Shown: positions 1 to 64,000, counted from the stretch's first letter. The stretch is DNA of 64,000 bases from Spartobacteria bacterium (GCA_003167365.1 PMTM01000021.1:1-64000); one strand, 5' to 3'. Program-made: numbers and translations. The notes: generated by a model not told the origin, from the letters alone.

Positions 1-80
1 CTGACTTCAGATGACATATACAAGAGTGCTTTAGACGGAACTGGAAATAGGCGGGCGCGCGGCCTGCTTCGAATACAATT

Positions 81-266
81 ATGCGTTCTCGCTTCGCGCT
101 AATCAGTTATTGGATTCTGTTTATCATTGCTCCGCTATGGCTATTTTTGCTGTGGCGCGGCTTGACTGCATCCGCAGGATTGATTTCTGTGCCGCTCTTC
201 TTAGTCCTCATGGCTATCGGAGAACGCGGGTTCCGAGTTTGGAAGCGGATTTGGAGAACTCAGTGA
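81..266 (+). CDS. Small two-helix membrane protein, unknown
   Basis: This is a 61-residue protein that I do not recognise. Two hydrophobic stretches (about residues 7-24 and 31-46) look like membrane helices, and the tail is basic (RVWKRIWRT), which suggests a cytoplasmic C-terminus. The ATG has no convincing Shine-Dalgarno sequence. The next gene on the same strand also encodes a membrane protein, and a 32-bp repeat lies between the two. The region is less GC-rich than the rest of the window, consistent with accessory DNA. It could be a chance hydrophobic ORF. Confidence 0.4.
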   Translation: MRSRFALISYWILFIIAPLWLFLLWRGLTASAGLISVPLFLVLMAIGERGFRVWKRIWRTQ

Positions 267-298
267 TTGCGCCGAATCAATCGCTGCACCAGTCGACT

Positions 299-330
299 GG
301 TGTTGCCTCCGATTGGGTATGGTTTTTAGA
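299..330. repeat. 32-bp inverted repeat, left copy
   Basis: This is an exact reverse complement of 4028-4059 (begins GGTGTTGCCTCC, ends GGTTTTTAGA). It lies in the gap between two small genes. The two copies enclose about 3.7 kb that includes a transposase remnant. Flanking bases differ between the copies, so the match is sharply bounded. A separate 10-bp direct repeat (ATGACATATA) occurs at 11-20 and 4072-4081. Confidence 0.85.
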
Positions 331-362
331 GGCTGGCTCGAATCAATTACGCTCGCTACCTT

Positions 363-938
363 GTGGCAATGTTTTGGCGCGCTCTGCGTATCATTGCCAT
401 CTGGATTGCGTTCATGAGCGGAACGCTCTCCATAGCCAAAGATTTCTATTTCGCTTATTTAGCGAGCGCGGATCGGCCAGTCCCTCCGCACAGCCTGCTA
501 GCCATCCTAGGTCATCTGTCACTTGCTGCTTTTGTTCTGTCCGGGCTAACAGCATGGATTTTGGAGAATCAACGGTTTCGAGATTGCCAAAAACAACGCA
601 CGAAAAAGCCGGTTTTTGTCGCCCGGCGCAAGATTCTCGAACTCGAAAAAAGGGGCAAAGCAATGAAAGCTAAGCTTGTGAAGAATAAATTGTTCATTCC
701 TTCAAGCCGCAAGATCGAGAGATTACGAGAAGAGTTTGAAGAGGCACTCGAAACCTACATGGGCCCGCATGAAAGAGCTGAACTCCTTAGCGCCGCTACA
801 ACTAGAATAGATGACACTGAAAGGTCTGGCCACATGCTCGATTTTACAGATAAGAAAATGGAGCTTTTCGACAAGCTTCACCCCTTAGTTCGCTTAATAA
901 ACATTGCCTCTCAAAGGATAGATAACTTAAGAGATTGA
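363..938 (+). CDS. Membrane-anchored coiled-coil protein, unknown
   Basis: This is a protein of about 190 residues with no family I recognise. Two hydrophobic segments (about residues 5-22 and 43-66) are followed by a long, highly charged helical region (about 75-191) rich in Lys, Glu and Arg, so the protein is probably held in the membrane with a cytoplasmic helical domain. Translation can start at GTG 363 or, two codons on, at ATG 369; the sequence does not decide. It ends two bases before the stop of the convergent transposase remnant. It sits in the A/T-richer accessory block. Confidence 0.5.
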   Translation: MAMFWRALRIIAIWIAFMSGTLSIAKDFYFAYLASADRPVPPHSLLAILGHLSLAAFVLSGLTAWILENQRFRDCQKQRTKKPVFVARRKILELEKRGKAMKAKLVKNKLFIPSSRKIERLREEFEEALETYMGPHERAELLSAATTRIDDTERSGHMLDFTDKKMELFDKLHPLVRLINIASQRIDNLRD

Positions 939-939
939 T

Positions 940-1843
940 TCATCCAAGTTTCGCAAAAGCATCTTCAAATTTAGCGTCCTCTTTCCGGCGCATGTAGTCC
1001 TCTGTGATTTCCACGACCCGTTCTAAATCCCATCGCTCCAATTCAACGCCTGCTGCGACCGCTGGCGTAGTTCCAAGGGTCTTGTGCATCCTTACGAAGT
1101 TATAAACGCCGAGCGTGACGGCTACGGCCAGCTTGTGAATCTCTAGGTCTTTGGAATATCCGAGGCCCTTACGCTGATAGCGTTTCAATTCTTGGCGCAC
1201 CGTTAGAAACGCGCGCTCGATGTGCGAAGTCGTGAGCCTGCCTAAGTCCGGCGAGCCTATCACTGCTTCACGTTTCGCTGTTTTCATTTTGCGTACACCC
1301 TCGTTTTTACCGAATTGTGCCAGCGTTCCGTCCAGCAGCCTTACGCTCGCCGAATATCTTTGTTTCCATTCCGTAAGAATATCCTTCATAGCCAAAGGCT
1401 CCCCGAATCATAGAAGGATATGCCGGGAAATTGTCAGTAGCGATTTGCACCGGCCCTTTTACACGCGACCGCACATCTTCAACGAACCAGCGGCCAGTCG
1501 TGTATTTGCGCGAACCGATCTTGTGCGAAAAGAGCAGCTTAGTGTCCGCGTCGATAGCGGCCCACAGCCAGAAGTCGCCCTTGCCCTGTTCTGGCTCAAT
1601 CATGCGGCCAGCGTGACAACCGACAAACTGCCATTGCTCATCCATCTCGATGCGCTGGCAAGGCAAGTCGCGGAAGTTCTTGTCCATGTAATCTAGGAAC
1701 GCTTCGCCGGTTTCACGGATTACGCGCGTGATCGTATTAGTTCCTGTCCGGAACATTCGGGCGACCGCCTCTATGGGCGCGCCTTCACACAACGCGGCTA
1801 GGACTAAAGCCTGTTTCTCCTTGGAAAGTCGTTTGTTCGCCAT
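940..1843 (-). pseudogene. IS1-family transposase, frameshifted
   Basis: Two overlapping frames together make one transposase of roughly 295 residues. The N-terminal part (1843 down to 1307) has a helix-turn-helix region, the DEQWQF motif around the first catalytic Asp, and TDNFPAY around the second. The C-terminal part (in the frame ending at 940) has TTSHIERAFLTVRQELKR, which carries the last catalytic acid and matches the IS1-type SYVERQN region. The frames meet in 1307-1395, where a +1 shift is needed near a run of five A on the coding strand. Natural IS1 elements use a -1 shift between two ORFs, so an indel is the simpler reading. I found no clear terminal inverted repeats. Confidence 0.75.
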
Positions 1844-1861
1844 AACTTCGGAATCTTGTGC

Positions 1862-1898
1862 TTGACAGTTCCGGAAGTCAATATTAATCTTTCCGGAA
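1862..1898 (+). promoter_or_regulatory. Promoter with paired TTCCGGAA boxes
   Basis: A perfect TTGACA -35 box (1862-1867) is followed after 17 bp by TAATCT (1885-1890), a weak -10 match. Two identical 8-bp palindromes, TTCCGGAA, lie at 1869-1876 (in the spacer) and 1891-1898 (just past the -10), 22 bp apart, or about two helical turns on one face. They could bind a repressor. The AlbA-type gene starts 13 bp further on, so autoregulation is a plausible inference. Confidence 0.55.
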
Positions 1899-1911
1899 AT
1901 AAGATAATTAT

Positions 1912-3330
1912 ATGTCCGAATATCTAGAGTTGTTTCCCGTTCCGGAGGTGGGAATCGCTATAAGCGAAGATCAGGCCGACCTGGTGACTCAAGTTGAGGA
2001 AGGGCAATTCTCCGAGGCCAAAGGCAGACACATCAGCCCATCGAAACTCAGTCGCACTGTCTCGGCTTTCGCGAACACAGATGGTGGCGATCTCTACATC
2101 GGGATTAGCGAGCAAATTCTTGGAGGGAACGTAAAGAAACGTCTTTGGGATGGATTTCCGGACGCGGAAGCGGCCAATGGACACCTGCAATGCTTCGAAA
2201 AGCATTTACCGCTTGGAAAAGATTTCCAGCACGAACTCTTCCGATGCCCTAATCACCACGGACTCGTTTTGCACGTTCAGGTCAGCCGGACTCAGAACAT
2301 TGTCAAAGCCTCTGACGGTATACCCTACATTCGTCGCAGCGCCCAAAATTTGCCGCAAACCACGCCGGATGAACTGAAGCGGTTAGAGTTTATTAAAGGC
2401 GTCAGCTCCTTCGAGGGCAATACGGTCAATGCACCAAAAGAACTCATTACCGAATCGGCCATTATTAATGATTTCCTTAAATATGTAGTCCCAAACGCAG
2501 AGGCGGAAATTTGGTTGAAGAAGCAGGCACTTATCTCCAACGAAATGCCGACAGTAGCGGGGCTTTTACTCTTCTCGGAAGAGCCCCAAGCGCAGATACC
2601 AAAACGATGCGGTATAAAGGTCTATCGCTACGAGACGCAGGAAGCGGAGGGCTTCCGCGATGTCCTAACTTTTATTCCAATCACTGTCGAGGGATGCCTC
2701 TATGAACAAATTAAGAAGGCCGTCCAAGTTACCATTGAAGAAACAGAAAAGATTCCGCACATGGGTCCTACCGGGCTGGAAAAGATTACTTATCCTCACG
2801 AGACGCTTCACGAAATCATCACAAACGCCGTTATCCATAGGGACTACAGCATAGCGGATGATGTCCACGTTAGGATTTTCGACAATCGCATCGAGATACA
2901 AAGCCCCGGACGATTGCCAGCGCACGTTACAATAAAAAATATTCGGAAGGAACGTTTCGCTAGAAACGGCGCTATCGTCAGACTTCTAAACAAGTTTCCA
3001 AATCCGCCAAACAGAGATGTCGGCGAAGGGCTAAATACCGCCTTTGAAAAGATGACCCAGCTCGGCCTTAAAGAACCCCAGATTGAAGAACTCGACAGCG
3101 ATTTGCTAGTGACCATTCGACATGAACCGCTGGCATCTCCGGAACAGACCATCAAGAACTACTTAGAGAATCATGACACGATCAAAAATAAAGTAGCTCG
3201 CGACATAACCCACATAAGGGATAGCGACAAAATGAAGAGAATTTTGAGCAAGATGGCAGACAGCGACGAAATTGAGGCAGTTCCCGGTGCGAAATTCGGC
3301 GGAATGAAGTACCGCAAAAAACAGAAATAA
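1912..3330 (+). CDS. AlbA_2 / HATPase_c_4 putative regulator
   Basis: This 472-residue protein has the layout of the Schlafen/AlbA_2 (formerly AAA_4) family often annotated as putative transcriptional regulator or RecG-like helicase. The N-terminal domain (about 30-160) contains EAKGRHISPSKLSRTVSAFA and NTDGGDLYIGI, the family's signature. A C-terminal GHKL-type ATPase region (about 300-400) has NAVIHRDY, where the Asn of the ATP-binding helix would lie, and the lid segment GEGLNTAFEKM. The last 80 residues may be a helical or winged-helix tail. Such genes are common in defence and mobile islands, which fits the neighbouring transposase remnant. It has its own promoter with two palindromic boxes. 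The function is not proven. Confidence 0.8.
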   Translation: MSEYLELFPVPEVGIAISEDQADLVTQVEEGQFSEAKGRHISPSKLSRTVSAFANTDGGDLYIGISEQILGGNVKKRLWDGFPDAEAANGHLQCFEKHLPLGKDFQHELFRCPNHHGLVLHVQVSRTQNIVKASDGIPYIRRSAQNLPQTTPDELKRLEFIKGVSSFEGNTVNAPKELITESAIINDFLKYVVPNAEAEIWLKKQALISNEMPTVAGLLLFSEEPQAQIPKRCGIKVYRYETQEAEGFRDVLTFIPITVEGCLYEQIKKAVQVTIEETEKIPHMGPTGLEKITYPHETLHEIITNAVIHRDYSIADDVHVRIFDNRIEIQSPGRLPAHVTIKNIRKERFARNGAIVRLLNKFPNPPNRDVGEGLNTAFEKMTQLGLKEPQIEELDSDLLVTIRHEPLASPEQTIKNYLENHDTIKNKVARDITHIRDSDKMKRILSKMADSDEIEAVPGAKFGGMKYRKKQK

Positions 3331-3331
3331 T

Positions 3332-3514
3332 TTAGCGCGGAGTGCTTTTTTCTTCTTTCGCTAGGCGTTCTTTAGCCTCGCGCAGCTTGCGCTTTAGATC
3401 TTCCGAACCGAGCAATTCTTCACCGTTCACCGGCTCGCTGTCGGTCAGCTTCTCAACATTCCTTACTGCTTCTTCGTTTTCGTCGCGCTCAGGCACGCAG
3501 TACGAAACAGCCAA
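3332..3514 (-). CDS. Possible small charged protein
   Basis: This would be a 60-residue protein very rich in Glu, Lys and Arg, with a predicted helical C-terminal half (LKRKLREAKERLAKEEK). It needs a TTG start, and the frame stays open upstream into the Pro/Thr-rich coding region of the next gene, so the start is undefined. It is convergent with the AlbA-type gene, whose stop lies just before it. It may be real and co-transcribed with the secreted-protein gene upstream, or simply an open frame. Confidence 0.25.
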   Translation of the reverse strand: MAVSYCVPERDENEEAVRNVEKLTDSEPVNGEELLGSEDLKRKLREAKERLAKEEKSTPR

Positions 3515-3539
3515 AGATGACGAATTGCAAATGCTGACC

Positions 3540-3974
3540 TCAACCTGAGTGATGACTGTGACTGTTACTCTTTGGGGTCGGGGTCGGAGTGGGCATTTTT
3601 TTGGCTGACTTATCCAGCAAAGTTTGCGAGGCCGTTGCGGAAGGAGTGGGACTGGAGCCCCCTAATTTGTGAGGCGGCCCTTTAATCGGATATCTTTGCG
3701 GCGTGGGAGAGGGCGTCGGATTACGATTGATTGACGTGGGAGCATCGCTCCCATTCTTCGACCAATATGCCGAGCAATTGTTGTAGCAAATGTTTCGACT
3801 TTTGTCCGTTTTGTTGTGGGCATCGCACCAATTATAACATTGTAGTTCGCCCTGCGACGTGGTGATCTTTTCTCTCGCCGTAGAGATAGGTAAAGTCCAA
3901 ATCGCGCACAGCACCCCAGCTGAAATAAACAAGGCTGCAAACCAAGGGCGAACGCTGCTTTTGAAAGTTTTCAT
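3540..3974 (-). CDS. Secreted Cys-containing, Pro/Thr-rich protein
   Basis: This 144-residue protein is of unknown family. Starting from the ATG at 3974 gives a basic N-terminus, a hydrophobic stretch (about residues 9-27) and an exported-looking signal sequence; a TTG five codons upstream is possible but less likely. The mature part has a short domain with four cysteines in two C-x3-C pairs (CYNWC and CYNNC), which could form disulfides, then a low-complexity tail of Pro, Thr and Ser repeats (PTPSPTP, PTPTPTP) ending in a His/Ser-rich tip. Such tails are typical of wall- or surface-exposed linkers. It lies in the accessory block. Confidence 0.55.
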   Translation of the reverse strand: MKTFKSSVRPWFAALFISAGVLCAIWTLPISTAREKITTSQGELQCYNWCDAHNKTDKSRNICYNNCSAYWSKNGSDAPTSINRNPTPSPTPQRYPIKGPPHKLGGSSPTPSATASQTLLDKSAKKMPTPTPTPKSNSHSHHSG

Positions 3975-4027
3975 GAGTCGGTCTAACAAGCCGGATGTTG
4001 GATGTCAATGATACTGGGGGCAGGGAG

Positions 4028-4059
4028 TCTAAAAACCATACCCAATCGGAGGCAACACC
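4028..4059. repeat. 32-bp inverted repeat, right copy
   Basis: Exact reverse complement of 299-330. It lies between the secreted-protein gene and the acetyltransferase gene. The short imperfect palindrome ATGACAT...ATGTCAT (4072-4095) follows immediately and overlaps possible starts of the next gene. This copy marks the point where the sequence returns to the GC-rich composition of the rest of the window. Confidence 0.85.
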
Positions 4060-4093
4060 GACCAGTTTTACATGACATATATTGTCTGATGTC

Positions 4094-4651
4094 ATGGAGT
4101 TAACACGGCCGGACACTCAGGCTGCGCGATTTGCGTTTCTCTCGCCTGCCGCGGTAGTTATCGCTGGAATGTCCCGGGATCAACGCAATGAGCTTTCGGC
4201 CAAGGAGCCGGCCACGGGCGTCGAATGGGATTCCTACTTCGATTTACGCTGGCGGATCCTGCGAAAACCCTGGAATCAGCCTCATGGCAGCGAGCGAGAT
4301 TCTCTCGAAGACAAGAGCTTCCACCTCATGATTCAAGCTGCCGCCGTCACCTTGGCCGTGGGTCGATTGCATCTGAATAGCCCGGAAGAGGCCCAGGTGC
4401 GCTATATGGCTGTCGATCCGGCGCATCAGGGGTCCGGACTGGGTAGAAAGATACTCCAAGCACTGGAAAACCGGGCTCGGTCTCAAGGAGTTAAGCGGAT
4501 TGTGCTTAACTCCCGGGCAAACGCGGTTGGGTTTTACGCTCGTCAGGGCTACGAAACCATCGGTCCGGGCGAAACTCTATTCGGCGAAATCCAACACACG
4601 AAGATGTGTAAGGATCCGACACCCCCTTCTGTCGACAAGAAATCTGGGTAA
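4094..4651 (+). CDS. GNAT-family N-acetyltransferase
   Basis: This protein of about 185 residues has the GNAT fold signature. VRYMAVDPAHQGSGLGRKIL (motif A, pyrophosphate-binding loop of acetyl-CoA) is followed by the C-terminal VLNSRANAVGFYARQGY motif. The segment SYFDLRWRILRKPWNQP is typical of the short GNAT proteins that begin near that point, so the natural start may lie further in than the ATG at 4094; TTG 4082 is another option. No Shine-Dalgarno sequence supports any of them. The substrate cannot be told from sequence. It sits just outside the 32-bp repeat that borders the accessory block, on the opposite strand to lysC. Confidence 0.8.
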   Translation: MELTRPDTQAARFAFLSPAAVVIAGMSRDQRNELSAKEPATGVEWDSYFDLRWRILRKPWNQPHGSERDSLEDKSFHLMIQAAAVTLAVGRLHLNSPEEAQVRYMAVDPAHQGSGLGRKILQALENRARSQGVKRIVLNSRANAVGFYARQGYETIGPGETLFGEIQHTKMCKDPTPPSVDKKSG

Positions 4652-4729
4652 ATCGCTTGTCTTCAATAGATGCGCGAGTTGTTACGCGATTAACGTTTCG
4701 GTATTTCTGGGCCGCGGAAGGGCGAAGAC

Positions 4730-5980
4730 TTACGCGAGCGGTCGGACAGAACTGACCATCGGCGCCAGGCTGGCCAAGCCAAACTCTTCGTGGATCAGCT
4801 GGGCAGCCCTTTCCACATCTGTTTCCTCGATCACGACAGCGATCTTGATTTCCGAGGTTGAGATTAAGTGGATATTAATCCCGGCCTTGCCCAGGCATTG
4901 GAACATGCGCGAGGCGACCCCGGAATGGGACCGCATGCCGATCCCGACGACGCTTAGCTTGGCCACGCCGCTCTTTGCGATCAATCCGGCTGCCTTAGTC
5001 TCTTTTACCACCGGGGCGAGTAACTCCTGGGCCGCAGCCAGGTCGTTTTCGTGAATCGTGAACGAAATGTCGGTCGTTCCGTGTTCGGAAACACTCTGCA
5101 CAATCATGTCGACAATGATGTTGCCGTCCGCGATCACGGAGAAAATCCGTCCGGCGATTCCCGGTTCGTCGCGCACGTCGTCAACGGTGAGCTTGGCCTG
5201 GTTGCGATCGACACTGATCCCGCGAATCACGACGTCCTCCATGCTCGCGGTTTCTTCCTTGGCAAGAGTGCCGGCGTTGAGGTTCAGGCTCGATCTGACC
5301 TCGAAGTCGACGCCGAACTTCTTGGCGAACTCGACCGCGCGCGATTGCATCACTTTCGAGCCGGCCCCAGCCATCTCGAGTAATTCGTCGTAGGAAACTT
5401 CGTCCAGTTTTTTCGCGTCGGAAACAATCCGCGGGTCGCAAGTGAACACGCCGTCGACATCGGTAAAAATCTGGCACGCGTCGGCGTTTAGCACGCCAGC
5501 GAGTGCGATGGCGCTCAAATCGGAGCCGCCGCGGCCGAGCGTTGTCGTTTCGCCTTCGGGCGTCTGCCCTTGAAATCCGGCGACGATGACAATGTAATCT
5601 TCGGCCAATAGCGCCTGGATCTGTTTCGCGCTGATGTTCGCAATCTTCGCCTTGGTGTGGACGCGGTCCGTCAAAATTCCTGCTTGCGCGCCGGTGACTG
5701 AAATCGCTTTCGCGCCGAGAGCATTCACCGCCATCGCCGTCAAAGCGCTGGCCGCGTTCTCGCCAGTGGCCAAGAGAATATCCAACTCGCGCTTGGTCGG
5801 ACTGGGCGAAACATCGTGCGCAAGTTTGATTAGTTGGTCGGTCTCGCCCGCCATCGCCGAAATCACCGCGACGACGCGACATCCTTCGCGTTGCGTTTCA
5901 ATCAGTCGCGCCGCGACGTTTCGGATGCGTTCGGGATTGCCCACCGAAGTTCCGCCGTATTTTTGGACGATCAGGCGCAT
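4730..5980 (-). CDS. lysC: Aspartate kinase
   Basis: Aspartokinase phosphorylates aspartate to open the pathway to lysine, threonine and methionine. The 416-residue protein starts with the family signature VQKYGGTSVG and continues with the kinase motifs ISAMAGETD, LLATGEN and TLGRGGSDLSAIALA. Two ACT domains fill the region after about residue 265 (VRDEPGIAGRIFSVIADGNI, then SGVASRMFQCLGKAGINI), so feedback inhibition by lysine and/or threonine is expected. The length is normal. It is 57 bp downstream of thrC on the same strand, likely one operon for the threonine branch. No homoserine dehydrogenase lies alongside. Confidence 0.95.
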   Translation of the reverse strand: MRLIVQKYGGTSVGNPERIRNVAARLIETQREGCRVVAVISAMAGETDQLIKLAHDVSPSPTKRELDILLATGENAASALTAMAVNALGAKAISVTGAQAGILTDRVHTKAKIANISAKQIQALLAEDYIVIVAGFQGQTPEGETTTLGRGGSDLSAIALAGVLNADACQIFTDVDGVFTCDPRIVSDAKKLDEVSYDELLEMAGAGSKVMQSRAVEFAKKFGVDFEVRSSLNLNAGTLAKEETASMEDVVIRGISVDRNQAKLTVDDVRDEPGIAGRIFSVIADGNIIVDMIVQSVSEHGTTDISFTIHENDLAAAQELLAPVVKETKAAGLIAKSGVAKLSVVGIGMRSHSGVASRMFQCLGKAGINIHLISTSEIKIAVVIEETDVERAAQLIHEEFGLASLAPMVSSVRPLA

Positions 5981-6037
5981 TTAGGCCGGGATGGTTTTCG
6001 TCTAAATATTGCCGCTGTCAATTGAGGGTCACGCAAC

Positions 6038-7138
6038 TCAGAGAGCGATTGCGCGTCGAACAGCTTCAGGATTCGCCGCCACCGGTGCAAGATCGACAAC
6101 ATCTTTTGCAACTGCATCGGGGTCTTTCAGTCCGTGTCCGGTCACAGTGCAGATGATGCGGCTGCCGGGCGGGATTTTCTCGAATGAATACGCGCCGTCC
6201 TTCGAATCGCAGCTCTTGAAAAATCCGGCGATGGAAGCGGCACTCGCCGGCTCAACAAAGATACCTTCGTTCCGGGCAAGCCAACGCTGTGCATCAAGAA
6301 TCTCCTCGTCGGTTACCACATCGACAGCGCCGTGTGATTCGTCGATCGCGGCGCGAGCTTGTTTCCAACTCGCTGGATTCCCGATGCGTATGGCCGAAGC
6401 GATTGTCTCCGGTTTCTCGACGACACGGTTGTGAAAGATGGGTGCCGCGCCGGCGGCTTGAAAACCAATCATCGCGGGCAGCTTTGTCGATCTTCTACTC
6501 CCGTGATATTCGCGATAGCCGGCCCAGTACGCAGTGAGATTTCCCGCGTTGCCCAGAGGCAATAGTTGCAGATCGGGCGCATCTCCCAAAAGATCGACAA
6601 TCTCGAATGCTGCTGTTTTTTGTCCGGCGATACGATCCGGATTGATTGAGTTCACAATCGCGAAGTCATTGTCTTCGCCAATCTCGCGCACAACGCGGAG
6701 CGCGTCGTCGAAGTTGCCATCAATCGCGACGATTTTTGCGCCGTAGGCAACTGCCTGCAGCAATTTGCCCCGCGCGATTTTTCCCGCGGGCAGAACGACC
6801 ACGCACGAAATTCCCGCGCGCGCAGCGTACGCCGCCGCGGAGGCGGATGTGTTTCCGGTCGATGCGCAAATCAACGCGCGCGTGTTGCGTTCGACCGCTT
6901 TTGAAACCGCGACCGTCATCCCGCGATCTTTGAACGAGCCGGTCGGGTTGACGCCTTCGTTTTTGATAAAAACTTCGCAGTCGCGTCCGACCTTTTTACT
7001 TAGGCGCGCGGAGGACAGAAGCGGCGTATTTCCCTCACCCAGCGAAATGATCGGCGTGCTTTCCGAGACCGGGAGAAAAGCACGATAGCGCGCGATTACT
7101 CCCCTGCTCTGCTCCAGATTTGGTTCGTTGATCGACAT
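6038..7138 (-). CDS. thrC: Threonine synthase
   Basis: This PLP-dependent enzyme turns O-phosphohomoserine into threonine. The 366-residue protein carries NPTGSFKDRGMTVAVSKA, where the Lys forms the Schiff base, followed by CASTGNTSASAAAYAARAGI. The phosphate-binding loop appears as PLGNAGNLTAYWAGYREY. This matches the shorter (ThrC type 2, fold type II) enzymes rather than the long E. coli form. The ATG at 7138 is clear. It is followed by lysC on the same strand and diverges from the dehydrogenase fusion gene across an 84-bp gap that must hold both promoters. Confidence 0.95.
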   Translation of the reverse strand: MSINEPNLEQSRGVIARYRAFLPVSESTPIISLGEGNTPLLSSARLSKKVGRDCEVFIKNEGVNPTGSFKDRGMTVAVSKAVERNTRALICASTGNTSASAAAYAARAGISCVVVLPAGKIARGKLLQAVAYGAKIVAIDGNFDDALRVVREIGEDNDFAIVNSINPDRIAGQKTAAFEIVDLLGDAPDLQLLPLGNAGNLTAYWAGYREYHGSRRSTKLPAMIGFQAAGAAPIFHNRVVEKPETIASAIRIGNPASWKQARAAIDESHGAVDVVTDEEILDAQRWLARNEGIFVEPASAASIAGFFKSCDSKDGAYSFEKIPPGSRIICTVTGHGLKDPDAVAKDVVDLAPVAANPEAVRRAIAL

Positions 7139-7222
7139 TTGGAAAGGCCTTGGCCAAGGGTGGCTGAATCTTTTTCCTTTAGCAACGCGCCGTCGCGGCT
7201 ATTCATACAAGGTCGACATCGT

Positions 7223-10200
7223 ATGCCAGCGCTAAGCAAAGAAGACAAACTTCGCCTCCTTACCACGCTCCTCGAAAGCCGCCACGCGGATTTACGCGAG
7301 CAGAATTTGAATCGCCAGGGCAAAGGCCACTTCCACGTCTCCGGGATGGGACACGAAGCGCTCGCGGGCATTTCGATGCAGATGGAGCCGGACGATTACA
7401 TCGTCCCGTATTATCGTGATCGCGGTCTTGTTCTTGGCCGTGGCCTAACAACGCGACAATTGGCGCTCGAGTATTTCGCAAAGCGCGATACTGGGAGCGG
7501 CGGGCGCATGATGCCGTCGCATTACAGCGACGCGAACCTGCACATTTGGAGCGTGCCGACGCCGACCGGTTCACAGCTGTTACCCGCGTGCGGGATGGCC
7601 TGGGGCATGAAGCTCGACGGCAAAAAGAATTTCGTCGTCACTACAGTGGGCGATGCGGCTACGCGACAGGGCGATTTTTTTGAGGCGGTTTGTTTTGCGA
7701 AGGAAAAGAAGCTGCCGGTCTTGTTTGTCGTTGAAGACAACGCTTATGGGATCAGCAGTCCGACCCGAAAAATTAATCCCCTCGCTCTCGATGTATTGCA
7801 GCCGAGCGACTGGCACCACATCGAAGGTCAGCAGGTCCAGGAAATTTACGATGCCGTGTCCGAGGCGATCGGCAAAATCCGCGCTGGCAACGGCCCGGTT
7901 TTTTTCTGGGTCAAGATGGAACGTCTCTCTAGTCACACCAGCTCCGACGATCAGAAACTTTATCGCAGCGCCGAAGAACTCGAAGCTTTGGATAAAGGCG
8001 ATCCGCTGAAATGCTGGAAGGATCAGTTGATCGCAGATGGTGTCATCACCGCGGAAGATTTTGCCAAGCTCGACAACGAGATCAAGGAACGCATTCGTCA
8101 GGAATATGCCGAAGCGGAGAAAGCGGAAGATCCCTCGGCGGATGAAGTCCAGGCAAATGTCACCGCACCGCTGCCGGAACTCGCTGATGAAATTTTGCCT
8201 CCGGGAAAATATCGGATCGGCGATACGGTGAATAAAACGTTACGCGCCGGCCTGGAAAAGGATCCGCGGCGCGTAATTTTCGGGGAAGATGTCGAGGACC
8301 CGAAAGGCGGTGTTTTTCGACTCACGCAAAAGCTTTCGACCGAATTTCCGAAACAAGTTTTCAATTCGCCGCTGGCCGAATCGACCATTCTCGGCGTTGC
8401 TTGCGGCCTCGCCGCTTATGGGAAGCGCCCGGTCTTTGAATTGCAGTTCATCGATTTTATTTATCCGGGTCTCAACCAGCTTGTCACCAACATCGCGGCA
8501 TTGCGCTGGCGCTCATTCGGGAACTGGAAATGTCCGGCAGTGTTCTACGCGCCTTACGGAGCGTATTTGCCCGGCGGAAGTTTGTGGCACAGCCAGGCCA
8601 ATGAATCTGTCTTCGCGCATTATCCCGGCCTCTACGTCGTCGTTCCGAGCACACCCGAAGACGCTGCCGGTTTGCTTTGGACCGCGATGCATTGCGAAGA
8701 CCCGGTCCTTTTTCTCATCCCGAAGCACATGTTTTGGGCGGAACGCGAATCTGCCGAACCGATTCGGGCAGTCCCGTTAGGTCGTGCGCGCACTCATCGC
8801 AGCGGTTCCGATCTCACGCTGGTCGCGTGGGGCAACACAGTCGAGAAATCTTTGGAAGCGCTCGCCACGATCCCTAATGAAACCAGCGTCGAGTTGATCG
8901 ATCTCCGCTCCATTGTGCCGTGGGACAAAGCGGCCATCGAAGAATCGGTGCGCAAAACCGGTCGACTCGTGATCGTGCAAGAAGACACGGAAAATTGCAG
9001 CGTCGGTCAGATGATCATCACGCACATCGCATCGCAGCCGGACCTTTGGAACGCGATGATTAGCCCGCCGATTCTGGTCAGCAAGGGCAACGTCATGATC
9101 GGTTACAATCCGATCTATGAATACGCGGCCTTGCCGGACGTTGAGCGGATCGTGGCTGCAATTCGGAAATCGGTTTCGACCAAAGGTGAACACAGAGTTG
9201 TAGCCGGGGTCGGTGACCCCGGCCGCACGAGCGTGATGGTTGAATCAGCGAAGCCGGGGTCACCGACCCCGGCTACAGCGAAGATCGAGATGAGCAAACA
9301 GCATATGCAAAGCATCACCGTGCCGATGATGGGCGAAGGTATTCGCGCCGCGAAAATAGTTTCGTTACTCAAAAAACCGGGCGACCCGATCGCGCACGAC
9401 GATGCGCTCTGCGAAGTCGAAACCGATAAGGCAGTTTATCCAATCGAATCATCTTTCGCCGGGATAATGGGCGAGTGGAAAACCAAGGTCGGCGACACAG
9501 TCGAGATTGGTCGGGAGCTCGGCACGATTCTTACCGGCGAAACCGTGCAAACTGTAGCCGGGGTCGTCGACCCCGGCCGTACGGAATCGAGTTCCCACTT
9601 ACCGGAGTCGACGACTCCGGCTACAGCCACGATCGAGCCCGCGCTCTCGGCCACGATCACACGCAAACTCAGCCGCGTTATTCCCGCCAATTTGCAAATC
9701 GATGCCCGCTGGAACTCGATTCGCAAAGCGCGGGACTCAGCGAAAAAGAAAAACGGAAAGAACGCGCCCTCTCCTTCAGTCATGATCGCGTGGGCGGTTG
9801 TGCGCGCGATGGAAAATCACGCACCCTTCCGCCGTCTTGCCCTTGACGACGATCGCATTGTCGAAAATAGCGATTTCGATCTCGGCATGGCCGTCGCACT
9901 CGCTGGCGACCGGCTCGCCACCGCCGTTATCACGGCCGCAAACAAAAAATCATGGCCGGAGTTCGTAAAAGTTTACACCGCCGCCGTCGAAGCCACGCGC
10001 ACCGGTCGCGTTGATGCGATGAACGCACCGGTCGTCATCAGCAGCCTCGGCGCATTCGGCGTGCGCGCAGCCGCGCCGATCGTCGTTCCGCCGTCGGTCG
10101 GAACTTTGTTTGTCGGCACAGCTCATCGTGAGATCCTTCTAAACGGAAAGAAAGATGAGACGGCTGAAGTCATCACGCTCTCGCTCACGTTCGATCATCG

Positions 10201-10312
10201 CGTCGTCAACGGCGCCGGCGCAGCCAACTTCGTCCACGACGTTAAGGAACAAATCGAGAGCTTCAAGATTCCAACTGCAAGCAAGCGTGAAGTTGCTAAG
10301 CCCGGGGCATAG
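7223..10312 (+). CDS. Fused 2-oxoacid dehydrogenase: E1 alpha-E1 beta-lipoyl-E2
   Basis: This single chain of 1029 residues holds nearly a whole pyruvate/branched-chain 2-oxoacid dehydrogenase. Residues 1-310 are E1 alpha, with the thiamine diphosphate motif GDAATRQGDFFEA...EDN. Residues 325-650 are E1 beta (VIFGEDVEDPKGGVF; SPLAESTILGVACGLA). Residues 694-770 are a lipoyl domain with the lipoyl lysine in ETDKAV (about Lys736). Residues 815-1020 are an E2 acyltransferase domain with DHRVVNG (His about 992). No peripheral-subunit-binding domain is visible. The two linkers (about 659-685 and 777-801) are encoded by palindromic DNA repeats. I chose ATG 7223 because E1 alpha homology begins there; an upstream TTG adds 28 poor residues. 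E3 is not in the window. The acyl substrate (pyruvate or branched-chain) is not decided by sequence. Confidence 0.9.
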   Translation: MPALSKEDKLRLLTTLLESRHADLREQNLNRQGKGHFHVSGMGHEALAGISMQMEPDDYIVPYYRDRGLVLGRGLTTRQLALEYFAKRDTGSGGRMMPSHYSDANLHIWSVPTPTGSQLLPACGMAWGMKLDGKKNFVVTTVGDAATRQGDFFEAVCFAKEKKLPVLFVVEDNAYGISSPTRKINPLALDVLQPSDWHHIEGQQVQEIYDAVSEAIGKIRAGNGPVFFWVKMERLSSHTSSDDQKLYRSAEELEALDKGDPLKCWKDQLIADGVITAEDFAKLDNEIKERIRQEYAEAEKAEDPSADEVQANVTAPLPELADEILPPGKYRIGDTVNKTLRAGLEKDPRRVIFGEDVEDPKGGVFRLTQKLSTEFPKQVFNSPLAESTILGVACGLAAYGKRPVFELQFIDFIYPGLNQLVTNIAALRWRSFGNWKCPAVFYAPYGAYLPGGSLWHSQANESVFAHYPGLYVVVPSTPEDAAGLLWTAMHCEDPVLFLIPKHMFWAERESAEPIRAVPLGRARTHRSGSDLTLVAWGNTVEKSLEALATIPNETSVELIDLRSIVPWDKAAIEESVRKTGRLVIVQEDTENCSVGQMIITHIASQPDLWNAMISPPILVSKGNVMIGYNPIYEYAALPDVERIVAAIRKSVSTKGEHRVVAGVGDPGRTSVMVESAKPGSPTPATAKIEMSKQHMQSITVPMMGEGIRAAKIVSLLKKPGDPIAHDDALCEVETDKAVYPIESSFAGIMGEWKTKVGDTVEIGRELGTILTGETVQTVAGVVDPGRTESSSHLPESTTPATATIEPALSATITRKLSRVIPANLQIDARWNSIRKARDSAKKKNGKNAPSPSVMIAWAVVRAMENHAPFRRLALDDDRIVENSDFDLGMAVALAGDRLATAVITAANKKSWPEFVKVYTAAVEATRTGRVDAMNAPVVISSLGAFGVRAAAPIVVPPSVGTLFVGTAHREILLNGKKDETAEVITLSLTFDHRVVNGAGAANFVHDVKEQIESFKIPTASKREVAKPGA
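9199..9277. repeat. Palindromic repeat pair inside a coding linker
   Basis: A 25-bp unit at 9199-9223 is the exact reverse complement of 9253-9277 (outer ends TGTAG and CTACA). Each unit is itself a palindrome around GGGGTC/GACCCC. The whole unit is read in frame as the linker between E1 beta and the lipoyl domain. A diverged second copy lies at 9553-9625 in the next linker. Confidence 0.9.
9553..9625. repeat. Palindromic repeat pair, second coding linker
   Basis: The left arm, 9553-9577 (TGTAGCCGGGGTCGTCGACC...), pairs with the inverted right arm at 9603-9625, with a GGGG-to-GAG difference between arms. It is the same family as 9199-9277 and is again in frame, coding for the Pro/Thr/Ser linker between the lipoyl and E2 domains. 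Two insertions of one family into the two inter-domain linkers of the same gene suggest that linkers tolerate these elements. Confidence 0.88.
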
Positions 10313-11243
10313 ACACGCTCGTTTCATCCGCGCGTTTTTGCGCGGCAAGCCGCGCTGGTGCCGATTTTCGGAAAATTACCCACACACCGGCAAGCACGAG
10401 ACATGCGCCGAGCAGCGACCAAAGCGGGAATTTTTCGCCGCCGAATAACCAACCGAGCATGACCGCGCCAGGTGGAGTAATCAGCGAGATGGTTTGTAGA
10501 TTCGTCGCTGACATTTGCGGCAACAACCAATAGAGAAGAATGAAGGTCAGCGCCGAGCCGATAACGGCGAGGTAGAGCAAACAGAAGATCGACATCGTGC
10601 TCCAGTGGAAGCGCATCGGGCTTCCTTCAACGATTCTTCCGATGATGAGCAACGGTACCGTGCCGAAGACCATTTGCCACGCTGCGATCATGGCCGGGCC
10701 AAGTTGGAGCGGGCGTTGTTTGAGCAGGACATTGGAGAAGGCCGCGCCGGCTGCGCCGACCACGATTCCGAGTCCACCCCAGAACGCCAGCATTCCACTG
10801 AAATTGAGCAGACGCGCGCAAATCACGGCGACGCCGGCGAGCGCGAGAAACGCACCGGCGACCCGTTGCCAGCGCAGCGGCTCGGCCGGCAGCATCCAAT
10901 GGGCGAACACCATTCCGAAGATAGGTATCGTCGCCTGCAGCACTGCGGCCAGACCGGACGACACGTGCAGCTCGCCCCAGAATAGCAACCCGTAGTTCAC
11001 GGCGAACATGAGCACTCCGGTCGACGCCAGAATCAGGTATTCGGCGCGAGAGCGCGGCAGCAATCGCGCTCGCCCGACCGAGACCGCGAGCAACACGAGT
11101 ATCGCGACGGCGAAACGGATGGCCGCGTAAGAAATCGGTGGGAGATCGCGCAACCCGATCTTAATCGCCAGCCAGGTCGAGCTCCAAACGACACAAAGCG
11201 TGAGAAAGGCCGCGACGATCGCGACGCGCTTCTGACCCGGCAT
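10296..11243 (-). CDS. EamA/DMT-family transporter
   Basis: This 315-residue integral membrane protein has about ten hydrophobic helices in two similar halves, as expected for the drug/metabolite transporter (EamA) family, often exporters of amino acids or metabolites. The first half starts with VWSSTWLAIKIGLRDLPPISYAAIRF, a typical EamA helix 1-2 pattern. The second half has a comparable SALTFILLYWLLPQ segment and a final helix. The gene is convergent with the dehydrogenase fusion and overlaps its last 17 bp. The substrate is unknown. The ATG at 11243 is the natural start. Confidence 0.88.
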   Translation of the reverse strand: MPGQKRVAIVAAFLTLCVVWSSTWLAIKIGLRDLPPISYAAIRFAVAILVLLAVSVGRARLLPRSRAEYLILASTGVLMFAVNYGLLFWGELHVSSGLAAVLQATIPIFGMVFAHWMLPAEPLRWQRVAGAFLALAGVAVICARLLNFSGMLAFWGGLGIVVGAAGAAFSNVLLKQRPLQLGPAMIAAWQMVFGTVPLLIIGRIVEGSPMRFHWSTMSIFCLLYLAVIGSALTFILLYWLLPQMSATNLQTISLITPPGAVMLGWLFGGEKFPLWSLLGACLVLAGVWVIFRKSAPARLAAQKRADETSVSMPRA

Positions 11244-11368
11244 CGCTTACCAGCGCATCAGTGCCCCGTTGGTGCAACCGCTTTTAAATTTTACAGAAGA
11301 TTTTGATTGCGGGTTACGCGGCTGTCCGTTAAACCTCCGCCGTCCAATAACTTCACCAAAAGATTCCT

Positions 11369-11827
11369 ATGATCTCAATGATTCAACTTCTGCCTAATTC
11401 CCTGCTGGCTCTCTTGCCGATGAACGCGCTCCTCGCGCAGACATCTGACTTCGACACGCCCGCTACTCACGCGCCGGGCCCGATCTTCTGGATCATTTAC
11501 TGCGTCGTAGTGATCCTAATGATCGCGGCGATCTGGAAAATGTTCAGCAAAGCCGGGCAACCTGGCTGGGCTGCAATCATTCCGATCTACAATATTTATG
11601 TGATGTGTAAGATCGCCGGGCGCCCGGGTTGGTGGGTGCTCTTGATGTTCATACCGCTGGTGAATTTCATCATCATCATCATTCTCTGCATTGATCTGGC
11701 GAAAAGTTTCGGCAAGGGAGCAGGGTTCGGAATCGGGTTGCTCTTGCTGCCATTTATTTTTTACCCGGTCTTGGGTTTCGGAAGTGCACAATATCAAGGT
11801 GCTTCGGCTGGAGCGCCTGGCGCTTAA
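11369..11827 (+). CDS. DUF5684 membrane protein
   Basis: This 152-residue protein contains the DUF5684 pattern: a helix, then MFSKAGQPGWAAIIPIYNIYVMCKIAGRPGWW, then two more helices around LVNFIIIIILCIDLAKSFGKG. Four hydrophobic segments are visible; the first (about 8-26) may act as a signal or anchor. The family is often mislabelled as signal peptidase I but has no Ser/Lys dyad here. Its role is unknown. An in-frame second ATG lies at 11378. It diverges from the EamA gene across 125 bp and converges on the enoyl-CoA hydratase gene. Confidence 0.8.
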   Translation: MISMIQLLPNSLLALLPMNALLAQTSDFDTPATHAPGPIFWIIYCVVVILMIAAIWKMFSKAGQPGWAAIIPIYNIYVMCKIAGRPGWWVLLMFIPLVNFIIIIILCIDLAKSFGKGAGFGIGLLLLPFIFYPVLGFGSAQYQGASAGAPGA

Positions 11828-11840
11828 CAGTTAAGACGAA

Positions 11841-12605
11841 TCACTTCGCCCATTTGGGCGGGCGCTTTTCGTTGAAGGCCGCGATCCCTTCGCGGGCTTC
11901 GTCGGACTCGCGCGCCTTCATGTGATATTTTAGCGCAAGGTCGACATCTTCTTTTACGGACGACGACCAAAGTTCCTGGATCAATCTCTTGGTTTGCGCG
12001 AGCGCACCAGGCGCGCCTTGCAAAACTGATTGCGCGAATTTTTCCGCTTCGTTCATGACTTGATCGGGTGCGACTACACGATTGACCAAACCGATTTCGC
12101 GCGCTCGCTCCGCATCGATTAACTCGGAGCCGAACAGCAATTCGCGAATCTCGCGTTCGCGAACCTGCCGGCGCAGGAAGGTCATGACCAGTCCAGCCAC
12201 CAATCCGCGCCGCACTTCCGGGTAACCGATCTTCGTTCTCACGGCCGCGACGACGAAGTCACACGCCGACATGATGCCGGCTCCGCCCGCCACCGCCGCG
12301 CCGTGGACCGCGGCGATGGTGATGAGCCGCGTCTGATTAATGGCGATCAAAGTCTTTGCCACCATCTCCGCGGTCGCGTGAGCCTTCTTTTCATCAGCCG
12401 CTTCCTTCAAGTCCAAGCCGGTGCAAAAAGCCTGCCCAGCGCCGCGTAAAATCAAAATACGCTGCTGTTCGTCGCCGGCGGTGGCGTCAATCGCGGCAAT
12501 CAATTCGGTAAGCAATTCAATCGTGAGCGCGTTACGGCGCTCAGGACGATTCAACGTCAACGTCGTGATCTGGGGACTTTGCTTTTCGATCAGAACGATG
12601 GACAT
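11841..12605 (-). CDS. Enoyl-CoA hydratase/isomerase family protein
   Basis: This 254-residue crotonase-fold protein has the CoA-binding/oxyanion segments RGAGQAFCTGLDLKE and GAAVAGGAGIMSACDFVVA, and PEVRRGLVAG where a catalytic Glu is expected. It resembles the methylglutaconyl-CoA hydratase-type members of the family. Its neighbours are HMG-CoA lyase, 79 bp away and divergent, and an acyl-CoA carboxyltransferase, so a role in leucine breakdown (3-methylglutaconyl-CoA to HMG-CoA) is a reasonable inference. Crotonases are hard to assign by sequence, and general beta-oxidation remains possible. Confidence 0.87.
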   Translation of the reverse strand: MSIVLIEKQSPQITTLTLNRPERRNALTIELLTELIAAIDATAGDEQQRILILRGAGQAFCTGLDLKEAADEKKAHATAEMVAKTLIAINQTRLITIAAVHGAAVAGGAGIMSACDFVVAAVRTKIGYPEVRRGLVAGLVMTFLRRQVREREIRELLFGSELIDAERAREIGLVNRVVAPDQVMNEAEKFAQSVLQGAPGALAQTKRLIQELWSSSVKEDVDLALKYHMKARESDEAREGIAAFNEKRPPKWAK

Positions 12606-12684
12606 AAAGATGATCTTGATTTCCGTTGATTGCAGCGAGGCAAACGTCGCGCTTCTGGGTTATTCTGTCAGTAACTTTCCCATA

Positions 12685-13563
12685 ATGGAATCCATCAAGC
12701 TCATCGAGTGTCCGCGCGACGCGTGGCAGGGACTTAAGCGTCAGATTCCGACCCAGCGAAAGGTGGAATACCTGCGCGGGTTGGTAGCTGCGGGCTTTCG
12801 GCATATCGACGTAGCGAGCTTCGTCTCGCCCAAAGCTGTGCCGCAGATGGCCGATAGCGAAGAGATGCTCGAGCAAGTCGGGTCGCTCAAGGACGTTGAA
12901 ATCATAGGCATTGTCGTTAATGAAAAAGGCGTGGAGCGCGCGATTGCGACCGGGTTGGTCAGCACGCTCGGCTATCCCTGTTCAATCTCGGAGACGTTTC
13001 TACTCAGAAACCAGAACCAATCGCCGGAGGAGAACCAGGCCGTGCTGAAAAGGATCAAAGATCGAGCGGACGAAGCCGGACTGGCAATGGTCGCTTACAT
13101 TTCAATGGCATTCGGTAATCCTTACGGCGATCCGTGGAGCGAAGAGAAAGTCGCGGAGGCCGCGAGAACTATCGCAGGCATGGGCATTAGCACCCTCTCA
13201 ATCGCGGATACGGTAGGAGCGGCCGAGCCGGAACTGGTTCATCGCGTGCTGGCGGCGGTCTTACGCGACTGCGGTGAATGCGAGATGGGCGTTCACATGC
13301 ACAGCACGCGCGCGGGAGCAACGCCGAAAGTCCTTGCCGCTTATGACGCAGGGTGCCGGCGTTTCGATGCCGCCATTGGTGGACTTGGCGGTTGTCCCTT
13401 TGCGCAAGATGAGCTTGTCGGGAATGTGCCAACGGAAGAAGTTTTGCGTGCGTTGCAGCAGCGCGGGCTGAAGCTGCCGCTGGAGGGCCGACTTTCGGCG
13501 GTCGCAGCGATGAATGCCGCAATCACTGACGAATTCTCGGGTGACAAAGCGCGAGGTGATTAA
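12685..13563 (+). CDS. Hydroxymethylglutaryl-CoA lyase
   Basis: This enzyme splits HMG-CoA into acetoacetate and acetyl-CoA, the last step of leucine breakdown. The 292-residue TIM-barrel protein has IECPRDAWQGL (metal-binding Asp; usual form VGPRDGLQ), the HMHSTRA metal-binding histidines, and GLGGCPFAQ with the active-site Cys of the family signature. I placed the start at ATG 12685, where homology begins; the frame stays open upstream but that part is antisense to the hydratase gene. It converges on the carboxyltransferase gene with a 4-bp overlap of stops. The IEC in place of VEVG marks a divergent subgroup. Confidence 0.88.
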   Translation: MESIKLIECPRDAWQGLKRQIPTQRKVEYLRGLVAAGFRHIDVASFVSPKAVPQMADSEEMLEQVGSLKDVEIIGIVVNEKGVERAIATGLVSTLGYPCSISETFLLRNQNQSPEENQAVLKRIKDRADEAGLAMVAYISMAFGNPYGDPWSEEKVAEAARTIAGMGISTLSIADTVGAAEPELVHRVLAAVLRDCGECEMGVHMHSTRAGATPKVLAAYDAGCRRFDAAIGGLGGCPFAQDELVGNVPTEEVLRALQQRGLKLPLEGRLSAVAAMNAAITDEFSGDKARGD

Positions 13564-15197
13564 ACCTGAATCACGCCGGTGTGAAAGCGCGCCTTCGGCA
13601 TCGGGCGCGACGTGAATTGTAGCAAGCGCATGAGAACGTTGCGAGTCTCGTGCGGTTGAATGATGGCATCGACCCAACCCCGCGCGGCGCCGTAGCGGAT
13701 GTCGGTTTGCTCTTCGTAGTTTTGCTTCACTTTGGCGCGAAGCTGTTCGAGATCTTCCTGCGAGGTTTTCTTTTCACTGCGTTCGCTCGCCCGCGCGAGA
13801 ATGGAGAAGACGGTGTCGGAAGCTTGGGCGGCGCCCATGACGGCGTAACGCGCATTCGGCCACGCCACAATAAAACGCGGATCGTAGGCCTTGCCGCACA
13901 TGGCGTAATTTCCGGCGCCGAACGATCCACCGACCACGACCGTGATTTTCGGGACAACGGAATTGCTCACGGCGCTTACGAGTTTCGCGCCACTGCGAAT
14001 GATTCCGCTTTGCTCGGCATCGCGACCGACCATGAAACCGGTGACGTCCTGAAAGAAAACGATCGGCAGTCCGTCTTGATTGCAATCCATGATAAAGCGC
14101 GCCGCTTTGTCGGCGCTATCGGCGTAAATCACGCCACCCATTTGGATGCCTTCTTTCTTGGTGCGCACTTGCAAGCGCTGGTTCGCGACAATTCCGACCG
14201 GGCGCCCGCCGATTCGCGCATAGGTAGTGACGATAGTTTTGCCGTAGTCGGCTTTGTATTCGTCCATCGAGTTTGCATCGATGATCGATGCCAGCAGGTC
14301 GCGCGCGTCGTACTGTTTTTGGCCATCGAAGCTGATCAAATCGTAAACCGCATCCGGACCTTTCGCCGCTCGCGGCAATTTTGCGCTCTTGGATTTCTCA
14401 GATGTTTTTGCGGCTTCCGCTTCCGGTAGCAGCGCGACGAGCGAACGAAGTCGCTTCAGACACGACGGGTCGTCCCTCTCATAAAAATCTACGGTGCCAC
14501 TGACTTCAGCGTGCATCCGAGCGCCGCCCAATTCCTCGGCATCTACAACTTGTCCGATGGCGGCTTTGACGAGGGATGGACCAGCGAGATACAAACCGCT
14601 TCCCTCCGTCATTAGAACCTTGTCGCACAAGACTGGAAGATAGGCGCCACCGGCGACACAATTTCCCATGATGGCGGCATATTGCGGAACGCCAGCCGCG
14701 GAAATCACGGAGTTGTTTCGAAAAATTCGTCCAAAATCATCTTCATCAGGAAAAATCTCATCCTGCAACGGCAGGAAAACACCGGCAGAATCGACCAGAT
14801 AGATAATGGGCAGCGAACATTCGAAAGCGATGCGTTGGGCGCGAAGTAATTTTTTTGCGGTCTGCGGAAAGAAGGCGCCTGCTTTAACGGACGCGTCATT
14901 GGCAATGATCATGCAGGGAACTCCCGCGACTTCGCCGATCCCCGCGACCGCGCCTGCCGCCGTAATCTTCCCCCACTCTTCGTACATTTTGTAGGCGGCC
15001 CAGATTCCGATCTCGAAGAACGCCGCGTCCTTGTCGAGCAAATGACTGATGCGCTCCCGCGCCGGCAAACGCCCCAATTTGCGCTGTCGATCCAATCCGG
15101 CTTTGCCGCCGCCTTCACGCAGCACAGCTTCTTGTCTCATGATCCCGACGCAATGATCGCGCAGCGTGACGGTGGTGGAGATCGATGGACGAGACAT
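13560..15197 (-). CDS. Acyl-CoA carboxylase carboxyltransferase (MccB-like)
   Basis: This 545-residue biotin-dependent carboxyltransferase beta subunit transfers CO2 from biotin to an acyl-CoA. Two crotonase-like halves are visible: GKLTA-type start RERISHLLDKDAAFFEIG, the IYLVDSAGVFLPLQDEIFPD loop typical of 3-methylcrotonyl-CoA carboxylase, then VFFQDVTGFMVGRDAEQSGIIRSGAK and GGSFGAGNYAMCGKAYDPRF in the second half. The sequence and its neighbours (hydratase, HMG-CoA lyase) favour methylcrotonyl-CoA carboxylase. The biotin-carrying alpha subunit is not in the window. A palindromic intergenic repeat lies just upstream of the start. Confidence 0.9.
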   Translation of the reverse strand: MSRPSISTTVTLRDHCVGIMRQEAVLREGGGKAGLDRQRKLGRLPARERISHLLDKDAAFFEIGIWAAYKMYEEWGKITAAGAVAGIGEVAGVPCMIIANDASVKAGAFFPQTAKKLLRAQRIAFECSLPIIYLVDSAGVFLPLQDEIFPDEDDFGRIFRNNSVISAAGVPQYAAIMGNCVAGGAYLPVLCDKVLMTEGSGLYLAGPSLVKAAIGQVVDAEELGGARMHAEVSGTVDFYERDDPSCLKRLRSLVALLPEAEAAKTSEKSKSAKLPRAAKGPDAVYDLISFDGQKQYDARDLLASIIDANSMDEYKADYGKTIVTTYARIGGRPVGIVANQRLQVRTKKEGIQMGGVIYADSADKAARFIMDCNQDGLPIVFFQDVTGFMVGRDAEQSGIIRSGAKLVSAVSNSVVPKITVVVGGSFGAGNYAMCGKAYDPRFIVAWPNARYAVMGAAQASDTVFSILARASERSEKKTSQEDLEQLRAKVKQNYEEQTDIRYGAARGWVDAIIQPHETRNVLMRLLQFTSRPMPKARFHTGVIQV

Positions 15198-15242
15198 AGT
15201 GCGAAGGACGCTTAATCCGCGACAGCTAGGACTTCAAGCGCG

Positions 15243-15312
15243 GTTGTAGAGGCGGCTGTCTCAGCCGCAAACGACAACTGGGTTTGCGCTCACCGCGGCG
15301 AGCGCCACTACC
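15243..15312. repeat. Intergenic palindromic repeat
   Basis: A GTAGAGGCGGCTG...CAGCCGC palindrome at the left and a GCGGCGAGCGCCACTAC arm at the right fill most of the 123-bp gap between the carboxyltransferase gene and the next one. It resembles the element at 54589-54652, so it is probably a dispersed family of this genome. Nothing else is visible in this gap. Confidence 0.65.
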
Positions 15313-15320
15313 GCGAAGCC

Positions 15321-15623
15321 TCAATAAATGTCCATATCAGATCGATATCCTGAATCTCCGCGAATGGAACGCAGGCGAGCGCGGCTTCCGCGTTCTGACT
15401 CCGGTCGATTGATTCGCTCTAACGCGACTTTGACAAGCAGCGGAACCGCAGCCAGCGCGCCGACCGAAACAAGGGCAATGGCCGCTGCCTGCCGCACAGG
15501 CCTTTTAATCTTGTCGGCCATCAACATACCGAGACCGAGCCCAAAGGCGGCGCGCGTCAGCGTAAGCAGACTATCGAGCGGAATCTGCTCCGGTGTTTTT
15601 GGAATGGATATCGGAAGAGACAT
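15321..15623 (-). CDS. Small protein with one hydrophobic segment
   Basis: This 100-residue protein is not recognised. It has a Gly/Ala-rich segment (about 24-36), a basic loop (KIKRPVRQ) and a hydrophobic helix (about 46-65), then a basic and polar tail. The pattern recalls small YtxH-like or phage-holin-like membrane-associated proteins, but no family is certain. The other strand is also open here but encodes a low-complexity Arg/Ser sequence that looks like a shadow. It diverges from manC across 90 bp. Confidence 0.5.
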   Translation of the reverse strand: MSLPISIPKTPEQIPLDSLLTLTRAAFGLGLGMLMADKIKRPVRQAAAIALVSVGALAAVPLLVKVALERINRPESERGSRARLRSIRGDSGYRSDMDIY

Positions 15624-15713
15624 CGGCTAACTGTTATACGACTCGTTTGAGAAAAGGAAACGGGAAATGTTCGCTGACTTCATGATTCGGCGACTCCGGT
15701 TCTTTTCATCGAC

Positions 15714-16787
15714 ATGGCCAATCCGATCTACGCGCTTATTCTTGCCGGCGGCAGTGGCGAACGTTTTTGGCCATTGAGCCGACGCTCCCGTCCAAAGCAG
15801 CTTCTGCGCCTCATTTCCAAACAGACCCTGCTCGAGGAGACGGTGGCGCGACTGGACGGTTTGGTTCCGCGAGACCGCATTCTTATCCTCACGAATGTAG
15901 AACAAGAAGCAGCCGTTCGGGAGTTGCTAGGCGATTTCCCAAAGGAAAACATCGTGGCAGAGCCGGCGAAGCGTGACACTGCCGCGGCGGTCGCGTTGGG
16001 CGCCGGCTGGGTCGCGGCGCGCGATCATTCGGCGACAATGCTGGTGCTTCCAGCAGATCACGTGATTGCGGATGGCGCGGCGTTTCGCGAGACGCTTTCA
16101 ACCGCGGCCAAAGCGGCGGAGGAAACCGGCAGCCTCGTCGCGATCGGGATCAAACCGACCTGGGCTTGTCCCGGTTTTGGTTACATCGAGCAAGGCGACC
16201 CGGTTCTCTTGCGAGGGAACGCCGGCAAGATCGCAATCCATCATGTCCTGCGCTTTCGCGAAAAACCGAACGTCGATCTAGCGGAATCGTTTTTGCGCAA
16301 GGGAAACTTTCGCTGGAATGCCGGAATGTTTGTCTGGTCAGTGCCCACGGTTTTGAGCGAATTCAATCGGCACACTCCCGAGCTCGCGGACTTCATTTCA
16401 CAAATTCGTATGCCGGGGAAATTCGAGCAAGTTTTGCGCGAGCATTTCAGCAAATTGCCGCGAATTTCATTTGATTACGCAATTATGGAAAAGGCCGACC
16501 GCGTCCTTGTGGTCGAGGCGACCTTCGATTGGGACGATGTTGGAAGCTGGACGGCGGTCGCGCATTATTTCAAGAATGATAAGGAAGGAAATGCGGCGAA
16601 CTGCTCAATCACGGCGGTCGATTCCACGAACAACATCGTTTTCGATCAGGACGGCGCGACGGTCGCGTTACTCGGAGTTCACAATTTGATTGTCGTCCGC
16701 ACGCGCGACGCACTCTTGATCTGTCACCGGCACCAGGCAGAAAAGATCAAGGACCTGGTCGGCAAATTGAAGCCGGAGCTGCAATAG
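15714..16787 (+). CDS. manC: Mannose-1-phosphate guanylyltransferase
   Basis: This enzyme makes GDP-mannose from mannose-1-phosphate and GTP for surface polysaccharides. The 357-residue protein begins with the nucleotidyltransferase signature LILAGGSGERFWPLSRRSRPKQ, continues with VLPADHVI, FGYIEQGD and a C-terminal SFDYAIMEKAD / DWDDVGSWTA pair typical of the family. It lacks the C-terminal phosphomannose isomerase domain of bifunctional enzymes. Its stop overlaps the start of ruvX, so the genes form a tight operon with ruvX and truA. Confidence 0.93.
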   Translation: MANPIYALILAGGSGERFWPLSRRSRPKQLLRLISKQTLLEETVARLDGLVPRDRILILTNVEQEAAVRELLGDFPKENIVAEPAKRDTAAAVALGAGWVAARDHSATMLVLPADHVIADGAAFRETLSTAAKAAEETGSLVAIGIKPTWACPGFGYIEQGDPVLLRGNAGKIAIHHVLRFREKPNVDLAESFLRKGNFRWNAGMFVWSVPTVLSEFNRHTPELADFISQIRMPGKFEQVLREHFSKLPRISFDYAIMEKADRVLVVEATFDWDDVGSWTAVAHYFKNDKEGNAANCSITAVDSTNNIVFDQDGATVALLGVHNLIVVRTRDALLICHRHQAEKIKDLVGKLKPELQ

Positions 16788-17230
16788 TGACGATGAATCC
16801 GATCTTGGGAATCGATTTTGGGCGGAGCCGGATCGGCGTGGCCATTTCGGACGAACTTCGGTTTCTGGCGCATCCACTTGAAACAATTCCCGCGGGAAAG
16901 AATGCAGTGGACCGAATCGCAGCGATTGTTCGCGAGCGAAAGATCGACGTCGTCGTGGTGGGTGCACCGCGAAACATGGACGGGACGCTTGGAGCGGCGG
17001 CGGACGAAACAATGAAGTTTGTCGAAAAATTGCGCGGCGCTGTTTCGTGCAACGTTGTGACATGGGATGAGCGGCTGACGACTGTCGCGGCGAACCGGGC
17101 TCTTCGTGAAGCCGGGAAAAAGACGCGCGAGACGCGCGGTTATGTCGATCAAGTGGCGGCGCAAATGATCCTCCAGGGATTTCTCGATCGGCAACAGGAA
17201 GCAGCGCACGTTGCAAACCTGCAACAGTAG
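16787..17230 (+). CDS. ruvX: Holliday junction resolvase / pre-16S rRNA nuclease
   Basis: This 147-residue YqgF-family protein has an RNase H-like fold. The active-site motifs are visible: ILGIDFGRSRIGVAISD with the first Asp, VVVGAPRNMDGT, TWDERLTT and the C-terminal DQVAAQMILQGFLD. YqgF proteins process the 5' end of 16S rRNA and have been proposed as Holliday junction resolvases. A GTG start overlaps the manC stop by one base; an ATG two codons later is equally good. truA follows after 5 bp. Confidence 0.92.
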   Translation: MTMNPILGIDFGRSRIGVAISDELRFLAHPLETIPAGKNAVDRIAAIVRERKIDVVVVGAPRNMDGTLGAAADETMKFVEKLRGAVSCNVVTWDERLTTVAANRALREAGKKTRETRGYVDQVAAQMILQGFLDRQQEAAHVANLQQ

Positions 17231-17235
17231 TTTCG

Positions 17236-17979
17236 ATGCCGGCGCGGCTAAAGTTAATCATTGCCTACAACGGGGCGGGATTGGGCGGGTGGCAAAGCCA
17301 AGCGCATCGCAACACTGTCCAGGACCAATTAGAACGCGCCTTCTTCCGCGTCATGGGCGAACGGTTGCGGGTGCATGGGGCGGGCCGCACTGATGCCGGT
17401 GTGCATGCGCTCGCGCAATGTGCACACGTCGATCTCGCGGAGCGACGATTGTCTTCAGCGCAATGGGTGCGCGCGCTCAACGCAAATCTCTCGCCGGCGA
17501 TTCGCGTTTTGCGATGCTCCTATGTTCGGAACGACTTTCACGCGCGCTACTCGGCCAAGGCAAAAGTTTATCGCTATCGAATCTGGTCGGCCCCAATTCT
17601 TCCGCCGCTGGAATTCGAGCGAGCGTGGCACGTTGCGACGCCACTTGATCTTACGATGTTGCAAGCCGCTGCGGCGCAGTTCGTTGGCACTCACGATTTT
17701 GCCGGTTTCGCGGCCAATCGTGGTAAACCGGAACCGAATACGATTCGCACAATCCATTCCGTGCGCGTTTGGAAGAAAGGACCGTGCATTACCATCGACT
17801 TCGAGGGCGATGGTTTTCTTTACAAAATGGTTCGGCTAATGGTGGGCGCGATTGCACAATGCGCGCTTGGACAATCCACGGCTGATGAGCTTGCGGCGCG
17901 ATTGAATTCGGATCGATCCAACGGCCGGCGTTATGCGGCTCCAGCAGAAGGATTATTTCTTCTGCGTGTACGGTACTGA
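17236..17979 (+). CDS. truA: tRNA pseudouridine synthase A
   Basis: TruA converts uridines 38-40 of the tRNA anticodon stem to pseudouridine. The 247-residue protein starts with the usual LIIAYNGAGLGGWQ and has the catalytic motif GAGRTDAGVHALAQ, whose Asp is the nucleophile. Further family segments are FHARYSAKAKVYRYRI, GTHDFAGFAANRG and GFLYKMVRLMVGAI. The length is normal. It is the last gene of the manC-ruvX-truA operon, 5 bp after ruvX. Confidence 0.95.
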   Translation: MPARLKLIIAYNGAGLGGWQSQAHRNTVQDQLERAFFRVMGERLRVHGAGRTDAGVHALAQCAHVDLAERRLSSAQWVRALNANLSPAIRVLRCSYVRNDFHARYSAKAKVYRYRIWSAPILPPLEFERAWHVATPLDLTMLQAAAAQFVGTHDFAGFAANRGKPEPNTIRTIHSVRVWKKGPCITIDFEGDGFLYKMVRLMVGAIAQCALGQSTADELAARLNSDRSNGRRYAAPAEGLFLLRVRY

Positions 17980-18061
17980 GGTTGCTTTATAGCTTCACGA
18001 GATTTGGGGGTTGGTGAGGGCGTTTCATTGGTGGGAGACCTACTTTTCCAGAAATTATTTA

Positions 18062-21000
18062 ATGAGCCAGACCGGTGCGCCCGTAACTTACGTAAAGCAA
18101 AAACGCGGGTTTTTTGCACTTTTTCGGCGCGGCACTGCATGGCTGTTTAGCCAGAAACATTTCCATTTCAAAGTCCTCTCCGGGACCGCAGCCGGTGTGG
18201 TCGTTATAGTCTTTTTAGCGGTGGTCTTTCTCTACATCACCCTGCGTAATCATTCTCAGGCCGCGCTACGAGCGCACACGATTGAAGTACTGCGCCTCAG
18301 CAGTGTCATTGAAAACGACATCGCCGCACTTGAAAATGGACATCGGGGATTCCTGCTAACCGGCAATCCGTCGTACCTCGAGTTCTTCGATCGACGGAAG
18401 GAACTCATCAAGCAACGCGTGGAGAGCTTAACCGCGTTGATTTTGGACAATCCGAAGCAGCGTAAGAGGGTAATGAAGGTTCAGGAGGTCGTGCAAAAAT
18501 GGATTGAGACAGCCGCGCTGCCCGACACTAACGCTCGCGATCCAAAGAGCGCGATAGCGATTCTAGCGCTGGACGACTCTCAACGGGCGAAATTGGTAAG
18601 CTCGGGCAATTCGCTTCTGAATCAGGCCAGAGAGGTTCTGCAATCGCTGCAAGACGAAGAGCAAATCGTCCTTAACCAGCGGATGATCGAACAAGAATGG
18701 GCGACACAATCAACCCAAATTTTGGATTTTCTGCCGAAGCTGGAGCGGTCCGTTCTCGAGATGCAGAAAGAAAAGAGAGGTTATCTGCTCACCGGTGATT
18801 CCACATTCGTGGAAGGTTATAAGCGGGCCGTGGCTGATTTCTATACCTACAACGGGTATCTCTCCATTTTGGTGGCCAATTCGCCCGCGCAATCTGAATT
18901 GCTGGCCGAGGTAAGATCGAGCGTGGAGCGGTGGATCAACACCTCCGCGACTACTGAAATGGAGGCAAAGCGTTCGGGGAAAGATATCAGCAGCCTCGTT
19001 TCGGCTGATACCGGCGAGACTTTAATGGCCGATATTCGGCAAATGCTCGCGACTTTCGAGAAAAGCGAGGTCAGCGTTTACGAAGTACGAGCGAGCGCCG
19101 CCAGCCACGAGAGAATTGTTAAAACGTCCGCCCTGGCTCTACTCGCATTTCTTGCCGTCGCTCTTCTCGTCTTCTCGAACAGCTTCAGTTTCGTTCTGGT
19201 TCGCCGGCAGCTGGTGAAGCTCGAAGGAGTCGAGACCCGCATCCGTTCGATCATTGAAAATATCCTCGATGGAATGATCGCGGTGAATGAAGAAGGCGCC
19301 ATTTGCTCGATGAATCCGGCGGCGGAAAAAATGTTTGGCTGCCGCGACAACGAAATGGTCGGCCACAGTTTTACCAAGCTCGTGCCTAAAACTTACGCCA
19401 GCGAGCTCGACACCAAGCCCGTAGCATGCGCCTGGGAGCAGATCACCAAGCGGACCGGCAGCACCACCCTGGCGGTGGGACGCACGCGAAAGCACGTCAC
19501 CTTCCCGATCGAAATTTCTCTCAGCGAGATGGAAGTGGATAACGAAAAACTGTACGTCGCGATGGTGCGCGATGTCACGGAGCGCAAACGTTTCGAACAG
19601 GAGATCGCGGCCGAGAAAGAAAGTCTCGCCGTTACTCTCCGTTCCATTGGTGACGGGGTTATTACAACCGACATTCAAGGCAAGGTCCTAATGATCAACA
19701 ACGAGGCCGAGCGCTTGACCGGCTGGCCTTCGAACGAAGCGGTCGGCCAGCCGTTAAAATCGGTCTTCAATATTGCCATCGATCTCGCCGCGCAAGCCCG
19801 CGCGCAACGAAGCGGTTACCGCAACGAAGCCCATTCCATCCTGCTAAGCCTGCCCGAAAACGCCACGCTTACCTCTCGCGATTCCGTCGAGCGCATCATT
19901 GAGCAGGTGGCGTCGCCCATTCGCGACAGCAAGAATGAAGTCGCGGGCGTAGTCCTTGTTTTCCGTGACATCACCGAGCGGCAACGCAACGAAACCGAGC
20001 GGCGCAAGGCCGAAACGCTGGAGCAACTTGGACTTCTCGCCGGCGGCATCGCGCACGATTTCAACAATCTCCTTACCGCAATCATCGGGAACATCTCTCT
20101 GGCTTCGTTGCTTCTCCCCGTCGACGACGAGATGACCACGCGGTTGAACGACGCCAAAAACGCTTCAATGCGCGCGCGCGATCTCGCGCAACAGCTCCTC
20201 ACCTTCGCCCGCGGCGGCGCGCCGATTAAGAAAACGGCTTCTATCGGAAAACTCATTCAGGACACCGTCAGTTTCTCGCTCCGTGGCAGCCACAATCGAA
20301 GTGAGTTTCATTTCGGGGCCGATCTCTCTCCGGCCGAAATCGATCCAGGGCAGATTAGTCAGGTCATTGCCAATCTCGTCGTTAACTCCGACCAAGCCAT
20401 GCCGAACGGCGGATCGTTGCGCGTTAGTTGCGAGAACTTCCGCTACAATTCGGCAACCACGCCCGTGATTCCGGATCTCGCGCCCGGTGATTACATTCGC
20501 ATCAGCATTCGTGATGAAGGCGTGGGAATACCAGACCAATATCTCAAACGCATATTCGATCCGTATTTTACGACGAAACCAAAAGGAAACGGTCTCGGCC
20601 TCGCGACGACCTATTCGATCATCAAGAACCACAACGGTCTTATCACCGTCGAGTCGGAAGTGCATGTGGGATCGACGTTCACGCTTTACCTCCCCGCCTC
20701 TGTGCATCAGGAATTGCCCGTCGAAGCGTCCCGGCCCATCACCGAGACAATCACTGGAACCGGCCGTGTTCTCGTGGTGGACGATGAAGAAGCGATTCGG
20801 GCCCTGGTCGAATTCACTCTCAACCGGCTCGGTTACAAGGTAACGCAAGCGGCCAGCGCGCTTGAGGGCGTAAACATTTACCGGGAACGATTTGAAGCTG
20901 GCGAAAGATTCGACGCCGTGATTCTCGATCTTACACTGCCCGGCGGGATGGGCGGTAAGGAAGCGCTCAAGAAATTGATCGAGATCGATCCGACCGTGAA

Positions 21001-21178
21001 CGCGATCGTTTCCAGCGGTTACGCTACCGACGCTACTATGAGCCGCTATCAGGATTTTGGTTTCCGCGGGGTGATCGCAAAACCTTACGAAGCCGCCGAA
21101 CTCGGCAAGATTGTCCACGACGTCATTGGCTCCAGTCGCGTCAACGTCCTGGATTATCCGATGCAGGCGGCCGGCTGA
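18062..21178 (+). CDS. Hybrid sensor histidine kinase, two CHASE3 domains
   Basis: This 1038-residue membrane sensor kinase starts at ATG 18062; an upstream TTG is less likely. In order: membrane helix (about 38-61), two CHASE3-type sensing repeats (each with the HRGFLLTG or KRGYLLTGD motif), a second membrane helix (about 356-378), two PAS domains (about 390-510 and 520-640), a HisKA domain with GGIAHDFNN (His665), a HATPase domain (GLGLATTYSIIKNHNG) and a C-terminal receiver domain with VDDEE and phospho-acceptor Asp956 in LDLTLPGG. The ligand and output are unknown; no cognate regulator is adjacent. It converges on cysNC with a 13-bp gap. Confidence 0.92.
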   Translation: MSQTGAPVTYVKQKRGFFALFRRGTAWLFSQKHFHFKVLSGTAAGVVVIVFLAVVFLYITLRNHSQAALRAHTIEVLRLSSVIENDIAALENGHRGFLLTGNPSYLEFFDRRKELIKQRVESLTALILDNPKQRKRVMKVQEVVQKWIETAALPDTNARDPKSAIAILALDDSQRAKLVSSGNSLLNQAREVLQSLQDEEQIVLNQRMIEQEWATQSTQILDFLPKLERSVLEMQKEKRGYLLTGDSTFVEGYKRAVADFYTYNGYLSILVANSPAQSELLAEVRSSVERWINTSATTEMEAKRSGKDISSLVSADTGETLMADIRQMLATFEKSEVSVYEVRASAASHERIVKTSALALLAFLAVALLVFSNSFSFVLVRRQLVKLEGVETRIRSIIENILDGMIAVNEEGAICSMNPAAEKMFGCRDNEMVGHSFTKLVPKTYASELDTKPVACAWEQITKRTGSTTLAVGRTRKHVTFPIEISLSEMEVDNEKLYVAMVRDVTERKRFEQEIAAEKESLAVTLRSIGDGVITTDIQGKVLMINNEAERLTGWPSNEAVGQPLKSVFNIAIDLAAQARAQRSGYRNEAHSILLSLPENATLTSRDSVERIIEQVASPIRDSKNEVAGVVLVFRDITERQRNETERRKAETLEQLGLLAGGIAHDFNNLLTAIIGNISLASLLLPVDDEMTTRLNDAKNASMRARDLAQQLLTFARGGAPIKKTASIGKLIQDTVSFSLRGSHNRSEFHFGADLSPAEIDPGQISQVIANLVVNSDQAMPNGGSLRVSCENFRYNSATTPVIPDLAPGDYIRISIRDEGVGIPDQYLKRIFDPYFTTKPKGNGLGLATTYSIIKNHNGLITVESEVHVGSTFTLYLPASVHQELPVEASRPITETITGTGRVLVVDDEEAIRALVEFTLNRLGYKVTQAASALEGVNIYRERFEAGERFDAVILDLTLPGGMGGKEALKKLIEIDPTVNAIVSSGYATDATMSRYQDFGFRGVIAKPYEAAELGKIVHDVIGSSRVNVLDYPMQAAG

Positions 21179-21191
21179 TCTCGATCTCGCC

Positions 21192-23069
21192 TTACTCGTC
21201 CGCGCTGTCCGCTTTCAAGCGTGGCAATAAGTGCTCCAAAATCGTCGCCACAGATTCATCGACGGTCTGGCGATCCGTCTGCACAATAATCTCGGGATCT
21301 TCCGGCGGTTCGTACGGTGCATCGATTCCGGTGAAATCCCGGATCTCGCCGGCGCGCGCTTTTTTGTAGAGGTTCTTTGGATCGCGCGCTTCGCACACCT
21401 CCAGCGGCGCTTCCACAAACACCTCCACGAACTCAGCGTTGCCTTCGAGCGCAATCTCTCGCGCGCGGCGCCGGTCCATTAAATATGGCGATATGAACGC
21501 TGTGATGACCACGACACCGGAGTCGGCCATCAACTTCGCGACCTCGCTCACGCGGCGAATATTCTCCACGCGATCTTCCGGCGAAAATCCGAGGTTTGAA
21601 TTCAAGCCGTGGCGAATGTTGTCACCATCGAGCACATAAGTGTTCATAGCACGGCTGAACAATTCCCGTTCCAGTGCTTGCGCGATGGTCGATTTTCCCG
21701 CGCCCGATAACCCGGTGAACCAAACGACCGCGCCGCGATGTCCTGTTTGGAGCGCGCGTTGACCCGGTGTGATTTTTCCTCCGGTCCAAGAGATGTTCTT
21801 GCTCTTGGCCACGGTGCGATCGGTGTAGATCCCGCCGAAGATCGTGCCCCCGCCGCGAATCTCTCCGTCATCCACGAGCGCGAACCGGCCGAGGTTCGCG
21901 ATGCGATCGTGATTGTCGAGGACGAGCGGCGCTCGCGTTTGGATCGTGAGCCGGCCGACTTCGTTGCGATCCAACTGCTCATACTTGTCGATCTTGATTT
22001 CCAGAGTCGAGGAATCCATCACCTGCTCGATCGACACGACCTGACACTTCACGTCCTGCGTCGCCAACCGGACGGTGTAGGGCGCGCCAACGCGCAGCGG
22101 CTCGCGCGCGATCCAAAAAAGATCGGCGCGAAACCTGTTGGTCTCGATCGGCGTTTCCGTTTGGTGCGACGCCACATAACCGCGCTCGACAAAAATCTGT
22201 TCCGTCAGCGTGATGCCGATCGAATCTCCCGCGATGGCCACGCCATTTTTTTCTGTATTCCAGCGTTCGATCGTTTGGACCTTGGAAGATTTGTTGGCTG
22301 GCGAAAAAATCAGCTCGTCCCCTGCCCTGAGCGTGCCGGTCTCGATTCGTCCGGCGATAATTCGCCGTTCATCGAAGCGATACACGTCTTGCACGCAAAA
22401 CCGAAATGGAAGATCGACCAGCGACGCGGTCGGTTCGGTTGCGTCTAACGCTTCAAGAACGGTCGGGCCATGATACCATCTCAATGCCTCGCTCTTGTGC
22501 GCCACGTTTTCGCCGGACTTCGCCGAAGCTGGAACAAAACAGCGCGCCGTCAGGTCAAGATCGACCAGGAACTTTTGATACTCCGTTTTGATCTCTTGAA
22601 ATCGTTGCTCCGAAAAATCGACGAGATCCATCTTGTTAACCACCACGATCACCTGCTTGATCCCGAGCAGGGTGAGCAGATACGCGTGCCGGCGGCTTTG
22701 CTCACGCACGCCTTCACTCGCGGCGATGACTAAAACGGCGGCGTCGGCGTTCGACGCGCCGGTGATCATATTTTTCAAGAATTCCTTGTGACCGGGCGCA
22801 TCGATAATTGCATATCGGCGCCGCGACGTTCGAAAAGGAATCTGCGTCGTGTCGATGGTGACGTTTTGCTCCTGTTCCTCGAGCAACGCGTCGAGCACAA
22901 ATGCAAATTCAAACTCCATTCCCTCCGCCGCGCACGCTTGCTTAATCTGATCGATCTTGCCTTCAGGCAGAGACTCAGTGTCGTGCAAAATGCGGCCAAT
23001 TAGCGTCGACTTTCCATGGTCGACGTGACCGACGAAAACCACCTTCAAACTTTCTGCGTTGCGTGTCAT
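21192..23069 (-). CDS. cysNC: Sulfate adenylyltransferase subunit 1 / APS kinase fusion
   Basis: This 625-residue fusion joins the GTPase subunit of ATP sulfurylase (CysN) to APS kinase (CysC), giving PAPS from sulfate. The CysN half (about 1-425) has the GTPase motifs [23 protein letters not shown] and NKMD and two beta-barrel domains. The CysC half (about 440-625) has the P-loop [14 protein letters not shown], a [10 protein letters not shown] motif and the [19 protein letters not shown] loop. It overlaps cysD by 4 bp and is translated after it. Sulfate uptake and PAPS reductase genes are not in the window, so the products could feed either cysteine synthesis or sulfation. Confidence 0.95.
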
Positions 23070-23884
23070 AAAAAGCCTTTAGCTCGCAGCTTCTGCATCG
23101 CATTACGCTCATGATGGTCCTGGGCGCGACCGGCGCGCTCACTCGTGCGCGTGGATTCAAGTTCGGTCACGATTTCATCAATGGTCGTGGCGTTGCTCGT
23201 AATCGGTTTGGTGATGGGGCTGCAGCCGAGCGAACGAAAGCGTTGTCCATTCCGTGCGAAATACATCTGTGGAATGGGAATGTTCTCGCGCTGGATGTAG
23301 CGCCAGATGTCGACTTCGGTCCAATCGAGCAAAGGTTGGACACGCACATGTTCGCCTTTTGTAGTCGTGGCCGCGAATTGTCCCCAAAATTCCGGTGGCT
23401 GATCTTTGTAATCCCATTCAAACTGCGCGTTGCGCGGTGAGAAATATCGCTCTTTCGCGCGCGTTGGATCTTCGTCGCGCCGAATTCCGGTGATGAGTGC
23501 GTCCCATTTGTATTCGGCCAGTGCTTGTTGCAACGCGACGGTTTTTAGTTCGTGCGTCACCGTCACCGGATCGTGCGTCTCATAACCGATGCCGCGCGCA
23601 CGCGCTTCCTCGTTGATCTTGACGATGAGTTTCAGTTGGTAATGCGCCGTCGCCCATTCGCGGAACTCGAGCATCTCCGGAAACTCGTAGGTCGTATCGA
23701 TGTGCAAGACGGGGAATGGGATTTTCCCGAAAAAAGATTTCAGCGCCAACCAGATGAGAACATTGGAATCCTTTCCCATCGACCAGGGCATGGCGATGTT
23801 CTTGAACGAGTGATATGCCTCGCGAAAGATGAAGATGCTTTGGTTCTCGAGTTGATCGAGGTGCGTGCGTGGCGATTCGGTCAT
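23066..23884 (-). CDS. cysD: Sulfate adenylyltransferase subunit 2
   Basis: CysD is the adenylyl-transferring subunit of ATP sulfurylase and works with CysN. The 272-residue PP-loop protein has [18 protein letters not shown] as the ATP pyrophosphatase loop, [16 protein letters not shown], and [20 protein letters not shown]. The C-terminal GCSPIT segment and the following helix are typical of the family. It precedes cysNC with a 4-bp overlap, suggesting translational coupling. A palindromic repeat lies about 36 bp upstream of its start. Confidence 0.95.
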
Positions 23885-23920
23885 CGTAGGTCTTCAGTGA
23901 CTGGTGGACATCCAACTTAG

Positions 23921-24005
23921 CCACAGATGCACACAGATTTACACGGATTTTGAAGTTCCCTGCTGCACTTTCTGCCATCTGTGTTTCATCCGTGTCAATC
24001 TGTGG
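23921..24005. repeat. Palindromic CCACAGAT...ATCTGTGG element
   Basis: The left arm (CCACAGAT, then ACACGGAT) at 23921-23948 pairs with the inverted right arm (ATCCGTGT, then ATCTGTGG) ending at 24005. The element fills the gap between the divergent cysD and nuoB genes, so both promoters must sit around or within it. Similar A/T-flavoured elements with CCGCGGATT arms occur at 57733-57859. Confidence 0.75.
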
Positions 24006-24050
24006 CCCGTTTTCTCTTGCAGAGAAGGTCGCGGCTTCTACTGTTCGAAC

Positions 24051-24587
24051 ATGGTTGAAAATCGCTCTGCCGCTTACGATTCTAAGATCGAAGGCAACGT
24101 GATTTTCACCCGCCTGGATGCGGCCTTGAACTGGATTCGCAAGAATTCGCTCTGGCCCATGCCGATGGGACTCGCCTGTTGCGCAATCGAATTGATGGCG
24201 ACCGCCGCGTCGCGTTTCGATATTTCCCGGTTCGGCGCCGAAGTGATGCGCTTTTCCCCGCGCCAGTGCGACGTGATGATCGTTGCCGGCACGGTCACTT
24301 ACAAAATGGCGCTGGCGGTCAAAAGAATTTACGAGCAAATGCCGGAACCGAAATGGGTCATCGCCATGGGTGCGTGCGCGTCCACCGGCGGAATGTATCG
24401 CTCCTACGCAGTCTTGCAGGGGATCGATCAATTGCTGCCGGTCGATGTTTACATTTCCGGCTGTCCGCCGCGTCCGGAAGCTCTACTCGCGGGTTTGATG
24501 AAGCTTCAGGAAAAAATTTCCGACGAACGTTCGTTTGTTAAGCAAAAGGCTGTGCTGGCAGAGCAACTCGAAGACGCGTTCGTATGA
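24051..24587 (+). CDS. nuoB: NADH-quinone oxidoreductase subunit B
   Basis: NuoB carries iron-sulfur cluster N2 of complex I, at the end of the electron path to quinone. The 178-residue protein has all four ligand cysteines in the usual places: [21 protein letters not shown] and [11 protein letters not shown] chose the ATG at 24051, where homology begins; the frame runs further upstream but into the palindromic repeat. nuoC follows with a 4-bp overlap. nuoA is not upstream and nuoD is not downstream, so this is an isolated pair. Confidence 0.94.
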
Positions 24588-25159
24588 CCGGTGGGCAACT
24601 GCTTGATTCGCTCAGCAAGCTGTTCGGCACGAAACTTCAGGACAAAACAGAGTTTCGCGGCGAGACCACTTACACAATTTTTCCGCGCGATCTCCGCGAG
24701 GTCGCCCAATTCTGCCGCGACGAGCTTTCATTCGACTATTTGATCGACATCACCAGCATCGATAATTTCGGCGAGGAACCGCGCTTCGAAATTGTTTACG
24801 AGTTGTATTCGCTGACGCTGGCCGTCCACCTGCGATTGAAACTTCGCATTTCGGAAGAGATCGGCGCAGTCGATACCGTTTCCGATATTTGGCCGACGGC
24901 GAATTGGCATGAGCGTGAGATTTACGACATGATGGGTCTCAAGTTCAACGGCCACCCTGATCTGCGCCGCATTCTGATGTGGGACGGCTATCCTTTCTTT
25001 CCGCTGCGCAAAGAATTTCCGCTCGAAGGTTTGCCCAGCGAAATGCCCGACGTCGCCTTCACCGAAGCCGCGCCGATGGAAGGCGGCCCGTTCGTAACGA
25101 CGCCATCGACCGCGACCACAAAAGATCGAGAACCGCGCGCCCGCCGGCCAGATTTATGA
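24584..25159 (+). CDS. nuoC: NADH-quinone oxidoreductase subunit C
   Basis: This 191-residue protein belongs to the 30-kDa subunit family of complex I. The diagnostic segments are [20 protein letters not shown], followed by [24 protein letters not shown]. It is unfused to NuoD. The C-terminal 25 residues are basic and low-complexity. It overlaps nuoB by 4 bp. After its stop comes an opposite-strand gene, not nuoD, so the rest of complex I must be encoded elsewhere. Confidence 0.93.
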
Positions 25160-25238
25160 ATACCGAATTCCGGCGCGATTCCAGTATTAGATCGAAGAAC
25201 TGCGCCTTTAAAGGTGCAATAATTTGGCCTAATTCTCG

Positions 25239-26879
25239 TTAGGCTGCGGAAATCGGTGGAGCTGAGGCGGGTTTTCGTGTTTCCGCCATCACGTCGGGCC
25301 GGAGATTGTCATCACGCGATCCGAAAAGTCGCGGCTCCTGCTTCGGATACGCGATGCGGCTGTGCAACATGGTCATGAGCGTGAAGCGGAAGCGTTCGGC
25401 GATGACTTTCAATTCGCCGAGCGTGAGGTCGCAATCGTCCAACTGTCGGTCGGCAATGCGTTCTTCGATTAATTCATCGACCAGTTGCTCGATTTTTTGC
25501 GGAGTTGGTTTTTCCAAACTGCGCGATGCGCTTTCCACCATGTCGGCGAGACTAACGATGGCGCTTTCTTTGGTCTGGGGCTTTGGTCCGTTGTAACGGA
25601 AACTTTCTTCGCGCACTTCGGGAATGTCTTCCTCGCGAATGTTCATGATCTTGCCGCCGGCCCGCGCGTCTTCCTGCTGCTGGATGGCGCGCTGGTAAAA
25701 ATAGTAAACGAGCGAGGTGCCGTGGTGTTCCTGGATGATGTCGATGATCCGCTTATTGAGTTTGTGCTTGAGCGCAAGATCGACACCCTCTTTGACGTGC
25801 GCGAGGATGATGAGTGCGCTCATCGTCGGCGCGAGGTCGTCGTGCGGATTGCGCTCGAAATTCATGTTCTCGGTAAAATATTCCGGCTTCACCAGCTTGC
25901 CGATATCGTGAAAATAAGCGCAGACGCGGCAAAGCGTCGCGTTCGCTCCGATGCCTTCGCCCGCCGCCTCGGCCAGATTCGCGACGACGAGACTGTGATG
26001 ATAAGTGCCGGGCGCTTCGATCGTCATTCGGCGCAGCAGCGGATGATTGAGATCGGAAGCTTCGAGCCAGGAAATGTCGGTCGTGACTTGAAATAGATGT
26101 TCGAGGATCGGCAGCGCGCCGCCGACCACCATGGCGGTCAGGATTCCATTTCCAATCGCGCAAGCGCTCTGCAGACCGATCATCGGCCAATCGTTGGCCA
26201 TGGGCGGAAACAAATTGATCGGGCCAATCAAACCAAAGGTGAGCGCAAGCGCCCAGATGGCCAGACCAACCCCGAAACCGGCTCGGACGAGTTTGCTGCG
26301 CCGGCGCACCTGAAGCGTGAGATAGACAGCAGTAAATCCACTGATTAACCCGATTACCAGAAGAGGCGCGTCGATTTTTCCAAAGAGAATGCTGCTCCAA
26401 AGGCTGACGAAAACCGCGGCGAATAACCCTTGAATGCGGCCGAGTAAAACGCTCAGCACAAGTGGCGCGAAAGCGTAAGGCGCAATCAGAGGGCCAAGCT
26501 CGGGCGTGAGAAATTTGAACGTCCCGCTATTGCACAAAACGAGGATCAATTTGGTGAAGGTCAATTGCACCAAAATGACGCCAAAGACCAAAAGGATCCG
26601 CGAACTTTGGGAAAATGTTTGCGGCTGATTGATCCAGAGCTGCGTCAGCGCCGTGGCAAAAAACAACAGCGCGATAATGAAATTCTTCGTCGGCTCAGGC
26701 TGTTGTCCGCTGAAAATTAGGAAAGCGAGCCCGGCGATGAAAGCGGCAAAGACCAATACTTTGATCAGCGGCGAATACTCGAGGCTGCGGAGCAGCTCGT
26801 TGCGCGTTCGCCGGCGCCGCGTCTTGCGTGAAGCCAGACCGCGTCTAATGAGTCGGCTGCGTTTGAAAAAATCTAACAT
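25239..26879 (-). CDS. Membrane HD-domain phosphodiesterase (PgpH-like)
   Basis: This 546-residue protein resembles the 7TM-HD (PgpH/YqfF) family, whose members hydrolyse cyclic di-AMP. About seven hydrophobic helices span residues 35-265. The C-terminal HD domain has TYHHSLVVANLAE, YFHDIGKLVKPEYF and IIQEHHGTSLVYYFYQRA, giving the metal-binding His and Asp residues. The family's usual N-terminal extracellular sensor domain (7TMR-HDED, 200-300 residues) is absent. It lies 7 bp after phoH, an arrangement seen in many bacteria (phoH-pgpH-ybeY), but ybeY is missing here. The cyclic di-AMP substrate is inferred from the family. Confidence 0.85.
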   Translation of the reverse strand: MLDFFKRSRLIRRGLASRKTRRRRTRNELLRSLEYSPLIKVLVFAAFIAGLAFLIFSGQQPEPTKNFIIALLFFATALTQLWINQPQTFSQSSRILLVFGVILVQLTFTKLILVLCNSGTFKFLTPELGPLIAPYAFAPLVLSVLLGRIQGLFAAVFVSLWSSILFGKIDAPLLVIGLISGFTAVYLTLQVRRRSKLVRAGFGVGLAIWALALTFGLIGPINLFPPMANDWPMIGLQSACAIGNGILTAMVVGGALPILEHLFQVTTDISWLEASDLNHPLLRRMTIEAPGTYHHSLVVANLAEAAGEGIGANATLCRVCAYFHDIGKLVKPEYFTENMNFERNPHDDLAPTMSALIILAHVKEGVDLALKHKLNKRIIDIIQEHHGTSLVYYFYQRAIQQQEDARAGGKIMNIREEDIPEVREESFRYNGPKPQTKESAIVSLADMVESASRSLEKPTPQKIEQLVDELIEERIADRQLDDCDLTLGELKVIAERFRFTLMTMLHSRIAYPKQEPRLFGSRDDNLRPDVMAETRKPASAPPISAA

Positions 26880-26886
26880 CTCGATC

Positions 26887-27861
26887 CTACTTTAGTGAGG
26901 AATTGTTCGGCGCGCGATGCCGTTGATAAGCGTTAATGATATCTCGAACTAGCTCGTGGCGCACCACATCGCGTTCGTTGAAATAAACGATCGAAATTCC
27001 GGGAGTGACTTTCAATGCCTGCAAAGCCTCGATCAAACCGGAACGCTTGTTTGGAGGCAGGTCGATTTGCGTCACGTCGCCAGTCACGACGCATTTGGAA
27101 TGCGGTCCCATTCGGGTCAGGAACATGAACATCTGTTCCGTCGTCGTGTTCTGCGCTTCATCAAGAATAACGAAGGCATCGCCCAAGGTCCGTCCACGCA
27201 TATATGCGAGCGGCGCGATCTCAATGGTTTGCCGCGCGATCAACCGCTCCATCTCCTCGGTCTCCAGCATATCGCGCAACGCGTCGTAGAGTGGCCGGAG
27301 ATAAGGCGTGATCTTTTCCTGGAGATCGCCGGGCAAAAATCCAAGCGCTTCTCCCGCTTCCACGGCCGGCCTCGTCAAAATAATTCGGGCGACCTGTTCT
27401 TTCTTTAATGCCGCGACCGCCATCGCCACCGCCAAATAGGTTTTGCCTGTTCCCGCGGGACCGATTCCCAAAACGACATCGTGTTTCTGAATTGCCTCCA
27501 CATAATCGCGTTGACCCGAAGTTCGCGGGACAATTGGCGGCCGTCGCGACGAAGTCGGAATTTTGACCGAGGCGAGATCGCCCAAGTTTTCCTTGCGCGC
27601 CTCGTTGACCGAGCTGAGCGCGTAATTGAATTCGTGTTTGTGGATATCGACGCCCTTCTGCCGCGCTTGTTCCAATTGATCGAACACACGCTCGGCCTTA
27701 TCGATCTTCGCCGGTTCGCCTTCGAGTTTCACCCAGCCTTCGCGAGTCGTCACTTTCACGCCGAGCGAATCCTCCAGCGTTTTCAAATTCTTGAGATCGT
27801 GCGCGTAAAGAGATTCTAACGCGCGCGCACTCTCGAACTGCAAGGTGCGTGTTTCAGTCAT
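26887..27861 (-). CDS. phoH: PhoH-family ATPase
   Basis: This 324-residue P-loop protein is of the PhoH/YbeZ type, thought to act in RNA metabolism with YbeY. A small KH-like N-terminal region (about 1-100) precedes the ATPase core with GIGPAGTGKTYLAVAMAV (Walker A), ILTRPAVEAGEALGFLPGD, AYMRGRTLGDAFVILDEAQN (Walker B) and VVTGDVTQIDLP. The length is normal. It is followed at 7 bp by the HD phosphodiesterase gene, a conserved pairing. Confidence 0.94.
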   Translation of the reverse strand: MTETRTLQFESARALESLYAHDLKNLKTLEDSLGVKVTTREGWVKLEGEPAKIDKAERVFDQLEQARQKGVDIHKHEFNYALSSVNEARKENLGDLASVKIPTSSRRPPIVPRTSGQRDYVEAIQKHDVVLGIGPAGTGKTYLAVAMAVAALKKEQVARIILTRPAVEAGEALGFLPGDLQEKITPYLRPLYDALRDMLETEEMERLIARQTIEIAPLAYMRGRTLGDAFVILDEAQNTTTEQMFMFLTRMGPHSKCVVTGDVTQIDLPPNKRSGLIEALQALKVTPGISIVYFNERDVVRHELVRDIINAYQRHRAPNNSSLK

Positions 27862-27940
27862 TTCGCTCCGAAAACAGAAAGCCGTGCTGGCTCGACAATT
27901 TTATACCGCGCTGCCAATGGCAACATCGACATCAACTGGG

Positions 27941-28393
27941 TTACCTGAACCCGTAAACCAGCGCCCAATGTGTTCGTTCCTCCGGCGATTGCTCAATCTC
28001 GACGATGACGAAATAACTGCCCGTCGTCTTTGGAATAATGTGGGCGGCCGCGAAGTGGCCTTTTTCCCAGCTGTCCGGTTGCTCGGCCAGCTTTCCCTCG
28101 GCGTCGTAGATATGCACGGAAATTTTCGATCGCTCCACTTCAGTGCCCAGCCAGAACCAATATTCGTTGCCTTTGAATAGCTGCTGCCGCACAGCTTTCT
28201 TCTCGCCCACGCCCAAATCGCCGCCCCAGTAATCTTCGCGGACCTGAAAGCCTTCTTTGACGTAAGGCTCCGCGGACTGAAGAGCGAACGATTGCGCGTC
28301 GTCAACCGACGCGCCAACTGTCGCGGAGGCGGAAAGCAAAGCGACAATGAGAGTGCGCCTGAATAATTTGAAAGATTTATTCAACGCTTCCAT
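27941..28393 (-). CDS. Exported protein of unknown function
   Basis: This 150-residue protein is not recognised. It begins with a signal-like sequence (basic stretch, hydrophobic residues about 12-28, likely cleavage after ASA). The mature part is predicted to be mostly beta strands (EYWFWLGTEVERSKISVHIYDAEG, SYFVIVEIEQSPEE), a little like pre-peptidase C-terminal or carbohydrate-binding sandwich domains, but I cannot assign a family. It starts directly after the stop of the upstream secreted-protein gene, so the two are one operon. Confidence 0.6.
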   Translation of the reverse strand: MEALNKSFKLFRRTLIVALLSASATVGASVDDAQSFALQSAEPYVKEGFQVREDYWGGDLGVGEKKAVRQQLFKGNEYWFWLGTEVERSKISVHIYDAEGKLAEQPDSWEKGHFAAAHIIPKTTGSYFVIVEIEQSPEERTHWALVYGFR

Positions 28394-29197
28394 CTATCGC
28401 GCCTTTGTTACAATTGCTTCGTCCAAACGAGTCGTAATCTGATTGATTCGTTTAACTGACTCCGCCGAAATACGGGTGTCGCCGACGTCGATCAGCGGCC
28501 GAACTTCGACAAGAGCACCCTGAATATCTTGGATAAGCGGCATGTTGTACTCTGGCATGGCCTGGAGCCGCTTTTGAAAGTACGCCAGCAGATCGGGCTG
28601 ATGCAGCAATTCGGCGCCCTCGGTGGAAAAGCGTTTGGAGACAACGGCGGTCAGCACTTCCGTGCCGCGCAGCCAGCCTCCCAGACTCACCAGTTGCGAT
28701 AGTTTTTCGTCGTGCACCTCGTTCATCGCGTTCTGCACGCTGTTTTGGGTGCGATCGAGTTCCTGGCGAACATTGTCCCATCGCCGTTTGTCGGCCGCCT
28801 CGATAATCGCTTTTGCGTGCGGCGTGATCGAGTTGCCGACACCGATTCCCTTGGCCAGGGCCAGGACCCGTTGCCCGATATCTTTCACGGCCGGCGCATC
28901 TTCCGCTTGCACGGCAATGAAGCCATCGGCAATGACAGTTCCAAGAACCAGCGCAATGCGCGGGCGCTCGGTAAAGTTGCCCCCTTTGTCGCTCCGGACG
29001 TATTCCCTCCAATTGACCGGGCCAAGTTTGTTTAGCGCTCCGAAGACTTCATTCGGGAGTGGAACGACCACGTCCTCCACTTTCTTCGACAACTGTTTTA
29101 TGTCGATATGCTGCGGAGCCGGCGCACCCCGAGCGCCGATCGACAAGGCGATCATCGCCACCGCACCAAGTTTTAAATGTCTAGCAAACAGAATCAT
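28394..29197 (-). CDS. Exported helical protein, unknown
   Basis: This 267-residue protein is not recognised. It has a signal sequence (hydrophobic about 10-24, likely cut after the Gly-Ala-Pro region) and a mostly helical mature part with no Cys. The conserved-looking segments are VVPLPNEVFGALNKLGPVNW and GVGNSITPHAKAIIEAA. Similar proteins of this length occur in other Verrucomicrobiota, as far as I recall, without a known role. It abuts the second exported protein (no gap), so the pair is probably a periplasmic unit. It diverges from hldE1. Confidence 0.6.
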   Translation of the reverse strand: MILFARHLKLGAVAMIALSIGARGAPAPQHIDIKQLSKKVEDVVVPLPNEVFGALNKLGPVNWREYVRSDKGGNFTERPRIALVLGTVIADGFIAVQAEDAPAVKDIGQRVLALAKGIGVGNSITPHAKAIIEAADKRRWDNVRQELDRTQNSVQNAMNEVHDEKLSQLVSLGGWLRGTEVLTAVVSKRFSTEGAELLHQPDLLAYFQKRLQAMPEYNMPLIQDIQGALVEVRPLIDVGDTRISAESVKRINQITTRLDEAIVTKAR

Positions 29198-29352
29198 TGG
29201 GAGCTTCGACTGTTGATTTCGCCTTCGTATTCAGGATTAATGGAGCAACTTTAAGCAGAACCTTTGCCGCGCACAATTGCTGAACTCCACATTTTGAAAC
29301 TTTTGAAAGACATCAACTCTACGGCCTGGCGGCATGGTTGTCGATTTCTCGC

Positions 29353-30366
29353 ATGAATTCGGCCCGACTCGAGCAAATTTTGAAGCGCGCCCCGGCCAAG
29401 CGGATTTTGGTCATTGGCGATTTGATGCTAGACGAGTTCGTTTGGGGCAAGGTCGCGCGAATCTCTCCGGAGGCGCCCGTGCCAGTTGTGGAAGTGACCG
29501 GCGAATCGTTCTATCCGGGCGGGGCGGCCAACGTCGCGCGCAATCTTCGCGAGTTTATCAAAAATGTGGCCATCGTCGGCATGGTGGGAAAAGATCCAAG
29601 CGGCCAGCAGTTGCGCGAGTTGTTGAGCAAAAACAAGATCGACATGTCCAATTCGATCGAGGACGGAAATTTTCAGACCATCGTCAAGACGCGCATCATC
29701 GCGCAACACCAGCAAATCGTGCGGGTCGATCGCGAGCAAATTGCCGCGCCTTCGCCAAAACAGACTGCGCAGATCGTTCGAACGGTTCATGAAAAAATTC
29801 CCGAAGTCGACGCGATCATCTTCGAAGATTACGGAAAAGGTTTCCTTGGCAGCGAGTTGGTCGCGCAGATTTGTCGCGATGCAAAAGCCGCCGGTAAAAT
29901 CGTTGCCGCCGATCCTAATCCCCGGCATTTGATCGATTGGCCGGGAGTCACGGTAGCCACGCCGAACCGGGCCGAAGCATTTCAGGCGGCGGGAATTCCG
30001 TTGTGCGATTCGGGCGCGTCTCCAAAAGAAGATGTCGATCTTGCGCGGGCCGGGAAAGCGCTGCTCAAGAAATGGGACACGAAGTATCTCCTGATCACGC
30101 TTGGCGAACATGGCATGATGCTGTTTCAAAAAAACGAGCCGCCGCATCACATCCCAACCAAGGCGCGCCAGGTTTTCGATGTTTCCGGCGCAGGCGACAC
30201 TGCGATTGCGCTTTTTACGCTCGCTCTTTGTTGCGACGCGAGTCCAATCGAAGCCGCGGAAATCGCAAATCACGCCAGCGCGGTAGTAATCGGCAAACTT
30301 GGCACCGCGACCGTCACTCGCGACGAACTTGTCGCCAGTTTTCGCGAGGACTCAGAGCGTGGCTGA
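29353..30366 (+). CDS. hldE: D-glycero-beta-D-manno-heptose-7-phosphate kinase
   Basis: This ribokinase-family kinase phosphorylates heptose 7-phosphate at C1 on the way to ADP-heptose for the LPS inner core. It equals the N-terminal (RfaE1) domain only; the nucleotidyltransferase (RfaE2) half of E. coli HldE is absent. The 337-residue protein has GDLMLDEFVWGKVARISPEAPVPVV, NVARNL, and the C-terminal catalytic loop DVSGAGDTAIALFTLAL with the base Asp. The start at ATG 29353 fits the family better than TTG 29338. It overlaps gmhB by 8 bp. Confidence 0.92.
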   Translation: MNSARLEQILKRAPAKRILVIGDLMLDEFVWGKVARISPEAPVPVVEVTGESFYPGGAANVARNLREFIKNVAIVGMVGKDPSGQQLRELLSKNKIDMSNSIEDGNFQTIVKTRIIAQHQQIVRVDREQIAAPSPKQTAQIVRTVHEKIPEVDAIIFEDYGKGFLGSELVAQICRDAKAAGKIVAADPNPRHLIDWPGVTVATPNRAEAFQAAGIPLCDSGASPKEDVDLARAGKALLKKWDTKYLLITLGEHGMMLFQKNEPPHHIPTKARQVFDVSGAGDTAIALFTLALCCDASPIEAAEIANHASAVVIGKLGTATVTRDELVASFREDSERG

Positions 30367-30890
30367 CCAATCGTCGCCCACGGTCTTTGTTGATCGCGAC
30401 GGCACCATCATGGAGGACGCCGACTACTGCTCCGATCCAAAACAGGTCCACGTTTTCGGTGGCGTTCCGGAGGCTTTGCGCGGCTTAAAGGCAAAAGGTT
30501 ACAAACTCATCGTCATCACCAACCAAAGCGGGATCGGCCGCGGCTTCTTTACTCTCGATCAATACCGCGCAGTCGAAGCGGAAGTCTTGCGTCAAGTCGG
30601 GCCGGATTTGATTGGCGCCACCTACTTCTGCCCCGATCCCCCTGGAAAACCCTCGAAATGCCGCAAGCCCGCTCCCGGAATGATTCTTGAGGCAGTGCGT
30701 GATCATCACGTTAATCTCGCGCGCTCGTTTTTCATTGGCGACAAAGAAATCGACGCCGAGTGCGGCCACAACGCCGGCGTGCGCACGATTCGCGTTCGTA
30801 CTGGTTTTGATAAGATGACCGACGGCAGCTGCGCGGACTGGGTGGCGGAAGACGTTGTCGCGGCGGCAAAGATAATTGTGGATCTTAGCA

Positions 30891-30898
<8 letters not shown>
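30359..30898 (+). CDS. gmhB: Heptose 1,7-bisphosphate 7-phosphatase
   Basis: This HAD-IIIA phosphatase of 179 residues removes the 7-phosphate of heptose bisphosphate. The HAD motifs are VFVDRDGTIMED (nucleophile Asp), VITNQSGIGRGFF, KPAPGMI (Lys) and FIGDKEIDAECG. The cysteines around residue 95-105 (TYFCPDPP...SKCRKP) match the zinc site of GmhB. A GTG start overlapping the hldE stop by 8 bp gives the right N-terminus. kdsB follows with an 8-bp overlap. It provides the enzyme that acts directly after the upstream kinase. Confidence 0.92.
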
Positions 30899-34210
<3,312 letters not shown>

Positions 34211-34214
<4 letters not shown>

Positions 34215-34711
34215 TTCGGCGGCGGCTCGGCGAGCACTTTGTCGGTCTGTTTTTTTCGGAAAGCTTCGAGATTTTTGCGAATCTTGTCGTCGTGAAGACC
34301 GATAATGCTCGCGGCGAGTAACGCGGCATTCTTCGCGCCAGCCGAGCCAATCGCAAGAGTGCCGACCGGAATTCCACCCGGCATTTGCGCCATCGACAGG
34401 AGCGAATCCAAACCTTGAAGCGCTTTCGATTGAATTGGGACTCCGAGCACCGGCAGCCAGGTGTAAGCGGCGATCACTCCCGCCAGATGTGCGGCGCCGC
34501 CGGCTGCGGCAACGATTACGCGCAGTCCTCGATCCACCGCTTGGCGTGCAAAATCCGCGGTCGCGTCCGGAGTGCGATGCGCGGAAAGGACGTGATGCTC
34601 GTTGGCGATGCCTAGCTCGTTAAGGGTCTCGACGCAGTGGCGCATCGTCTCCCAATCCGACGCGCTGCCCATGATGACGGCGACGAGCGATGAGGATTTC
34701 GATTCAGGCAT
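34211..34711 (-). CDS. purE: N5-CAIR mutase (PurE)
   Basis: PurE moves the carboxyl group of N5-carboxyaminoimidazole ribonucleotide to give CAIR in purine synthesis. The 166-residue protein has the class I signatures [38 protein letters not shown] and [23 protein letters not shown]. It is upstream of tsaC with a 4-bp overlap. No purK partner is next to it. The next purine gene in the window is purB, about 9 kb away. Confidence 0.95.
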
Positions 34712-34724
34712 AAAGGAATTGTAG

Positions 34725-34743
34725 GGCGTTTCTACGAAACGCC
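34725..34743. repeat. Perfect 8-bp stem palindrome
   Basis: GGCGTTTC, three bases, then GAAACGCC. It lies in the 82-bp gap between the divergent purE and aroK genes. It could be a small member of the dispersed repeat set or an operator. No U-run follows, so a terminator is unlikely. Confidence 0.55.
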
Positions 34744-34793
34744 AAACACGTCGATCTTCTTTTCAAGCGCGATCTTTGCCCACATATTGCCGG

Positions 34794-35324
34794 ATGTGTG
34801 CGGCCAGATCCATCGTGCTGATTGGATTCATGGGCACGGGAAAGTCTTCCGTGGGGAAGATTTTGGAAAACCAAAGCAGTCTTGATCGATTCGATACGGA
34901 TGAAATGATTTCTTCGAAGTTTAGTATGCCGATCCAGGAGATTTTTTCGAAGTACGGTGAAGAAAAATTTCGCGAGGCGGAAATGGAAGCACTACGATCG
35001 CTAGCGGGAAAGCAATCGGCCATCATTGTGACCGGCGGCGGGATCGTGACGAAGGCAGAGAACGTCGACTTGCTCAGAGAACTTGGAACGGTGGTTTGGT
35101 TGGATGGGGATTATGAGACGCTCCGGGCTCGCATAGACCGATTGGGCGATCGCCCCCTCTTGCAGACGCCTGACCCGCCAGCCTCGCTCTCGGAATTGTT
35201 AGAGGCGCGCAATCCGCTCTACCGTAACGCGGCTGATATCCGAGTGGATATTTCACAGAAAACATCTGAGGAGATTGCAGAATTAATCTTAAGGAACATC
35301 CGGAATTTTCCCATCGGCGAATAA
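34794..35324 (+). CDS. aroK: Shikimate kinase
   Basis: This kinase phosphorylates shikimate in aromatic amino acid synthesis. The 176-residue protein has the Walker A loop LIGFMGTGKSSVGKIL, the shikimate-binding FDTDEMI (Asp-Thr-Asp), FREAEMEALRSL and VTGGGIV. I placed the start at ATG 34794, just before homology; a TTG six codons upstream is possible. It overlaps queG by one base (TAATG), so queG is probably coupled to it. Confidence 0.93.
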   Translation: MCAARSIVLIGFMGTGKSSVGKILENQSSLDRFDTDEMISSKFSMPIQEIFSKYGEEKFREAEMEALRSLAGKQSAIIVTGGGIVTKAENVDLLRELGTVVWLDGDYETLRARIDRLGDRPLLQTPDPPASLSELLEARNPLYRNAADIRVDISQKTSEEIAELILRNIRNFPIGE

Positions 35325-36463
35325 TGGCAACCATCCTTACAGATGAGATCGGCCACGAGACCTCACGGATCCCGAGCGAACGATTGAAAGCGGGGCTGGT
35401 CGATTTCGCACGCGAGATTGGTTTCGATTCGTGTCGGGTTGCGGCCTGCGCTCCCCCGCCCCATTCAGATGAGTTTCGAAATTGGCTCCGTGATGGAGCG
35501 GCGGGAGAGATGAGCTACATGGAACGCGGTGAAGAAAAGCGTGGCGATCCTCAGAAAGTCTTGCCCGATGCGCGCTCGATTGTTGTTCTCGCGATGAATT
35601 ATTGGCAGGGTGTAGAGGGAGGCGCGCCGCCGGCAATCGATGCAACTGCGGCCGGCACGGCCGCCGCTACAGTCGCTGGTGCGAGTGGCCGGGTCGCGCG
35701 ATATGCCTGGGGCGATGATTACCACGATGTGATCGCAGCCAAGTTGGACAAGATCGACAACTTCCTGCGCGGCTTCGGCGGCATGCAAAAATGTTACGTC
35801 GATACCGGGCCGATTTTGGAGCGGGATTACGCCGCGCAGGCCGGCGTCGGCTGGCACGGGAAGAGCACCATGCTAATCGATCCGCGGCTGGGAACCTGGT
35901 TTTTCCTTGCGGAAATTCTGACGACACTGGATTTGCCGCCAGATAATTCGCAGCGCGATCGCTGCGGAAAATGCGAGCGTTGTATAACTGCCTGTCCGAC
36001 GGGCGCAATCACGAGTCCGCATCGATTGGATGCGCGTCGCTGTATTTCTTATCTTACGATCGAGCTGAAAGGCTCCATTCCTGTCGATCTTCGTCCGCTC
36101 ATCGGAGAGCGCATCTATGGTTGCGATGAATGCCTGGATGCATGTCCCTGGAACCGATTCGCGGAGGTTTCGCGCGAAAGCGCATTCTCCGCACGAGAAT
36201 CGACAATCGGCATGGCGTTGCGCGATTATCTCGCCCTCGGCGACGCGGAGTTTCGGATAATGTTTCGCAATTCGCCGATCAAGCGAATCAAGCGCCGCGG
36301 ATTTTTGCGAAACGTTTGCGTAGCGTTGGGGAACGTAGGCGATTTGAATGATTTGCCGGCGTTGGAACGCGCGGCCGTCGATCCGGAGCCGCTTGTTGCC
36401 GAGCACGCCAGTTGGGCGATCGGACGAATCCGCGAGAGACGCGATGCAAAAAAAGCTGTTTGA
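35324..36463 (+). CDS. queG: Epoxyqueuosine reductase
   Basis: QueG reduces epoxyqueuosine to queuosine in the tRNA wobble position, using cobalamin and two [4Fe-4S] clusters. The 379-residue protein has the catalytic segment with YVDTGPILERDYAAQAGVGW, a ferredoxin-like CGKCERCITACPTGAI, and CDECLDACPWNRF, plus a C-terminal HEAT-like region (DPEPLVAEHASWAIGRIRER). Between about residues 96 and 118 it carries an Ala/Gly/Pro-rich insert encoded by a palindrome-like DNA element (35610-35672). It starts on the last base of the aroK stop. Confidence 0.94.
   Translation: MATILTDEIGHETSRIPSERLKAGLVDFAREIGFDSCRVAACAPPPHSDEFRNWLRDGAAGEMSYMERGEEKRGDPQKVLPDARSIVVLAMNYWQGVEGGAPPAIDATAAGTAAATVAGASGRVARYAWGDDYHDVIAAKLDKIDNFLRGFGGMQKCYVDTGPILERDYAAQAGVGWHGKSTMLIDPRLGTWFFLAEILTTLDLPPDNSQRDRCGKCERCITACPTGAITSPHRLDARRCISYLTIELKGSIPVDLRPLIGERIYGCDECLDACPWNRFAEVSRESAFSARESTIGMALRDYLALGDAEFRIMFRNSPIKRIKRRGFLRNVCVALGNVGDLNDLPALERAAVDPEPLVAEHASWAIGRIRERRDAKKAV
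35610..35672. repeat. Palindrome-like insert inside queG
   Basis: The ends are TGTAG and CTACA, and the arms (AGGCGCGCCGCCGG and CCGGCACGGCCGCC) are imperfectly inverted. The element is in frame and codes for an Ala/Gly/Pro stretch in a surface-loop region where QueG proteins usually have a short loop. It resembles the elements in the dehydrogenase linkers. The match is imperfect, so assignment to the same family is tentative. Confidence 0.5.
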
Positions 36464-36582
36464 GGTGAATCCAAAAGCATTCCTCGCTGCATCCAATTAA
36501 AGACCGTGCGAACGGGATTTGCTTTGCAAAGGTCTAAAGAGCCGTTATTCGTCACCTTCGTTAATCCCCTACCCAAGTTTAT

Positions 36583-37956
36583 ATGCATCAGGCCTTAACC
36601 ACTGACGCCGCGACAGTTGCGGCCGCGCCTTCCTCGCGCAAAAAGCGTTGGTCGCGCAAGAAACGCTACATCATCTTCGGTTCGATCGGCCTTCTGCTGC
36701 TTTGGATTATTTCGTCGATTATCTCGAGCAAGCGGGAGAAACCAATCCCGATCACGACAGAGAAGGCCGTGCGCAAGACGATCGTTCAAACAGTTTCGGC
36801 GACAGGCAAGGTCCAACCCGAGACTGAAGTGAAAATTTCACCAGAAGTAGCCGGCGAAATTATCGAGCTGCCGGTCGAGGACGGGATGCCGATCAAGAAA
36901 GGCGATCTCCTTGTTCGAATCAAACCGGAGTTCTACAAGGCGCAGCTCGACCAGCAGGAAGCCGCGATCAGCTCCGCGAAGGCGATTACTCTCCAGCAAA
37001 AGGCGTCGATGACTAAAGCCGAGCAGGATCTCAAGCGGAGTCAGGATCTTTTTAGCAAGAAGATGATCGCGGAGTCTGATTTTACCGCGGCACAAGCGGC
37101 CTATGATATGGCAAAAAACACACACGAAAGCTCGCTGCATCAGATCGAGCAAGCGCAGGCAGGCTCGAGCCAGGCGCGAGATTTACTTTTCAAGACCACA
37201 ATTTATTCGCCACTCGAGGGAACAGTCACTGTTTTAAATAGCAAGTTGGGCGAACGCGTGGTGGCGACAAATCAGTTTGCTGGAACGGAAGTAATGCGAG
37301 TTGCGGACTTAACGCACATGCAAGCGGTTGTGGACGTAAATGAGAACGACGTCGTTAACGTCAAGCTGGGCGACAAAACCGACATCAAGATCGACGCTTA
37401 TGGCGACAGAAAATTTAAGGGCACGGTTCAGCAGATTGCCAACACGGGAAAGACTACGGGCGCTGGCACGCAGGAAGAGGTGACCAATTTCGAAGTGAAG
37501 ATTAGCATCGACGAGCATGACGTTTCGCTGCGTCCAGGTCTCAGCTGCACCGCGGATATCGAGACGAACGTGGTCAAAAACGTGGTGGCAGTGCCGATGC
37601 AAAGCGTTACGATCCGCACCGGCGACAGCAATTTAAGTCCGGAAGAAATCGAGAAGCGGAAGCAAAAGGCCGCGGCGCGCGATAAAGGCGACAACGATGC
37701 CGAGGTGACTAATAACCGTCAGGAGAAACAGGAACAAAAAGAAGAGCGTGAAAAACTGGCGAAGGTTGTATTTTTGAAGAGCGGTAGCAAGGCTCAGATG
37801 GTGAAAGTGACAACTGGCATCGCGGACGATTCCTACATGGAAATCAAAAGCGGCATCAAAGCGGGCGACGAAGTTATTTCCGGAAGCTACAGCGCGATAA
37901 GCCGCAAGCTCAAAGATGGCGCCAAGGTTACTTACGATAAGGAAGCGACGAAGTAG
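36583..37956 (+). CDS. macA: MacA-like membrane fusion protein
   Basis: This 457-residue periplasmic adaptor of a tripartite exporter has one N-terminal membrane helix (about 29-47, after a basic RKKRWSRKKR stretch), a lipoyl-like half (VSATGKVQPETEVKISPEVAGEI), a coiled-coil hairpin (about 125-195), then the second lipoyl half and beta-barrel domains. A charged, Lys/Glu-rich insert (about residues 350-390; EKRKQKAAARDKG and KQEQKEEREKL) breaks the C-terminal domain, which is unusual. The ABC ATPase and two permease genes follow on the same strand, so it is part of a MacAB-type efflux operon. The substrate is unknown. Confidence 0.88.
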   Translation: MHQALTTDAATVAAAPSSRKKRWSRKKRYIIFGSIGLLLLWIISSIISSKREKPIPITTEKAVRKTIVQTVSATGKVQPETEVKISPEVAGEIIELPVEDGMPIKKGDLLVRIKPEFYKAQLDQQEAAISSAKAITLQQKASMTKAEQDLKRSQDLFSKKMIAESDFTAAQAAYDMAKNTHESSLHQIEQAQAGSSQARDLLFKTTIYSPLEGTVTVLNSKLGERVVATNQFAGTEVMRVADLTHMQAVVDVNENDVVNVKLGDKTDIKIDAYGDRKFKGTVQQIANTGKTTGAGTQEEVTNFEVKISIDEHDVSLRPGLSCTADIETNVVKNVVAVPMQSVTIRTGDSNLSPEEIEKRKQKAAARDKGDNDAEVTNNRQEKQEQKEEREKLAKVVFLKSGSKAQMVKVTTGIADDSYMEIKSGIKAGDEVISGSYSAISRKLKDGAKVTYDKEATK

Positions 37957-38013
37957 CGTTAAGGATTCAGCGAACAGGGTTCAGAAGGGAATCCTGCAAT
38001 CTGAAACGTGAGT

Positions 38014-38766
38014 ATGACAAACTCTGATGTGGTTAGACCGGTTGATTCGATCGTTATCGACATCGAGAACATCACGAAAAATTACGTGATGGGCGAAGAG
38101 ACCGTTCATGCGTTGCGCGGCGTCTCATTGCAAATCCATCGGAACGAATACATCGCCATCATGGGACCAAGCGGCAGTGGCAAGTCCACGCTGATGAATA
38201 TGCTTGGTTGCCTCGATACGCCCAGCTCCGGGCGCTACGAGTTTAACGGCAAAAACGTGGCCGAGATGAACGACGACGAACTGGCCGCGATCCGGAATCG
38301 CGAAATCGGTTTCGTGTTTCAGACGTTCAATCTGCTGCCGCGCTCCACTAGTTTACGCAATGTCGAGTTGCCACTCATTTATGCCGGGATCAATCCGGTC
38401 GCGCGCGAAGAACAGGCGATGAAGGCTATGGAGGATGTTGGTTTGGGCGATCGGATGTATCACAAGCCAAACGAATTGTCCGGCGGCCAGCGGCAACGGG
38501 TGGCCATCGCTCGCGCGCTGGTAAATCGGCCGTCGATTATTCTGGCGGACGAGCCGACCGGGAACCTCGATTCTAAAACGGGCGAAGAAATCATGGCGCT
38601 GTTCGAGAATCTCTATCGCCGGGGAAACACGATCATTTTGGTCACGCACGAAGCCGATATCGCGGCGCACGCGCGCCGGACGGTTCATTTGCGCGATGGT
38701 TTCATTGAAAGTGACGAGCTGGTTCGCGCGCCGGAACTCGAATCTGAGCCACTGGCGGTGCCCTAG
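38014..38766 (+). CDS. MacB-type ABC ATPase
   Basis: This 250-residue ATPase is of the LolD/MacB family, which power mechanotransmission exporters. It has Walker [19 protein letters not shown], the family's [22 protein letters not shown], the signature [15 protein letters not shown] and Walker [17 protein letters not shown]. The start at ATG 38014 or GTG 38008 is equally possible. It lies 57 bp after the fusion protein gene and 7 bp before the first permease gene. The membrane part is encoded separately rather than fused as in classical MacB. Confidence 0.92.
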
Positions 38767-38773
38767 ATCGACC

Positions 38774-40024
38774 ATGAAACGTTTTATCTACGAGTTGAGC
38801 GAGAGCTGGAAAATCGCGGCGGCGCAGATGCGCGCGAACAAGATGCGCTCCATGCTGACCGCCCTTGGAGTCATTATCGGAATCGTCGCAGTCACTTTGA
38901 TGGGAACCGCGATCAGCGGAATTTCAATCGGGTTCGACAAGAGTATGTCCGTTTTTGGCGACGACGTTCTCTACGTCGGGCAGTGGCCCTGGAAACGCGT
39001 AGATGATTGGTGGAACTATCGCGACCGCAGGAAAATCAAGACGGAGTATGCGGAGCCAATCAACCGCATGATTGCCACGACGCCGAATACCAACCTCATC
39101 GTCGCGGTTCCGACTTCGAGTGTTTACCGCAGCGTCAAATACGCGGACAGCGAAGTGAACAACATTCTGATCAGGGGCACGGTGTCGGATTACCTTATTA
39201 CCTCGACGTTCGATTTTAAAGAGGGCCGTTTTTTCAACGAATTGGAATCTCGCGGCGGCGCGAACGTCTGCGTTGTCGGCTACGATGTGGCCGATGCGCT
39301 GTTTCCTTCCGCCAGCCCAATCGACAAGTCGGTGCTAATCAACGGGCAGCCGTTCAAGGTGATCGGAGTTATCTCGCGGCAAGGAACATTTCTCGGACTC
39401 TTCAGCCTGGATGCAATTGTGGTGATGCCTCTTCCGGCCTTTCAGAAATACTTCACCGCCAAAAGTGAGGCGGATATTCTGGTAAAGGTAAAAGACAAAA
39501 CCAAACTGGCCGACGCCGAAGACGAGCTGACCGGTATAATGCGGCGTGTGCGCGGGTTGCCTCCGGAGAAAAAAGACGACTTCAGCATCAACGAACAACA
39601 GGCGTTGAAGAGCACGCTCGATCCGATCAAGAATTCAATCGCTATCGCGGGGCTTTTCATTACCGGTCTTTCTCTTTTTGTGGGCGCGATCGGGATCATG
39701 AACATCACATTCGTGAGCGTGAAAGAACGCACCAAGGAAATCGGAACGCGCAAGGCGCTCGGGGCGCGCCGGCGGACAATCCTTCTTCAATTTCTTATCG
39801 AATCGACCGCGCTTTGTCTCCTCGGCGGATTGATCGGCCTATGCTTCGCCTATCTGATGTGCTTCTTGATCGGCGCAGCTTTCCCATCGTTCCCTATTCA
39901 CTTTTCGTCCGACTTGGTGGTGGTGAGCATGATCGTCGCGGTATTCACCGGCTTGATCTCGGGCTTTGCACCCGCGTGGTCGGCTTCCCGCTTGGATCCG
40001 GTCACAGCGTTGAGATACGAATGA
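38774..40024 (+). CDS. ABC permease, MacB/FtsX type (first)
   Basis: This 416-residue permease has the four-helix MacB topology. Helix 1 is at about 19-44 (MLTALGVIIGIVAVTLMGTAIS), followed by a large periplasmic MacB_PCD domain (about 50-280) and three C-terminal helices with the FtsX-domain motif VKERTKEIGTRKALGARRRTILLQFLIES. I chose the ATG at 38774; the open frame upstream overlaps the ATPase gene. A second, similar permease follows after 33 bp. The two may form a heterodimer. Confidence 0.92.
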   Translation: MKRFIYELSESWKIAAAQMRANKMRSMLTALGVIIGIVAVTLMGTAISGISIGFDKSMSVFGDDVLYVGQWPWKRVDDWWNYRDRRKIKTEYAEPINRMIATTPNTNLIVAVPTSSVYRSVKYADSEVNNILIRGTVSDYLITSTFDFKEGRFFNELESRGGANVCVVGYDVADALFPSASPIDKSVLINGQPFKVIGVISRQGTFLGLFSLDAIVVMPLPAFQKYFTAKSEADILVKVKDKTKLADAEDELTGIMRRVRGLPPEKKDDFSINEQQALKSTLDPIKNSIAIAGLFITGLSLFVGAIGIMNITFVSVKERTKEIGTRKALGARRRTILLQFLIESTALCLLGGLIGLCFAYLMCFLIGAAFPSFPIHFSSDLVVVSMIVAVFTGLISGFAPAWSASRLDPVTALRYE

Positions 40025-40057
40025 GACGGCGTCGACAACTGTAGGATCAAGATCGAC

Positions 40058-41293
40058 ATGTCATTTCGCGAAACTCTTATCATGGCGATGTCCTCTCTCG
40101 GGGCAAATAAGTTGCGCGCAGCTTTGACCATGACCGGCATCACCATCGGAGTGTTTTCCGTCATTTCGGTTATGACCGCGATTGGCGCGCTTCAAAGTTC
40201 GATTGAGAGCGGGATAAGTTTTCTTGGCTCGAATATCTTCCAGTTCGCGAAATATCCGCCCAACGGTAACGCCAGCGGCAACGTGCAGAAAAAATATCAA
40301 AACCGTCGTAACGTGACCTATCGCCAGGCGCTCCGCTATTACGGTCTGATGGAGGGAGACGCGCGGGAAATTTGCCTCAAGACCTTCGATTTCAACGGGC
40401 AAGCCGTTTACAACGGGATCAAGACGACGCCGAGCCTCACCGTGGTCGGTACGAATGGAGCGTTTCTCGCCGCAAACGCCTACACGCTCGGTTACGGACG
40501 CAACTTGAACGACGAAGACGTGGAACTTGCTCGCAACGTTCTGGTCGTCGGGAAAATGATCGAAAAACGTTTATTCCCGCATGAAAGCCCTATCGGCAAA
40601 GTGATTCGGCTGAGCGGACACACGTTCACGATCATTGGTGTCCTGGCGGAAAAGGGAACTTCGTTTGGCCAAAGCCAGGATGATATTTGTATGTTGCCAC
40701 TCACAAGATTTTTTGAAAATTACGGCGAAGCCAATCGGACCGTCAATATCGCGACTCAATCCTTCTCCCAGGAAAATTATAATCAAACTCTGGATAAGGG
40801 GATCGGCGCGATGCGGATCGCGCGAGGCCTTCGCGCAAACCAGGAAAATGATTTTGAAATCTACTCGAACGATTCCCTCAAAAGCGCTTTCACTTCCATC
40901 GCGGGCGTGGTTAGTATCGGCGCCTTCGTCATTAGTTTTATCGCACTTATCGCGGCGGGTATTGGTATCATGAATATCATGCTGGTTAGTGTGACCGAAC
41001 GCACCAAAGAGATTGGCGTGCGCAAATCAATCGGGGCCCGCAGTCGCGATATTCTGCGGCAATTCCTGACCGAAGCGGTACTCATTTCCGAGGCCGGGGG
41101 CATTGTTGGAATCATTCTTGGAATCATCTTTGGCAATCTGCTCGCGATCTGGCTGAAAGCCGATGTGATTTTCCCGTTTGGCTGGGCCCTCGCGGGGTTA
41201 GTTGTTTGTTCGGCAATCGGGATCGGGTTCGGATTTTACCCGGCCTATCGGGCCGCCGCGTTGGATCCCATCGAAGCGCTTCGGTTCGAATAA
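40058..41293 (+). CDS. ABC permease, MacB/FtsX type (second)
   Basis: This 411-residue paralogue of the upstream permease has the same layout: helix 1 (LRAALTMTGITIGVFSVISV), periplasmic MacB_PCD domain, and C-terminal three helices with VTERTKEIGVRKSIGARSRDILRQFLTEAVL. The start ATG directly follows an AAGATCGAC nonamer, which occupies the place where a Shine-Dalgarno sequence would be, and no good one is seen. It ends the exporter operon that starts with the fusion protein at 36583. Confidence 0.92.
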   Translation: MSFRETLIMAMSSLGANKLRAALTMTGITIGVFSVISVMTAIGALQSSIESGISFLGSNIFQFAKYPPNGNASGNVQKKYQNRRNVTYRQALRYYGLMEGDAREICLKTFDFNGQAVYNGIKTTPSLTVVGTNGAFLAANAYTLGYGRNLNDEDVELARNVLVVGKMIEKRLFPHESPIGKVIRLSGHTFTIIGVLAEKGTSFGQSQDDICMLPLTRFFENYGEANRTVNIATQSFSQENYNQTLDKGIGAMRIARGLRANQENDFEIYSNDSLKSAFTSIAGVVSIGAFVISFIALIAAGIGIMNIMLVSVTERTKEIGVRKSIGARSRDILRQFLTEAVLISEAGGIVGIILGIIFGNLLAIWLKADVIFPFGWALAGLVVCSAIGIGFGFYPAYRAAALDPIEALRFE

Positions 41294-41411
41294 CAAATTC
41301 CCGCGCCGCGCAGTTTCACCCCGGGAAAGGGCACGCAACTTGCGCCTGTTTACTTTGCCATGCCAGGCGCTTCTCCTATCCTCGCTATCCTCGTTATACT
41401 AAGCTTTCGAC

Positions 41412-43358
41412 GTGCCTTCTTCGATCCCAACTCCTGCCGGGACCACGCCGCAATCTAGCGTTCTTCTTCTCGAGGAGTACGATGCGCTGGCGGCGGCGAT
41501 CGGCTCTGCGTTGAAGAAGTTCGCGCCCGGCCACCCGGTTTCTGTTGCCCGCTCCCTTTCCGAGGCGGAAGCCCTCGCCGGTAAAACGCGCCCGGCGCTC
41601 TTTGTCGTAGATGTCGATCCGCCGTGGCCCGGGTTAACGGACTTCATCGGGAAAATGGGCGATGCGAATCCCGACGCTCGCGTCCTGGTAATTGGCGCCG
41701 CCATTCCCAAGGAAATCGCGGACGAACGCGGGTCGTTCGGCGCGCTGCAGTTCATCGAGAAGCCATTTGAACTGGCGGATTTTGGGGCCGCTGTCCAGGC
41801 ACTCCTCGGACCGTGGCGCGAACCGGAATCGGCAAGCTCGCGCGGAACGCTCCACACCTTAAACCTTTCGGACGTTGTTCTGATGCAATGCGCAGCGGGC
41901 GCAAATGCGATCGTAGAAGTGGAATCGGATCAAGAACGCTACGGAGAGATTCACGTCGTAGAAGGTCAGATTTCACACGTCGAGACCGGAGAGCTTACGG
42001 GCGCCGAGGCGCTGGAGGAAATATTCACGTGGTCCGAACCGACCTGGAGCGAAGGAAAGAGAAATCCATCAGCGAATCGGACAATTCGCGGGCCATGGGC
42101 GAACGTTTTCCTGGAAGTGTTGCGGCGAACAGGGGCCGCACAACCAGTCGTCACTTTTCCCGCAGAAGAGCGGGAGCAAGCGCCGTCGACTTCCGCAGCC
42201 GCTAAGAAAATTGTCGTCATCGACGATACCGAGATGTTGCTCATCTTCGTGGAAGACGTGCTTGCCACGGAGCACCCAGAGTGGCAAATCACAACGGCTT
42301 CAACGAGCGCGGCGGGATGCAAGGAAGTTGAACGCATCCTTCCCGATCTGGTGCTGCTCGACTACAGCCTGCCGGATTTCAACGGAGACGAAGTTTGTCG
42401 CCGGCTCTTGCAAGATGAGCGCACCGCACACGTGCCGGTCCTGATGATGTCGGGACACGTGCTTGAAATGAATGCCTCGGCTGCACGCTTCGAAAACATC
42501 GTGGCGACGATCGAGAAGCCGTTTCTTTCCGAGGCGCTCGTTGAGCTCGTACAGCGAACGCTGGAGGGGGCTCCGCCACGGATGGAGGTTCCATCCGAAC
42601 AGGTCGCACCAGTTGAGACTCCCATACATCCGCCTCCCGGTCGGTCAAAGGTCGAAACGAAGCGTTTAGCTCATGTGGAACCCGTTTCCGAGAGGCATCT
42701 AGCATCTTCCATTTCTTCACTCGCGCCTGCGGAATCGGAGATGATGAGAAGCGCGCCAGCAACGGCGCCCGTCTCCGCACCAGTCCTCTCGGCTTCGACC
42801 AATGCCGTCTTCGGTCTCTTCTTGGATGTCTTGTCGATGCAATTCACGCCGCAGCTTCAAATGGGGACGATCCGCGCGAGACCATCTTCTCTTACCGTCT
42901 CGCTTCATTTGCCGTCGGCCGCGCTTCGCGACTCGCTGCCGGTTGAAACTGGTTTTCAGCTTGGCCGAACCGAATTGGATGCGAACGGCCACATTGCGAA
43001 GATGCGATTGATTCCAACGATGAAGCCGTTCCAACCGGCGAAGACGCGAAACACGTTTGAGATCGGCGACGTTTCGGTTGTGCCTGGAGAAAAGCGCGAA
43101 CGCGTTCAGCTCACACCGACGGTGACGGCGCCGATGACCATGCAATTACTGGCGCATCTCGATCTAGCGGGAGTCGAATTGTCTCCCACTTTTCAAGTGT
43201 CCCAAGTCGTTTTGAAATGGCGCGGCAGCAGGGTACGCGTCACGCTCAGCGCGAAAGCAACCGGAGGGGAGGCTCAAGGAGCGGAATTTGAAATCACCGT
43301 CGTGCAACTCGACCCTGACGGTCGCATTACCGAGCTGCTGCTCAATCCGATCAGGTAA
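41412..43358 (+). CDS. Multi-domain response regulator (REC-DUF4388-REC)
   Basis: This 648-residue cytoplasmic protein starts at GTG 41412. Residues about 16-135 form a receiver-like domain whose usual Asp-Asp pair is Glu-Glu (LLLEEYD), with FVVDVD as the likely acceptor region. Residues about 143-245 match DUF4388/PATAN (GTLHTLNLSDVVLMQCAAGANAIV...GEIHVVEGQISH). Residues about 266-385 are a standard receiver (VVIDDTEMLL; LLDYSLPDFNGDEVC; IEKPF). A disordered Pro/Ala stretch follows, then a C-terminal domain (about 460-648) I do not recognise. There is no DNA-binding domain, so the output is probably protein-protein. Confidence 0.82.
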   Translation: MPSSIPTPAGTTPQSSVLLLEEYDALAAAIGSALKKFAPGHPVSVARSLSEAEALAGKTRPALFVVDVDPPWPGLTDFIGKMGDANPDARVLVIGAAIPKEIADERGSFGALQFIEKPFELADFGAAVQALLGPWREPESASSRGTLHTLNLSDVVLMQCAAGANAIVEVESDQERYGEIHVVEGQISHVETGELTGAEALEEIFTWSEPTWSEGKRNPSANRTIRGPWANVFLEVLRRTGAAQPVVTFPAEEREQAPSTSAAAKKIVVIDDTEMLLIFVEDVLATEHPEWQITTASTSAAGCKEVERILPDLVLLDYSLPDFNGDEVCRRLLQDERTAHVPVLMMSGHVLEMNASAARFENIVATIEKPFLSEALVELVQRTLEGAPPRMEVPSEQVAPVETPIHPPPGRSKVETKRLAHVEPVSERHLASSISSLAPAESEMMRSAPATAPVSAPVLSASTNAVFGLFLDVLSMQFTPQLQMGTIRARPSSLTVSLHLPSAALRDSLPVETGFQLGRTELDANGHIAKMRLIPTMKPFQPAKTRNTFEIGDVSVVPGEKRERVQLTPTVTAPMTMQLLAHLDLAGVELSPTFQVSQVVLKWRGSRVRVTLSAKATGGEAQGAEFEITVVQLDPDGRITELLLNPIR

Positions 43359-43405
43359 AGCGAATCGTCTAAGAACTTCTCGGACTCATCCGTCTCGATT
43401 GGTCG

Positions 43406-44701
43406 TTAATCTAATCCGAGGGCTTTGAAAGTTGGATCGACATGCTTGAAATGAATGTCCAACGAGCAAAGCCGATCGATTTCCGCTGGGGATAGACGCG
43501 ACGCGATTTCTGGTTCGCGCTTTACATTCTCCGCAAATGTCCCCTCGCCTTTCCAGGTCTTCATCGCGGCGCGTTGCACTGCTTCGTAGGCATTCTTTCG
43601 TTCCATGCCCGCGTTCGTGAGCGCGAGCAAGATCGCCTGGCTGAAATACAAGCCCTTCGTGAGCTCAAGATTTTGCTCCATCCGTTCCGGGTAAACCTGC
43701 AAGCCTTCGACGAGTTCATTCAATTTCACCAGCATGTAATCAAGCAGCGTACATGAATCCGGGAGGATGATTCTTTCCGCACTGGAATGACTGATGTCGC
43801 GCTCGTGCCAGAGCGCCACGTTCTCCAGAGCAGTGACGGAGTTTCCCCGAATCACGCGCGCCAATCCGCTCAATCGTTCGCCTGTGATCGGATTCCGTTT
43901 GTGCGGCATCGCCGAACTGCCTTTTTGACCTTCGCCGAAAAATTCTTCCACCTCGAGAACTTCGGTTCGTTGAAGATGACGGAATTCGGTGGCCCAACGA
44001 TCGATGCTTGAAGCAATCAAAGCGAGCGTGGTTGAAAATTCCGCGTGCCGATCGCGTTGCACGATTTGCGTCGAGATCGTCGCCGGCTTCAGGCCGAGTT
44101 TCTCGCACACCGAACGCTCAACCGCAGGATCAACATACGCATGCGTGCCGACGGCGCCGCTCAATTTTCCAACGCGCACACGCTCGTTAGTTTGCCTCAG
44201 CCTTTCCTCTGCTCGCCCGAATTCGTCGAACATCAGCGCGAGCTTTAAACCAAACGTGATTGGTTCTGCGTGAATCCCGTGACTCCGTCCGATCATCGGC
44301 GTCATTTTAAACCGGCGTGCTTGGTTACCGATCGTCGCGCGCAGCTTTTGCAGATCGTCGAGCAGGATCTTCGCGGATTCGGTTAGTTGAACGGCGAGAG
44401 CCGTGTCGAGAATGTCTGAAGAGGTCAGCCCTTGATGAATCCATCGCGCAGCCGGTCCGACCGACGCCGCCACATTCTCTAGGAATGCGATGACATCGTG
44501 GTTCGTTCGCTTTTCGATCTCGAGAATCTCAGGAATGGAAAAGCGCGCACGGTTTCGGATTTCCTCGGCGTCCTTTTTGGGAATCTGGCCAAGCGCGGCC
44601 ATCGCCTCGCAGGCCAGCACTTCGATCTCCAGCCAAATTTGGAACTTGCGTTCATCCGACCAGACTTGGCGCATCACCGGCCGGGAATAACGATCAATCA
44701 C
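43406..44701 (-). CDS. purB: Adenylosuccinate lyase
   Basis: PurB cleaves SAICAR and adenylosuccinate in purine synthesis. The 431-residue protein has the fumarase/aspartase superfamily signature GSSAMPHKRNPITGE, RSHGIHAEPITFGLKLAL, and LTSSDILDTALAVQL. It starts at GTG 44701 (no ATG nearby fits). Length and sequence are of the shorter bacterial type (Bacillus-like). Its 3' end meets the response regulator gene across 47 bp with no obvious hairpin. Confidence 0.95.
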   Translation of the reverse strand: MIDRYSRPVMRQVWSDERKFQIWLEIEVLACEAMAALGQIPKKDAEEIRNRARFSIPEILEIEKRTNHDVIAFLENVAASVGPAARWIHQGLTSSDILDTALAVQLTESAKILLDDLQKLRATIGNQARRFKMTPMIGRSHGIHAEPITFGLKLALMFDEFGRAEERLRQTNERVRVGKLSGAVGTHAYVDPAVERSVCEKLGLKPATISTQIVQRDRHAEFSTTLALIASSIDRWATEFRHLQRTEVLEVEEFFGEGQKGSSAMPHKRNPITGERLSGLARVIRGNSVTALENVALWHERDISHSSAERIILPDSCTLLDYMLVKLNELVEGLQVYPERMEQNLELTKGLYFSQAILLALTNAGMERKNAYEAVQRAAMKTWKGEGTFAENVKREPEIASRLSPAEIDRLCSLDIHFKHVDPTFKALGLD

Positions 44702-44748
44702 GCGGCAAGATATTAGTGCTCGCTGAATGCGGAAAGCGTTTTGTGGGC

Positions 44749-44785
44749 AAAAAAAATCGCTCCGGGGGATAAACCACCGGAGCGA
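44749..44785 (-). terminator. Rho-independent terminator (9-bp stem)
   Basis: On the minus strand the sequence reads TCGCTCCGG, an 11-nt loop, CCGGAGCGA, then a run of T (eight A on the plus strand at 44749-44756). This is a classic terminator for the small gene at 44812-44994, placed before purB. Confidence 0.85.
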
Positions 44786-44811
44786 CTCGAAAGTCGATTG
44801 TCGATTTTACC

Positions 44812-44994
44812 TTAGCAAACGCGGGCGCGCATGAACCGGCCGTTGTTTTCCACGCGCACTTGCCCGCTGTCTAGAAGATCAGCTACGGCCGCCACCGTTT
44901 CTTTGGTGTTTTTAGTGCAGGAACTAACGGCAAGGATCAGATCGCCGAGTGAGAGTTTGGTACGAGGTTTGAGGATTTGCTTAGTCTTTTTCAT
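44812..44994 (-). CDS. Small conserved-looking protein, unknown
   Basis: This 60-residue protein starts MKKTKQILKPRTKLSLGDLI and has two cysteines, one in SSCTKNTKET and one at the very C-terminus. The body looks like a small helical DNA- or protein-binding domain (LAVSSCTKN, TVAAVADLLDSGQVRV, which resembles a winged-helix wing). It has its own strong terminator just downstream and 153 bp of non-coding DNA upstream, including a 5-bp hairpin (45004-45016) close to the start that could influence translation. A stand-alone transcript with strong termination suggests high expression. Confidence 0.6.
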   Translation of the reverse strand: MKKTKQILKPRTKLSLGDLILAVSSCTKNTKETVAAVADLLDSGQVRVENNGRFMRARVC

Positions 44995-45147
44995 ACAAGT
45001 TCCGCTCTTTTAGAGCAGATGTGGTGCCATTTCGTTCAATCTCTCCCACCTGAGGGGTAAATTTTCTCTGCAACAGGTCGATGATGAGGCAACCGAGACC
45101 TAGCGCTGACACTTTTGTCACGTTTCTTTACACCAACCGCCAAACGA

Positions 45148-45786
45148 TTAGCTGATTTGCTGCCGCGAAGGTCGCATCATACGCAGCGTCAGAAGGTAAA
45201 GCACCGCGAATAAAACAACGATGAGTACGATCCAATATGACTGCGTTTTGATGAAATGGATCATTTTCTCCGGATCGGAAAGCAGCTCGGGCTCGAGGCG
45301 GTAGGCTTTCGCGCCCAAGTAGGCCAGAATCCAACACCAGATCCCGGAACCGACAATCGTTACAAAACTGAAGACCTTGAAGTTCATACGGACGATTCCC
45401 GCTGGAATCGAGATAAGGTGGCGGACCACTGGAAGAAGCCGCGCAAAGAAAACGCCGCCGGCTTCGTAGCGATTGAACCAATGCTCTGCCTGCTCCAATT
45501 TTTTCCGGTTGATGAAAACAAATCGACCGTACCGGACGATCAGCGGCCGACCGATTAATCGCGAAACCCAATACGTGATCGCCGCCCCCAAATACGACCC
45601 GAGAGTCCCGGCCAGGACCACGCCGGTAAAGCTGAGCTTCCCCTGTGCGGCAAGAAACGCCGCCGGTGGAATGACAATCTCGCTCGGCACCGGAAAGATC
45701 GAGCTTTCCATTGCCATCAGCACGATGATGCCGAGATAGCCGCCGCTTAGGACCCAACCGACCCAGATTTTAAGAAGAGCATGCAT
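45148..45786 (-). CDS. DedA-family membrane protein
   Basis: This 212-residue integral membrane protein is of the DedA/SNARE-associated family, whose members include lipid-carrier (undecaprenyl phosphate or phosphatidylethanolamine) flippases. It has the family segments ESSIFPVPSEIVIPPAAFLA, GTLGSYLGAAITYWVSRLIG, and the FFARLLPVVRHLISIPAGIVRM motif with its conserved Arg. Four to five helices are visible. It diverges from the ABC exporter gene across about 100 bp. Which lipid it moves is not visible. Confidence 0.92.
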   Translation of the reverse strand: MHALLKIWVGWVLSGGYLGIIVLMAMESSIFPVPSEIVIPPAAFLAAQGKLSFTGVVLAGTLGSYLGAAITYWVSRLIGRPLIVRYGRFVFINRKKLEQAEHWFNRYEAGGVFFARLLPVVRHLISIPAGIVRMNFKVFSFVTIVGSGIWCWILAYLGAKAYRLEPELLSDPEKMIHFIKTQSYWIVLIVVLFAVLYLLTLRMMRPSRQQIS

Positions 45787-45889
45787 GTTTTGTCATTCCG
45801 AGCGAAGTCGAAGTTGTCTCTCAATTCTTCTGTTGCCATTGATCGCCGTAGTTGATTCTGAATTGTCGAGACCGCAATCTTAAATTTCC

Positions 45890-47650
45890 ATGTCGATCTA
45901 CCGGCGCATTCTTCAATACTACCAGCCATTCTGGCCGCAGACCGCTGCTGGATTATTGCTGTCGCTCATCGGAATTGGGTTGAACCTGCTCCAGCCGTGG
46001 CCATTTAAGTTTATTGTTGACGAAATCCTGCCGAATCCCGGTCGCGCGCTTGCTTCTCATCCAGCATTCCAGTCGGTTTCTGTTCTCGTTCTATTTATCT
46101 GCCTCGCTTTAGTCGTAATCCAACTTCTCTGGGGAATCGTCAATTGGATCACGAATTACATTTTTGTGAATACTGGTCTGCATGCGTTGCTCAAACTGCG
46201 CACCGATCTCTACTCCTACCTGCAATCCCTCTCGCTCAAATATCACGACGTGCGGCGTTCGAGCGATTCAAGTTTTCGTGTCGCCTACGATTCGCAATCG
46301 ATCCAGACGATCTACAACAAGGGATTGACCGGCATTTTTGGATCCGCCATCACTCTCATCGGCATCCTCGTGATCATGGTCCGGCTCGACTGGCAACTAG
46401 CGTTGCTTTCACTGGGCATTGTTCCCCTGCTCCTCGGAACCATCTATTTCTTCGCGCATCGAATCCGCCGTGAATCAACCTTCATCCAGGAACAGGATAG
46501 CGCCATGCTCGCGCAGGCGCAGGAAGGTCTGAGCTCAATTCGGATGGTGCACGCGTTCGGCCGTGAAGAATGGGAGGTCCGTCAATTTCATCTGCAGGCG
46601 CAGCAAAGCTTGCAGGCAAATCTGCGCCTCACCCTGACAAACGTGAACAGCACTCTCGTGATTAGCACGTTGGTTGCGCTTGGAACGGCGGCCATGTACT
46701 ACGTGGGAACACTGCACGTGTTAGCCGGATCCCTAACCTTGGGATCGCTTCTTGTTTTTAGCACGTATCTCCTGATGCTTTATCAACCGCTCCAGTCGCT
46801 CACCTACACCGCATGGGCGATGGAAGGCGCGACTGCCGGCGCAAAGCGTTGCTTCGAGGTGCTCGATCGCGAGGACGACGTCAAAGATTCTCCGAACGCA
46901 ATCGCGATCACGGAAACACAAGGAGCAATCGCGTTTCAAAGTGTTGGTTTCGGTTACTCGCAAGATCGACATGTGCTCCACGACATCGATCTACAGATTG
47001 CGACGAACCAGATCGTCGCTCTGGTCGGCGGAACCGGCGCGGGGAAGAGCACGCTCTTGAGTTTGGTTCCGCGGTTTTACGATCCCACCGCCGGAGTTGT
47101 CTCACTCGACGGCCACAATTTGCGCGGGATCACAAAAAAATCTCTGCGCGACAAAATTGCCATCGTCTTGCAAGACACTTTGTTATTTTCTACGACCGTG
47201 CGCGAAAACATTGCTTATGGCCGTTCCGACGCGACCGAGGAGGAGATTGTCGATGCTGCTAAACGCGCTCAGGCTGACGATTTCATCCGCGAACTGGCCA
47301 ACGGCTACGACACGCCGGTGGGTGAACGCGGCGGACACTTGAGCGTAGGGCAACGGCAACGTATCGGAATTGCGCGCGCTTTTCTTAAAAATTCTCCGAT
47401 CCTGCTGCTTGATGAACCAACCTCCGCGTTGGATCCCACAACGGAGGCTGCCATCATGGAAACGATCAAGGAACTCATGCGCGGCCGCACGACGCTAATC
47501 GCTACGCATCGCCTCGCGACGATTCATCGTGTCGATCAAATCGTCGTCCTCGAACGCGGTCGAATCGCGGAGCAAGGTCGCGGTCCGGAACTGGTCGCGC
47601 GCGGTGGAGTTTACGCGAAGCTTTACGCGTCCGGGAATTATCCAACATGA
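45890..47650 (+). CDS. ABC exporter, fused permease-ATPase (MsbA-like)
   Basis: This 586-residue half-transporter has six N-terminal helices (about 15-320) and a C-terminal ATPase with Walker [17 protein letters not shown], signature [15 protein letters not shown] and Walker [15 protein letters not shown]. The family exports lipids, glycans, peptides or drugs. The next two genes are a hexapeptide acyltransferase (4-bp overlap) and a glycosyltransferase, so a surface glycan or glycolipid substrate is the best inference. Confidence 0.92.
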
Positions 47651-48243
47651 GCAACGTGAAACAAGATCGACGTGTAGAAGACGATTGGTGGGCGCATCCA
47701 ATTCCGCCAAACGTCCAATTTGGCGCAGGGTTTTATTGCGAGACCGCGCAAATATTTCGGTTTCTGCGCAACAAGAAAGCGGGTGCGGTCGTGCTGGGCG
47801 ATTACGTTTCTTGTTACGCCGGATGCTCTTTTGCCATCGGCGAAAACGGCTGTTGCAAGGTTGGCGATTTCACCTTGCTCAATGGCGCCCTCCTTATGGC
47901 TGATGAAAGAATCGAGATTGGATCGCACTGTCTGATTTCCTGGAACGTTGGGATTGCCGATTCTGATTTTCATCCGCTCGAGCCAGCTCAGCGGCGGATT
48001 GATGCGCAGGCCGTTGCCCCGTTTTTCAAAGATCGCCCACCGCGACCCAAGCTGCGGACCGCGCCAGTAATTATCTCGGACAACGTCTGGATCGGTATGA
48101 ACGCGATCATCCTCAAAGGCGTGACCATCGGTGAGAATTCAGTCGTGGCCGCCGGTTCCGTGGTGACGAAAAGCGTTCCACCCAACACGGTCGTAGCGGG
48201 AAATCCAGCAGAGGCGGTTAAGAAATTCGGCGACGAGAAGTGA
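47647..48243 (+). CDS. Left-handed beta-helix acyltransferase
   Basis: This 198-residue protein is of the hexapeptide-repeat acetyltransferase family (maltose O-acetyltransferase or WbbJ-like). Repeats are seen in the N-terminal half ([32 protein letters not shown]) and at the C-terminus ([48 protein letters not shown]), the last being the usual family tail. A catalytic His probably lies in the [11 protein letters not shown] region. It overlaps the ABC exporter gene by 4 bp, so the acyl group is probably added to the exported molecule. Confidence 0.88.
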
Positions 48244-48262
48244 TCGGCGCGTTTTCTTCTCA

Positions 48263-49435
48263 ATGAAACGCAAGCGCATCATCGTGATGGGCTTTATGGG
48301 ATCGTGTCCGATCGCGGGTGTGATCTGGCAGCACGTGCACTACATTGTCGGACTGCAGCAACTCGGGCACGAGGTCTACTACATCGAGGATTCGGCGCGG
48401 CTGCCGTACAATCCTGAAACGTTCGAGGTAAACGACGAGTTCGATTACGCGGCGAAGATTCTTGCGCGGCTGGCAAGCGATTTTGGCTTTGAGAAACGCT
48501 GGGCTTATTGCGCGCGCTATCTGCCTAAAAATCCAACCGCGGGATTTTCAATAAAGAAAATCCGTCAACTGTATTCTGATGCCGACGCGATCCTGAATAT
48601 TTGCGGCGCCCAGGAATTCAATGAAGATCTGGCGAAAAGCGATCGCGTCCTTTACGTGGAGAGCGATCCCGGCGTTGAGCAAATCAAGATCGACAAGCGA
48701 ACAAGATCGACAATCGATTATCTCGGCCGTCATCGCGCGCTCTTTACCTTCGGCGAAAACGTCGGCACGAAAAAGTTTCCCGTCCCGACTCACGGTTTGA
48801 ACTGGTTGCCGACGCGGCAGCCTGTTGTGACCGATTTGTGGAAAACGAATCATTCGCCATCGCGCGCAGCCGTTTTCACCTCAGTTGCGAACTGGTCGAC
48901 GAGCGGGTTGAAAGACATCACCTGGCGCGGCGAGAAGTATCTTTGGAGCAAGTCGCGGGAATTTCTGCGCTTCGTGGCGGCGCCAAAGAAATCCGGCGAA
49001 ACATTCGAGCTCGCAACCGATATCAAAGACAAAAAGATGCACGAGAAATTTTTACGGAACAACTGGCGATTCCGCTCGCCGCACGATTTGAGCGCCAATT
49101 ACTGGCTCTATCGCAATTACATCCAACGATCAAAAGGTGAATTTACCGTTGCAAAAGATCAGTACGTTCGCCTCAACACGGCGTGGTTCAGCGACCGCAG
49201 CGGTTGCTATCTCGCCGCCGGACGTCCAGTCATCATTCAGGAAACCGGATTCACCCAATATTACGGCACCGCCGGCGGTCTCTTCGCGTTTAGATCGTTG
49301 AATGAAATTGTCGATGCCGTGAAAGAGATTAACGGCGATTACAAGAAACATTCCCGCGCCGCTCGTTCCGTCGCACGAGAGATATTCGAAGCGAAAACAG
49401 TTCTCAAGTCTCTTATCGATCGCGCAGGAATTTGA
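48263..49435 (+). CDS. Glycosyltransferase, GT-B-like
   Basis: This 390-residue protein looks like a GT-B-fold glycosyltransferase. N-terminal half: MGFMGSCPIAGVIWQHVHYIVGLQQLGHEVYYIED, the typical first Rossmann motif. C-terminal half: WFSDRSGCYLAAGRPVIIQETGF followed by GGLFAFRSLNEIVDAVKEI, the usual nucleotide-sugar-binding region. It resembles the gene at 55193-56335, which has the same AxGRPVI(I/T)xxTG pattern. It is the last gene of the exporter operon. The donor and acceptor are unknown. Confidence 0.8.
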   Translation: MKRKRIIVMGFMGSCPIAGVIWQHVHYIVGLQQLGHEVYYIEDSARLPYNPETFEVNDEFDYAAKILARLASDFGFEKRWAYCARYLPKNPTAGFSIKKIRQLYSDADAILNICGAQEFNEDLAKSDRVLYVESDPGVEQIKIDKRTRSTIDYLGRHRALFTFGENVGTKKFPVPTHGLNWLPTRQPVVTDLWKTNHSPSRAAVFTSVANWSTSGLKDITWRGEKYLWSKSREFLRFVAAPKKSGETFELATDIKDKKMHEKFLRNNWRFRSPHDLSANYWLYRNYIQRSKGEFTVAKDQYVRLNTAWFSDRSGCYLAAGRPVIIQETGFTQYYGTAGGLFAFRSLNEIVDAVKEINGDYKKHSRAARSVAREIFEAKTVLKSLIDRAGI

Positions 49436-49486
49436 GCGGCGATTTGCTTTCTCGCCGCTTCGTTTCATCTTCTCGGACTTTACTCG

Positions 49487-51079
49487 ATGAAACGTTATTA
49501 CTTGTCGATCTTGCTCGTGGCGTTTTGCATCGCGCGGATCCAAGCGCAGCAGAGCACGCCACCGTCTTCATCGGCGCCGCCGAAACCCTTCGCCAAGCCG
49601 AGCGAACCGGCGCAAGCAATCGTTCCAGTTCCGGTCGGGCCGACGCGACCGAACGGCAAAATTCAAAACAGCTTGGTGCGAATTACGGTCACCGAGCAGG
49701 AGCCTGATTATCGGGCTCCGTGGAACTCCGGCGCGATCGGGCGCGGCGTCGGCGCGGGATTTGTGATTGACGGCAATCGCATCATGACCAACGCGCACGT
49801 CGTCAGCAACAGCCGCTACTTGACGGTCGAGCGCGACGGCGATCCGAACAAATATTCGGCCAAAGTTCTTTTTGTGGCGCACGATTGCGATCTCGCGCTC
49901 ATCACAGTTTCCGCGCCGAATTTTTTCAAGAACATGACGCCGCTGCACCTTGGCGGAATTCCGGAATTGGAATCGGTTGTTTCCGCTTACGGTTATCCGA
50001 TTGGCGGCGAGCGCATGTCGGTCACAACCGGGATCGTTTCGCGCATCGATTTTCAACTTTACACGCATTCGTCGATCGATCAGCACCTGGCCGTTCAAAT
50101 CAGCGCGCAAATTAATCCGGGAAACAGCGGCGGACCGGTGATGCAGAATGCGAAAGTCGTGGGCGTCGCGTTTCAAGGATACAGCGGCGATGTCGCTCAA
50201 GGCGTCGCTTACATGATTCCGACTCCGGTAATCCGGCGTTTCCTCAAAGATATCGAGGACGGGCATTACGATCGATATGTCGATCTTGGAATGACCTACT
50301 CGAAATTGCAGAACCCGGCGCAACGCCGTTTTCTCGGATTGAAAGACGACGACCGCGGCATCCTCGTGAGCACGGTCGTGGCAGCGGGCCCTTGCGCGAA
50401 AAGCATACGCACCGGCGACGTTCTTCTTGCCATCGACGGTCGCCCGATTGCGAGCGACGGGAACGTGGAACTTGACGGCGATCGCGTCGAGATGCCGGAG
50501 GTGGTAGAACGGAAATTCAAAGGCGACACGGTAAAACTCGATATCTGGCGCGACAAGCAGTCGATGAGCGTGAAGATCGAGCTCACAACGGTGTGGCCCT
50601 TTCTTATTCAAGGACATAGCTACGATGTTCGGCCGCGTTATGTGGTTTACGCCGGTCTGCTCTTCCAGCCGCTCAATCTTGATTTGATCGACGCTTATCA
50701 ACCGAACGATCTGCGCATCCGCCATTTCTTCGACTATTTTGTTAATGAGCAAATCTACCTGGAACATCCGGAGGTAATTCTGCTCACCAATATTTTGCCC
50801 GACTCGATCAATACCTACCTGACGCCGTATCGCGGCGGAATTGTCGACGAGATCAACGGCAAGAAAATCCGTACGCTGGATGAACTGGCTAAAACATTCG
50901 CGGAAACGCCGGAACGCTTTGTTATCAAAATGGTCGGCGACGGTCCCCCGCTCGTGCTTGATCCGAAACAAGTGGAAGCGGCCCGCGAGCGAATCATGAA
51001 GCGTTACAACGTGATTGCCGAGCAGAACCTCGAAGAGCAACCAATTGCGACGCCACCGGAAGACCAGAAGAAGATCTAA
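49487..51079 (+). CDS. HtrA/Deg-like serine protease with PDZ domain
   Basis: This 530-residue secreted protein has a signal peptide (about 1-20) followed by a Pro/Ser-rich linker. The trypsin-like domain (about 60-270) has the full catalytic triad: His104 in TNAHVV, Asp135 in HDCDLALI and Ser214 in NPGNSGGPV. A PDZ-like domain follows (about 290-365; GILVSTVVAAGPCAKSIRTGDVLLAIDG), then a further region (about 370-530) containing a second PDZ-like piece (GGIVDEINGKKIRTLDELA). This resembles plant Deg9-type enzymes more than DegP. The gene 2 bp downstream encodes a degenerate copy. Confidence 0.9.
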   Translation: MKRYYLSILLVAFCIARIQAQQSTPPSSSAPPKPFAKPSEPAQAIVPVPVGPTRPNGKIQNSLVRITVTEQEPDYRAPWNSGAIGRGVGAGFVIDGNRIMTNAHVVSNSRYLTVERDGDPNKYSAKVLFVAHDCDLALITVSAPNFFKNMTPLHLGGIPELESVVSAYGYPIGGERMSVTTGIVSRIDFQLYTHSSIDQHLAVQISAQINPGNSGGPVMQNAKVVGVAFQGYSGDVAQGVAYMIPTPVIRRFLKDIEDGHYDRYVDLGMTYSKLQNPAQRRFLGLKDDDRGILVSTVVAAGPCAKSIRTGDVLLAIDGRPIASDGNVELDGDRVEMPEVVERKFKGDTVKLDIWRDKQSMSVKIELTTVWPFLIQGHSYDVRPRYVVYAGLLFQPLNLDLIDAYQPNDLRIRHFFDYFVNEQIYLEHPEVILLTNILPDSINTYLTPYRGGIVDEINGKKIRTLDELAKTFAETPERFVIKMVGDGPPLVLDPKQVEAARERIMKRYNVIAEQNLEEQPIATPPEDQKKI

Positions 51080-51081
51080 AG

Positions 51082-52578
51082 ATGCGAAGAACCGCGATTA
51101 TTGCGTTTGGGCTTTTGGCGACGTGCACGTGCGTTGTGGCAAAGAAGGAGCCGGCCCTACCCGCCGCGACGACCAAACCCAAGGTGGTTTCACTTGTTCG
51201 CGTGAATGTGACCGGGCAGTCTTATGATTACTTTCGGCCCTGGCAAAAGCGGGCGCCGTTTTCGAAACGGGCCCTCGGCGCGGTCTTGCCGCAGGGCCGT
51301 GTACTCGTGACCGCGGACTTGGTTGCAAATCAAAACTACGTGGAGCTCGAACGGGCCGAGTCCGGAGAAAAAATCGCCGCTAATGTTCAGGTGATCGATT
51401 ACGAAGCAAACCTGGCTTTGCTCGAGCCGGTGGACAAAAAATTCCTCGATGGAATCACACCGCTGGAGGTCGGGCTCGATACGGTCGTGGGCGATCGGCT
51501 CGCGGCCTGGCAATTGGAACAAACCGGTGCGCTGGTGGTGACGGAAGGCCTGGTGACGAGTGTGCAAATGATGCACTACCCGATCGAGATCGGGCAGTTT
51601 CTCGCTTACCGCATGAGCATCTCGATGCAGTATCGCGACAACAGTTACACGGTGCCCCTGGTCAAGAACAACAAACTAGCTGGACTGTTGCTGCGCTACG
51701 ACTCGCGTTCGCAAGTTCTCGACGTCATTCCCGGCCCGATCATCATGCATTTCTTGAAGGAAGCCGGGAGCGAACAGTACCGCGGATTTCCCTCGATTGG
51801 TTTTTCCTTTTTCCCAACGCGCGACCCGCAACTGCGGAGCTTCGCAGGCCAAACCGGAAAGCCCGCTGGAGTTTATGTCACAAGTGTGGATCCAAACACC
51901 TCGACGGTAAAAGCCGGGCTGCAGGTTGGCGATATTGTCACGGCCATCGGCAACAACGAGATCGACCAGAACGGCAATTATGTCGATCCACTTTACGGCA
52001 AGATCGAGTTTACCAACTTGCTCACCGCTCATGCCTATCCCGGTGATTCCGTAACAGTTCACGTTCAACGCAACGGAAAGCCGATGCAGTTGAATCTCAC
52101 GCTCGAGCACCGATCGACGAAAGATTACGTCGTCCCGCCTTATAATCTCGATCAGCCGCCGTCTTACTACGTCCTTGGAGGAATGATTTTCCAGGAATTG
52201 TCTCGCCAATATTTGAAGGAATGGGGCGCTAACTGGGTCAAGGACGCGCCGCAAAGATTTGTTTATCTCGACCGATTCCAATCCGAGCTTTTTCCTGAAG
52301 GCAACCACAAGATCGTGATCGTGAGTCAGGTCCTCCCGACCAACGCCACCGTTGGATATGAGGAACTGATGTATCTAACCGTGACCAAGGTGAACGGAAA
52401 AGAGATCAAGTCGCTTGCCGATCTCGCGGCGGCGGTAAAGCAACCGATCGACGGTTTTATCAAAATCGAGACGGAGGAAGATCCAAAGCAAATTGAACTC
52501 GATGCGGCGGAAGTGGAAGCCGAAGCGCCTAAGCTTCAGCAGAACTACGGAATATCTTCCCTGCAACGCTTGGATTAA
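51082..52578 (+). CDS. Pseudoprotease paralogue with PDZ domains
   Basis: This 498-residue protein has a signal sequence (about 1-20) and aligns over its length with the upstream protease. The catalytic positions are changed: the His position is Asp79 (TADLVAN), the Asp position is Asn110 (EANLALL), and the GNSGGP loop is replaced by DNSYTVP. It therefore cannot use the normal triad. The PDZ domain is retained (GVYVTSVDPNTSTVKAGLQVGDIVTAIGN), as is the second C-terminal piece (VTKVNGKEIKSLADLA). Two base pairs separate the genes, so they are co-translated. A substrate-binding or regulatory partner role for the active protease is a reasonable inference. Confidence 0.85.
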   Translation: MRRTAIIAFGLLATCTCVVAKKEPALPAATTKPKVVSLVRVNVTGQSYDYFRPWQKRAPFSKRALGAVLPQGRVLVTADLVANQNYVELERAESGEKIAANVQVIDYEANLALLEPVDKKFLDGITPLEVGLDTVVGDRLAAWQLEQTGALVVTEGLVTSVQMMHYPIEIGQFLAYRMSISMQYRDNSYTVPLVKNNKLAGLLLRYDSRSQVLDVIPGPIIMHFLKEAGSEQYRGFPSIGFSFFPTRDPQLRSFAGQTGKPAGVYVTSVDPNTSTVKAGLQVGDIVTAIGNNEIDQNGNYVDPLYGKIEFTNLLTAHAYPGDSVTVHVQRNGKPMQLNLTLEHRSTKDYVVPPYNLDQPPSYYVLGGMIFQELSRQYLKEWGANWVKDAPQRFVYLDRFQSELFPEGNHKIVIVSQVLPTNATVGYEELMYLTVTKVNGKEIKSLADLAAAVKQPIDGFIKIETEEDPKQIELDAAEVEAEAPKLQQNYGISSLQRLD

Positions 52579-52623
52579 ATTTCAGGCTGCGATCGGGATA
52601 ATCGGATACCGCGCGACGATTGC

Positions 52624-54045
52624 CTAGTGGTTCGTTCGCGTTGGACGTCGATCGGATAAAAACCTGGTGACTTCTTCGGTATACGTTTCGAACGGATCGC
52701 CCATGACCAGGAAATCCCGGCTGTCGTAGGCGATGGAGTCCCAGTTAATCACGTAAGGGTGGTCACCTTTTTGAAAACGTGCAATCGCCACCGCGCGTCC
52801 CGCTGCTCGTGTGTTGAACGGCGCCTGGTGCATCGCCTCCTGCCGCCGAACGTTGTTGTTCCATTCGCCGATTCGTTTGCCGGGAGTAACGCCAAAGAAA
52901 AGTCCCTTCGCCGGATTAATGTTGTGATATTCCAAATCCAGACTCTGCAAGGCCGGATCGTCCCATTTCAAATGTTCCGTCTCCATGAATGCTTCGAGCA
53001 GCCATTTCTTCGTAATCCAATCCACGCCGCCGATCAGGGCCTGATGATTCCGTTCGAGCGCCTCGAGCGTAAAACTCCAGCTCTCCAGTAGCCAATCGAC
53101 TTCCGCGCCGCTCCCTCGAAGATGTTTCAGTGCGAGCTCGTGGAATTGCCACTGGACATCGAGCGCGCCCATCGTTTTGCCGTTTTCAAGATGGACAATC
53201 CAGCGTCCAGTCGGATCCCGTGAAATGTCGCGAGTGCTTTGCACGGCGTCGTTGAGGATCAAGTTTCGTGGCAGTCGGCCGTCCTCCAGCAGCGACAGAA
53301 CGCACGCCGTCGTGCCGATCTTTAGCGCGGTCGCGAACGGACTCATGTTCGAATCGCCGATGAGCAGATGCAGCCGGCGATACTTGCGATAGTCGGCCAG
53401 CGGCTCGTCACGCGCGTTGATGATCGCGCGATTGAACTGCACCCACTGGTAGATGTCGTTCACGATATGATCCGCGCGCTGGCTTAATTGAAAATCGACA
53501 TGCGCCTCTTGCGGCGGCGGCTCAAAGTCGAACGCGAGCGGGTTGGCTTGCCCGACGCGTCCGGCGCCGGTGAAGATTTGTCTGGTCGCAAGGAACGTGA
53601 GCAGCGTCCCTAACACCGGCGGAGTGAATTGCGCTTCGCGCTTCATCAAATAATTCTCGTGGCAGCCAAATGTGGCGCCGGTGTGATGATCGATGTTGTT
53701 CTTGATGAACGATACCTGGTCGGCGCCGCCAAGAGCCTCCAGCGACGATTGCAACAGATCGTCCCCCGCCAGCTCGTAGGTCACGAGATCGCGCAAATGC
53801 AGGCATTCGGGCGACGCGTATTCGATGTGCCCCATATCGAGATAAAGACGGCCGCCGTTGAGAAGGAATCCGCCATTGCCCGGCGGCTCTTCGTAATCGC
53901 GGTAGTGCAGGTCGATCGTTCCGGCCTTGGCCGTGCGAAACAAATAATTCTTAACCTTGGCCGGCCAAAGATCGGAGCTAAGGTGCGCCTCCTCTTCGCT
54001 CGCCAGGCATCCGTATTCGGTCTCGATCCCAACGATCCGATCCAT
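52624..54045 (-). CDS. pafA: PafA-like Pup/UBact protein ligase
   Basis: This 473-residue protein belongs to the carboxylate-amine ligase family of PafA and Dop. It begins with GIETEYG, which carries a metal/ATP-binding Glu, and has NGGRLYLDMGHIEYASPEC, YKNN-like FIKNNIDHH, GCHENYLM, INARDEP, RRLHLLIGDSNMSPFAT and GVDWITKK. The last two and the NWDSIAYD...GDPF tail match PafA better than Dop. The ligase attaches a small tag protein (Pup or UBact) to target lysines. No tag gene or proteasome gene is seen nearby. It diverges from the DUF5069 gene and converges on the pseudoprotease. Confidence 0.88.
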   Translation of the reverse strand: MDRIVGIETEYGCLASEEEAHLSSDLWPAKVKNYLFRTAKAGTIDLHYRDYEEPPGNGGFLLNGGRLYLDMGHIEYASPECLHLRDLVTYELAGDDLLQSSLEALGGADQVSFIKNNIDHHTGATFGCHENYLMKREAQFTPPVLGTLLTFLATRQIFTGAGRVGQANPLAFDFEPPPQEAHVDFQLSQRADHIVNDIYQWVQFNRAIINARDEPLADYRKYRRLHLLIGDSNMSPFATALKIGTTACVLSLLEDGRLPRNLILNDAVQSTRDISRDPTGRWIVHLENGKTMGALDVQWQFHELALKHLRGSGAEVDWLLESWSFTLEALERNHQALIGGVDWITKKWLLEAFMETEHLKWDDPALQSLDLEYHNINPAKGLFFGVTPGKRIGEWNNNVRRQEAMHQAPFNTRAAGRAVAIARFQKGDHPYVINWDSIAYDSRDFLVMGDPFETYTEEVTRFLSDRRPTRTNH

Positions 54046-54141
54046 TGCCAGCGAGCATCCGCGAAGAGCGCGACGCCGACAAGAGCAGTTTGTAGCGGGA
54101 GCTTGAATTCACGGGCGAAAAAGGAAAGAATCCACCGCTTC

Positions 54142-54576
54142 ATGAACAAGTTTCCCGTGCGCAGCCCATTTCACAGAGTCGAGGGCTTGGTCTATTTCGG
54201 GCGCGTGCTCGATAAGATTCGTGCGCATGCGAAAGGACAGTTGCATCCGGATTATCAGCCCAATCTCGGCAAAGGCTTCGACCAGCTTTGCGTGGCCTTC
54301 TTGCGCGTGAATTACGATCAACTTGCCGAACGGGTGAAACAAGGCGGCACCGACGAAGAGATTCTGCATTGGTGTTTTAGCATGGGACGCCAGCCATCCG
54401 AGGATGAGGTTTATGTTTGGAACGAGTTCATGCGCAAACGGGGCTGGAACGACGAAGTGTCCGAGACTCTTAAGCGCCGCAAAAAGGAAGCCGGCATGGC
54501 GGGCCGATCCGAGATTGAAACGATGTTCGCCTTTATCGACGCCGACGAAGGGCGTTCGCCCGTGACTTCGCACTAA
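54142..54576 (+). CDS. DUF5069 domain protein
   Basis: This 144-residue protein is covered by DUF5069, an uncharacterised domain seen in Verrucomicrobiota and some Planctomycetes. Its core is GLVYFGRVLDKIRAHAKGQL, GKGFDQLCVAFLRVNYDQLAERV and EILHWCFSMGRQPS followed by WNEFMRKRGWND. The predicted fold is all-helical. The start at ATG 54142 is clear; the frame upstream is antisense to pafA. Divergence from pafA across about 97 bp may mean shared regulation. The function is unknown. Confidence 0.85.
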   Translation: MNKFPVRSPFHRVEGLVYFGRVLDKIRAHAKGQLHPDYQPNLGKGFDQLCVAFLRVNYDQLAERVKQGGTDEEILHWCFSMGRQPSEDEVYVWNEFMRKRGWNDEVSETLKRRKKEAGMAGRSEIETMFAFIDADEGRSPVTSH

Positions 54577-54588
54577 ATTAAGAAGGCA

Positions 54589-54652
54589 GTGGTAGAGGCG
54601 CGGGTCCTCACGCGGAGGCTCCTTTGCGGCGAGGACAGCCGCCTTTATACCA
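54589..54652. repeat. Intergenic palindromic repeat (GGTAGAGGCG type)
   Basis: The left arm GGTAGAGGCGCGGGTCCTC and the inverted right arm GAGGACAGCCGCCTTTATACC form an imperfect hairpin between the convergent DUF5069 gene and the small membrane protein gene. It is similar to 15243-15312. It could also help terminate the two convergent transcripts. Confidence 0.65.
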
Positions 54653-54662
54653 TCTAGAATAG

Positions 54663-54821
54663 CTATGGCACCGGTGCCGGTGTCATTACCGGGTTCGGCG
54701 GCGGTGGCGGCTCCATCCGATAATCGATGAATTTCCAAACCGCGATCACAACCAGGACAACCACAACTGTGGCAATCCAGTAACGCACAGGCGAGATGTG
54801 CTTCTCATCGCCCTTCTCCAT
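54663..54821 (-). CDS. Single-pass 52-residue membrane protein
   Basis: A clean ATG-to-TAG frame encodes a short charged head (MEKGDEKHISPVRY), one strongly hydrophobic helix (about residues 15-29), a KFIDYR stretch, and a Pro-rich tail (EPPPPPNPV). The topology (charged N-terminus, helix, proline-rich end) suggests a bitopic inner-membrane protein with an exposed Pro tail. It starts 8 bp after the stop of the pterin dehydratase gene, so it is probably the second gene of that transcript. I do not recognise a family. Confidence 0.55.
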   Translation of the reverse strand: MEKGDEKHISPVRYWIATVVVVLVVIAVWKFIDYRMEPPPPPNPVMTPAPVP

Positions 54822-54829
54822 CGCGCGTC

Positions 54830-55114
54830 CTACTCAGCCAGCGTGTCGATCCGTTCCGCGAGAGCGAAATCGAGTTCCGTTAGGCCGCCTTTGCTGTGCG
54901 TCGAGAGAACCAGGCGCACTTTGTTGTAGCGAATATCGATGTCGGGATGATGCTCCTCGTCCTCGGCCACTTCCGCGATGGCATTCACAAAGTCGATGGC
55001 GTCGGCGAAGTCGTCGAACTCGAACGTGCGTTCGATGTGCTTCTTCTCCAGTTCCCATTCCGGGACTTTCTTCAGGCGGACTTTTGCGTCACTCGCTTTG
55101 ATCAGATCAGCCAT
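54830..55114 (-). CDS. 4a-hydroxytetrahydrobiopterin dehydratase
   Basis: This 94-residue protein is pterin-4a-carbinolamine dehydratase, which recycles the pterin cofactor of aromatic amino acid hydroxylases. The signature EDEEHHPDIDIRYNKVRLVLS, with the active-site His pair, and GGLTELDFALAERID are intact. The length is typical. The homologues also act as a dimerisation cofactor in animals, but only the enzymatic role is expected here. No phenylalanine hydroxylase gene is nearby. The 52-residue membrane protein gene follows it. Confidence 0.93.
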   Translation of the reverse strand: MADLIKASDAKVRLKKVPEWELEKKHIERTFEFDDFADAIDFVNAIAEVAEDEEHHPDIDIRYNKVRLVLSTHSKGGLTELDFALAERIDTLAE

Positions 55115-55192
55115 AACGGGACAACGAGTAACATCCCAAGACCGTTTTGCAATGGCGAATCAAGCCTCTTTTTTCAGTGCCCGTATTCAGGG

Positions 55193-56335
55193 TCAAAGAT
55201 CGAGAACCTTGCGCAGATTCTTCGCGGCATCGAATACCTCCACGGCGCACTGGCGTGCTTGCTTCGACATGCGGGACCATTCAGCCATCACCTTTTCCGT
55301 TGCTTCGGCCGCCTCGTCCGCTCCATTTACAAAGAGAAACCCGCTGTCGCGCGGAAGATATTTCGCCGCGCCCGTGTCTTCGGTGATGACAGGACGGCCC
55401 ATCGCCAGAAATGCCGCCGCGCGATCGCTCAACCACCCGGTCCGCCAACTCACATCGACGCCTTTGATCGCAGTGAACTCACCCAGCGCGCTGGCCAAAT
55501 ACCGGCGGTAAGCGCACGGCGTTCGCGCCATACGGTGAGGATCGGCAATGTGCCAGCCGAGTTTGCGCAGCCGCGCCAGTTCGGGATCATCGCCGTTGAT
55601 ATTCATCGCCAGCTCGAAGTGCGCGTCCGGCACAAGTTGAGGAAGATCGATATAGCGCTCGAAAGCAGACTTTTTCGACAGGTCAGGAAACTCGCCGCTC
55701 ACTTCCACCATCCCGTCCCAATACCACTGGCCGATCGTAGTGAACTTCGGAATGCGCGGGCACGGTTTGGCCCGCACTAACTTGGTATCAACTAGTGGAT
55801 AAAATGTTTTCCATTTGAAAGATAATTTGGGCAACCGGCAGTCGTTCGCGTTCACATTCAGCCCGATTGTCCAAAACTCGTGATGATGCGATTGCCCCAT
55901 CTCCATCTTCGTCATCCAATAAATAATTTCGCCCGGATCGAGATCGCAAAAAATCCGATGCTCGAATTGCAAGAGAAACGGCGGGTGAACGGAATAACTG
56001 AGATTGAGCAGCGTGTTCGGCCCGGCGAGACGCTCGAGTAGTTCGCGCTTCGACAAACCGATGCAACGCATTCCATCGAGATCGTGCGCGTCGCTCGCTG
56101 GTTTTTGGTAAACCAAACAATAACGGCCGGTCATTCCGTGCTCGCGCAACCGCCGCTGGAAGTTGTCGATCTTGGCCTGGTCGTCGCGCGAATTCTTCGT
56201 CGCCGGCAAAATCTCCAGCCAGATCGCGTCCAGCTTCAATCGCCGCAGGCCCAGCATCCATTGTAATGGCACGGACAGGTTCCCGCCCCCTTCGCGATAT
56301 TTCGCCGCGAACCCACACCCAAGAAAAACCGTCAT
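55193..56335 (-). CDS. Glycosyltransferase, GT-B-like (second)
   Basis: This 380-residue protein starts MTVFLGCGFAAKYREGGGN, with a Gly-rich loop seen in GT-B proteins that bind the acceptor. The C-terminal half has TGWLSDRAAAFLAMGRPVITEDTGAAKYLP, then SGFLFVNGADEAAEATEKV, closely matching the nucleotide-sugar-binding part of the protein encoded at 48263-49435. The two are probable paralogues. The N-terminal halves differ, so acceptors may differ. It is a single gene with no adjacent glycan genes. It ends before the pterin dehydratase gene. Confidence 0.75.
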   Translation of the reverse strand: MTVFLGCGFAAKYREGGGNLSVPLQWMLGLRRLKLDAIWLEILPATKNSRDDQAKIDNFQRRLREHGMTGRYCLVYQKPASDAHDLDGMRCIGLSKRELLERLAGPNTLLNLSYSVHPPFLLQFEHRIFCDLDPGEIIYWMTKMEMGQSHHHEFWTIGLNVNANDCRLPKLSFKWKTFYPLVDTKLVRAKPCPRIPKFTTIGQWYWDGMVEVSGEFPDLSKKSAFERYIDLPQLVPDAHFELAMNINGDDPELARLRKLGWHIADPHRMARTPCAYRRYLASALGEFTAIKGVDVSWRTGWLSDRAAAFLAMGRPVITEDTGAAKYLPRDSGFLFVNGADEAAEATEKVMAEWSRMSKQARQCAVEVFDAAKNLRKVLDL

Positions 56336-56352
56336 ACCTCCAATTCAGCATT

Positions 56353-56380
56353 GGGCGTTGGGCGTTGGACGTTCGGCGTT
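56353..56380. repeat. Four tandem heptamers (GGGCGTT)
   Basis: Four consecutive 7-bp units read GGGCGTT, GGGCGTT, GGACGTT and CGGCGTT, just upstream of the glycosyltransferase start. This kind of short tandem array can vary in copy number and could tune the promoter of the gene at 55193-56335. Confidence 0.65.
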
Positions 56381-56420
56381 TTCTTCATCTGCTCTTGGTA
56401 AGGCTGCTTCCTCCTAAATC

Positions 56421-56486
56421 AAATCCGTCTTCATCCGCGTAACCTGTCGCGCCGTAGTTGCTGGCGGACGCGCAATCCGCGGTTAA
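56421..56486. repeat. Partial CCGCGGTTAA-type repeat
   Basis: AAATCCGTCTTCATCCGCGTAA (56421-56442) and AATCCGCGGTTAA (56474-56486) are fragments of the element found complete at 57733-57859. The gene at 56536-57732 therefore has copies of the same family on both sides. Together with the heptamer array, these repeats explain most of the 200-bp gap 56336-56535. Confidence 0.6.
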
Positions 56487-56535
56487 AATTATTGCCGCCA
56501 CTTTTCAGCGGGCGCTCCCAGCGTAACTTCATCAC

Positions 56536-57732
56536 GTGAGTTTCATTTTCGCCATCATCGGAACAATGCTCGCGCTCGACGCCATCTGGTGGTGGCTGTT
56601 GGCGCGGCTGCTCGCTCGCCAGGACTGGCGCATCGCGCTCGGAATATTCATGGGCGCGCAAATAATCGGATTGATCTGGCTCATCTCCAGCCGACTGCTT
56701 CGCGCCGATTGGGACCGCTGGCTGCCTAAGTTCGCCGTCTCCGCCGTATTCATCTGGCATTTCATCGTCCTCGGTCTCCTCGTGCTGATCGGCGCTGTGC
56801 TCGTCCCAATTCTCTTGGTCAAAACAACCGTCCGTTGGAGCAAACAAGATCAACCGTCGCTCCACGCGCCGGCGCGCGAGCCGAATGGCTGGAGTCGCCG
56901 CGAATTTCTCCAGACCGCCGCCGCCTTCGTCCCGCCGCTTCTCACTCTCGGCCTCACCGGCGTCGCACTCGGCCAGCTCAATCACTTCCGCGTCCGCCGT
57001 TTCGTTCTGCCCATCCGCGATCTCCCGTCCGATCTCGACGGAATCACGATCGCGCACGTAAGCGACATGCACGTCGGCCGATTCACTAACGGCAAAGTGC
57101 TGCGCAAATTGGTGGACACCGTCAACGAATTGCGCGCCGACCTCGTCTTGGTGACGGGAGATTTGATCAACGACGCGCTCGCCGACCTCGACCACGGCAT
57201 CGAGCTGGTTCGCGCCATGCAGGGGCGATTCGGATTGTATATGATCGAGGGCAACCACGACCTCATCGAGAACGGCGCGGAGTTCGAACGGCGAGTAAAG
57301 CTGTCCGGCATTCCGTTCCTGCTCGATCAATCCGCCATCGTCGAAGTGCGCGGCTTGCCGGTGCAATTGCTCGGGCTAAGCTGGACGCGCGCGAGAGAAA
57401 ACCGCGATGCCGCCATCGCGCAATCCGTGCACGCGCTTCTCGAGCAACGCCGCGCCGATCTCTTCCCGATCCTGCTCGCGCATCACCCGCATGCCTTCGA
57501 CGCCGCGGCCGAAGCCAAACTGCCTCTCATTCTTTCCGGCCATACGCATGGCGGGCAATTGATGTTGAACGAAAAGCTCGGATGCGGCCCCGCCATTTTC
57601 CGGTACTGGTCCGGGCTCTACACTCGCGGCGAGAGCCAACTCATCGTCTCAAACGGCGTCGGCAACTGGTTTCCTCTGCGCGTCAACGCGCCCGCGGAAC
57701 TCATCCATCTCACCCTCCGCCGCGCGAACTGA
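56536..57732 (+). CDS. Membrane-anchored metallophosphoesterase
   Basis: This 398-residue protein starts at GTG 56536. The N-terminal third (about 1-105) has three to four membrane helices. Around residue 120 comes SRREFLQTAAAF, a twin-arginine-like motif followed by a hydrophobic stretch, before the catalytic domain. This domain has the metallophosphoesterase motifs HVSDMHVG, VTGDLIN, EGNHDLIE, LAHHPHAFD and SGHTHGGQ, as in YkuE-type calcineurin-like phosphatases. The substrate could be a lipid or nucleotide phosphate. Repeats of one family flank the gene. Confidence 0.88.
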   Translation: MSFIFAIIGTMLALDAIWWWLLARLLARQDWRIALGIFMGAQIIGLIWLISSRLLRADWDRWLPKFAVSAVFIWHFIVLGLLVLIGAVLVPILLVKTTVRWSKQDQPSLHAPAREPNGWSRREFLQTAAAFVPPLLTLGLTGVALGQLNHFRVRRFVLPIRDLPSDLDGITIAHVSDMHVGRFTNGKVLRKLVDTVNELRADLVLVTGDLINDALADLDHGIELVRAMQGRFGLYMIEGNHDLIENGAEFERRVKLSGIPFLLDQSAIVEVRGLPVQLLGLSWTRARENRDAAIAQSVHALLEQRRADLFPILLAHHPHAFDAAAEAKLPLILSGHTHGGQLMLNEKLGCGPAIFRYWSGLYTRGESQLIVSNGVGNWFPLRVNAPAELIHLTLRRAN

Positions 57733-57859
57733 TTAACCGCGGATTTCACGGATAGGAATCTATCAAGAAATTACAGAACCGATCTTCCCCTCTTCACCCT
57801 CTGATCCGCGTACATCCGCGTAATCCGCGGTTAAGGATTCAGGAACGATCCGCGGTTAA
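57733..57859. repeat. Palindromic CCGCGGATT element
   Basis: The left arm TTAACCGCGGATTTCACGGAT (57733-57753) pairs with the inverted ATCCGCGTAATCCGCGGTTAA (57814-57834). A further partial copy, GATCCGCGGTTAA, follows at 57847-57859. The element fills the 137-bp gap between the metallophosphoesterase and the convergent TonB-C gene. The arms resemble, in sequence style, the CCACAGATT/ACACGGAT element at 23921-24005. Confidence 0.75.
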
Positions 57860-57869
57860 ATTCTCTTCC

Positions 57870-58256
57870 TCACCTGCCGTTTTGTCGTTCCGTGAATGTG
57901 ATCGGAATCATTATCTGTTTGGGGGTGTGAGGCTTGAATTGCCATGTCCGAAACGACTGCAGCGAGTCGGCGTCCTTTTGCTTATCGCCCGTGCTCGCCA
58001 GCATTCGAGCGGAGGTTACCCGCCCCGTTTCGTAATCAACTTCCAATAATACGAGACCGCAGCCATGACCGTAATGTTTCCCCGGAGGCAACGGCGGCAG
58101 CGGAGAGGGTAGCGCGCTTTGTCCGTGCGCGGGTGTGCAAAAAGCCGCGGCCATAACGAGCAGAGTCAACTTGCGGAGCGCGCAGTTTCGCAGGCGCGGT
58201 ATCAGTTTCCTGCCGCCCAACTCGAAGCATTGTGAAGGTTTCCAAGGGAAATGCAT
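57870..58256 (-). CDS. Small exported TonB-C-like protein
   Basis: This protein of about 128 residues has a signal-like N-terminus (basic RLRNCALRK, then hydrophobic LTLLVMAAAFCTPAHG) and a C-terminal TonB-like domain (LVLLEVDYETGRVTSARMLASTG, then LQSFRTWQFKP). It lacks the cytoplasmic helix and Pro-rich spacer of real TonB, so it is a stand-alone TonB-C-like exported protein. The frame is open further upstream to 58574, but that part has no signal-like or domain features, so I place the start at ATG 58256. The start is uncertain. Confidence 0.55.
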   Translation of the reverse strand: MHFPWKPSQCFELGGRKLIPRLRNCALRKLTLLVMAAAFCTPAHGQSALPSPLPPLPPGKHYGHGCGLVLLEVDYETGRVTSARMLASTGDKQKDADSLQSFRTWQFKPHTPKQIMIPITFTERQNGR

Positions 58257-58690
58257 CGCAATGAAAATGACATATGACCAATTCTTCGGCAACAACGTGC
58301 ATAACCCATCCGTGAATGGAGCGAATGGGATGAGCGACATAGAAGGTAAAGTCGCGAGCGCGACAACGCATTTCTCGGGCATGTAAATCCGTTCCTCGAC
58401 CATGACAGCGACCTGCTCGGGCGTGTTAGCCGGTTCCTCGCTCTTCCGGTGGCGGAGCAAACCCATCAATCGCTGAAACCGCAAGATGCGTTGATGGTTG
58501 AGAGTTAGAAGGCTAATCCGGCGCCGGAGCCAAGCCGTGCATTTGACGCCTGGACGATCCCAGAACATCGTCATTCCTAGGGCGAAGATACGAGCGGCGA
58601 ATCGTGGACAGCCGAATCGTGATGAGGAACAATCCTTAAGGCGGCGAAAGATTGTGTTAACCGAAAGGCCGCTTCGGCGGTCTACTATAT
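58257..58690. other. 434-bp stretch without a supported gene
   Basis: The minus frame of the TonB-C-like gene continues through 58257-58574 but gives an unremarkable sequence. Plus-strand frames here are short. Near the right end, CCGAAAGGCCGCTTCGGCGG (58658-58677) can fold and lies 13 bp before the start of the efflux adaptor gene, so the promoter of the RND operon probably lies here. I see no RNA gene or repeat of the dispersed families. Confidence 0.4.
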
Positions 58691-59923
58691 ATGTCGAAAC
58701 GAACCATGGCCGTCATCGGCGGCGTGCTCCTATTGTTGCTGGCGTGGTGGAGCTGCCATCGAAGAGCGGCGTCGAGCGCTGCCCAGAGCAGCGCAGCCGC
58801 CGGTGGAGGAAGGCGCGGTGGCGGCGCGGGTGGGGTCGTGCCGGTGGTGGCTGGCAAGGTTGAGCAGAAGGACGTGCCAATTTATCTCGACGGCCTAGGA
58901 ACGGTGCAGGCGTTCAACACCGTCACTGTTCACACGCGCGTGGACGGTGCGTTGGAGAAGGTTCTTTTCACCGAAGGGCAGGATGTGAAAACGGGTGATC
59001 TCCTGGCAGTGATCGATCCGCGGCCTTACCAGGCAGCTCTGGATCAGGCGATCGGAAAAAAAGCACAAGACGAAGCGCAACTGGCCAGTGCCAAGGTCAC
59101 GCTCGCGCGCAACACGGATTTGTTGAATAAGAAGGTGCTCGATCAGCAAGATTTCGACATATCAAAATATCAGGTCGATCAATTTCAAGCCGCTGTGCAG
59201 GCGGATCAGGCAGCGATCGAGGCCGCGAAGACGCAGTTTGATTACACGCAGGTCAAGTCACCCATCGACGGTCGCACCGGCGTCCGCCTTGTCGATGCTG
59301 GCAACATCGTCCATGCCGCCGATCTAAACGGCATTGTCGTCATTACGCAGATGCATCCGATTTCCGTGGTCTTTACGCTGCCCGAACAAAATCTGCCGGA
59401 GATTTTGAACCAAGGGGGTGCGAACGGCGGATTGCACGTTTCTGCACTGGATCGCGGAAACACGACGGCGCTCGACGAAGGCACGCTCACGGTGGTTGAC
59501 AACCAAATTGATCAAACAACCGGAACCATGAAATTGAAAGCGACGTTTCCAAATCCCGATCTCAAACTTTGGCCGGGAAAATTTGTAAACGCGCGTCTGA
59601 TTTTGACGACACGCAAAGGCGCCATCGTTATTCCGTCCAGCGTCGTGCAACGCGGCCCGCAGGGAACGTACGCCTATGTGATCAAGCCGGACAAAACCGT
59701 GGAGATGCGGCCGATTAAAGTCATGCAAACGGAAGCGAACGTCGCTTTGATCGACAGCGGATTGAAAGCTGGCGAGCAGGTCGTAGTGGACGGTCAATAC
59801 AAACTTCAACCCGGCTCGCATGTCGAGCTGACAACTCCGCAGCCGCAAAAGCCGGCTGCACCGGCAAAACAGCCAGCCCCGCCCGGAAAATCGGCGAGAT
59901 CAGCGACGGGATCCAAATCATGA
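58691..59923 (+). CDS. mdtA: RND efflux adaptor (MdtA-like)
   Basis: This 410-residue periplasmic membrane fusion protein has one N-terminal helix (about 7-20), a Gly/Arg-rich spacer, a lipoyl domain (GLGTVQAFNTVTVHTRVDGALEKVLFTEGQDVKTGDLLAVIDPRPY), an alpha hairpin (about 105-170), the second lipoyl half (KSPIDGRTGVRLVDAGNIV) and beta-barrel domains. The C-terminal tail is Pro/Ala/Lys-rich. It precedes two RND pump genes. The MdtABC family exports bile salts, novobiocin and similar compounds; the substrate here is unknown. Confidence 0.92.
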   Translation: MSKRTMAVIGGVLLLLLAWWSCHRRAASSAAQSSAAAGGGRRGGGAGGVVPVVAGKVEQKDVPIYLDGLGTVQAFNTVTVHTRVDGALEKVLFTEGQDVKTGDLLAVIDPRPYQAALDQAIGKKAQDEAQLASAKVTLARNTDLLNKKVLDQQDFDISKYQVDQFQAAVQADQAAIEAAKTQFDYTQVKSPIDGRTGVRLVDAGNIVHAADLNGIVVITQMHPISVVFTLPEQNLPEILNQGGANGGLHVSALDRGNTTALDEGTLTVVDNQIDQTTGTMKLKATFPNPDLKLWPGKFVNARLILTTRKGAIVIPSSVVQRGPQGTYAYVIKPDKTVEMRPIKVMQTEANVALIDSGLKAGEQVVVDGQYKLQPGSHVELTTPQPQKPAAPAKQPAPPGKSARSATGSKS

Positions 59924-59984
59924 GTGGCGCAACTTTTCAAGTTGTGATGCAACAAGCCGCAAGTTGGAAACTAGCGCCTCGGTC

Positions 59985-62900
59985 GTGAGCATCTCCGAAC
60001 CATTTATTCGCCGGCCAGTGGCGACTTCGCTTTTGATGGCGGGCGTGATTTTGCTCGGCCTGCTTGGCTATGAATTGTTGCCGATCTCCGCGCTGCCAGC
60101 CGTTGATTTTCCAACGATCGAAGTAACGACATTTTTTCCCGGCGCGAGTGCGGACGTGATGGTCTCGTCGATCACGACGCCGCTAGAACGCCAATTCGGA
60201 CAGATCAGCGGACTGGCCTCGATGAATTCCACCAGTTCGTTCGGGACATCGACAATCACTTTGCAGTTCGTCCTCGACCGCCCGATCGACGTGGCGGCAC
60301 AGGACGTGCAAGCCGCGATCAACATCGCCGGCGGATTTCTGCCCACAGATCTGCCTAACCCGCCGAAATACAACAAGGTCAATCCGGCTGACACGCCGAT
60401 CCTCACACTCTCGATTACGTCCGATAGCTTGCCGCTGGATCAGGTTAACGATTTTGCCGACACGCTGCTGGCGCAGAAACTGAGCGAAGTCACCGGGGTT
60501 GGGCTTGTCACAATCGAAGGAAACCAAAAGCCGGCGGTGCGGGTGCAAGTTAATCCGGCCGCGATCTCAGCGCTTGGTCTCAGTTTGGAAGATGTCCGGA
60601 CCCTGCTGGGCCAGGCGAACGTCAACGCACCTAAAGGGAGCTTCGACGGACCGCGGCAATCGTTCACTATCGGATCGAACGATCAGATTCTCTCCGCTGA
60701 GGCCTACAAGCCGATTATCCTCGCCTACAAGAATGGCGCGCCGATTCGCCTCGGCGATGTCGCGAACATCATCGACAGTGTGGAGAACGATCAGCTCGCG
60801 GCATGGGTCGGCACGAAAAGCGGCGAACAATCCGCCGTGCTGCTCGATATTCAGCGACAGCCGGGCGCGAACATCATTCAAACGGTGGACCGCGTGAAGC
60901 AATTATTGCCACGGTTAACCGGCACCATGCCGCCGTCCGTGCACGTTTCCATTCTAGCTGACCGCACGGAAACAATTCGCGCTTCAGTGCACGACGTGCA
61001 GCTCACGCTCCTGCTGACCGTGGCGCTCGTTGTCATGGTGATGTTCCTCTTTCTGCGGAAACTTTGGGCGACGGTGATCACGAGCGTAGCGCTGCCGCTC
61101 TCGCTCATCGGCACTTTCGGGATCATGTATCTCGCCGGGTTCAGCCTCGACAATCTTTCGTTGATGGCGCTGACGATCTCGACCGGGTTCGTGGTCGATG
61201 ACGCGATCGTGATGATTGAGAACATCGTGCGTTATATCGAAGCGGGCGACACGCCTTTCGAAGCGGCGTTGAAAGGCGCGAAGCAAATTGGTTTCACGGT
61301 CGTGTCGTTGAGCGTCTCGCTCGTCGCTGTTTTTATTCCGCTTTTGTTCATGACCGGAATTGTCGGCCGCTTGTTTCGCGAATTCGCCATCACGATGAGC
61401 GTGGCCGTCGGAGTGTCGGCCTTCGTTTCGCTCACGCTGACACCGATGATGTGTGCGAAGTTGTTGAGCTCAGAAACGGAAGATGAAAAATCCCACCGGG
61501 GCGAATTCTACCGCCGGACCGAAGAATACTGGACGCGCTTTCTCAATTTATATGAACACGGTTTGCGGTGGGTGCTCGCTCATCAGCGCTTGGTTTTAAA
61601 TATCGCGATCATCACGCTCATCGCCACCATCCTGCTCTACATCGTCATCCCGAAGGGTCTGCTGCCGCAACAGGACACCGGCGTGATCGTGGGCGTGACC
61701 GACGCGGCCGAGAATATTTCGTTCAAGGCGATGGTCGAGCATGTCCATGCCATTTCCGATATCGTTCGAAATGATCCCGATGTCGCAAGCGTCTCGGCTT
61801 CGGTCGGCGCGGGAACAATCAACGCGACGATCAATACGGCGCGGCTCTACATCGTGCTCAAGCCGCACGATCAACGCCCGAACGCCGAGAAAATCATCGA
61901 ACGTTTGCGCAACGCGACTAGAAATGTCGAAGGCGTCACCCTCTTCATGCAAGCAGCGCAGGATTTGCAAATCGACGCCCGCGTCAGCCGCACGCAATTT
62001 CAATACATCTTACAGGACGCGGATGCGGCTGAGCTGGGCGAGTGGACGCCGAAGCTCGTGCAAAAACTTGGCGCGCTGCCGCAGTTGAGCGATGTGGCGA
62101 GCGATCAACAGGTAAATGGCTTGCAGCTCAATGTCGATGTTGACCGCGAAAAAGCATCACGTTTGAACGTGCTCACCCAAGCGATCGACGACACGCTTTA
62201 CGATGCGTTTGGTCAGCGTCAGGTCTCGATCATTTTCACGCAGCTCAATCAATTTCGCGTCATTCTCGAAGTGGAGCCGAACTTCCGGGAATCGCCCGAT
62301 GTGCTCGACAAAATTTATGTGAAATCGAGCAGCGGGCAGCCGGTGCCGTTGAGCGCCTTCGCCACCATGCGCATCAGCACCACGCCGCTGGCCATTCCGC
62401 ATCAAGGTCAATTTCCTGCCGCGACCATCTCCTTCAATCTGCGCAGCGGCAGTTCGCTCAGTCACGCCATTCCAGCGATCGAAAAAGCGGAGCAGCAAAT
62501 CGGCATGCCCGACACGGTTGCCACCACGTTCACCGGCGCGGCCGCAGAATTTCGCACGTCACTCTCCAGCGAGCCACTGCTCATTCTCGCTGCCATCGTC
62601 GTTATCTACATTGTGCTTGGCGTTCTATACGAAAGTTACATTCATCCGATCACGATTCTTTCGACGCTGCCATCCGCTGGCGTCGGCGCGCTGCTTGCGC
62701 TCATCATTTGCCGTATCGATTTTTCGCTGGTCGCGCTGATCGGCATCATTCTGCTCATCGGCATCGTGAAAAAGAACGCGATCATGATGATCGATTTCGC
62801 GCTGGAAGCCGAACGTAAGGAAGGGATGTCGCCCGAGGAATCGATTTACCAGGCGTGCCTGCTGCGCTTTCGTCCGATCATGATGACAACAGCGGCGGCG

Positions 62901-63191
62901 TTGTTAGGCGCGTTGCCGCTTGCTCTCGAGAATGGAACTGGCAGTGAACTGCGGCGCCCCCTCGGCATTTCCATTGTCGGCGGCTTGTTGCTCTCGCAAT
63001 TCCTCACTCTCTACACGACCCCGGTCATCTATCTGTATCTCGATCGTTTAGGGCTTTGGATTGAGGAACGGCGGAATCGTGGTCGAATCGCGCAAGCTCA
63101 GTTGCCGTTAAGCTCGTCATCGGGTTCGATCCCTGAACCAGCGCGCGAGTACGCAGTCGCGGATGGAGGAGATGATCGACTTGGATTTTGA
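59985..63191 (+). CDS. mdtB: RND efflux pump, MdtB-like
   Basis: This pump of about 1068 residues has the twelve-helix RND layout with two large periplasmic loops. The family's helix 4 segment with paired Asp is visible (STGFVVDDAIVMIENIVRYIE), as is the second-half GIVKKNAIMMIDFALEAER loop. I chose GTG 59985 because VSISEPFIRRPV aligns exactly with the start of the next pump (MNISEPFIRRPV); TTG 59964 is an alternative. The C-terminal tail after the last helix is about 45 residues. The adaptor gene is upstream and the MdtC-like gene starts 12 bp downstream. Confidence 0.93.
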   Translation: MSISEPFIRRPVATSLLMAGVILLGLLGYELLPISALPAVDFPTIEVTTFFPGASADVMVSSITTPLERQFGQISGLASMNSTSSFGTSTITLQFVLDRPIDVAAQDVQAAINIAGGFLPTDLPNPPKYNKVNPADTPILTLSITSDSLPLDQVNDFADTLLAQKLSEVTGVGLVTIEGNQKPAVRVQVNPAAISALGLSLEDVRTLLGQANVNAPKGSFDGPRQSFTIGSNDQILSAEAYKPIILAYKNGAPIRLGDVANIIDSVENDQLAAWVGTKSGEQSAVLLDIQRQPGANIIQTVDRVKQLLPRLTGTMPPSVHVSILADRTETIRASVHDVQLTLLLTVALVVMVMFLFLRKLWATVITSVALPLSLIGTFGIMYLAGFSLDNLSLMALTISTGFVVDDAIVMIENIVRYIEAGDTPFEAALKGAKQIGFTVVSLSVSLVAVFIPLLFMTGIVGRLFREFAITMSVAVGVSAFVSLTLTPMMCAKLLSSETEDEKSHRGEFYRRTEEYWTRFLNLYEHGLRWVLAHQRLVLNIAIITLIATILLYIVIPKGLLPQQDTGVIVGVTDAAENISFKAMVEHVHAISDIVRNDPDVASVSASVGAGTINATINTARLYIVLKPHDQRPNAEKIIERLRNATRNVEGVTLFMQAAQDLQIDARVSRTQFQYILQDADAAELGEWTPKLVQKLGALPQLSDVASDQQVNGLQLNVDVDREKASRLNVLTQAIDDTLYDAFGQRQVSIIFTQLNQFRVILEVEPNFRESPDVLDKIYVKSSSGQPVPLSAFATMRISTTPLAIPHQGQFPAATISFNLRSGSSLSHAIPAIEKAEQQIGMPDTVATTFTGAAAEFRTSLSSEPLLILAAIVVIYIVLGVLYESYIHPITILSTLPSAGVGALLALIICRIDFSLVALIGIILLIGIVKKNAIMMIDFALEAERKEGMSPEESIYQACLLRFRPIMMTTAAALLGALPLALENGTGSELRRPLGISIVGGLLLSQFLTLYTTPVIYLYLDRLGLWIEERRNRGRIAQAQLPLSSSSGSIPEPAREYAVADGGDDRLGF

Positions 63192-63203
63192 CGCTATGCA
63201 GGA

Positions 63204-64000
63204 ATGAACATTTCGGAGCCATTCATTCGCCGGCCGGTCGGCACTTCCCTGCTCGCCGCTGGCGTGTTGTTGTTTGGAGCTCTGGCCTACCATTTTCTTC
63301 CTGTCGCACCGCTTCCAAGTGTTGATTATCCGACAATCTCAGTCAGCGCACAGGAGCCTGGGGTCGATCCGGCCACCGCCGCTTCCTCATTGGCGGCGCC
63401 TCTGGAACGGCGTTTCGCACAAATTGCCGGGGTCTCGGAAATCACCTCCGTCAGTTCCTTAGGCGGATCGTCCATCACGATTCAGTTCGATCTCAATCGC
63501 GACATTAACGGCGCGGCCCGTGATGTCCAAAGCGCCATTAACGCCGCCGCCGGCGAATTGCCGACCGGCCTGCCGCAACCGCCCTCCTATCGCAAAGCCA
63601 ATCCCGCCGACGCGCCGATTATGGTTCTGGCGATGACCTCGGACGTGTTGCCGTTGTCGCAGGTTTACAATCTGGCCGACCAAATCATCGGTCAGCGCAT
63701 CAGTCAGGTGGACGGCGTCAGTCAGGTAATCCTCGGTGGTGGCGCGAACTCCGCGGTGCGCGTGCAGATGAATCCGGTGGCGCTCGCCTCGATGGGTCTG
63801 AGCATCGAAGATATTCGCACCACGCTTTCGCAAGTGAACGTCCTGTCGCCCAAAGGCGCAATCGACGGGAATAACCAGCGTTTTGTCATCGCGAGCAACG
63901 ACCAACTAACGCAGGCCGATCAATATCAGCCGATCATCGTCGCGTCGCGCAATGGCACGGCCATTCCACTGCGCGATGTCGGCACCGCGATTGACGCGCA
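63204..64000 (+). CDS. mdtC: RND efflux pump, MdtC-like, cut by window end
   Basis: The open frame starts MNISEPFIRRPVGTSLLAAGVLL-type (helix 1) and continues to the window end, about 265 codons. It includes VDYPTISVSAQEPGVDP, ERRFAQIAGVSEITSVSS and LPTGLPQPPSYRKANPADAPI, all typical of the first periplasmic half of MdtB/MdtC pumps. It is a paralogue of the preceding gene. MdtB and MdtC usually assemble together. The rest lies outside the window. Confidence 0.93.
   Translation, partial: MNISEPFIRRPVGTSLLAAGVLLFGALAYHFLPVAPLPSVDYPTISVSAQEPGVDPATAASSLAAPLERRFAQIAGVSEITSVSSLGGSSITIQFDLNRDINGAARDVQSAINAAAGELPTGLPQPPSYRKANPADAPIMVLAMTSDVLPLSQVYNLADQIIGQRISQVDGVSQVILGGGANSAVRVQMNPVALASMGLSIEDIRTTLSQVNVLSPKGAIDGNNQRFVIASNDQLTQADQYQPIIVASRNGTAIPLRDVGTAIDA

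Follow-up and report, generated by a model that had tools for sequence, protein, structure and literature searches.

We describe here a gene of a soil Verrucomicrobiota bacterium that joins the E1 alpha, E1 beta, lipoyl and E2 catalytic modules of a 2-oxoacid dehydrogenase in one chain, and many relatives of this bacterium also make E1-E2 as one long protein. 2-oxoacid dehydrogenase complexes have long been assumed to share a common plan, in which E1 and E3 dock onto a core of E2 via the E3-binding domain (PSBD). The fused protein holds E1 and E2 without this usual E3 docking domain, and therefore a normally giant complex may here be built in an unusual way. We think it probable, on balance, that the gene encodes a branched-chain 2-oxoacid dehydrogenase with E1 and E2 in a single chain, for which we infer substrate, assembly and E3 recruitment.

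In the window, i.e. the whole stretch of 64,000 nucleotides that was analysed, positions 7223-10312 of the plus strand form an uninterrupted frame of 1029 codons, giving 1029 amino acids plus the stop. The original prediction had read four modules in this single frame with no internal stop, and both the open codons and a Pfam domain search, which matched the E1 alpha, E1 beta, lipoyl and E2 catalytic domains, bear this out. All five Pfam matches lie far over cut-off and the only other one was a weak related match. A TTG at 7139, 84 bases upstream, was ruled out as the start because relatives begin at the same ATG; in several of them the frame upstream of the ATG is closed within 1-4 codons. 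The features of the gene and its surroundings are listed below with the evidence for each.

7223..10312, plus strand: fused gene, E1 alpha-E1 beta-lipoyl-E2 catalytic domain (open frame; orthologues full length in one frame)
7280..8134, plus strand: E1 alpha module, residues 20-304 (Pfam PF00676, E1_dh, 7.7e-52; alignment to Thermus BCKDH E1 alpha; motif invariance)
within 7280..8134, plus strand: E1 alpha motifs, namely GDAATRQ..EDN for ThDP, the BCKDH-type GGRMMPSH and the phosphorylation-loop-like SSHTSSDD
8222..9172, plus strand: E1 beta module (Pfam Transket_pyr, residues 334-502, 3.3e-29, and Transketolase_C, residues 520-604, 2.1e-22; alignment to 1um9_B; fold match)
9179..9298, plus strand: linker 1, residues about 653-692 (highly variable; disorder predicted from pLDDT <50 over 656-692)
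9199..9277, plus strand: GTAG-type REP dimer 1, in frame (arms 9199-9223 and 9253-9277, 25 nt, 100% complementary)
9311..9529, plus strand: lipoyl domain, residues 697-769 (Pfam Biotin_lipoyl, 7.1e-17), with the lipoyl lysine K736 in ETDKA at 9428-9430
9539..9637, plus strand: linker 2, residues about 773-805 (PSBD absent; disorder predicted from pLDDT <50 over 773-800)
9552..9626, plus strand: REP dimer 2, in frame (arms 9552-9576 and 9602-9626, 25 nt, 92% complementary)
9647..10264, plus strand: E2 acyltransferase catalytic domain, residues 809-1014 (Pfam 2-oxoacid_dh, 8e-32)
10193..10213, plus strand: E2 motif DHRVVNG, D991 and H992 kept, N996 versus Asp in other E2s (alignment)
10214..10309, plus strand: C-terminal helix, then a short tail (..IESFKIP..) lacking P..LL (comparison with separate E2s)
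6038..7138, minus strand: threonine-synthase-like gene, divergent, a conserved neighbour (function read from the sequence by eye)
11841..12605, minus strand: enoyl-CoA hydratase family, LiuC-like candidate (NCBIfam; conserved near the fused gene)
12688..13563, plus strand: HMG-CoA lyase-like, LiuE-like candidate (Pfam HMGL-like; NCBIfam PRK05692, 218.7 bits for a cut-off of 246)
13560..15197, minus strand: acyl-CoA carboxylase carboxyltransferase, LiuB/AtuC-like candidate (Pfam Carboxyl_trans, 1.9e-138; kept in loci L110 and L111)

The marks of an alpha2-beta2-type E1 are present in the fused protein, namely E1_dh, Transket_pyr and Transketolase_C with the ThDP motif and the catalytic Glu and His. 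Among the aligned rows of fused proteins the E1 beta catalytic Glu386 (PLAE) is kept in 75/75 and His456 (WHSQ) in 74/75, and the lipoyl Lys is present in all 75. E1 beta homology reaches about residue 650 in the PDB alignment to 1um9_B. An AlphaFold model made from 29 orthologues gave a mean pLDDT of 81.9 with each module folded; this is a model of the monomer, whose inter-domain layout is uninformative.

Along the lines of the original prediction, Verrucomicrobiota genomes were searched for the same fusion and for separate subunits with stops at the junctions. For orthologues the latter search was negative, and the fusion was found in the window's own family, in 74 full-length loci of a wider scan and in seven families of the phylum. 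In the window's own family it is full length in one frame in 24 of 37 genomes (nine have it in pieces and four have no orthologue). The best 80 loci of a genome-collection scan were all from Verrucomicrobiota, either Chthoniobacterales (some of them Candidatus Udaeobacter) or Opitutaceae (Opitutus, Lacunisphaera, Cephaloticoccus and Didemnitutus). The full-length loci among these 80 are 57-79% identical to the fused protein; 70 of them have no stop, in three others stops occur only after the E2 motif, and L072 has one at residue 84. In an even phylum sample of 388 genomes, counted by match coverage and reading of the E2 motif, 27 carry the fused gene, all in one class. That an assembly artefact or chimeric contig explains the single frame is thus vanishingly unlikely, as the architecture is repeated across many independently assembled genomes, single-contig ones included, at identities down to 47%, and the full-length one-frame orthologues exclude assembly error or a chance frame.

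A maximum-likelihood tree of the E1 part sets the fused proteins apart from all others with a bootstrap of 100, and the separate alpha, beta and E2 genes of the same genome are distant paralogues (24-36% identity in local matches). The pattern fits a single fusion event, presumably followed by vertical descent with losses. Frames of 1110-1170 aa in other families were set aside because they carry a FabH/KASIII C-terminus behind E1 alpha-beta and so represent a different fusion. The fused protein was covered to 80% or more by 52 plasmid records, and in the five whose annotation was inspected two or three genes take the place of the single one.

Judging from its E1 type and its gene neighbours, the fused gene has its best-supported role in branched-chain acyl-CoA catabolism. 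The closest solved E1 by sequence is the Thermus branched-chain E1 (PDB alignment to 1um9_B, and alignment to the Thermus BCKDH E1 alpha), and the best Foldseek match is the beta subunit of the same enzyme, with a TM of 0.91 on the target. The E1 alpha carries the motif GR.MP.H, against GGSMH in PDH E1 alphas including the genome's own. With the PDH equivalogs TIGR03181, TIGR03182 and NF008854 the fused protein scores 199.6, 154.5 and 213.4 bits for cut-offs of 411, 394 and 454, and PDH identity was ruled out by these scores, about half the cut-off or less, together with the E1 alpha motif. The nearest E1 outside the phylum, at 43% identity, is a 670-aa Streptomyces E1 alpha-beta protein, sister of the fused E1, from a cluster that, as read from its genes, resembles those for pristinamycin/virginiamycin-like compounds; the suggested starter of such compounds is isobutyryl-CoA.

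Downstream of the fused gene in the window lie a gene of the enoyl-CoA hydratase family, an HMG-CoA-lyase-like gene and one for the carboxyltransferase of an acyl-CoA carboxylase. After the branched-chain dehydrogenase, the leucine/isovalerate (Liu) pathway runs through hydratase, lyase and carboxylase steps (PMC9636800), to which these neighbours would correspond as judged by profiles of general families; the lyase and carboxyltransferase match general family models and not Liu-specific ones. Among loci with 7 kb of downstream sequence, at least one of the three is near the fused gene in 11/31 Chthoniobacterales and 3/18 Opitutaceae. A FadJ-like gene lies immediately 5' of the fused gene in 19/23 Opitutaceae loci, and one locus (L110) has FadJ-like, hydratase, AtuA, carboxyltransferase and acyl-CoA dehydrogenase neighbours. 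The threonine-synthase-like neighbour is kept in 38/41 Chthoniobacterales loci, these being the ones with enough upstream sequence.

The genome encodes three separate E2s. One is in the PDH operon (C13), whose members pass the PDH equivalog cut-offs of NCBIfam; a second is in the C24 operon, a complete separate alpha/beta/E2 set that is not PDH and has the most divergent E1 in the tree; the third, SucB-like (C9), adjoins the genome's only lipoamide dehydrogenase (E3, lpd). Three common features set the fused protein beyond mere fusion: the PSBD is gone, an Asn stands in the E2 motif and the P..LL tail is lost. Pfam gave no E3_binding match in the fused protein, nor at its locus in the genome scan, nor in the distant members L140, L146 and L147; the E3-binding domains of the genome are exactly those of the three separate E2s. 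Linker 2 is short and hypervariable in the alignment of orthologues. The motif reads DHR(K)xxNG in fused proteins versus DHRxxDG in the same genome's separate E2s, with N in 74/75 rows (the remaining row has a gap) and in every phylum member read. Since the Streptomyces sister proteins have the same Asn (DHTVLNG, DHTVFNG), it is probably older than the fusion. The P..LL tail is found in 0/74 fused proteins, which end soon after the last helix (..IEGFKLPG) or extend without it, whereas separate E2s mostly end in a tail such as ENPALLLV, with the exceptions of C24 (DPKKL) and L200 (QPESL) that end earlier. In actinobacterial E2p a change at the C-terminal tail restricts the protein to trimers (PMC10415282), and the missing tail argues against a cubic or icosahedral core in the fused protein.

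The branched-chain reading draws on the four modules with their conservation and monophyly, on the Thermus E1 likeness and the GR.MP.H motif with scores far under the PDH cut-offs, on the Liu-type and FadJ-like neighbours, on the Streptomyces sister with its isobutyryl-CoA-type cluster, on the kept lipoyl Lys and Asp991-His992, and on a single E3 with the PSBD confined to the three separate E2s. Against it, the hydratase, lyase and carboxyltransferase neighbours occur in a minority of loci and were not seen in the flanking regions inspected for families f14, f21 and f23, and the C24 operon could be the real BCKDH. A different oxoacid (2-oxobutyrate, aromatic or medium-chain) might then be the substrate, with the branched-chain role left to that complete separate set, a reading that we hold to be unlikely but worth keeping in mind. 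The divergent threonine-synthase- and aspartokinase-like genes at those 38/41 Chthoniobacterales loci would fit 2-oxobutyrate, and the FadJ-like neighbours in Opitutaceae name no substrate; it is opposed by the BCKDH-type motif of the E1 alpha, by the closest solved E1 being a branched-chain one and by the divergence of the C24 E1.

The acceptor of the acyl group could also differ. In Streptomyces the lipoyl-E2 with the same Asn motif is followed directly by ACP and KS, QncL/NapD-type E1 beta-lipoyl-E2 proteins load an ACP (PMC6335953, PMC7570522) and the fused protein has lost its PSBD, all of which would suit an E2 domain whose acyl group goes not to CoA but to an acyl carrier protein (ACP) or some other acceptor, in the manner of natural-product loading systems. 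We find this improbable, because the neighbours are CoA-thioester catabolic genes and no ACP, KS or NRPS was recognised near the Verrucomicrobiota loci read. Slightly more improbable still is a catalytically dead E2 part, kept solely as a structural tail or to present the lipoyl group. The Asn in place of the second motif Asp, the short C-terminus and a domain score well under those of separate E2s would agree with it, but the Asp991-His992 pair and the E2 domain are retained in orthologues of 47-82% identity. The Asn also aligns with Asp379 of E. coli E2o, in which the Asp374-His375 pair is the most important and the Asp379Ala variant retains 9.5% activity (PMC5986005), so that an active E2 domain in the fused protein is plausible. 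A ketose-phosphate reading of the NapB/QncN kind, raised by the Streptomyces matches, was ranked lower than the oxoacid one, given the streptogramin-like cluster in Streptomyces and the CoA-catabolic neighbours in Verrucomicrobiota.

As a branched-chain enzyme, the fused protein would work as follows. Two chains would pair to form the E1 alpha2-beta2 unit, whose ThDP would decarboxylate the branched-chain oxoacid and acylate the lipoyl lysine on the same polypeptide; the linkers would let the lipoyl domain swing across to E2, the E2 trimer would hand the acyl group to CoA, and the acyl-CoA could then enter leucine-type degradation or beta-oxidation. Having neither an E3 domain nor a PSBD, the chain is therefore without E3 and without the usual E3 docking site, and reoxidation of the lipoyl group would fall to the genome's sole E3 (lpd) through a contact that does not use a PSBD. 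E1 needs dimers and E2 needs trimers. As both are required and the trimer-linking tail is absent, the likeliest particle would be a closed homohexamer of three E1 dimers and two E2 trimers, OdhA-like, in which the E2 trimers are predicted to be joined via the E1 dimers. With confidence a little short of even, we suggest that single-chain E1-E2 proteins across the class have left the core-and-docking design, with no cubic core or PSBD and the lipoyl domain in cis; E1 dimers and E2 trimers would dictate the geometry of the particle, and E3 would either act freely or be recruited through some other contact, for which a short motif in a linker is a candidate.

The order E1 alpha-E1 beta-lipoyl-E2 had been called unfamiliar in the original prediction, and we found no report of it in one chain in the open-licence literature searched, which is weak evidence of absence; the part-fusions OdhA/KGD, QncL and E1 alpha-beta are known. 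The 1:1 stoichiometry that had also been claimed is given by the sequence for E1 alpha, E1 beta and lipoyl-E2. The description of the complex as self-contained does not hold, because E3 is outside the chain, with the sole E3 far off in the genome and its docking domain missing. The original prediction did not mention this missing domain, the Asn of the E2 motif, the loss of the C-terminal tail or the repeats in the linkers.

OdhA/KGD also unites the catalytic domains of E1 and E2 in a single chain, and OdhA, whose E2 is limited to trimers, is known to assemble as a homohexamer from E1 dimers and E2 trimers (PMC10415282). In OdhA, however, E2 comes first and is followed by a one-piece E1o, the chain has no lipoyl domain of its own but is served by one in trans, and the substrate is 2-oxoglutarate, whereas the fused protein has an alpha-beta-type E1, placed first, and its lipoyl domain in cis. 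The OdhA/KGD order, E2o then E1o (SucA-type), is thus not that of the fused protein, and the profile NF008907 gave 52.8 bits for a cut-off of 878, on the E2 part only. The branched-chain E1 of Thermus, Pseudomonas and human shares E1 alpha and beta homology, ThDP and catalytic residues and GR.MP.H; those enzymes have separate subunits and an E2 with PSBD and large core, unlike the fused protein with its one chain and no PSBD. The Streptomyces system consists of two proteins, the partner beginning with lipoyl-E2-ACP-KS (a megasynthase) and having a linker that is PSBD-like by eye. Among the proteins for hydroxyethyl transfer to ACP (QncN/QncL, NapB/NapD, SclQ), QncL fuses E1 beta, lipoyl and acyltransferase (PMC6335953), but E1 alpha is separate (QncN), the substrate is a ketose phosphate and the acceptor an ACP; no ACP or NRPS neighbours of the QncN/QncL type were recognised among the ORFs read around the fused gene. 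Plasmid proteins annotated 'dehydrogenase E1 component subunit alpha/beta' (e.g. Fuscovulum) likewise join E1 alpha to E1 beta, with E2 encoded by a gene of its own; they group with PDH-like enzymes in the tree and are therefore an independent fusion. OdhA, in Actinobacteria, is one exception to the common plan, and the fused protein would be a second, independently evolved in Verrucomicrobiota. It offers a direct way to test whether active-site coupling and the use of E3 depend on a docking domain and a large core.

The two predicted-disordered linkers that flank the lipoyl domain on either side each hold one GTAG-type REP dimer in frame. Genome-wide this family has 50 matches with at most 2 mismatches (palindromes may be counted twice), against 1 with the reversed control, and six of the 50 fall inside the fused gene. 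In-frame REPs within genes have already been described, Opitutus terrae being among the examples (PMC3733652). In the 75 fused genes read there are 26 inverted repeats, and 15 of them lie in the linkers, although the two together account for about 8% of the protein. The linkers thus look like tolerant landing sites.

Much of both inter-domain linkers of the fused protein, before and after the lipoyl domain, consists of REP dimers of the GTAG type that lie in frame with the fused gene:

Window 9199-9277, in-frame REP dimer, GTAG type, linker 1
Window 9552-9626, in-frame REP dimer, GTAG type, linker 2

Palindromes related to these REPs occupy the same linkers of relatives L063, L067, L070, L075, L091 and L098, and the Opitutaceae loci L115 and L123 carry another repeat at the same sites. 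One Opitutaceae branch has a short conserved motif in linker 2, PSLQQLQ or PSLQELQ (L097, L099, L101, L103, L105-L108, L110, L111, L112, L114, L118 and L121), located where the peripheral subunit-binding domain would sit; E3 or E1 may make contact there.

The catalytic His456 of the E1 beta module is found in 74 of the 75 sequences of the public set; in orthologue L014 the aligned position is a Leu (SLWLSQ). The window's own genome also encodes a complete alpha/beta/E2 operon (L155; G000:C24:203689-206757), whose E1 is very divergent (28% to the fused protein) and which scores under every PDH cut-off.

A second fusion in the phylum joins a ketoacyl-ACP synthase III (FabH) domain to E1 alpha-E1 beta, in chains of about 1110-1170 aa from other families and classes:

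L157:1632-5135, E1 alpha-E1 beta-FabH, with an additional lipoyl domain
L195:313-3732, E1 alpha-E1 beta-FabH
L196:1416-4817, E1 alpha-E1 beta-FabH
L204:1851-6386, E1 alpha-E1 beta-FabH
L205:1283-5092, E1 alpha-E1 beta-FabH

This architecture suggests that oxoacids prime branched-chain fatty acids directly.

An E1 alpha-beta protein adjoins a megasynthase beginning lipoyl-E2-ACP-KS in two Streptomyces clusters:

L170:14965-32100, streptogramin-like cluster
L171:14914-32096, streptogramin-like cluster

Their layout suggests that the starter acyl group moves from oxoacid to ACP without a free CoA ester. The megasynthase E2 (DHTVLNG, DHTVFNG) shares the motif Asn with the Verrucomicrobiota fused proteins.
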